Source of the DNA: Treponema sp.
GTDB taxonomy: Bacteria > Spirochaetota > Spirochaetia > Treponematales > Breznakiellaceae
DNA: 33,903 bases
Assembly (NCBI GenBank): GCA_031256635.1
Contig: JAIRQF010000111.1
Coordinates: 1 to 33,903, forward strand
Direction: 5' to 3'
Shown here: positions 1-33,903 of the stretch, one piece after another
Layout: every line of letters begins with the position of its first letter
How positions within the stretch are numbered: the first letter of the stretch is position 1
Translations under genes and position numbers: made by a program
Notes under the pieces: model-generated
Database searches by the model: none
Told to the model about the DNA's origin: nothing
What the model saw: the letters and a program-made list of their open reading frames with translations, nothing else

Positions 1-2
1 AA

Positions 3-80
3 TTATTGTCTAGGACGTATTATGAAACTGCGTGCCATTTAACACGCAACACTGAGGTTAGTTACGAACAAGGTATATAG
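3..80 (+). CDS. 3' end of upstream gene, probably V-type ATPase subunit A C-terminus (partial; overlaps the atpB 5' end)
   Basis: Frame 3 is open from the window edge to TAG at 78-80 (..[25 protein letters not shown]). Assigned as A subunit only from expected A-B-D-I-K gene order. Confidence 0.45.
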
Positions 81-1368
81 CAAAATTGAATCAATGACCG
101 GAAGCGTTATTACCGTAAAGACGGATGGAATTCGTTACGGAGACCTTGCTGAAGTGGATACGGTATTCGGCACATCGCTTGCGGAGGTTAGCCGTCTGCA
201 GGGCGATATTGTCTCTTTACAGGTTTTCGCCGGGGGCCGCGGTATCTCTACAGGAGATACGGTGCGCTTTTTGGGACGTCCGATGCAGGTTCCTTTCTCT
301 GCAGATTTAATGGGACGCGTTTTTTCAGGATCAGGAAAGCCGCGCGATAACGGACCTGTGCTGCAGGAAAATAAAATTCCGATTGGAGGACCCTCTGTAA
401 ATCCTTCCCAGCGTATTATTCCGCGCAAAATGATCCGCACCGGTATTCCGATGATTGACCTTTTTAATACATTGGTTGTCTCTCAGAAATTACCGATATT
501 TTCGGTCTCAGGAGAACCTTATAATGAGCTGCTTGCACGTATCGCCATGCAGGCGGAAGTTGATGTAATCATCCTCGGCGGCATGGGTCTTAAATATGAC
601 GATTATCTGAATTTTAAAGACGCTCTTGAATCAGGCGGCGCTCTGTCTCGTACCGTAATGTTTGTACACACCGCAAGCGATCCGACAGTTGAATGTCTTA
701 TGATTCCCGATATGTCGCTTGCCGTTGCGGAGCAATTCGCTCTGCAGGGAAAGGACGTTCTCGTTCTACTGACCGACATGACCAACTTTGCCGACGCCAT
801 GAAGGAAATTTCGATCATACAGGAACAGGTTCCTTCAAACAGAGGTTATCCTGGCGACCTTTACAGTTAGCTCGCCAGCCGTTATGAGAAAGCGGTTGAC
901 TTTGAAACCGCAGGATCAATTACAGTCCTTGGCGTTACTACAATGCCCGGTGACGATGTAACTCACCCTGTACCGGATAATACCGGATATATTACAGAAG
1001 GCCAGTACTATTTAAAGAATGGACGTATTGAGCCGTTTGGTTCATTATCCCGTCTTAAACAACAGGTTAACGGAAAGACCCGTGAAGATCACCGCGCGCT
1101 TATGGATGGAATGATTAAGCTTTATTCGGCCTTCCGTGATACTTTGGAAAAAAAGGCAATGGGTTTTATAATGACTCCGTGGGATGAAAAACTTTTAAAA
1201 TACGGAGAACAATTTGAGAAAAGAATGATGGATCTTTCGGTTAATATTCCGCTTGAAAAAGCGCTGGATTTAGGCTGGGAAATTCTTTCAGATTGTTTTA
1301 ACCCTGAAGAAACAGGGCTGCGCACAGAGCTTATAAATAAATTCTGGCCGAAAGAGCGAATAGGTTAA
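64..1368 (+). pseudogene. atpB: V-type ATPase subunit B, interrupted by an in-frame TAG at 868-870 and with ACG where the start codon is expected
   Basis: ORFs 94-870 and 943-1368 are in the same frame. They join as ..[53 protein letters not shown].., continuous V-ATPase B sequence. The frame upstream of M94 reads [10 protein letters not shown], matching the usual B N-terminus but without ATG/GTG/TTG. Confidence 0.85.
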
Positions 1369-1370
1369 AA

Positions 1371-1973
1371 ATGGCAAAAATCAGGCTCACAAAGAACGAG
1401 CTAAAAAAACAAAAAGACTCGCTTAAAATGTATAGGCGTTATTTACCTACACTGATGTTGAAAAAGCAGCAGCTTCAGGGTGAAATCAGAATAACAGACA
1501 CGCGGCTTAGTGAACTGCAGATCGCCATTAAAAAACTGGACGAAACGTTTAAAAAATGGATCGCGGTTTTCGGAGAGACGGGAATTTTTACGAATGATAT
1601 TCTAAAGGTTGTAAATATAAAAACCGGCAGCGGGAATATCGCCGGCGTTCCGATTCCGGTTTTTGAAGGCGCGAATTTTGAAATTGCCAAGTATGATTTA
1701 ATAAAAACCCCGTTGTGGCTTGATATCGCGGTTGAGTGTATGAAGAAAGCACTGCTTCTGGAACTTGAAGTAAAAATTGTAGAAGAACAAAAAAAAAGGC
1801 TGGATAAGGAATTACGCACTACAACTCAGCGGGTAAACCTTTTTGAAAAAATTAAGATCCCAGAAACAAGAAATGTAATCAAAAAAATTCAGGTTTATCT
1901 CGGTGATCAGCAGACAGCTTCTGTTGTACGGGGCAAGATAGCAAAAAGCGCTTTTGAGAAGGCGGCGAAGTAA
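1371..1973 (+). CDS. atpD: V-type ATPase subunit D
   Basis: 200-aa ORF directly after B; MAKIRLTKNELKKQKDSLKMYRRYLPTLMLKKQQLQ is typical of the V-ATPase D N-terminal coiled coil. Confidence 0.93.
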   Translation: MAKIRLTKNELKKQKDSLKMYRRYLPTLMLKKQQLQGEIRITDTRLSELQIAIKKLDETFKKWIAVFGETGIFTNDILKVVNIKTGSGNIAGVPIPVFEGANFEIAKYDLIKTPLWLDIAVECMKKALLLELEVKIVEEQKKRLDKELRTTTQRVNLFEKIKIPETRNVIKKIQVYLGDQQTASVVRGKIAKSAFEKAAK

Positions 1974-2020
1974 ATGATGATCATTACCCATATTATGTCA
2001 GATGAAAGGGGATACTTTTA

Positions 2021-4039
2021 ATGATTGTACCGATGAAGAAATTATGCCTCATGGTTCAGGATAAGTCCCGGGATGAAGCTTTAAAGAAATTACGCGATGT
2101 CGGCGTTGTTCATATAGAAGAAAGAGACGTGCCAATTGACGCGAATTCAAACGCGTTAAAATTAAAAATAAAAGTGGAAGACGCGATAGGTATTATTAGC
2201 GGCTATAAAGTGCCTAAAGCGAAAAAGAAACCTGCATCTGATGATTATGACGGACCTGACCGCCGCCAGAAACCTGTCGGTTTACGAAGAGGACGCAGAG
2301 CTTCCGATGTCTTCGGCACGGATGATGAAGCGCCTTATTCATTAGACGCGGTAATAGCCGTTGAAAGACCTTTTTTGGCGGATTTATTAATTGGCTTTTC
2401 TGAAGAGCGCAAGGAGTTCCTTGAGAAAGATTTAGTATTAAACAGAGAAATTTCCAGAATAGAAGGCTGGGGTGATTTTGAACCGTCAGTTATTAACGAT
2501 ATGATCTCATTGGGAACGCCGGTTTATTTTTACGAGTTGTCAAATGAAGCTTTTGAAAAACTGGATCAGAACGTTAAATATATAAAAGTAAACAGCGATA
2601 AATCATGTGTGCGTATAATTGTCTTCCATGAGGAGTTACCGGATATAATTCCGTTTCAACTGCCGGAAAAATCGCTTGGTTTATTATTGATGGAGATGAA
2701 AGAAAATAAAATTGCGTTGGATGCGAAAGAGGCAAAATTACAAAGTTTCGCCAATCGTCGTCCTGCTCTTGATAAAGACATGGCAAAGATTCAACAGGAC
2801 CTTGAATTTGAAACCGCATTCGCCGGAATGAATAAAATATCCGATGGTGTCGGTGAACACGAGCTTTGCTGGCTCTCAGGTTATGTTCCTGTAAATGATC
2901 TTGATAATGTAAAAAAAGCCGCAAAAGAAAATAAATGGGCGTTATCTGTAATAGATCCGGATCCTAAAGATTCTCCGCCTACGAAAATAGAAAATAACGC
3001 TCTTGTAAGAACCATCAATCCTCTGCTTTCATTTCTTGGTACCATTCCCGGATACCGGGAGTTTGATATAAGCCCTTCGTATTTATTCTTTTTCACTATT
3101 TACTTTGCGATGATACTGGGAGACGCGGGGTATGGTTTGCTATTATTCGCGGTCGCTGTTTTTATCGGATTCAGCTTGAAAATGAAAAACGGAACAGTGC
3201 CCGATATTATTAAATTAATGATGCTTCTTACTTTTTGTACCATTATTTGGGGTGCTGTTAACGGCTCATGGTTCCAGATACCATATGCGAATCTTCCGTT
3301 TTTCCTGACTGCAATAATACTTCCGCAATTTAACAGTTCGAATCCCATCGTTTATATTCCGCCTCTTCTTCAAAATATTTACAGACTGCCTGAAGTAATT
3401 ACAATGGATAAAACAATCTGGAATATACAATTCTTCTGTTTTTTTCTTGCCTTGGTTCAGTTAGTCTGGGCAAGGGGCAAGCGTATAATAAATTTGCTTC
3501 CAAAACTTTCCGCATTTGCGCAGCTTGGAACTTTGGTGATGCTGATTGGGCTTTATTTTCTAGTATTAAATATGCTGCTTGGGGTTGAATTTCCGGCGTT
3601 TGCGCTTCCTTTAATTATTACAGGAATTGCGCTTAATTTGGTCTTTGCCGAGCAAAACGGAGGCAATTTCTTTGTCAATATATTAAAGGGTTTTGGCGGT
3701 TTCTTCCAATTGTTTTTAAAAGCGGTAGGCTGTTTTGCCGATATAATCAGTTATATCCGTCTTTTTGCGGTGGGTCTTGCGGGAGCCACTATTGCGCAAA
3801 TATTTAACGAGTTGGCAATCGGCAGCGGATTCGGAAACTTTGGTATTTTGTTTATCGTAAAGATTTTTACAACGATTATAATTCTGGCGGTAGGTCATGG
3901 CCTTAACCTTGTGTTAACAGCCCTTTCTGTTCTTGTGCACGGCGTTCGCCTTAATCTATTGGAATATGCCGGTAACCATCTTGAAATGGAGTGGTCCGGT
4001 TATTTATATAGTCCTTTTGCTAATAAGCAAAAAAGATAA
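2021..4039 (+). CDS. atpI: V-type ATPase subunit I (a-type membrane subunit)
   Basis: 672-aa ORF with a soluble N-terminal half and multi-TM C-terminal half (PSYLFFFTIYFAMILGDAGYGLLLF; DIISYIRLFAVGLAGATIA). Confidence 0.93.
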   Translation: MIVPMKKLCLMVQDKSRDEALKKLRDVGVVHIEERDVPIDANSNALKLKIKVEDAIGIISGYKVPKAKKKPASDDYDGPDRRQKPVGLRRGRRASDVFGTDDEAPYSLDAVIAVERPFLADLLIGFSEERKEFLEKDLVLNREISRIEGWGDFEPSVINDMISLGTPVYFYELSNEAFEKLDQNVKYIKVNSDKSCVRIIVFHEELPDIIPFQLPEKSLGLLLMEMKENKIALDAKEAKLQSFANRRPALDKDMAKIQQDLEFETAFAGMNKISDGVGEHELCWLSGYVPVNDLDNVKKAAKENKWALSVIDPDPKDSPPTKIENNALVRTINPLLSFLGTIPGYREFDISPSYLFFFTIYFAMILGDAGYGLLLFAVAVFIGFSLKMKNGTVPDIIKLMMLLTFCTIIWGAVNGSWFQIPYANLPFFLTAIILPQFNSSNPIVYIPPLLQNIYRLPEVITMDKTIWNIQFFCFFLALVQLVWARGKRIINLLPKLSAFAQLGTLVMLIGLYFLVLNMLLGVEFPAFALPLIITGIALNLVFAEQNGGNFFVNILKGFGGFFQLFLKAVGCFADIISYIRLFAVGLAGATIAQIFNELAIGSGFGNFGILFIVKIFTTIIILAVGHGLNLVLTALSVLVHGVRLNLLEYAGNHLEMEWSGYLYSPFANKQKR

Positions 4040-4059
4040 AATGTTATAAGGAGTTACAA

Positions 4060-4491
4060 ATGGATGTAGAAGTATTAAAGCAAATAGGGATTGGCGCAAG
4101 TTTTTACCTTTCTGCTCTTGGTTCCGGGCTGGCGATGGGCGTATCAGGTCCTTCGGTTATCGGATCATGGAAAAAGTGTTATGTTCAAAACAGACCGGCC
4201 CCTTTTATTTTGGCAGTTTTTGCCGGTGCCGCTTTATCCAACTTAATTTATGGGTTTATTGTCATGGGTTCTCTTCAGGGGAGTACGCTGGGAGGTGAAG
4301 CGATTTTTGCATTGGGATTGGGCGCCGGTATTGCTATTGGAGCTGTTGCTGTAACTCAGGCAATGTGCGCAGCGAGCGCCGCAGACGCTTATGCAGAAAC
4401 CGGAAAAGGTTTTGGTAACTTCCTTATGGTAATTGGTATTGCGGAAACTGTAGCGCTCTTTGCAATGGTATTTACATTACTGAATGCTTAA
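4060..4491 (+). CDS. atpK: V-type ATPase subunit K (proteolipid/c ring)
   Basis: 143-aa Gly/Ala-rich duplicated TM hairpin protein with the ion-binding Glu in IGIAETVALFAMVF. Confidence 0.93.
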   Translation: MDVEVLKQIGIGASFYLSALGSGLAMGVSGPSVIGSWKKCYVQNRPAPFILAVFAGAALSNLIYGFIVMGSLQGSTLGGEAIFALGLGAGIAIGAVAVTQAMCAASAADAYAETGKGFGNFLMVIGIAETVALFAMVFTLLNA

Positions 4492-4509
4492 TTTAGATTT
4501 TATTGCACG

Positions 4510-4562
4510 AAGGAATAACGGAGTAAGTACATCAATTATGTATATTGATCCGGTTATTCCTT
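4510..4562 (+). terminator. Stem-loop after the V-ATPase operon
   Basis: AAGGAATAAC (4510-4519) pairs perfectly with GTTATTCCTT (4553-4562); inner TCAAT/ATTGA stem; short T-rich tail. Confidence 0.6.
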
Positions 4563-4646
4563 TGTGTAGTTTTAACTTTCGCGGTTTATAAACCAACGCA
4601 ATTTTCTACTTGTCAAAATTCTGATAAAAATTTAAAATGATTTTAA

Positions 4647-4719
4647 GGTCGAGTAGCTCAGTGGATAGAGCAGTTGCCTTCTAAGCAACTGGTCGGGAGT
4701 TCGATTCTCTCCTCGATCA
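4647..4719 (+). tRNA. tRNA-Arg(TCT)
   Basis: Cloverleaf: acceptor GGTCGAG/CTCGATC, anticodon loop CTTCTAA, T arm GGGAGTTCGATTCTCTC; CCA not encoded. Confidence 0.93.
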
Positions 4720-4754
4720 ATAACAATAATTAAATTGATATAAATTAATAATGG

Positions 4755-6074
4755 CTAGAACATTCTCAATTTTTCGTGTAATAGCTTTTTAAACTTTACG
4801 GCTGATTTGTTATTGGGTTCCAATGAAAGAGAGTTTTCGCAGTCAGAAAGCCCCTGAGGATAATCTCCCATGTGATAATATGCCTGTCCCCGCCTGAAAA
4901 GGCAAAACGGCTGGTATGGATTTAATGACAATGAAAGAGTGTAATCGTCTATTGCATTCGAGTACTGCTTAATGACAGAATGAACAACACCTCTGTAATA
5001 AGCGGCTTTATAGGACTGAGAATCAAGCTCCAGAGAAGATGTAAAATCACTAATGGCATCGCTGTACTGTGAGCAGGCGAAATACGCCATTCCCCTGTGT
5101 TTAAAAATAATGGCCCTTATCATTTCGTCAGAGCGGGAGTCTTCGCTGCTCTGTAAAAAATCCTTTATTGCGGGTTTTTTCAGATCAAGTATTTTTGTAT
5201 ACTGATTAATGGCGTCATTAAAACGATTTTGGTTATGGGCGGATAACGCATTTACAAGCAAATCATCAATGTTTGAACCCTCAGTATCAAAATCATCTTC
5301 ATAATCATCATCCATTGATGAGCTCTCAAACGAGTCTTCTTTTTTGCCGCCTGCGTTAAATTGATTTTCGATAAAAAGAAGGCCATCTATTGATTCTTCT
5401 ATTTTTTGAAAAAAACTTTCGCGTCTTTTTCCTATTTGCCTGCTGTAGTTTCTCTGATAACTTCTTATCTCCTGGAAGATAATATCCGCAAGCGAGAGAC
5501 TTGCGTTTACCGCGGCAAGTTTGCGTTTCATCGGCTCGTCAAACGGGCTGAATTCGACTTTATAGACAAGCTCATGTTCAACCTCAGCCCACGCGTCCTG
5601 TAAAATTGTGCGAATTTGTATTTCTACAGTTTTTGTTCCGGGGTATCCGTGTTTATTAAGAATGGCTTTTGGTATGGTTATCAGCAGGTGCGTGGATTCG
5701 TATCCAAATTCCTTAAATGAATAGTGTCCTTTTACATCCCGCTCAACTACATTAAAGTTAATTTTTATTAAGTCTTCTGTTGCGGCAAGATCTTCTATAA
5801 ACGGACATATGATCCTTATTCCCAAAAGATCTGTTATTTTGGGGTCTTTTACGCCGTCTCTTAAAAAGCGTATGTATTTATTAAAGTAGCTTGGAAAATT
5901 CTTTATTCTGCAGTTAACTACAGGGTTTGAATCAAGGGCAGTAAGAATATTATCAATCTGTTCCTTGATTTCATTTACAACATTATGCCTTGCTTCAGAA
6001 TACTTTTCATATTCTTCCTGAATACTGTTTTTATCGGCGAGGGAAATTAAACTGTCATTAGCATTATTTTTCAT
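4755..6074 (-). CDS. RelA/SpoT-type (p)ppGpp synthetase domain fused to C-terminal TPR repeats
   Basis: 439 aa; synthetase-like DLLGIRIICPF, GYESTHLLITIP, VEIQIRTILQDAWAEVEHELVYK; then several TPR units (AIIFKHRGMAYFACSQYSDAISDFTSSLELD..). No HD hydrolase seen. Terminates with TAG. Confidence 0.85.
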   Translation of the reverse strand: MKNNANDSLISLADKNSIQEEYEKYSEARHNVVNEIKEQIDNILTALDSNPVVNCRIKNFPSYFNKYIRFLRDGVKDPKITDLLGIRIICPFIEDLAATEDLIKINFNVVERDVKGHYSFKEFGYESTHLLITIPKAILNKHGYPGTKTVEIQIRTILQDAWAEVEHELVYKVEFSPFDEPMKRKLAAVNASLSLADIIFQEIRSYQRNYSRQIGKRRESFFQKIEESIDGLLFIENQFNAGGKKEDSFESSSMDDDYEDDFDTEGSNIDDLLVNALSAHNQNRFNDAINQYTKILDLKKPAIKDFLQSSEDSRSDEMIRAIIFKHRGMAYFACSQYSDAISDFTSSLELDSQSYKAAYYRGVVHSVIKQYSNAIDDYTLSLSLNPYQPFCLFRRGQAYYHMGDYPQGLSDCENSLSLEPNNKSAVKFKKLLHEKLRMF

Positions 6075-6084
6075 GTATTAAAAA

Positions 6085-6119
6085 AAAAGTATCTGCTATT
6101 TTTACAAGCAGATACTTTT
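6085..6119. terminator. Rho-independent terminator, possibly bidirectional
   Basis: AAAAGTATCTGCT (6085-6097) and AGCAGATACTTTT (6107-6119) form a perfect 13-bp stem with an A/T tract on each side, between flaA and the RelA/SpoT-TPR gene. Confidence 0.75.
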
Positions 6120-6156
6120 CCCGGTGCAGTTTCCGGCTGAACGCCGGAGAACTTAA

Positions 6157-7188
6157 TTATTGCTGACTGCGGCTCGGATCTCCAAACGGAGCTTCAGAAG
6201 CCTGTCTTTCGGTTTCAAGATAGCGAAGTACCTGATTCTGTCCAAATCTTTCCATTTCCCATACTTTGCGCGCTTCTTCGCGTGTCTGGATAATATTCCA
6301 TGTGGCTTCATCGTCAATGTCACGGCCGGTATCAAGAACCGCAAGGTCGTAAATAACCGATACATCTTTGAAGTATGTTACAAAGTCGCCGCCGATATCT
6401 CCGACAGCTGAAGGATTGCGTTCAACCCTGAATCCGCCGAACTTTATGAAAGGGGTATTAAACGGATAGAGAGGGACAATTCTGATATCGCGGTTTCTGA
6501 TTTCGGTAAGGTAAGCGGGGTTTCTCCATCTGAGTTCTCCCCAGCCGTCATAGCGAAGGTTACCCATGAAGATCTCTTTTTCAGTGCCTGTTCCGTCAAT
6601 CAATGATACATAAAGGCCGTGAGGGAAATTAAGGCCGTAAACGCGAACCGCTACTTCCCTGATTACACCGACATTCTTGATTACGCCGAATGCAGGGGTT
6701 CCGGGTTCCTGGGACTCAAAGCGGCTCTTGGCAGTCGCCGAATTTCCGGTGGCCTGAATTGTGCCGTCGTCGCTTACAGTCGATACTTCATAAGCGGGGA
6801 TCTCAAATGGCGGTCTTATCGTCGCTGATGAATTCCATGATTCTACAGGGAAAAGAATCCTGACGCCCATTACGGTAGTGAATTCCCTGGATGCGGCTTC
6901 TCTTGTAAAACTGAGAGTCATATTATTAACGGATCTGGCGGAGGCATTAAGAGTTACTTCCCAGTTTTCTATGGCAAGAGAGGTCATCATAAGTGACTTC
7001 TGCTGCGCCGTGAAACTACCGCCGGCTACGTGACCGTAATCCATCAGGGTATGTCGATTTTGATTGGGCGTATCGCTATTGACATTAATATCCGCCGTCA
7101 GCATTGAGAAGTCGATAAGAACACCTTCTTCGGCAAACAACGGAACCGTAAACATCGTAATTACGACCAGAATGAGCAACTTTTTCAT
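6157..7188 (-). CDS. flaA: Flagellar filament outer layer (sheath) protein FlaA
   Basis: Signal peptide MKKLLILVVITMFTVPLFAEEG, FlaA-like body (NVGVIREVAVRVYGLNFPHGLYVSLID..; FIKFGGFRVERNPSAVGDIGGDFVTYFKDVSVIYD). ATG at 7188 has an AAGGAGC SD; the ORF track start at 7209 is probably too long. Confidence 0.9.
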   Translation of the reverse strand: MKKLLILVVITMFTVPLFAEEGVLIDFSMLTADINVNSDTPNQNRHTLMDYGHVAGGSFTAQQKSLMMTSLAIENWEVTLNASARSVNNMTLSFTREAASREFTTVMGVRILFPVESWNSSATIRPPFEIPAYEVSTVSDDGTIQATGNSATAKSRFESQEPGTPAFGVIKNVGVIREVAVRVYGLNFPHGLYVSLIDGTGTEKEIFMGNLRYDGWGELRWRNPAYLTEIRNRDIRIVPLYPFNTPFIKFGGFRVERNPSAVGDIGGDFVTYFKDVSVIYDLAVLDTGRDIDDEATWNIIQTREEARKVWEMERFGQNQVLRYLETERQASEAPFGDPSRSQQ

Positions 7189-7237
7189 GTAAAGCTCCTT
7201 TAAAAACACTAATATAAAAAATTTCTAACTCTCTTTA

Positions 7238-7266
7238 ATTCTATAAAACAAATAGCGATTTGTCAA
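7238..7266 (-). promoter_or_regulatory. Sigma70-type promoter upstream of flaA
   Basis: Minus strand reads TTGACA (7266-7261), 17-nt spacer, TAGAAT (7243-7238), about 50 nt upstream of the flaA ATG. Confidence 0.75.
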
Positions 7267-7313
7267 CGACAAAACACTAAATTTTCATTTTTTGTGTTTT
7301 TTCAGTATTTTGG

Positions 7314-7820
7314 TCAATTCCAAAAAAACAATTTGGCATTTTCATGCCGGAAACCTTCGGTATATACAGCGGTGCCTTCAATAAAGAAACGTACATCGCT
7401 TACATACGAAAAATTTCTTAAAATTCCGGCATGGAAGGTACGGAAATTATCAATCGTTACCCCGCCTTCCAAAGGAGGCATTGCCGCGTCCGAAGTAAAA
7501 TTAACATACACCACCCCTTCCCGGTATAAAAGCGATATAAGTTTGGTTTCTTTCGGAAAAAGAGGAAGCAAATCCGGGGTTACAGGCCCTAAAAGAGTTT
7601 CCTCCGCGTACCGGATAATGTCGCCTTCTTTCGTTTCGGCGTGTTTCAGCATCCGGTCTTCTACAACAATTCCGCCGTCTTTTAAAGTATAAAATACAAA
7701 AGTCCGCCTTGCAAGGTCAAGGAAAAAAAAATCAAATACGACAACCGCCGCCAAAACAGCGATAAATGACAGACAAATAATCAGGGGAGTACTAAATAAT
7801 TTTTTAAAATCAGCGCTCAT
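7314..7820 (-). CDS. GerMN-domain-like membrane-anchored protein
   Basis: 168 aa with N-terminal TM and GerMN-like core (ETLLGPVTPDLLPLFPKETKLISLLYREGVVYVNFTSDA). Confidence 0.7.
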   Translation of the reverse strand: MSADFKKLFSTPLIICLSFIAVLAAVVVFDFFFLDLARRTFVFYTLKDGGIVVEDRMLKHAETKEGDIIRYAEETLLGPVTPDLLPLFPKETKLISLLYREGVVYVNFTSDAAMPPLEGGVTIDNFRTFHAGILRNFSYVSDVRFFIEGTAVYTEGFRHENAKLFFWN

Positions 7821-8875
7821 TAACGTTCAAATATACCAATAAAATCAGATATTCCATTGTATAATGAATTTGTGAACTTTTGCAAGCCTTCTTCGCTGGT
7901 CATAAGAAGCGCGTCCTGCCGGTTGGATACAAAACCCAGCTCAACAAGAACCGCAGGCATGCGGCTGTTTCTTACAACAAACCAGTCGTTTGCCTTGCGT
8001 CCCCTGGACGGCATGGCGCTGTTAAAAGCATCTGAAAAACCTTTAAGAATTGAATCGGCAAGAAGAATGCTTTCGGTAGTGAACTCTTCCTCAAGCATGG
8101 CGTTTAAAATTGCCGTAATGTCCGGTGAATAATTATGCCCTGTAGAATCAAGGAGAGTGCGGCGGTGGCCTGATGTTATATGCCACACTTCGTATCCCCT
8201 GGCGTTTGTATTAAGTGCGGAGTTTGCGTGTATCGAAATAAAGATAACAGCTTCATTCTCCTTTACAATAACCGAGTTGGCCATATCCGCGCGCTGTTCA
8301 AGGCTGATAAAAATATCAGTATCCCTTGTCATTAAAATCCGCTTGTCAGGATATGTTTGAGTAAGCCTGTCTCTTAGCGCAAGAGCAACCCGCAGGGTAA
8401 TGTCTTTTTCGTTCACCTGCGTGTTTTTACCGTTAGCTGCAATTGTTCCGACAGCACCAGGATCCCTTCCGCCGTGCCCCGGATCGATAACAATGGCGGC
8501 AATCCGGAAATGCGATTTGTCTTCATGCAGGCGGGTAAACGTGTTTTTAAGAGTAGAGACAAAATTATCCGGAAAGACCAAAATTCCGTTCCTGCTGTAA
8601 GGAAGCTGAACATTGAAAAGTTCACGGTTATTAAATAAAAGGTAGCCTGATTCGCCTTCGCGGGAAGCTACGGAAAATGAGCTGAAATGATCTCCTACAT
8701 TGAACATTCCGTCTCTGAACAGGGGATCCCAGCGGAACTGCACCTGCTGATTCGCGGATATCTGTGACAGCATGTTAATGGTTTCATCAAGGGAAAGCGC
8801 TGAGAGGGAAGAAAATGAAATGAGCGGCAATAAGAGGAGAAGAAATAAAAATTTCAAACGCCTTAACTTCTTCAT
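7820..8875 (-). CDS. N-acetylmuramoyl-L-alanine amidase (Amidase_3 family)
   Basis: Signal peptide; IVIDPGHGGRDPGAVG, FISIHANSA, VELGFVSNRQDALLM motifs. Confidence 0.92.
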   Translation of the reverse strand: MKKLRRLKFLFLLLLLPLISFSSLSALSLDETINMLSQISANQQVQFRWDPLFRDGMFNVGDHFSSFSVASREGESGYLLFNNRELFNVQLPYSRNGILVFPDNFVSTLKNTFTRLHEDKSHFRIAAIVIDPGHGGRDPGAVGTIAANGKNTQVNEKDITLRVALALRDRLTQTYPDKRILMTRDTDIFISLEQRADMANSVIVKENEAVIFISIHANSALNTNARGYEVWHITSGHRRTLLDSTGHNYSPDITAILNAMLEEEFTTESILLADSILKGFSDAFNSAMPSRGRKANDWFVVRNSRMPAVLVELGFVSNRQDALLMTSEEGLQKFTNSLYNGISDFIGIFER

Positions 8876-10533
8876 TTTTCTCCCAAAGAATCAATGTAGC
8901 AGACGGCTCCCTGATAGGAGCCGCGGATTAGCGCAGCCCAAAAAGAGCGTCCCAGTATTACTTTATTTTCGGCATTTTCACAGGCAATCGGGAGGGTAAA
9001 TCCTGTAAGCTGCCGCACCGCGTCCAACGCTTCATCTACTGTTCTTCCCATGTAGTCTTTTAGCCCTGATGACTGAAAATCATTAAATGGGATTATTAAC
9101 CACGAATCATACCTTTGGTATGCAGTATTTACATATTCCGGGAGTAAATTTAGCGCATTTCTCAAATCATCTGTTAACCGGAAAGCATCAGGCGGGAATT
9201 TAAATTTTTCATCTTCTCCGTGCTGCAAGCCAGAGACCTCTGCCGTATGTTCCGTGCGAGTTTCTTTGAAAAGAAACTCCTGCGTTTCTGAGTCTTTGGG
9301 ATCTAGCCTGATCAGAATTGATCGCGCGGCTTTTTCGGCAGCAGCAACAGCTGTCTCTCTTTCCGGTGCGGAAGCGATAATATTTCCGCATTTTGATACA
9401 TTATTCTCCGGAAAGAAAACCTTATCCCCTTCCTTTATACGAAGGAAAAAATTATTAATGTTATTATCAGCGATGCTTCCAGTATCTCCGATTCCGGAAA
9501 TTTGCTTTACCGTTCCGGGAATTGAAATAAAAGCCCTTTCAGCGCATGTCCAATTTTTTTGCAGGGTTAGACCCTCCGGTTTATAGCCCATCGCCATTAA
9601 AATAGCGGCTTTTACAGGTAAAGCGCCTGATGAATAAGGGTATGTCCAGCCTGACATGTAACCACCTGAAAGACGGGCCGCAATCTCGCCAATCATCGGC
9701 CCTTGGGATGTTAATTTAATGTCACCCTTGGCGGAACCTATGTTATCTTTCCCCGCAAGTCCCAATGCGCGCACTCCGGCGCGGAATGTTTCAAGCAGGG
9801 AAAATTGTTTTTCTTCTTCGATGACTGTCGGCATTGTATGACCCATTTCAATAAAAAAGGGCGGGAAAAAAATATGCCTGTCCGCAAGTCCGCATATTGT
9901 GATTTCACCGTGATACACAATCGCATCAACTGAAAACTCAGGCCCGTCCATGTATTTTTCTGCAATAGCGCGTCCTGAGCGGGAAAAACCAATCGCCTCT
10001 TTCGCGGCTTTTTCAAAATCATCAATACTGTCCACTCTGCGGCAGCCTCTGCTTCCCATGTTGTCAACAGGTTTGATAACCAGAGGAAACCGGTAATGTG
10101 CCTCAGCGAGAGGTGTGAATGATTTAATGCGGGATTGTATATCAGCGGCAGTAATTGTAAAAAACTCAGGAGATGGGAGGGAAGCCTTTTTAAAACATTC
10201 GCGCATTCTCGCTTTATCCGAAGCGTTAAGCGCGGCCTGGTATGGAATGCCGGGAAGTCCTAATTTTTCGGCAGTCCACGCGACACTCGCGGAGAAATCA
10301 GTGCCTGCGGTCATAATTCCCAATCGGGAGTTTTTTCCCTGTATGGAGCGCGCGAAGGTTTCGATTCCTTCCTTATCTTTTAGATCGATTTGTTCAAACC
10401 TGTCCGCCATCCCAATACATGGCGCAGAAGAGCTGCCATCAAGAACGACAGCATAAAACCCCGATTCTTTCGCTATTTCAATCGCGGGTCCCTGCATTAC
10501 ACCCGCACCAAGGATTATGATTGTTTCTTTCAT
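8872..10533 (-). CDS. ATP-grasp family enzyme (carbamoyl-phosphate-synthase-like/peptide- or sugar-ligase type)
   Basis: 553 aa; IILGAGVMQGPAIEIAKESGFYAVVLDG, FPLVIKPVDNMGSRGCRRVDS, IGEIAARLSGGYMSGWTYPYSSG; overlaps the amidase start by 4 nt (ATGA). Confidence 0.85.
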   Translation of the reverse strand: MKETIIILGAGVMQGPAIEIAKESGFYAVVLDGSSSAPCIGMADRFEQIDLKDKEGIETFARSIQGKNSRLGIMTAGTDFSASVAWTAEKLGLPGIPYQAALNASDKARMRECFKKASLPSPEFFTITAADIQSRIKSFTPLAEAHYRFPLVIKPVDNMGSRGCRRVDSIDDFEKAAKEAIGFSRSGRAIAEKYMDGPEFSVDAIVYHGEITICGLADRHIFFPPFFIEMGHTMPTVIEEEKQFSLLETFRAGVRALGLAGKDNIGSAKGDIKLTSQGPMIGEIAARLSGGYMSGWTYPYSSGALPVKAAILMAMGYKPEGLTLQKNWTCAERAFISIPGTVKQISGIGDTGSIADNNINNFFLRIKEGDKVFFPENNVSKCGNIIASAPERETAVAAAEKAARSILIRLDPKDSETQEFLFKETRTEHTAEVSGLQHGEDEKFKFPPDAFRLTDDLRNALNLLPEYVNTAYQRYDSWLIIPFNDFQSSGLKDYMGRTVDEALDAVRQLTGFTLPIACENAENKVILGRSFWAALIRGSYQGAVCYIDSLGEK

Positions 10534-10556
10534 ATTAAATTTTCGGTTTAATTAGA

Positions 10557-10690
10557 GTCTGTCTATAATGTGGACACATTATTGACAGACCTCCTTAAAA
10601 AACGAATTTTCGCAGCCTGCATGTAAACCGAAGGTTTGAAGGCGAGAAAATGCGAGGTCTGTCCGCAAAGTAACCGACTTTGTGGACAGA
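10557..10690. repeat. Multi-hairpin palindromic element (MITE/REP-like candidate)
   Basis: Hairpin 1: 10557-10572/10575-10590 (15 of 16 bp). Hairpin 3: 10658-10671/10677-10690 (13 of 14 bp). Alternative long-range stem GACAGACCTC 10584-10593/GAGGTCTGTC 10654-10663 (10 of 10 bp) with inner AAACC-GAA-GGTTT. Confidence 0.8.
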
Positions 10691-10815
10691 TACTATTTAA
10701 GGTGATGATAAACCCGGACTTGGGCTGGTATTTTAAGGGAAAGAATCAAATTTTTGGATTAAATTTTTAACCTGATAATTTGATAATAGTCACCTCTGAT
10801 AAAACGTAAAAATAC

Positions 10816-12657
10816 CTATACAGCAGTTTGCGCATAAACCTCAAAAGTATCTCCTAACTTAAAAATCTTACTGATTGCCAACAGTATCCAATATATAAAA
10901 CTTTTTCTGTTAACCGCGAATTTTCCCAAAAGCGGGAATCGTTCAGGATGATGTCCGATAACTTCAAATTTTTTAACTTTGAATCCGGCTAATAAAAGCG
11001 CATTTTTGCACATTTTAGGAGACCATACAGTATAGTGATCGGCAGGACTTGCGGATAAAAAGTTTTTAAGGCCGGTTTGCCCTGAGATACCTGAATAAGA
11101 TGGTGTTGAAAACGCAAGAATGCCTCCGGGTTTTAGAAGTTTTTTTATTTCATTTAAAACGATTAGGCAATCGGTGAAGTGTTCAATAACATACCAGAGA
11201 GTTATTACATCGTAAGAATGAGGAATGAAATGTTTGTCATTTTGGATAATTGGAAAAAAACCTTGTATTGCGGAAATTCCCAGTTTTTCATTTATATAAC
11301 GAACGGCATCTTCTGCCGGATCAATTCCAAAAGGAGAGAAGCCTTCTTCTTTTGCAGCAGCGAGAAACGGACCATACGCGCATCCGATATCCAACAATGA
11401 AGGACTGTCTGTTTTAAATTCGTTTTCATTTTTCTGCGTGTCTTTACAGGATAAATTCAGGATAATTTTTAGCCTTCGTTTTGCCGCATTTTTAATATTG
11501 TCAAAATCATCTAAATATGTTTTACCGTATTGTTTTTTATATGATTCAAAAAAGTACTCTTTCTCATATTCAATTGGCGCAGGACATAATCTATCCATAT
11601 AAATTATGCCGCATTTTTTACAGCGGCGGTAAGTGCGGTCTTTAAAACGGGCGATGCTCTTTTCCGGAGTATCATTACCGCAAACAGGGCAGCGCCTGTT
11701 AACCGCCGGTAAAAAGCTGCCGCAAACCTGCGCAAGGTTTTCATTTTTTGAAAATAAAAAATTATTAACAACAGAGTCATACAGAGGTTTTTGTTCCAAA
11801 ATCATTTTTTCCCTGTTTAGCTCTGTATTAACATTTCTAAATATTTTCCTGACATCGTTAAAGCCTGCGGCTTTGGCGAGCTTTTTATGATATGGGGTAG
11901 GGTGATCCAGCAAGACAACAGCTCCGGCGAAAAGCGCTTCGTAGGCGGTGATTCCGTAATGGGTAATTACAAGATCATATTCGCCGATATGCTGTGCAAG
12001 ATTGACAATAGCCTCCGATACCTTAACATTTTTTATTTTACTTTGAATATTGTCCGCTGTTAAAGCTCCTCTTAGAAGCGTTATATCAATATCCTGAGAA
12101 TTTTTCATTTCAGATAATCTGCGCGCTGTTTTTATGCCAAGACCCGCAGTATCTTCCTGACCAAATGTTATAAGGATTTTTTGTATATGACAACTTTTGT
12201 TTTTTGACGCAGAAGCGTTAAAGTCCTTGTTAATTAATAAAGCAGGAGATGTTATATTGGCGGAAAGTGAAATAAATTTATAAGGGACCAATATATCGAC
12301 AAGAAAATCAAAACGATCCCTGTGGCAGCCGCCTTCATCAATGCCGATTACAGGAGCCAGATTTTTCCAGAAAGTGATTTCGTTTAACGAGGTTTGATAC
12401 CGGTCAAGAATAATTAAACCGAAAGTTTCAAAAGATTTTTCATTTTTAAAAAGCCAATCCGGATTAAAATCCCTTGATTTTAACAGATTTTCTATCTGCG
12501 GTGTTTTATCTTTCTGAGGCAAATAAAGAACAGCGGCGCGGTCTATTTTGCGCAAATCCTTTACCAATGTTATACACCGGTTTAAATGTCCTCCTCCGCG
12601 GCCTTTTTCTGCTGTGGGGACAACCAGTATCTGTGAAGCAATTTGTCCGCTTTTCAT
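10816..12657 (-). CDS. Fusion of PseG-like nucleotide-sugar hydrolase/GT-B domain, zinc ribbon, and class I SAM methyltransferase
   Basis: N-term GRGGGHLNRCITLVKDL..YDLVITHYGITAYEALFAGAVVLL; CPVCG-x18-CKKCG; LLDIGCAYGPFLAAAKEEGFSPFGIDP..WYVIEHFTDCLIVLNEIKKLLKPGG. Start at 12657 makes a TGATG overlap with the upstream gene; ATG 12678 is the alternative. Confidence 0.82.
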   Translation of the reverse strand: MKSGQIASQILVVPTAEKGRGGGHLNRCITLVKDLRKIDRAAVLYLPQKDKTPQIENLLKSRDFNPDWLFKNEKSFETFGLIILDRYQTSLNEITFWKNLAPVIGIDEGGCHRDRFDFLVDILVPYKFISLSANITSPALLINKDFNASASKNKSCHIQKILITFGQEDTAGLGIKTARRLSEMKNSQDIDITLLRGALTADNIQSKIKNVKVSEAIVNLAQHIGEYDLVITHYGITAYEALFAGAVVLLDHPTPYHKKLAKAAGFNDVRKIFRNVNTELNREKMILEQKPLYDSVVNNFLFSKNENLAQVCGSFLPAVNRRCPVCGNDTPEKSIARFKDRTYRRCKKCGIIYMDRLCPAPIEYEKEYFFESYKKQYGKTYLDDFDNIKNAAKRRLKIILNLSCKDTQKNENEFKTDSPSLLDIGCAYGPFLAAAKEEGFSPFGIDPAEDAVRYINEKLGISAIQGFFPIIQNDKHFIPHSYDVITLWYVIEHFTDCLIVLNEIKKLLKPGGILAFSTPSYSGISGQTGLKNFLSASPADHYTVWSPKMCKNALLLAGFKVKKFEVIGHHPERFPLLGKFAVNRKSFIYWILLAISKIFKLGDTFEVYAQTAV

Positions 12658-13331
12658 CAGCGAAATATCTCCCGGCATTTTTTAATTATTGTTTCTCCGT
12701 TATAACGCAGCTCTTCTTCCGGCAGCGCGGAATAAAGTTCCGCTGCGCGATCAAAATCCTCTTGTGTATCAATTGTCAGGCGGATATCGGGATAATTCCA
12801 CTTTTCAGGCGCGACAGGACGGTGAATGTTGAAAAGGTCAGGATGATTGTAAAGATACGGGCAGACATGCTCATGATCGTAAGGGAGGACAGTTTCGATT
12901 TCAGCCCGAAGGAGAGCGATGGCGGAGGCGGATTCGACGCCCGCGCCGTAAGGCAGTCCTTTATAACCTGCGTAATCGGCGTTATGTGAAAGAGCTTCAT
13001 TGTTGATTGAGCAGGCAGCGTCGGCAAATACAAAGGGATTATCGCCTGTCGCCCTTATGAGGCGGTCTATTGAATATTTGCGGATTACACAACAAAAACG
13101 GTTAAGAACATCTTCTTTTGAGCCTGCGAAAATATCAAAACCGGCTTTTTCCACAAGAGGTTCGAAACTTGAATATGAATCCTCTGTGCATGCGAGCACT
13201 CTTAAATCTGCGCTCACGCGGTTCAACGCTTCCATTACGCGAAATACAACAGGTTCTCCGTCAAGCAGGAGAAGAGCCTTTCCCGGTAATCTTGATGAAT
13301 CAATTCGTGCTTGTAAAATAACTGCCGTCAA
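12657..13331 (-). CDS. SpsF/CMP-sugar cytidylyltransferase-like nucleotidyltransferase
   Basis: MTAVILQARIDSSRLPGKALLLLDGEPVVFRVMEAL, RLIRATGDNPFVFAD, RLTIDTQEDFDRA. Confidence 0.88.
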   Translation of the reverse strand: MTAVILQARIDSSRLPGKALLLLDGEPVVFRVMEALNRVSADLRVLACTEDSYSSFEPLVEKAGFDIFAGSKEDVLNRFCCVIRKYSIDRLIRATGDNPFVFADAACSINNEALSHNADYAGYKGLPYGAGVESASAIALLRAEIETVLPYDHEHVCPYLYNHPDLFNIHRPVAPEKWNYPDIRLTIDTQEDFDRAAELYSALPEEELRYNGETIIKKCREIFR

Positions 13332-13332
13332 A

Positions 13333-14322
13333 TTATTCTCCAGATACCCACCGGCCGGTTACGGCCTCTGCGCCGCATCTCCATCTGAATTTGTTTTTTT
13401 TTACCCATTTTCTGCTTTCTTTAAACTCATCCCATGCCGTGAAAAGGTCATCTCCTGATTTATATAAAAAGCCGGGAAAACGGTATAACGGCAGATGCGC
13501 GTAATCGTTTCTGAATACGGGAGCGAGATTTTTTAAATAGAAGCGCTTGTAGCTGTTTTCAACCGTATTATTCTCGGAAGGCAGCTCTCCGCCATAGGAA
13601 AGTTTTAAATGAAGGCTCAGCGCGATTTCTTCTCCCCATAAATGAGAGCGAAAACCAAAATCCATTAGCTGCCAATGCGTGTGAATTAAAGTTGTGTCAA
13701 AGCCGCCTGTATTTATAAAACGCTGCCTGTCGTAGATTCCGATCCCGTCAAATGGATAAAGGCTTAAATCCCCTTCATTACCAGGCTCCATAAAAATGGT
13801 GCGTATCTTTTTACGCCGGGTCATCGGAATAATAAGGGTCGGCAATGTTTCATAATTTGAGTTCACAATTAACGGAATGGTGCAGAGCCTTTTTATCATG
13901 CGGCTTGCAGGCTTGTCGTTTTTTTCTTCGCAATTTACAATCAGGCGCTCGGCCATCCGCTTCGCGGTTCCTCCTGCGATTATTTTCATATCGCTTCGCA
14001 TAACAAAAAAAAGCGGACTTTCAATTTCCTGAGCGGCAAGGTTTATTTGCTCTCCAAGGCTTATTTCATTTTCAGGGAGTATAAATCGGACAAAAGGAAA
14101 ACGTACGGACAGCTCTTCAATCTCATAGTGAGGTGAAGGCGATTCTACGGAAATTACATTGTCAAATCCTGATTTTTCAAGATCCTTTAAAAATGATCTT
14201 GCAGGATATCCTGGCCTGTTAAGGATTACAGCTGCGATTCCTGTGGACGCAATACGTTCCTTGACTCCTACGGCGGTGTAGGGCGTTATCTTTTCATTAA
14301 AAATTGTAGGTATAGTATTCAT
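13333..14322 (-). CDS. GT-A (family 2-like) glycosyltransferase
   Basis: MNTIPTIFNEKI..; PARSFLKDLEKSGFDNVISVESPSP.., SLGEQINLAAQEIESPLFFVMRSDMKII, DRQRFINTGGFDTTLIHTHWQLMDFGFRSHLWGEEI. ATG at 14322 gives a 26-nt overlap with the upstream gene; the track start at 14460 would overlap 164 nt. Confidence 0.65.
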   Translation of the reverse strand: MNTIPTIFNEKITPYTAVGVKERIASTGIAAVILNRPGYPARSFLKDLEKSGFDNVISVESPSPHYEIEELSVRFPFVRFILPENEISLGEQINLAAQEIESPLFFVMRSDMKIIAGGTAKRMAERLIVNCEEKNDKPASRMIKRLCTIPLIVNSNYETLPTLIIPMTRRKKIRTIFMEPGNEGDLSLYPFDGIGIYDRQRFINTGGFDTTLIHTHWQLMDFGFRSHLWGEEIALSLHLKLSYGGELPSENNTVENSYKRFYLKNLAPVFRNDYAHLPLYRFPGFLYKSGDDLFTAWDEFKESRKWVKKNKFRWRCGAEAVTGRWVSGE

Positions 14323-15874
14323 CGCAATTTTCGCAGAGTCCCGAATAATTTCTTTTACATTGTTCTTTATAATATTTCTCTCCGTTTTGCCAGATAGCGG
14401 CAATGGAGTCAGTAAAAACATTTCCCAATACCATGTTTTTATCTCCCTTAAAAACCGCAAGATTTTCCCTGCATAAAGGAACGGTGCCGTCTGTTAAAAC
14501 AGGGAAATCCCTCATTATATGCCAGCAGCATTGGCGGATAACAGGAGATATGTCGGAAGCCTGTTTTCTTTCCATATGACCGCAGAAGTCATCGTATTTC
14601 TGAATTATAATATTTTTTTCGCCGTTAGGGGATGCGTCTTTCCAGTAACGGTAAAACTTTTCAGTATCATCTTCTGATCCTTTTAAGCGCACCGCTTGCA
14701 CATAACAATCGTTTGGGAATAACGAAAGAAGTTTCCTTGCGCAGCTTTCCGCTTCCGCGAATCCCGCTGTGCGGAGTTCTGTGTACCGCTTTGAATCTGT
14801 CGTGTCAAGCGAAACAATCCATGAAAGGGGAGAGAGAACGTTTATTCTTCCGTTAACTGTTTTTGCCAACTGTGCGCACTCTTCGAGTTCTTCGTTTTTC
14901 CAGCCGATGCCTGATGTTTCAATGATTAGCGCAAGCTTGCCGCGTGTCAGTACGGATTTTATCAATTTCATTTTTTCAGGATGAAGGCTTAACTCTCCCC
15001 ATAAAGAAAGATCGATTACCGCATCTTGCGAAAAATCGATAATATTATCCAGCAGGGTTTCAAATTTACCGCAGTCCATATAATCGTTTTGCGCTGACTG
15101 GTCTGCAATGGAAGGATATGGGCAGATAATGCATTTCTGGGGACAGCCGCCATAGACCTGTATTGGAAAAAAACTTGGCAAGGTTCTTAGTATTTCTGGC
15201 TGCTGTGCCACAATTCGCTCGACATCGGAGGCGGAGGGAATCTTCCCGTTTCCCGCAGCAAGAAAATTATTAAGAAGCATTACATTGCGTTTTGAATCGG
15301 CGCAAAGATTGATTCTGTGACAGCGAAGATCAACGGAAGAAACCTCAGTCTCAATATCAAATGCGTTAATGTCTTTCTGGATGACGGAAAATAGCATGTC
15401 TCTTTCAACCGGCCCGTCGTTATCACCCAGTATTTTCACGAGTATCGCCGCGGTTCCTTTGGAGAGTATTTCAGGAGCGAGTCCGTAAGGCCAGCCATCG
15501 GCGTAAGAATATTCCGCGGCAAAACGAAGGTGCCTGTCTGCGATATTTCCCGCAAGAACAGGATCGAGGAATGGACAGTCTGCAAAGGCAAAATAGGCAA
15601 GATCAAAGTCTTCCTGCAATTCTGCGGTTTTTTCAAGCACACTCCGTTTTGTCCATGTATCTCTCTGTTCGATATGAAATTCCTGCGAGTTTTTTAAAGT
15701 AAGATTTTCAGGTCTACCGGAAACATTTGAGGAGCAAAACAGTGCTATTTTATTAACTCCGGGAAATTGCGCCGCCTGTTCAATGGAAAGCTGTAAGGCG
15801 TTTTTTCCGTTTAAAACTTCCCGGAAAGCATGATGAGTGAGGCTTCCGGCATATAAAATAAGAATGCTGTTCAT
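14297..15874 (-). CDS. Radical SAM/SPASM protein with N-terminal nucleotidyltransferase-like domain (spiro-SPASM type)
   Basis: Central CPQKCIIC (CX3CX2C) radical SAM motif, C-terminal Cys cluster (CCWHIMRDFPVLTDGTVPLCREN..C..YSGLCENCDEYY), N-terminal cytidylyltransferase-like region (YFAFADCPFLDPVLAGNIADRHL). Confidence 0.85.
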   Translation of the reverse strand: MNSILILYAGSLTHHAFREVLNGKNALQLSIEQAAQFPGVNKIALFCSSNVSGRPENLTLKNSQEFHIEQRDTWTKRSVLEKTAELQEDFDLAYFAFADCPFLDPVLAGNIADRHLRFAAEYSYADGWPYGLAPEILSKGTAAILVKILGDNDGPVERDMLFSVIQKDINAFDIETEVSSVDLRCHRINLCADSKRNVMLLNNFLAAGNGKIPSASDVERIVAQQPEILRTLPSFFPIQVYGGCPQKCIICPYPSIADQSAQNDYMDCGKFETLLDNIIDFSQDAVIDLSLWGELSLHPEKMKLIKSVLTRGKLALIIETSGIGWKNEELEECAQLAKTVNGRINVLSPLSWIVSLDTTDSKRYTELRTAGFAEAESCARKLLSLFPNDCYVQAVRLKGSEDDTEKFYRYWKDASPNGEKNIIIQKYDDFCGHMERKQASDISPVIRQCCWHIMRDFPVLTDGTVPLCRENLAVFKGDKNMVLGNVFTDSIAAIWQNGEKYYKEQCKRNYSGLCENCDEYYTYNF

Positions 15875-15920
15875 ACATTCCGATTATCGGCGAAAAAGAA
15901 ATAAACATCTATACAGGCAA

Positions 15921-17327
15921 TTACTTCATATACTTTTCGATATATTCCTGCTTAACCCTCAGCAAATCCTCCCTCGGAAGGTGGGAGAGAACTTTCCAGC
16001 CAAGATCAAGCGTTACGCCGATATCGCGGTTTTCATATTCACCCTGGGACAGGAATGACTGTTCAAAGATATCGCCGAATTTCAGATAACATTTGTCGGC
16101 TGCGGATAATTCCTCTTCTCCGATAATGGACGCAAGATTTCTTATCTGTTTTACTCTTGCGTAGGCGGCGAAAAGCTGGCTTGACACATCCTTGTGATCC
16201 TCCCTTGTCATTCCCTCCCCGATACCGTCTTTCATTAAGCGCGAAAGACTTGGAAGGCCCGCGACAGGCGGATAAATGCCGCGCTGATAAAGTTCGCGCT
16301 CAAGGACTATCTGCCCTTCTGTAATGTAACCTGAAAGATCCGGTATAGGATGGCTGATATCATCATTGGGCATCGAAAGAATCGGAATCTGGGTGATGGA
16401 ACCATTTGATCCCTTGATCTTTCCCGCTCTTTCATAAAGCGAGGCGAGATCGGAATAAAGGTAACCGGGGTACCCCTTGCGGCTTGGAACTTCCGAACGG
16501 ATTGAAGAAACTTCGCGTAACGCCTCGCAGTAGTTAGTCATGTCTGTCATCACTACAAGGACATGCATGTTCTTCTCGTACGCTAGATATTCAGCGGCGG
16601 TAAGCGCGCATCTAGGAGCGACAAGCCGTTCCAGTGAAGGGGAGTCCGCAAGAGAAAGAAAGACTACGACATTCGATAGAACGCCTGAATGTTCAAAATC
16701 ATCCAGGAAGAAGCGCGCGACATCGTTTTTTACTCCCATTGCGCAGAATACAATCACGAATTGTCTGGATGTTCCCGGCTGCGGCGCGCCATTATTGTCA
16801 AATGATAAAATTTTCGCCTGACGGACAATTTGCGCCGCAAGACGGTTGTGGGGAAGGCCGTTACCTGAAAATACCGGAAGTTTTTGTCCGCGAATCAGCG
16901 TGTTCATTCCGTCAATCGAAGATATTCCTGTCTGAATAAAATCACGCGGATATGTCCGCGCGTAGGGATTTATGGGAAGTCCGTTTATATCAAGAGTCTT
17001 TGATGAAAAAATGCTGCCGTATCCGTCGATCGGCTCTCCAAGACCGTTAAAAATGCGTCCGAGTAAACCCATACCTACGCGGAGTTCCATGGGTTTGTCA
17101 AGAAACTCAACTCTTGTGTCATGGGCGGAAAGTCCTGTGCTGTTTCCGAATATTTGAATGGCTGCCCAGTCTTCGCTTAAATCAAGCACGCGTCCCAGTT
17201 TTTTATTATTATCCCTGTCATAAACAGCGACCATGTCATTGAAGCCTGTACCCTTGCACCGGGATGTGATCACAACAGGCCCTTCTATCCGCGAAAGCCC
17301 CCTGTACTCAATGCCTCTCATTTTCAT
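15921..17327 (-). CDS. atpB: V-type ATPase subunit B (second cluster)
   Basis: 468 aa, intact; [75 protein letters not shown]. Confidence 0.95.
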
Positions 17328-19176
17328 ATCTCCGTTTGTATGAAGAAGGATCGCTTACGGATCGGTAAGCCCTTTCAAGCTCTTCAAGGGACGCTCGCAT
17401 TTTCTCTTCAAATTCATTAATTCCGTCAGCTTTATTTTCAAGAACATTCTCATTGCTTACTGTGCTTTTAAGGCGTGAAAGACCTTCTTTTAAACCTGTG
17501 GAAGAGATTTTTGTCATTGGCGCGCCGAGATCTATGCATGTGTACGCGCGTTCGTGAAACTCCATTATAAGGTGCAGCAGACGAATCTGTTTTTCTGGAA
17601 CACAGAACATGTCGGTCTTATCAAAAGAGTTCTGCTGTAAAAATCCGTCTTTGATTATCTGCGCGGTAAGAAGAATAAGTTTTTGCTCGTCAGGAAGAGC
17701 GTCAGGGCCGATAAGGCGCACAATTTCAGCTAACCTCTGTTCCTGCTTTAATAAATCAAGGCAGGCCTTGCGCACTTTTACCCAATTGGGATTAACCTTT
17801 TCCCACCAGCGTTGAACCTCTTCTGCGTATTCAGAGTAGCTGTCTGTCCAGCTTATCGCGGGGTAATGCCGGGCGTTCGCAAGGTCCCGGTCCAAAGCCC
17901 AGAAACAACGTATAAAGCGTTTTGTGTGCTGCGTTACAGGTTCTGAAAAATCACCGCCCGGAGGAGAGACAGCCCCGATTATCGAAACAGATCCTTCAAG
18001 GCCGTTTAACGTTTTAACCCGTCCGGCCCTTTCATAGAATTCAGCAAGCCGCGTCGGCAGATAGGCGGGAAAGCCTTCTTCCGCCGGCATCTCTTCCATG
18101 CGCCCTGAAAGTTCGCGTAATGCTTCGGCCCAGCGGCTTGTTGAATCCGCCATTATAGCGACATGGTACCCCATGTCTCTGTAAAACTCCGCAAGAGTTA
18201 CGCCTGTATAAATTGAAACTTCACGTGCCGCCACAGGCATATTGGAAGTGTTTGCGATTAAAAGCGTTCTTTCCATGAGGCTTCGTCCGGTTCTTGGATC
18301 CAAAAGCTGGGGGAACTCAGTAAGCACGTCAGTCATTTCATTGCCGCGCTCTCCGCAGCCGATGTAGATAATAACGTCCGCGTCGCACCATTTCGCGACA
18401 GCGTGCTGAGTCATTGTCTTTCCCGTGCCGAATCCGCCGGGAATGGCCGCGGTTCCGCCTTTTGACAGCGGAAAGAAAATGTCGATAACGCGCTGTCCTG
18501 TAATAAGCGGCTGATCTTTTAAAAGCTGCGATGCGACAGGGCGGGGAAGGCGCACAGGCCACCACTGCGCGAATGTGATTTCATCGCCGGCTGAAGTTTT
18601 TGCCGCGATGTCAAAAATTGAATAATCACCCTGCGGGCACAAATACGTTATGTGATTATCCGCGCCCGGGGAAAAACCTGAAAGCTGTTTCCACGGAACC
18701 ATTATCCTGCAAGTGATGCTCTCGGTTTCTTTTATACAGCCGAGTATTAAACCGGGTTTTGCTTCTGTCTTTTCACCTGCGCCTATCTTTGCAGCTAACG
18801 CGGCGTCGGGAATAAAGCGCCACTTTTTTTGTGTGTCCAAAGGAGCGCCCCTTCCGCCGGGTTTCATAAAAGCTCCGTCCTGATCATAAAGGAGAGCAAG
18901 GGGACGCTGTATTCCGTCGTAAATTGTACCTATAAGACCAGGGCCCAGAAGGGCGGAAAGAGGGCGGCCTGTTGACCATGCAGGGCTTCCTGTTTTAAGT
19001 CCTGTGTTATCTTCATAAACCTGTATTACCGCTGTTTCTCCCTCCAGACGGACTATTTCACCAATGATCCGGTTATCTCCGACTTCAACAAGATCGAAAA
19101 GCCCTGCTTCTCCAAGACCGGATGCGCGTATAATCGGCCCTGAAATACGCAGAACTTTTCCTGTCTGTTTATTCAT
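17308..19176 (-). CDS. atpA: V-type ATPase subunit A (second cluster)
   Basis: 622 aa; P-loop [80 protein letters not shown]. Confidence 0.96.
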
Positions 19177-19805
19177 GCGGACCTCATAAAGTCACTTCCT
19201 GTAAGACAGGAGGTAAGTTCTTCTCTTTTTTCATGAAGGATAAAATCAATTGTTTTTTCGATTGAAGCGATTATGCGAATATCGTCTGCGATTACGGTTA
19301 TCGAAGGAAATGAAGAATAGCCTGTTACCAGCGCGGATTGAGAAATGGGGAATGAGAAATTTTTATTAATTGATTTTATTATAACGTCAATTTCTTTTTG
19401 ATCCAGTCCGGATGCTTCGACAGAAAAAATATCATTCTCTTTGAATTGATCTTTACAGTAATTAAGCCGCACTGTAAGCTCTTTGGATAAAAGTTCAAGA
19501 ATTTGCTCCCGGCTTTGGCTGTTGTACCATGCGTCAAGGGCTGTTTTTAACATGCTTTCAATTTTTTCTATTTTAGCTCTTTGCTTATCAACAGGAAGGC
19601 GCGCCATTATGCTTTTTATTTCTGATTCTTTTTGCTTTTCGTATTTTTTTTCAAGCTCAATTATTTCTTCTGTTATTTTGTTTTCCCATTGCGCGTTCTG
19701 GGCGTTTATTGTATCTTCGGCTTCTTTTAAAAGGCGCAGGGCTTTTTTTCTTGCGTCTTCAAGTATTTCGCGATCAAGTATTTCAGTAGATTGAAGCTCT
19801 TCCAT
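19173..19805 (-). CDS. atpE: V-type ATPase subunit E (second cluster)
   Basis: About 210-aa N-terminal coiled-coil protein overlapping atpA start by 4 nt; [36 protein letters not shown]. Track start 19814 uses TTG. Confidence 0.85.
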
Positions 19806-19862
19806 AATTACCAAATGAGTGAATTCAGTATGGAAGAGATTTTTGGGATGTTCAAGAGGCCG

Positions 19863-20939
19863 TTATCCATGCCTGTTCCTGCCTAACAGTTTAATCCGCG
19901 CTAATATATAATCCAGTTTGTTATGATTCAAAACGGCCCTTTGATACGGTTTTCCGGTAAGAGCATCAATCTTGTAACCGCCCCTTGTTACAAACTTTTT
20001 ATTTTTACCTTCGGTGAACCAGTAAACAAGGGCAATATCTTCGTTTGTTATTTCAATCGCGGTAAATCCTTTTTTTCCCAAAACGCAGCCTGAATTAAAA
20101 AGGCATGGGACGGGAAGTTCATCTCCGTAGAGACTCTGGCGAAGCACATCCCGGCGTTCGCTTCGTTTCAATTTACCGAGCTCTTCACGCAGCGTTGTAA
20201 CTTCGTTTTCAATACGGAGCTTATCTTCTCCCGCGCAAGAAGGGTAGTCATGGCACAGCCGTTCAATTTCAAACTTGATGTAATCAAAGCGCCCAAGCGA
20301 TTCAAAGAGAGGTCTGTGGGTATGACCTATGATTGAAAGGCAGTCATTTTCTAGGGAGAGAGCGTAAGCTTTTTTTTCAATATGAAAACGTTTGTGAGGG
20401 CTGCGGGAATCTGAAATGTTTCTGATACCGAAAGGCGTCAATATATACCTGATTACCACTCTCATTAATGTACTGAACCTTTTGTACACTTCTGACAGTT
20501 GATGCCCATGGTAAACATACGCGGGTATTGTTCCCGTATCAATTTTTACTACAGAATGAATTTGATACGGATAGGATTCCGGTTTTTTTAAAAGAAGCTG
20601 TTCGTCATGATTCCCGGCAATTTTATAAAGACGGCCGGCTTCTTCAAAAAGATTGAACACCCTATAAAGGTTTGCCCACTTCTCCCGGATAAAATCCATC
20701 GGAAACTTAAAAAGCTCTTCGATATCGCCGTTGAGAACGAGAATCCAGCCGTTTTTAAAATAATATTCTTCGAGCACGCAGATTAACATTTCTCCGTTAT
20801 AGAGAAGATCATCGCGCGTTCCAGTCCCCATATGAAGGTCGCTGATAATCAGTACTTTTCCGCCGCGTGAAATGTCAATAATTGAACCTTGAGGAAATTC
20901 ATCTTCTGCAAGACGGGAATAAAAAAATGTATCGCGCAT
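19863..20939 (-). CDS. Calcineurin-like metallophosphoesterase
   Basis: VLIISDLHMGTGTRDD, LVLNGDIEELF, KIAGNHDEQ, SIIGHTHRPLFE, CLFNSGC motifs. Confidence 0.9.
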   Translation of the reverse strand: MRDTFFYSRLAEDEFPQGSIIDISRGGKVLIISDLHMGTGTRDDLLYNGEMLICVLEEYYFKNGWILVLNGDIEELFKFPMDFIREKWANLYRVFNLFEEAGRLYKIAGNHDEQLLLKKPESYPYQIHSVVKIDTGTIPAYVYHGHQLSEVYKRFSTLMRVVIRYILTPFGIRNISDSRSPHKRFHIEKKAYALSLENDCLSIIGHTHRPLFESLGRFDYIKFEIERLCHDYPSCAGEDKLRIENEVTTLREELGKLKRSERRDVLRQSLYGDELPVPCLFNSGCVLGKKGFTAIEITNEDIALVYWFTEGKNKKFVTRGGYKIDALTGKPYQRAVLNHNKLDYILARIKLLGRNRHG

Positions 20940-20941
20940 AA

Positions 20942-20961
20942 TCAGGGACTTGAACCTCGAA
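20942..20961 (-). repeat. tRNA T-arm-like fragment (partial copy of the tRNA at 22135-22208)
   Basis: Plus-strand TCAGGGACTTGAACCTCGAA against TCAGGGACTTGAACCCCGGA at 22142-22161: first 15 nt identical, 18/20 overall, same orientation. Confidence 0.65.
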
Positions 20962-20970
20962 GATGAATTA

Positions 20971-21888
20971 TTATTTAGTCAAACTATTTATCAAGGATTG
21001 GCGCATAATCCGCTCGTCCAAAGGGTGTTTGTAGGGATTTTTTGGGGGCGGGTTGTTGGAAAAACTAATGTAGTCTTTTTTATCTTTTAAAACACGGCGT
21101 CTTTCCTTGATTTCAGCAATTGTAGCTCCAAGTCTATACATACCCAATTCAAAACAGTATCCTTTCTCATCCAGTGTTAACGCGCCGGCTTCTTTGACGT
21201 ACTTGGCTTCTACAGCGAGAAAAGCGTCTAATGCAGCCTTTCCAGCTTTTTTTTTATCTTCCGTTGCCTGTGCTTTTTGACACGCTTCGCACAGCAATGC
21301 GATAGTGGAAAAACCCGCGTCTACAATAGCCGCAGGGGGGAACGCTACTGTTACCACTATCTTTGTCATTTTGGCAATAATTAAAATTCCCTCCGCCAAC
21401 AATTCTTTCTGTCTCTTTTTATCAGTAGTTTGTGAATATTTATTTAATACTTCATAGAATTTGATAATTTCATTCGCTGCGTCGATGCCTGAAAAAATTT
21501 TCCCGGCGCCTCCGAGTTTTGAAACCAATTTTTGAAGCTTCTTAACTTCAGCAATCAATCCTGCAAATTCTGATGAAGCCGAAACTGCGCTGAGAACAGT
21601 CTCCGCAGCTTCCCGCGCAGTCGATTCCGGAGTAGCTTTTTGCGGAGTAGTATTTATTGACGAAGCAGGCTTCGACGGCTCTCGTATTGTTCTTGCTTCT
21701 TTAAATACTGCGTCACTACTAGGATGTTTATTACCCTCCATTAACGCAGTTCTTATTGCTTCTTCATATGTGGGTTTTTCAATGACAAATATTTTATCTT
21801 GCGTTTTAAGACCCATTATTTTTCCCCCCGAAATAATTGCAACTTTCGCCGTTATCTTTATTTCCCATTTCCCATCCGTTTGTGCCAT
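20971..21888 (-). CDS. Hypothetical protein (no recognised family)
   Basis: 305-aa ORF with RBS-like GGAGAAAAAC before ATG; helical, with a hydrophobic stretch KMTKIVVTVAFPPAAIVDAGFSTIALL. Confidence 0.6.
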   Translation of the reverse strand: MAQTDGKWEIKITAKVAIISGGKIMGLKTQDKIFVIEKPTYEEAIRTALMEGNKHPSSDAVFKEARTIREPSKPASSINTTPQKATPESTAREAAETVLSAVSASSEFAGLIAEVKKLQKLVSKLGGAGKIFSGIDAANEIIKFYEVLNKYSQTTDKKRQKELLAEGILIIAKMTKIVVTVAFPPAAIVDAGFSTIALLCEACQKAQATEDKKKAGKAALDAFLAVEAKYVKEAGALTLDEKGYCFELGMYRLGATIAEIKERRRVLKDKKDYISFSNNPPPKNPYKHPLDERIMRQSLINSLTK

Positions 21889-22134
21889 GTTTTTCTCCGC
21901 GTTTAATGTCCGCCGACATGGTAACCGCCCATACAGACAAGTTTAATAAATCACTGTGAAAAACCCAAAATGAATAGCCTGAAATGAATGTAAGAATAAC
22001 CATTTTTTGCAGTTGATTATGTATTATATTATGAACTGGACTATAAGTAAAGACGGACAGGGGGATTTAAAATAGCCTTTACGAAGGCAGCGGCATATCC
22101 CTTACAACGTAAGAAATTAACAAATTATTAAAAT

Positions 22135-22208
22135 TGGGCCTTCAGGGACTTGAACCCCGGACCTACAGATTATGAGTCTGCAGCTCTAACCGACTGAGCT
22201 AAAGGCCC
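22135..22208 (-). tRNA. tRNA with CAT anticodon (elongator Met, or Ile2 if lysidine-modified)
   Basis: Minus strand GGGCCTTTAGCTCAGTCGGTTAGAGCTGCAGACTCATAATCTGTAGGTCCGGGGTTCAAGTCCCTGAAGGCCCA; all four arms pair. Confidence 0.93.
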
Positions 22209-22297
22209 CAGTGTTTTCACTATTATAGAATTAAGCCATAAATGTCAAGTATAATAAAATACTAGCCACTTAGCGGCAGTCACTGTATAATGACATA

Positions 22298-23068
22298 ATG
22301 ATAAATCTCGCGGGTCCTGTAAAAAACATGTTTTATAACCTAGGATTTTTCGCGAGAACCTTAAAAGGAGTCGGGAATTTTGCCCGAAATTATCAGACTT
22401 CATCAAAAATCCTTGTTATGCAGATTCTTTTTACTTTTGTGCATGCGCTGGGAATAACGACTCTTCTTGCGCTGGCTATCGGAGCAGCCGTCAATATCAT
22501 CGGCGTACCGTATCTGACAATGTTAAACCAGCAGCAGCTTATGTATACTCTTTTGATAATTATTATAACACGTGAGCTGGGGCCGCTTCTTACCGCTTTT
22601 ATCGTAATTGCGCGATCCGCGACCGCCATTGCGACGGAAATCGCAGGAATGGTTATTTCACATGAAGTTGAGGCTTATATTTCTGTCGGAGTCGATCCTA
22701 TTGAACACTTGGCGGTTCCGCGTTTTTTGGGTGTTACAATTTCACTGATTTTTCTTAATTTGTATTTTTCCATTTTTGGGCTTGCAGGTTCCTATATCAT
22801 TGCCAGGTTTTTTAACTCCGTTCCGATGGATTTTTATTTTGGTAATCTGCTTCAGCATTTACACATTGAAGACATATTAATGTCAATTATTAAAAGTATT
22901 GCTTTCGGCGCCATCATTTCAATCGGTGCCGTAATTCAGGGATTTTCTGTTGAAAGATCAAGTACCGAAGTTCCTGTCGCCGGTTTAAATGCCGTCAGCA
23001 GTTCGTTTGCGCTTATAATTTTGGTAAATGTTCTTTTATCGGTATTGTACTATATTGTGTTGGTGTAA
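22298..23068 (+). CDS. mlaE: MlaE-family ABC transporter permease
   Basis: 256 aa; TRELGPLLTAFIVIARSATAIATEIAGMVISHEVEAYISVGVDPIEHLAVPRFLG. Confidence 0.93.
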   Translation: MINLAGPVKNMFYNLGFFARTLKGVGNFARNYQTSSKILVMQILFTFVHALGITTLLALAIGAAVNIIGVPYLTMLNQQQLMYTLLIIIITRELGPLLTAFIVIARSATAIATEIAGMVISHEVEAYISVGVDPIEHLAVPRFLGVTISLIFLNLYFSIFGLAGSYIIARFFNSVPMDFYFGNLLQHLHIEDILMSIIKSIAFGAIISIGAVIQGFSVERSSTEVPVAGLNAVSSSFALIILVNVLLSVLYYIVLV

Positions 23069-23805
23069 TGGCAGGAATTATTGAATTGAATAATATCAGT
23101 TTCTCCACTCAGGATGACAAGAAAATTATTCAGGATATTTCAATCAGTTTTACGACAGGAAAAATTACCGCGATAGTAGGGCCGTCAGGCTGCGGCAAAA
23201 GCACTATTCTTAAAATATCCGCAGGGCTCCTTTTACCGACACAGGGGGATGTTACTTTCAATGAAAGAAACATAGCGCATATGAACCGCATGGAGACTCT
23301 TGATTTCCGCCGCAAAAGCGCTTTTGTTTTTCAGGATTCCGCTCTCTGGGCAAATCAGGATATTTTTTCGATATTGGAACTTCCCCTGAAAATACATTAT
23401 CCTAAAATGAACCGTAATGACCGGGCAAGACGTATTAAGGAAGTAACAGAGATGTCCGGCTACAGAAAGGATCTGCATATCCGCCCTTCCAGGCTTTCAA
23501 TGGGGGAGCAAAAATTAATCGGATTCGCGAGGGCAATGCTATGCAGTCCATCGCTTTTATTTCTTGACGAGTGGGTGGAATCACTTGATGAAACATCAGC
23601 CGAAAAACTTATAAATGTCGTAAGCAGGAAACAAAGAGAAGGCGCTTCTGTGATATTTGTCTGTCACGATATGCGGATAATCATGGAATTGGCCGATTTT
23701 ATAATAGTGATGGTTGATGGTAAGATTACGGCAAACGCGCCAAAAGAAATGATAATAGGCGATTTATTAATGAATGATTTTTTAAAGGTAGGAATAGCGT
23801 CATGA
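23068..23805 (+). CDS. mlaF: MlaF-family ABC transporter ATP-binding protein
   Basis: Walker A GPSGCGKST, LSMGEQKLIGFARAM, Walker B LLFLDEW; TAATG overlap with mlaE. Confidence 0.93.
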   Translation: MAGIIELNNISFSTQDDKKIIQDISISFTTGKITAIVGPSGCGKSTILKISAGLLLPTQGDVTFNERNIAHMNRMETLDFRRKSAFVFQDSALWANQDIFSILELPLKIHYPKMNRNDRARRIKEVTEMSGYRKDLHIRPSRLSMGEQKLIGFARAMLCSPSLLFLDEWVESLDETSAEKLINVVSRKQREGASVIFVCHDMRIIMELADFIIVMVDGKITANAPKEMIIGDLLMNDFLKVGIAS

Positions 23806-23860
23806 AATTTTATTTCATGTTCGATTTAACCGCGCTTCTGCGCGCAAAGAAGAGGTTATC

Positions 23861-24895
23861 ATGAAATTTTCAATTAGGTACGCCGACAAAGTAGTCGGGA
23901 CTCTGGTTATACTCGGCCTTGCCATACTTGTTTTTGTTGTTTTCATGCTTGGCAGAAATCAAAGATGGTTTGTGCATGACTACCAGTATAAAACTTATTT
24001 TAATTCCGCCGCCGGCATCAGTGTAAACATGGCGGTTCAATACAAGGGCTTTACCATCGGGCATGTAAAAAAAATCTCTCTTTCCGATGATGACCGTGTA
24101 GAGGTAGTTTTTTCCATATTCGAAGAATACCATGAAAGGGTTACCGAAGGATCGCTTGTTGAAGTGCAGATCAGTCCTATCGGGCTTGGAAACTCTTTTC
24201 ATTTTTATCCTGGAAGGGGAGCGAATGAAATTCCCGAAGGTTATTCCATTCCGGAAATTCACTCCATAGAGGCAAGGGAAAGTATTATAAGAGGACTGGC
24301 GAATGTGCCGCGGACAAATGACAGCATCGGCAATATTGTTAATCAGGTAAACACGCTGCTTGAAACCATAAATATCTCGCTTTCAGGATTACAGGGAGCT
24401 GACGATCTCGCTCTTGGGCAGATAATTAATAATTTGGCAAGTACGATAAACAACGCAAGCGATTTTACAGGCACGCTTACATATCAAATAGATCAGCTGA
24501 TTGTATCCATTAATGAACAATTGGCTTCTGTTACCGAACCTCTTTCCAGTCAATTGACTCCCATATTGAGCAATATCAATACCCTTACAGAACAGCTGGC
24601 GGATCCTTCGGGAACCGTAATGGCTATTCTGGACGCGGAAGGACCCGTATATGAAGGACTCTCATCTTCAATTACTTCCCTTTCTGACGTTATCGGTAAT
24701 CTTAATAAGGTTGTCGAATTTGTTCCGGCCAATCTGCCGCAGATAGGCGTTATAATCACCGAACTGAATACGGCGTTAAGGACAGTTCAGGATGTAATGA
24801 CCGCAGTGGCGAACAATCCTCTGCTTAGGGGAGGGATACCTGTAAGAGCGGAAGCGGGCCCGGGCGGGGCAAGTCCCAGAAATCTGCTTTTTTAA
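23861..24895 (+). CDS. mlaD: MlaD/MCE-domain protein
   Basis: 344 aa, N-terminal TM plus MCE domain YKTYFNSAAGISVNMAVQYKGFTIGHVKKISL and long helical C-terminus. Confidence 0.92.
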   Translation: MKFSIRYADKVVGTLVILGLAILVFVVFMLGRNQRWFVHDYQYKTYFNSAAGISVNMAVQYKGFTIGHVKKISLSDDDRVEVVFSIFEEYHERVTEGSLVEVQISPIGLGNSFHFYPGRGANEIPEGYSIPEIHSIEARESIIRGLANVPRTNDSIGNIVNQVNTLLETINISLSGLQGADDLALGQIINNLASTINNASDFTGTLTYQIDQLIVSINEQLASVTEPLSSQLTPILSNINTLTEQLADPSGTVMAILDAEGPVYEGLSSSITSLSDVIGNLNKVVEFVPANLPQIGVIITELNTALRTVQDVMTAVANNPLLRGGIPVRAEAGPGGASPRNLLF

Positions 24896-24907
24896 CGGAG
24901 GCGTTAA

Positions 24908-25777
24908 TTGAGAATGAAAGGCCGCATAAAGATAATATCAATTCCTGTATTTTTAATGATATTAATTTATGCTTCCTGTTCTTCGGCTCCAAAAAACTCA
25001 GGCGACGTATATCATCTTCGTTTACAGGCTGAAGACGGACTTGAAGCCGCAAACAGGGAAGCGGAGAGGGGTAATTTTGAAAATGCGCTTTCACTTTTAA
25101 CGGGTTTCAAACGTAACGCAATACTCGCGGATGATTTATCGTTGATTGCTCGAATTTCCCTCGCGCGGGGGAACGTTCTTTATTCGCTTGGGAAGACTGA
25201 CGACGCTTTCGCGGAATGGGATTATGCGCTGAAAGAAGCCAGCCTGCTTGGAGACAGCGAACTTTTATCGGTTGCAAAGATCTTTTACGCAAGGGGAAAT
25301 ATATTAACAGGCAGGAAAACCGCAAGGGCTGTGTTGGATGAAGTCACATTTGAAAGCGTAAACATAAAAAAAAACAGGCTCTATATCGCGTTTTCATGGC
25401 AGGTGACAGGGCTTGCCCTTCGGGAACTCGGCCTTTGGAGCGAAGCCGAAGAGGCTATGAGAAAAAGCCTTGCCATTCATGAAAAAGACAACCGCCTTGA
25501 AAATGCCTCTTATGACTGGTACACTATTGCCTCAGTACGGTCTCTTTCGGGAGATATATCCGGTGCTGTCAGGGCATTGGAAACATCAATCAATATTGAC
25601 CGCCGCATTGAAAATTCCTGGGGCCTTGCTTCAAGCTGGCGCGCTCTTGGGGATGTATTCCGTAAAGCCGGAAGAGAGCGGGATGCACTTGATGCGTACA
25701 GAAGATCAAGATCGATCTATATTGATATGGGTAATGATTTCGAAGTTGAGCAGCTTGACAGAAAAATAAATAATTAA
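24908..25777 (+). CDS. TPR-repeat lipoprotein
   Basis: Lipobox LIYASC, repeated TPR-like helices; GGAGG 6 nt before the TTG at 24908. Confidence 0.8.
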   Translation: MRMKGRIKIISIPVFLMILIYASCSSAPKNSGDVYHLRLQAEDGLEAANREAERGNFENALSLLTGFKRNAILADDLSLIARISLARGNVLYSLGKTDDAFAEWDYALKEASLLGDSELLSVAKIFYARGNILTGRKTARAVLDEVTFESVNIKKNRLYIAFSWQVTGLALRELGLWSEAEEAMRKSLAIHEKDNRLENASYDWYTIASVRSLSGDISGAVRALETSINIDRRIENSWGLASSWRALGDVFRKAGRERDALDAYRRSRSIYIDMGNDFEVEQLDRKINN

Positions 25778-25786
25778 AGAGGAATT

Positions 25787-26992
25787 ATGGACAGCGTTTT
25801 TATGAATACATATCACAGGCTGCCTGTAACATTCGCAAGGGGCGAAGGTTCGTGGCTTTATGATATCAATGGAAAAAAATATCTGGACTTGGGTTCAGGA
25901 ATAGCTGTAAATCTGCTTGGACACAATTATCCTCCGCTTGTAAGGGCTGTAACAGAGCAGGCGGCGAAATATTTTCATGTTTGCAATTATTATCAAAGTG
26001 ACACAAGCATTGCCTTTGCGGAGAAACTGGTAGAAGCCTGCGCTCCTGCCGGAATGAGAAATGTTTTTCTTGCAAACTCAGGTGCGGAAGCCAATGAGGG
26101 CGCGGTAAAACTCGCAAGGAAATATTCACTGTTAAAATACGGTCCAGGCAGGCATACCATAGTTACCTTAAAAGGGAGTTTTCACGGAAGGACGATTACA
26201 ACATTGGCCGCGACAGGGCAGGAAAAATTCCATAAGGATTTCGGTCCTTTTACAGACGGGTTTGTGCACATTCCGGGCGGCGATATTGAATTGCTTGATA
26301 AAGCGCTGGACGGTTTAACGGTTGCCGGCCTTTTAATTGAAGCGGTGCAGGGTGAAGGCGGCATTGTCCTTCAGAACAATGAGTTCATTTCCGCCGCCGC
26401 AAAGTTGTGCGCCGAAAGGGATATCCTTTTAATATTTGATGAAATCCAGTGCGGACTTGGAAGAACCGGAACATTTCTCGCGCTTGAACAATATAGGGAT
26501 TCGGACGGTAATCCAATAAAAGCCGACATTGTTACCTTTGCAAAAGGGCTTGCAGGCGGTATTCCTGCGGGAGCTGTTCTTGCAGGATCGAAAACATGCA
26601 GTGTTTTCAGCACGGGAGATCACGGAAGTACATTCGGCGCGAACCCTGTTGCCGCAGCCGCAGGTCTTGTTGTATTAAAGACAATAAACAATCCTGAGTT
26701 TATGGCGGAAATTGTCCGCAAAGGAAATATAATAACGGATGCTTTAAAGCAAAACCCAAAAATCAAAGAAGTGCGCGGTAAAGGACTGATGATCGGTTTT
26801 GATATTGAAGACAGCTCATGGTTAATGCTTAAAGCGGGAATCGCGCGCGCTGATCTTGCAAAGAATCATTGCGGCCTTTTAATGCTGTCCGCCGGAACAA
26901 ATACACTGCGGTTGCTGCCGCCCTATATAATTCAGGACAGCGAGATTGATCACGGCCTTGAAATACTGACGGAACTTCTTAACGCAGGCTGA
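25787..26992 (+). CDS. argD: Acetylornithine/succinyldiaminopimelate-type class III aminotransferase
   Basis: 401 aa; FLANSGAEANEGAVKLARKY, LIEAVQGEGGI, LIFDEIQCGLGRTGTF, VTFAKGLAGGIPAGAVLA, STFGANPVAAAAG. Confidence 0.92.
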   Translation: MDSVFMNTYHRLPVTFARGEGSWLYDINGKKYLDLGSGIAVNLLGHNYPPLVRAVTEQAAKYFHVCNYYQSDTSIAFAEKLVEACAPAGMRNVFLANSGAEANEGAVKLARKYSLLKYGPGRHTIVTLKGSFHGRTITTLAATGQEKFHKDFGPFTDGFVHIPGGDIELLDKALDGLTVAGLLIEAVQGEGGIVLQNNEFISAAAKLCAERDILLIFDEIQCGLGRTGTFLALEQYRDSDGNPIKADIVTFAKGLAGGIPAGAVLAGSKTCSVFSTGDHGSTFGANPVAAAAGLVVLKTINNPEFMAEIVRKGNIITDALKQNPKIKEVRGKGLMIGFDIEDSSWLMLKAGIARADLAKNHCGLLMLSAGTNTLRLLPPYIIQDSEIDHGLEILTELLNAG

Positions 26993-27025
26993 AATATTAA
27001 AAACTGATTGAATTTCAGATAACGC

Positions 27026-27763
27026 TTACTCGCATAAATAATCAATTTCTCCTTCGCCTAACGCTTTTAGTATCCGCCTTTTTATGTCCCCGTCGTTTCC
27101 GGTAAAATCCGCGATTTTGCTCCGTATATCGCGTCTTTTTGAATTTTGACCGTACGGGCAGGTACATGCGTTTTTAAGAATGTTTTGCCTCGACGCGCAT
27201 GCGATTATTTGCTTTTCTTCAAGCAGGGCAAGCGGGCGGATTAGGCTTACAGGGTACTTGCGGTATTTTAAAAGGACCGGCATTGCAATCAATTCGCCTT
27301 TGGAGAGAAGATTCATAAAAAATGTTTCGATAATATCGTCAAGATGATGGCCAATGGCGATTTTATTAAATTTATTTTCTACCGCGTACTTTAAAAGTTC
27401 TGTCCGTCTTTGGGTAGAACACCAGTAACAGTTCATTTTTCTGCCTTCCTTGAGCCTCCCTGTTACAGGAACGAACAGGTCTGTGAACGGAACGCCCCAT
27501 TCTTCCAGTCTTTCGCGTAACGCGGTTTTTTTACAGCAGGCGCAAAAATCCGTGCTTATGTGCAGAGCTTTAAGTTCATAATTTATTTTTAGCGCTGGTT
27601 TTATTTGCGAAAGCGCCCACGAAAGAACGCTTGAATCTTTCCCGCCGGAAACAGCGATAAGAACGCGGTCTCCTTCATTTATCAAATCCCGCTCAAGTAC
27701 CGTTTTAACAGTCAGCTTTTTTACAAGCTCGCAAGGTTCTGTCTTTCTGAAAAATCTGCTCAT
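27026..27763 (-). CDS. TtcA-like PP-loop tRNA 2-thiolation protein
   Basis: VLIAVSGGKDSSVLSWAL PP-loop, CACC and CTCPYG cysteines, AIGHHLDDIIETFFMNLLSKGE. Confidence 0.8.
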   Translation of the reverse strand: MSRFFRKTEPCELVKKLTVKTVLERDLINEGDRVLIAVSGGKDSSVLSWALSQIKPALKINYELKALHISTDFCACCKKTALRERLEEWGVPFTDLFVPVTGRLKEGRKMNCYWCSTQRRTELLKYAVENKFNKIAIGHHLDDIIETFFMNLLSKGELIAMPVLLKYRKYPVSLIRPLALLEEKQIIACASRQNILKNACTCPYGQNSKRRDIRSKIADFTGNDGDIKRRILKALGEGEIDYLCE

Positions 27764-28016
27764 TGTTTCTCCGCTTAAGCGTACACAGTTGTCATTTATA
27801 ATCCTAAAGGAATTATGGCGGATTAAATCCCTCGGTTTTTGCTGATTATATCCTAAATTAATTTTTTCCGCTATGTAAAAGATACAGAGATACTTTACTT
27901 AAGGCGCAGGACAACTCTGATGACGCGGAGAGTTCCGCAAATGAATGGGTTATAGTATAAAGCTATTACCGCCGCTTTTGTTTATGACTGCTTGCCAAAA
28001 CAACTCTCATATAACT

Positions 28017-28376
28017 TCAGGACTTAAAATTTTGCGAATCGAAAGAAACCTCAATATTTTTCTTAAAAACAGTTACCATGCTGGAAATAAGTTCTTTTTT
28101 TACGTTCGCAGGCATTTTTGCTAAATAATCTTTTATTTTCGGCGCAGCTTTTTTGTACGTTTCTTTGTTTTCGCAGATAAAGAGCTCATGGGGAAATATA
28201 TCCAGAGCAGCGGCAATTTTTTCTATCTTATCAAATGAAGGAATACGGCGTCCCATTTCAATTTGCCCAATATAATTGGATGCTGTATCGCATTTTTGAG
28301 ACAGTATCATCTGCGAATATCCTCGTTCTTTACGGTATTTTTTTAAATTGGATATAAATATTTGCTGTAATGTCAT
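28017..28376 (-). CDS. XRE-family HTH transcriptional regulator
   Basis: LKKYRKERGYSQMILSQKCDTASNYIGQIEMGRRIPSFDKIEKIAAALDI; internal ATG at 28376 preferred over 28397. Confidence 0.88.
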   Translation of the reverse strand: MTLQQIFISNLKKYRKERGYSQMILSQKCDTASNYIGQIEMGRRIPSFDKIEKIAAALDIFPHELFICENKETYKKAAPKIKDYLAKMPANVKKELISSMVTVFKKNIEVSFDSQNFKS

Positions 28377-28424
28377 TATTATTAATCTAATTGACATATT
28401 TTAACTGTTTTTTCGCCATTCTAT

Positions 28425-28453
28425 TTGACATAAAATATAATTTATATTATTAT
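28425..28453 (+). promoter_or_regulatory. Sigma70-type promoter for the lipoprotein at 28506
   Basis: TTGACA (28425-28430), 17-nt spacer, TATTAT (28448-28453). Confidence 0.7.
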
Positions 28454-28505
28454 GTCTATAGGATATGGTATTTGTGTCCTATAAATATTTTTACGGAGGT
28501 TTTTT

Positions 28506-28895
28506 ATGAAAAGCAAAAGGTTCTGGTTCGGGATGGTATTTGTTGCTTTGATTTTTGGCGGCAGTTTGATTTCTTGCGCTACAGCCCGTCAAACAATTCC
28601 TATGACAGCAGTAACATTACAGAGGGTAAGAACGACAATTATGCCTGATTTGCCTATGCAAATATTTGTGGATAATGTTCCTTATGAACTTGCGAATGGA
28701 GAAACAAAAACAATTACTATTAATAACGGCGAGCACCTTGTTTATGCTGTTCTTGGGGATGTAGAAAGCAAATCATCTCGGTTTACCGCCAGGTCTCGGA
28801 CAGTTGTTATTAATGCTACGCCAAAAGGCACATTATTAGGTCTAGGTAGTATTTTCGATAGTTATAATTTAGATATTGAGGTGCTTGAGCACTGA
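28506..28895 (+). CDS. Small predicted lipoprotein
   Basis: 129 aa; signal peptide with lipobox SLISC; ACGGAGG RBS upstream. Confidence 0.8.
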   Translation: MKSKRFWFGMVFVALIFGGSLISCATARQTIPMTAVTLQRVRTTIMPDLPMQIFVDNVPYELANGETKTITINNGEHLVYAVLGDVESKSSRFTARSRTVVINATPKGTLLGLGSIFDSYNLDIEVLEH

Positions 28896-28906
28896 TAATA
28901 TTCCGG

Positions 28907-28950
28907 CTTATAGTGCCGTGCGGTAAGTAATTGCGGCACTACACTATAAG
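28907..28950. terminator. Hairpin between convergent genes
   Basis: TAGTGCCG (28911-28918) and CGGCACTA (28934-28941), with alternative outer pairing CTTATAGTG/CACTATAAG. Confidence 0.5.
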
Positions 28951-29654
28951 TGTTGCTTTGTAACGTCGTTTATTACAAGACTTGCAAGAAGCAGCCCTGC
29001 TGTTCCCGTAACGGTAACGATGCTTCCGTTCACAGTGCGTACACCTGCAGAAGCTTCGTTGCTCAAAGGGGGCTCAACACTGTAAACTGCGGTGAAATCT
29101 CCCTGAAATCCTCTCTTGCGAAGCCCCTGCCTTACAATGCGCGCCAATGGGCAGATACCGGTTTTCCAGATGGAAGCTGTTTTTATCTTTAAAGGATCAG
29201 TTTTTAACGCCATCCCCATGGATGAAAAAAGAGTTGCTTTAGAATTAACGGCTGTTTCAATTAAATCAAGTTTATGGTTTATTGTATCAATTGCGTCTAT
29301 CACATAATCCGATTTTTCCATATAAAAGTTTTGCGCGTTTTCAATACAGAATATTTCATCAAAAGCTGTAATTTCACATTCAGGATTAATTTCCAAAAGG
29401 CGCTTTTTATGGCAGGAAGCCTTGGGTAAACCCAATGTCAGTGAAGTAGCCTGTATCTGCCTGTTAATATTTGAAGCACAAATAATGTCGCTGTCGATAA
29501 TGCCGATTTTCCCGATGCCGCTTCTTACAAGCGCTTCCGCCGCCCAGCTTCCGACACCGCCCAAACCAAAAACAAGTACGGAGGTTTTTTTTAATTTCTC
29601 CAAACCTTCATTACCTGTAAGAAGCGCCAATCTTTCAAATAATGGATTAATCAT
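28944..29654 (-). CDS. ThiF/MoeB-family protein, TcdA-like (tRNA threonylcarbamoyladenosine dehydratase)
   Basis: FERLALLTGNEGLEKLKKTSVLVFGLGGVGSWAAEALVRSGIGKIGIIDSD..; ATG at 29654 overlaps the queH stop, so the track start at 29801 is likely too long. Terminates with TAG. Confidence 0.85.
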   Translation of the reverse strand: MINPLFERLALLTGNEGLEKLKKTSVLVFGLGGVGSWAAEALVRSGIGKIGIIDSDIICASNINRQIQATSLTLGLPKASCHKKRLLEINPECEITAFDEIFCIENAQNFYMEKSDYVIDAIDTINHKLDLIETAVNSKATLFSSMGMALKTDPLKIKTASIWKTGICPLARIVRQGLRKRGFQGDFTAVYSVEPPLSNEASAGVRTVNGSIVTVTGTAGLLLASLVINDVTKQHL

Positions 29655-30219
29655 GACCTGCCGCTTTATAAGATTTTTTTGTAAATCTTTCTTCCTCGGA
29701 GAAAATGCAGCCACAGTATTTTTGCATGTACATTTCTTTCGCGCGGGCGGCTGTCTGTCCTTCGCGAAAGAGCGGACGAAAATCCCTGTAAAAAAAATCA
29801 ACGCCGTATTTTTCGGAAATTTCTTCTCCTGTTTTTTTTATCACATCATGATTCTGATACGGGCTTATCAGTAAAGTTGTTGAAAATGCGGAAAACACGT
29901 TCTTTGCCGCATAATCCGCTGTTTTTTCAAGGCGCATACGGTAACATTTTTCGCATCTTTCAATATTGGGCGAAGGTTTATTTATCTCCTGTGATACAAC
30001 AGTTAAAAATGATCTAAGTCCGTATTCGTCAACAAGTGACAATTCAAGTTTTTCGTTATCTGTAAAGTTTTTTATACAATTACGCCTTGCCTCATACTCT
30101 GTAAAGGGGTGAATGTTCGGATTATACCAGAAAAGCTGAGGGATAACATTTTCATCACCAAGCGCTTTAACGCAGGAAATTGAACATGGAGCGCAGCAGC
30201 AATGGAGAAGGAGTTTCAT
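29647..30219 (-). CDS. queH: QueH-like epoxyqueuosine reductase (DUF208)
   Basis: LLHCCCAPCSISCVKAL, FWYNPNIHPFTEYEARR, ERCEKCYRMRLEKTADYA, STTLLISPYQNHD. Confidence 0.9.
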   Translation of the reverse strand: MKLLLHCCCAPCSISCVKALGDENVIPQLFWYNPNIHPFTEYEARRNCIKNFTDNEKLELSLVDEYGLRSFLTVVSQEINKPSPNIERCEKCYRMRLEKTADYAAKNVFSAFSTTLLISPYQNHDVIKKTGEEISEKYGVDFFYRDFRPLFREGQTAARAKEMYMQKYCGCIFSEEERFTKKSYKAAGHD

Positions 30220-30479
30220 GTTTGTATTTTAACTTATATTATTTAAAATGTATGTATCATTTATTGATTTTTACCAAAAGACACAAACATACGATTTGAT
30301 TTCAACCGCACATGAGTTATTTTATAAAATCTTCCTGAGCTTTTTCCGTTGTTATTTTTTTATAGACATTCTCTTGAACTTAGCCTAATTCTATCGTTCG
30401 CTCCTGAAGATTCGCAATGTTTCACTGTTTACACCTAATCACCTTACGATCTCCAGTTCGTGAGGCTTGGTAAAAAATC

Positions 30480-31268
30480 CTAATTTCCAACTCTCACTAT
30501 ACACTTCGTCATACAAACCTCTGCGCATTTTCCGCAGCCGGAGCATTTGCTGTAATCAATTAAAGCAAGGTTATTCTCCATTGAGATCGCGCTTTGCGGG
30601 CACTCCTTGACGCATTTGGTGCAGGCGATACAGCCGATGGAACATTTCTTTCTGGTAACAGCTCCCTTTTCGATATTTTTGCAGGCGATTAATACAGGGA
30701 TGCCCGCTTTTTGTATAGAAATTAATTTATTAGGACACGCTTTAACGCAAAGACCGCAGCCGGTGCATTTTTCCGCGATGATGTGCGCAAGGTTATTCTC
30801 CATGCAGATTGCGTCAGAGGGGCATACTGTAAAGCAGTCGCCGTAACCGAGGCAGCCGAACGCGCAGGAATTTTGTCCGCCGTACGCCGGTTTGGCGGCT
30901 TCGCAGGATTGAATGCCTTTGTATTCCATTTTCTTTATTTGCGCGTTACAGTTACACGAAACAAAGGCGCGCTTTTCTTCGATGCTTCCGGCTTCAATGC
31001 CCATAATTTCGCTGATTTTTGCCAGAAGAGAAGGGCCACCCGGCGTGCATAAATTTGTTTTCGCGTTTTCTTCGATCAGGGCTGAGGCGTAACCTGAACA
31101 TCCCGGATATCCGCATGCGCCGCAGTTTGCGCCCGGCATAATGCCCGCAAGCTGTGTTATTCGTTCATCGATTTTTACATACATCAGTTTTGACGCAACG
31201 GCGAGTATACATGAGCAGATAAGACCCATGGAAGTTACAGAAATTACAGCTGTCAAAATAACATTCAT
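30480..31268 (-). CDS. rnfB: Rnf complex subunit B (Fe-S)
   Basis: GANCGACGYPGCSGYA, then multiple CxxCxxCxxxCP motifs. Terminates with TAG. Confidence 0.94.
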   Translation of the reverse strand: MNVILTAVISVTSMGLICSCILAVASKLMYVKIDERITQLAGIMPGANCGACGYPGCSGYASALIEENAKTNLCTPGGPSLLAKISEIMGIEAGSIEEKRAFVSCNCNAQIKKMEYKGIQSCEAAKPAYGGQNSCAFGCLGYGDCFTVCPSDAICMENNLAHIIAEKCTGCGLCVKACPNKLISIQKAGIPVLIACKNIEKGAVTRKKCSIGCIACTKCVKECPQSAISMENNLALIDYSKCSGCGKCAEVCMTKCIVRVGN

Positions 31269-31276
31269 ATAAACTC

Positions 31277-31870
31277 CTAGCGGAACATATTTTCAATTAC
31301 GCCGTTAAAGCCGAAGAACGAAAAAGAAAGAAGCGCTGCCGATATCAGCGTTATGGGCAAACCTTTGAATGCTTTCGGAGGATCTGTGTTTTCGGTATAT
31401 TCACGGATACCGGAAAAAATTACCATGCCAAGTAAAAATCCAAGTCCTGAACCGAACGCGTTAACCAACGCTTCAATATACGAATATTCGTTTTTTATAT
31501 TCACTATTGTGACAGCGAAAATAGCGCAGTTTGTTGTCATTAGCGGAAGATAAATCCCCAGGATTTTATACAATGACGGGATGAATTTTTTTAGTATAAT
31601 TTCCACTATCTGTACAAGAGTCGCGATTTCAAGAATAAAAACAATTGTCTGCAAAAACCCAAGTCCGTTTCTGTCCAGAAGATATCTTTGAATAGGCCAT
31701 GTCACAGCGGTCGCGAGAATCATTACAAAAATAATCGCGGCGCTCATTCCGACAGCGCCTTTCATATCTTTTGATACGCCAAGGAACGGACATACGCCGA
31801 GGAACTGGCGTAAAATATAATTGTTTACAAGTACCGCGCCTACAATTAAGGTAACAAGAACTCTGTAATC
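31277..31870 (-). CDS. rnfA: Rnf complex subunit A
   Basis: VLVTLIVGAVLVNNYILRQFLGVCPFLGVSKDMKGAVGMSAAIIFVM; start taken near MDYRVLVT (the track start 31927 overlaps rnfE). Terminates with TAG. Confidence 0.92.
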   Translation of the reverse strand, partial: DYRVLVTLIVGAVLVNNYILRQFLGVCPFLGVSKDMKGAVGMSAAIIFVMILATAVTWPIQRYLLDRNGLGFLQTIVFILEIATLVQIVEIILKKFIPSLYKILGIYLPLMTTNCAIFAVTIVNIKNEYSYIEALVNAFGSGLGFLLGMVIFSGIREYTENTDPPKAFKGLPITLISAALLSFSFFGFNGVIENMFR

Positions 31871-31872
31871 CA

Positions 31873-32580
31873 TTATTTTGCTCCTTGCGCATCTGATGAT
31901 TTTGAACAAACCGCTCTTGACGGACATGCCTCGCAGCCAAAGTCATCTTTTTTAATTGCTTTCCCTTTGGATACTTTGTTAATTATCGCGATTAAAAGGC
32001 CGAACGCGATAAAGCCGCCGGGAGCAAGCGTGAAAGCCTCAATTCTGTTGTCCGAGAGCCAGGGAATTTTTAAGCCGAACCATGATCCGGATCCGAATAT
32101 TTCGCGTAACGATGAAATGAGAAGGAGCGCGATGGTGAAGCCCGCTCCCATTCCGGCCGCGTCTACCGCGGAGTCAAGCACTTTGTTTTTATTCGCGAAC
32201 ATTTCCGCGCGGGCGAATACAATACAGTTTACCGCAATTAGCGGGAGAAATATTCCAAGGGCCTGATAAAGGCTGTACGCGTATGCTTCAACTGCCATCT
32301 GTACGATGGTGGTAAAACCCGCTATTAAAATGATATAACACGGTATACGCACCCTGTCGGGAATATTTTTACGCAGAAGAGAAATAGTGATGTTTGATCC
32401 AATTAAAACAAAAGTAGTCGCAAGTCCCATTCCTAACGCGTTTTGCGCCTGCGTTGATACAGCCAGGGCAGGACATATACCCAATATGAGAACCAGAACC
32501 GGGTTTTCCTTAATTATTCCGTTTAAAAGTATTTGTAATTTTTTATTCATAACAGACTCCTTACCGGTGAACCATTTCAA
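31873..32580 (-). CDS. rnfE: Rnf complex subunit E
   Basis: NPVLVLILGICPALAVSTQAQNALGMGLATTFVLIGSN; likely start MNKKLQILLNGII. Confidence 0.92.
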   Translation of the reverse strand: MKWFTGKESVMNKKLQILLNGIIKENPVLVLILGICPALAVSTQAQNALGMGLATTFVLIGSNITISLLRKNIPDRVRIPCYIILIAGFTTIVQMAVEAYAYSLYQALGIFLPLIAVNCIVFARAEMFANKNKVLDSAVDAAGMGAGFTIALLLISSLREIFGSGSWFGLKIPWLSDNRIEAFTLAPGGFIAFGLLIAIINKVSKGKAIKKDDFGCEACPSRAVCSKSSDAQGAK

Positions 32581-33076
32581 ACGCTGTAATCGCGTCGCGG
32601 ACGCCGTTCTTATACGCGTTAGATGAAATTGTAGCGCCGGTAACAGCGATAATATCGTGGAGATGTTTATCCTTGCCGATATACTGGCTTTCGTGAGGAT
32701 CAGAGAAAACCGGATCGGTCATTCCCTTTGTTTCAGTATGGGACAACACTTGAGTTTTTATTATCCTGCCGTCATTATCAATTCCGCAGATTATATTGAG
32801 GTTTCCGCCGTATCCCGGCACTGATATCATAAAAATATAGCCTGCGTTATTTGCCGCCCTGTAGACTTCGGTAATTGTTCTGGGAAGTCCTTCAGCGTGC
32901 AGCAGCTCAAAATTATCTGATCCGGGAATAATTTCTCTTCTTGCCGCCGCCGCACGCTGTGCCGCCGCGTTTTCTATAACAGGAGCCGTGAAATTATTTA
33001 CAACGGCAAGCGCGCCTGATACAAAAAGACATATAAGGGACAGGACTATAATGGGCATGAAAAAATCTTTATTCAT
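32561..33076 (-). CDS. rnfG: Rnf complex subunit G (FMN-binding)
   Basis: N-terminal TM; GYGGNLNIICGIDNDGRI, ETKGMTDPV, AVTGATISS flavinylation-type motif. Confidence 0.92.
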   Translation of the reverse strand: MNKDFFMPIIVLSLICLFVSGALAVVNNFTAPVIENAAAQRAAAARREIIPGSDNFELLHAEGLPRTITEVYRAANNAGYIFMISVPGYGGNLNIICGIDNDGRIIKTQVLSHTETKGMTDPVFSDPHESQYIGKDKHLHDIIAVTGATISSNAYKNGVRDAITAFEMVHR

Positions 33077-33903
33077 TTATATTTTCCTCCCAGCGCCTTT
33101 TTGCAGGATATTTTATTAATATACGGAACTAGCATGTTCATAAATAAAATGGCGAATGACACGCCTTCGGGATAACTTCCAAAAAGACGGATTACAACCG
33201 TTACAAGTCCGCAGCCGAAACCGAATATTGCGCGACCCAGTTCTGTTTGCGGGCTTGTCACATAATCTGTCGCGCAGAAAACAGCGCCCAAAAATAAACC
33301 GCCTGTTAATAAATGGAAAACGGCGAAATCAAAACCGCCTGCCAAAAATGTTAAAATAAAAATCGTGCCGATAAACGTAAGCGGAATTACAGGCGTTATA
33401 ACGCGGCGGATTAAAAGATAAGCCAAACCTATTAAAAGCGCAAGTTCGCTTGTCTCTCCTATGCAGCCGCCGTGTACGCCGAGAAATAAATCCCATGCGC
33501 CGGGCAGGGTATAGGGTTCTCCCCTGAACATGCTTAAAAGATGAGCGAGAGGAGTCGCGCCCGTTACGGTGTCGAAGGGAACTACCCATGTCGTCATTGT
33601 TACAGGAAACGCGAGGAACATTACGATGCGCGCCGTTACGTCGGGGTTTGCGATATTTTTTCCAAGTCCGCCGAAAAGCTGTTTTACAAGAATTATAGCG
33701 ATAAAACTGCCTACAACTGCCTGCCAGATTGGAATTGTTACGGGCAAATTGTATGCCAGAATAATTCCGGTCAATGCGGCTGAGTAATCAAAGATGGTAT
33801 TTTTTCTTTTCAGAATTTTTTCAAAAGCCCATTCACAGAAAACGCAGGAGAAAACGCAGACTGCGGTAATTATTGCGGCACGCAGCCCGAAAACCCAAAC
33901 GGC
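33073..33903 (-). CDS. rnfD: Rnf complex subunit D, 5' end beyond the window
   Basis: Frame stays open to the right edge (..FGLRAAIIATVCVFSCVFCEWAFEKILKRKNTIFDYSAALTGIILAYNLPVT..). The track start at 33774 is an internal TTG. DTVTGATPL FMN-attachment-type motif. Confidence 0.92.
   Translation of the reverse strand, partial: AVWVFGLRAAIITAVCVFSCVFCEWAFEKILKRKNTIFDYSAALTGIILAYNLPVTIPIWQAVVGSFIAIILVKQLFGGLGKNIANPDVTARIVMFLAFPVTMTTWVVPFDTVTGATPLAHLLSMFRGEPYTLPGAWDLFLGVHGGCIGETSELALLIGLAYLLIRRVITPVIPLTFIGTIFILTFLAGGFDFAVFHLLTGGLFLGAVFCATDYVTSPQTELGRAIFGFGCGLVTVVIRLFGSYPEGVSFAILFMNMLVPYINKISCKKALGGKYK

Follow-up and report, generated by a model that had tools for sequence, protein, structure and literature searches.

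What do the genes beside a spirochaete flagellar sheath gene make, and where does the product go? The window, a stretch of 33,903 nucleotides from a Treponema sp. genome (contig JAIRQF010000111.1), carries near flaA a cluster in which a reading of the sequence alone had seen a candidate for an undescribed, flagellum-linked pathway of nonulosonate type. Glycans decorate spirochaete flagellins, and T. denticola depends on its glycan for filament assembly and motility. To our knowledge, no gene set has been assigned to the whole of a spirochaete flagellin glycan. The analysis reported here indicates that the cluster is part of an ancient sugar-modification pathway, retained by almost all flagellated spirochaetes and by none of those sampled without flagella, which probably makes an unusual acid sugar and attaches it to spirochaete flagella.

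The five open reading frames between 8872 and 15874 were confirmed as real genes, all of them on the minus strand and at the positions that had been stated for them. The first encodes a radical SAM/SPASM protein named spiro-SPASM (14297..15874, 525 aa), and it shares 26 nt with a glycosyltransferase gene (13333..14322, 329 aa), whose start is placed at ATG 14322 as likelier than the TTG given in the ORF listing. The gene for an SpsF/PseF-like cytidylyltransferase (12657..13331) abuts the glycosyltransferase gene and is itself overlapped, at a TGATGA junction, by a gene fusing a PseG-like UDP-sugar hydrolase to a Zn-ribbon SAM methyltransferase (10816..12678). A 282-nt gap follows (10534-10815), in which a hairpin with 16-nt arms (10557..10590) was found and neither a gene nor a repeat family. 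Beyond it, the gene for an ATP-grasp carboxylate-amine ligase (8872..10533) overlaps by 4 nt that of an N-acetylmuramoyl-L-alanine amidase (7820..8875; Amidase_3, PF01520, 162 bits), and the run continues unbroken, all on the minus strand, through a GerMN/Germane-domain protein (7314..7820; PF10646, 33 bits) to the FlaA filament sheath protein (6157..7209; PF04620, 213 bits), the order that had been claimed for it. The amidase and the GerMN protein are regarded as syntenic partners. The V-ATPase genes upstream were considered as members of the cluster and left out because none was seen beside it in the other genomes examined.

The sequence-only reading had staked its interpretation on the neighbourhood being conserved, and the order is indeed kept in spirochaete relatives, far beyond chance. 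All eight genes recur in this order across the Spirochaetia, in most spirochaete loci of sufficient length, and a core of spiro-SPASM, SpsF and PseG recurs over much of the phylum. In counts over 86 genomes from 39 families, SpsF lay near spiro-SPASM in 61 genomes (27 families), PseG in 53 (23 families) and flaA within 10 kb in 21 (10 families); for the scan of named genomes a narrower spiro-SPASM alignment was used, the broad one being too divergent. The periphery of the cluster is more variable. The methyltransferase and the glycosyltransferase are missing from it in many deep lineages, the glycosyltransferase adjoining spiro-SPASM only in Spirochaetia families and in family f14, and in most lineages outside the Spirochaetia the ATP-grasp gene lies away from spiro-SPASM; within that class its operon neighbour is the amidase gene. 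In Treponemataceae the PseG-methyltransferase protein is additionally fused to SpsF, giving a triple fusion.

The cytidylyltransferase (PF02348, 94 bits) has as its best PDB relative a Leptospira cytidylyltransferase (6oew), and its loop residues Q7/R9/S12/R14/K18 are conserved across 128 homologues, features that make it a candidate CMP-nonulosonate synthetase. The fusion protein scored 48.9 bits against the PseG model TIGR03590, under the equivalog cut-off of 153.6, with the PseG motif G-x-G-H-x-x-R (G28/G30/H31/R34) conserved across 100 homologues, and its methyltransferase part matches Methyltransf_23 (PF13489). The ligase carries ATP-grasp_4 (PF13535, 44.8 bits) and LAL_C2 (PF18603, 42.7 bits) domains, both over their cut-offs, and is of the L-amino-acid-ligase type, with the L-amino acid ligase BL00235 as a PDB relative (E 9.7e-19) and D-Ala-D-Ala ligases among its distant relatives; outside the class, the ATP-grasp protein is fused to an FMN_dh domain of the alpha-hydroxy-acid dehydrogenase type.

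For the glycosyltransferase, profile searches returned no family match and a PDB sequence search nothing useful, yet the GT-A label given to it earlier is upheld by its AlphaFold model (pLDDT 89.9), which has the GT-A fold. Among PDB structures, its 50 best matches were all polypeptide GalNAc-transferases (GT27; Foldseek E about 1e-11), enzymes with which it shares the fold at about 12% identity and TM about 0.5-0.6. Conserved GGFD and W-Q-x-x-D-x-x-x-R motifs were found, and this protein is the best candidate for a flagellin O-glycosyltransferase in Spirochaetia.

The sequence-only reading had seen no NeuB-like synthase and no PseB/C/F/H at the locus. NeuB-like and PseC-like genes are indeed absent from the window, but both are encoded elsewhere in the genome; the enzyme that is missing is PseH. 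The NeuB protein (G000:C98) scored 207.6 bits against the NeuB family (cut-off 22.1), below the PseI and NnaB equivalog cut-offs, and NeuB was present in 143 of 149 phylum genomes; a second match in the same genome (C40) was rejected as a DAHP synthase. The PseC-like protein scored 298 bits, under the cut-off of 423.5, and PseB was not found in this assembly, which is 89% complete; adjacent PseB/PseC-like pairs occur in a T. pallidum-sized genome and in other Spirochaetia. None of the PseG, PseB, PseC and NeuB relatives reaches its Pse equivalog cut-off, so the sugar could have the stereochemistry of Pse, Leg or something else. PseH exceeded its cut-off in none of 29 genomes; several of these gave weak GNAT matches, and three genomes (the T. 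pallidum-sized one, G006 and G096) gave no PseH or GNAT match of any strength.

The link to the flagellum was tested on a class sample of 198 genomes, 41 of them without flagellin, since all 149 genomes of the phylum sample have flagellin and are unfit for the purpose. Spiro-SPASM was present in 127 genomes and the cluster-type ATP-grasp gene in 126, neither of them in any of the 41 lacking flagellin, and the unlinked NeuB orthologue in 132, only one of which was among the 41. These three genes are thus practically restricted to flagellated genomes, and the phylogenetic profile proposed with the sequence-only reading bears out its link to flagellin for two cluster genes and for NeuB. The co-occurrence p-values take no account of phylogeny; inside a single family, as in f51 and f53, absence of the genes tracks absence of flagellin. 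The Borrelia-type family f5 (20 genomes) keeps flagellin and lacks spiro-SPASM, the ATP-grasp gene and the NeuB orthologue. In the four of these genomes that were examined, FlaB carries the acidic residues E and D at the positions of two serines that lie within the T. denticola glycosylation motifs (PMC7431986).

We favour, with reasonable though not strong confidence, the reading that flagellin is glycosylated by a pseudaminate-like nonulosonic acid pathway whose genes are split across the genome, the cluster being its flaA-linked half and the ATP-grasp ligase a proposed stand-in for PseH. Its computed basis is gene content, synteny, the flagellum-restricted distribution, the missing PseH and the motif loss described below; every substrate, the order of the steps and the flagellin target we infer. 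A PseB-like dehydratase and a PseC-like aminotransferase would produce a UDP-4-amino sugar, and the ligase would form an amide between its amine and a carboxylic acid, the acyl group probably then being O-methylated by the methyltransferase fused to PseG. PseG would strip off UDP, NeuB would condense the sugar with PEP, SpsF would convert it to the CMP-sugar and the GT-A enzyme would, in Spirochaetia, transfer it onto Ser/Thr of FlaB. Spiro-SPASM would be a conserved accessory protein with an optional, lineage-specific radical-SAM reaction and a SPASM site, holding Fe-S or another metal, that is needed in every case.

The ligase and methyltransferase scheme fits the 450.2 Da glycan of T. denticola FlaB, which was reportedly described in 2017 (Kurniyati, cited in PMC9481697). 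We take its structure to be an N-acetyl nonulosonate with a 2-methoxy-4,5,6-trihydroxyhexanoyl group on N7, for which the computed mass is 450.185. The 450.2 Da glycan is needed for filament assembly (PMC9481697).

An unlikely alternative keeps the flagellin pathway as it is and assigns the ATP-grasp ligase to a cell-wall module with the amidase and GerMN, a module that would let the periplasmic flagellum form, leaving N-acylation to an unrecognised GNAT. The 4-nt overlap with the amidase gene, the D-Ala-D-Ala ligases among the distant relatives and the weak GNAT matches would suit it, as would G138 (locus L061), where the cluster is split and the ATP-grasp gene remains with amidase, GerMN and flaA; however, the three genomes devoid of any GNAT match keep the rest of the pathway, the ATP-grasp gene of the T. 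pallidum-sized genome (L058) lies away from the amidase gene, the FMN_dh-type fusion fits acyl-acid chemistry better than a cell-wall role, and Borrelia-type genomes are flagellated without the ligase. We consider it improbable that the sugar goes to FlaA, to LPS or to some other component of the envelope, with only an indirect link to the flagellum. It is flaA rather than flaB that borders the cluster, genes of the SpsF and NeuB types often act in surface polysaccharide synthesis, and Leptospira has separate nonulosonate clusters (PMC3438082), but the near confinement of the three tested genes to flagellated genomes and the putative glycans on Leptospira FlaB1 (PMC13144727) speak against such a target.

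The flagellin pathway that we favour leaves the role of spiro-SPASM to be considered. The window protein, described earlier as radical SAM/SPASM with a nucleotidyltransferase-like N-terminus, answers to that description. It is a clear member of the NCBIfam spiro-SPASM family (TIGR04321; 572 bits over residues 4-525, curated cut-off 250), with a SPASM domain over its cut-off (PF13186, 34.7 bits), the CX3CX2C AdoMet-cluster motif at Cys244, 248 and 251 and SPASM cysteines at Cys450, 468, 514 and 517; PF04055 stayed below its cut-off (25.4 against 29.5), and sequence searches of the PDB returned nothing of use. By Foldseek, the predicted structure (pLDDT 93.7) matched SuiB, BtrN and anSME, and its N-terminal domain, which has an SpsF-like nucleotidyltransferase fold, matched 6oew. 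The four SPASM cysteines, fewer than the classical seven, are practically invariant in the family, and the radical-SAM motif is absent from 68 of 177 members, with about 17-19 losses on the tree. Losses in which the gene is kept include the genus of T. putidum; both T. putidum and T. vincentii, which are closely related to T. denticola, are motif-negative. Since so many relatives keep the gene without the motif, radical-SAM chemistry is not obligatory in the shared pathway. Thus the earlier idea that a radical SAM enzyme and an ATP-grasp ligase build the sugar holds in part, an amino-acylated sugar being what an amide ligase might yield, and what falls away from the sequence-only reading is the obligatory radical step and the missing synthase and aminotransferase, synteny and flagellin co-occurrence speaking for the remainder. 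A central catalytic role for the radical SAM enzyme in building a carbon-linked or rearranged sugar, as first suggested, is very doubtful: the window protein keeps the CX3CX2C and SPASM cysteines and has BtrN, an amino-cyclitol dehydrogenase, among its structural relatives, but the motif is gone from T. putidum and T. vincentii among the 68, and their relative T. denticola has an established FlaB glycan.

The family name carries no function, a literature search found no use of it, and none of the literature found joined radical SAM, spirochaetes, flagella and glycosylation. The repeated motif loss, measured here, brings to light a radical SAM family whose signature has vanished many times with the remainder conserved. 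As the SPASM site and a degenerate CMP-sugar-synthetase-like domain stayed fixed throughout, we tentatively suggest that spiro-SPASM may be a repeatedly de-radicalised radical SAM protein without which flagellin is not glycosylated, and that its metal-dependent role may be that of a scaffold, a sensor or a substrate carrier. If true, the SPASM fold would here serve a non-catalytic purpose, of which we found no description in the literature consulted.

The work names a compact and widely conserved gene set that a T. pallidum-sized genome contains and Borrelia-type genomes lack, and because it probably makes the flagellar acid sugar its genes can be tested one by one. Mutants in NeuB, SpsF or PseG are predicted to lose the entire glycan, ATP-grasp mutants to carry a smaller one and methyltransferase mutants one smaller by 14 Da.

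Three known systems bear comparison. The T. denticola FlaB glycan, in the structure we assume for it, combines an O-methyl group with an extended amide-linked acyl group, which would correspond to the two unusual enzymes; we know of no assignment of the cluster genes to this 450.2 Da glycan. The pseudaminic acid flagellin pathway of Campylobacter and Helicobacter (PseB-C-H-G-I-F) resembles the spirochaete set in its PseB, PseC, PseG, NeuB (PseI) and SpsF (PseF) types of enzyme and in the restriction to flagellated genomes, whereas the spirochaete set has no PseH above cut-off, relatives that all fall under the Pse equivalog cut-offs, a PseG-methyltransferase fusion (with SpsF in Treponemataceae) and, in addition, the ATP-grasp ligase and spiro-SPASM. 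The sfmABCDE operon of Shewanella oneidensis, which modifies flagellin with a pseudaminate-like sugar that has an O-methylated moiety, offers a precedent (PMC3765264). A reductase and a TPP enzyme of the IlvB type are particular to Shewanella, which is not reported to have spiro-SPASM, a PseG-methyltransferase fusion or a glycosyltransferase of the window type; its NeuB-like synthase, SAM methyltransferase and ATP-grasp_4 protein are all found in the spirochaete set as well (PMC3765264).

Eight co-directional genes occupy the minus strand of the window from spiro-SPASM to flaA, with families assigned by curated models: spiro-SPASM (14297-15874; TIGR04321, 572 bits, cut-off 250), a glycosyltransferase (13333-14322), SpsF (12657-13331; cytidylyltransferase PF02348), PseG/methyltransferase (10816-12678; a PseG match below cut-off plus Methyltransf_23), ATP-grasp (8872-10533; ATP-grasp_4 and LAL_C2), amidase (7820-8875; Amidase_3), GerMN (7314-7820; Germane) and flaA (6157-7209; FlaA). 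The five co-directional genes proposed in the sequence-only reading are thus present, and the run continues through amidase and GerMN to flaA as described. The glycosyltransferase matched no family in the curated-model search; its GT-A label is nevertheless supported, as the protein has a high-confidence predicted structure (pLDDT 89.9) for which each of the 50 best PDB matches is a polypeptide GalNAc-transferase. Directly upstream, in the same direction, lie genes for V-ATPase subunits A and B (15921-19176), an arrangement seen in none of the other genomes examined, and a RelA/SpoT-domain and TPR protein (4755-6074) follows flaA, a position kept in many relatives.

In 20-kb neighbourhoods of spirochaete genomes, the window's gene order recurs in nearly all non-split Spirochaetia loci, bearing out the expectation of a conserved neighbourhood. 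A scan of named genomes gave 80 loci, with Treponema putidum, T. vincentii, Brucepastera and Breznakiella represented; most of the loci on a long enough contig carry the full block. Among 86 phylum genomes (39 families sampled), SpsF, PseG and flaA lie near spiro-SPASM in 61, 53 and 21, respectively. SpsF, PseG and methyltransferase form a single protein of 800-900 aa in Treponemataceae, and an SpsF-PseG fusion adjoins spiro-SPASM in Leptospiraceae-like genomes. Three termite-gut Treponema MAGs (loci L210, L234 and L238) have a block of spiro-SPASM, glycosyltransferase, SpsF, amidase, GerMN and FlaA without the PseG/methyltransferase and ATP-grasp genes; L234 has an ATP-grasp frame on the opposite strand.

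Since flagellin was found throughout the phylum sample (149/149; spiro-SPASM over cut-off in 130/149), the contrast between flagellated and non-flagellated genomes comes from the class sample, where flagellin is present in 157 of 198 genomes and absent from 41. There the phylogenetic profile agrees with a flagellar role: spiro-SPASM is carried by 127/198, ATP-grasp by 126/198 and an unlinked NeuB orthologue by 132/198, with counts of 0, 0 and 1 in the 41 that lack flagellin; the one NeuB-positive genome there is an 81%-complete MAG (Fisher p ~1e-23 per gene, a statistic that ignores phylogeny). Two families (f51 and f53) each contain flagellated carriers alongside non-flagellated non-carriers. 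The main flagellated exception is the Borrelia-type family f5 (chromosomes ~0.91-0.96 Mb in four checked), with none of the three genes in 20 genomes; the ten other flagellated genomes without spiro-SPASM are mostly incomplete assemblies, two with fragments. FlaB of the four checked f5 genomes has E and D where the others compared have mostly S or N (IEIEQL...NRIAD versus VEVSQL...DRIAS). The T. denticola glycosylation motifs sit at exactly these two serines, whose substitution in Borrelia has been noted (PMC7431986). The cluster is very probably a nonulosonate pathway dedicated to the flagellum.

In the spiro-SPASM model (pLDDT 93.7), the C-terminal half matches the radical SAM/SPASM enzymes SuiB, BtrN and anSME, and the N-terminal domain is an apparent SpsF paralogue, given that the two share the Leptospira cytidylyltransferase 6oew as best PDB relative; the SpsF Q/R/S/R/K loop has no conserved counterpart in the alignment of this domain. 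CX3CX2C is retained by 109 of the 177 sequences compared, and motif-negative proteins have lost all three of its cysteines (3-6% each). Two trees call for a minimum of 16-17 changes of the motif, and Dollo counting under a midpoint root gives 19 losses, while the four SPASM cysteines are kept in 177, 177, 177 and 176 of the 177. Judged from this pattern, many lineages can dispense with the radical reaction, but not with the SPASM site.

The earlier statement that no NeuB-like synthase or PseB/C/F/H is visible here stands for NeuB within the window, but elsewhere the genome encodes NeuB, on contig C98, and contig C84 holds a PseC-like aminotransferase; a search for PseB found none in the assembly, which is 89% complete. 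PseB- and PseC-like genes are neighbours in several Spirochaetia, one of them a T. pallidum-sized genome of 1,139,633 bp, and lie a few kb apart in the genus taken, by size, gene content and resemblance to named loci, to be that of T. denticola and T. putidum. In the examined Spirochaetia loci such genes precede a xanthine-dehydrogenase-like trio (MoCoBD_1, Fer2_2, FAD_binding_5), as at L080:11051-14589 in the reduced 1.14 Mb T. pallidum-sized genome, at L082, L084, L085, L088, L090 and L095, and partly at L089; the trio may catalyse an oxidation step for the glycan acid. In one genus, two genomes have the NeuB orthologue inside a 790-aa frame that contains a single in-frame TGA (G246:C27:1323-2399; G275:C37:32739-33806), which could be a fusion, recoding or a pseudogene.

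PseH exceeded its cut-off in 0 of 29 genomes, with no match whatsoever in the T. pallidum-sized genome, G006 and G096; N-acylation is thus left without the enzyme that normally performs it, and the cluster's ATP-grasp amide ligase would be available in its place. Outside the class, this ligase carries a fused C-terminal domain of the FMN-dependent alpha-hydroxy-acid dehydrogenase type (PF01070, at 54 bits in one genome and 208 in another), in frames of 720-800 aa in most sampled genomes (e.g. loci L062 and L065), whereas the Spirochaetia protein has a different, unnamed 130-aa C-terminal extension. The fusion suggests that the ligase substrate is a hydroxy- or keto-acid.

In a 2017 study, the T. 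denticola FlaB glycan is reported to be a nonulosonate in the pseudaminate configuration that bears a single N-acetyl and, at N7, a 2-methoxy-4,5,6-trihydroxyhexanoyl group. Making this acyl group would call for an amide ligase and a methyltransferase. The mass computed from the formula is 450.185. The glycan on T. denticola FlaB is given as 450.2 Da and as essential for filament assembly (PMC9481697). We slightly favour the ATP-grasp and methyltransferase as makers of the acyl group, with enzymes assigned to steps by inference. The Shewanella sfm operon, with its NeuB, methyltransferase and ATP-grasp_4 genes, offers an experimental parallel (PMC3765264).
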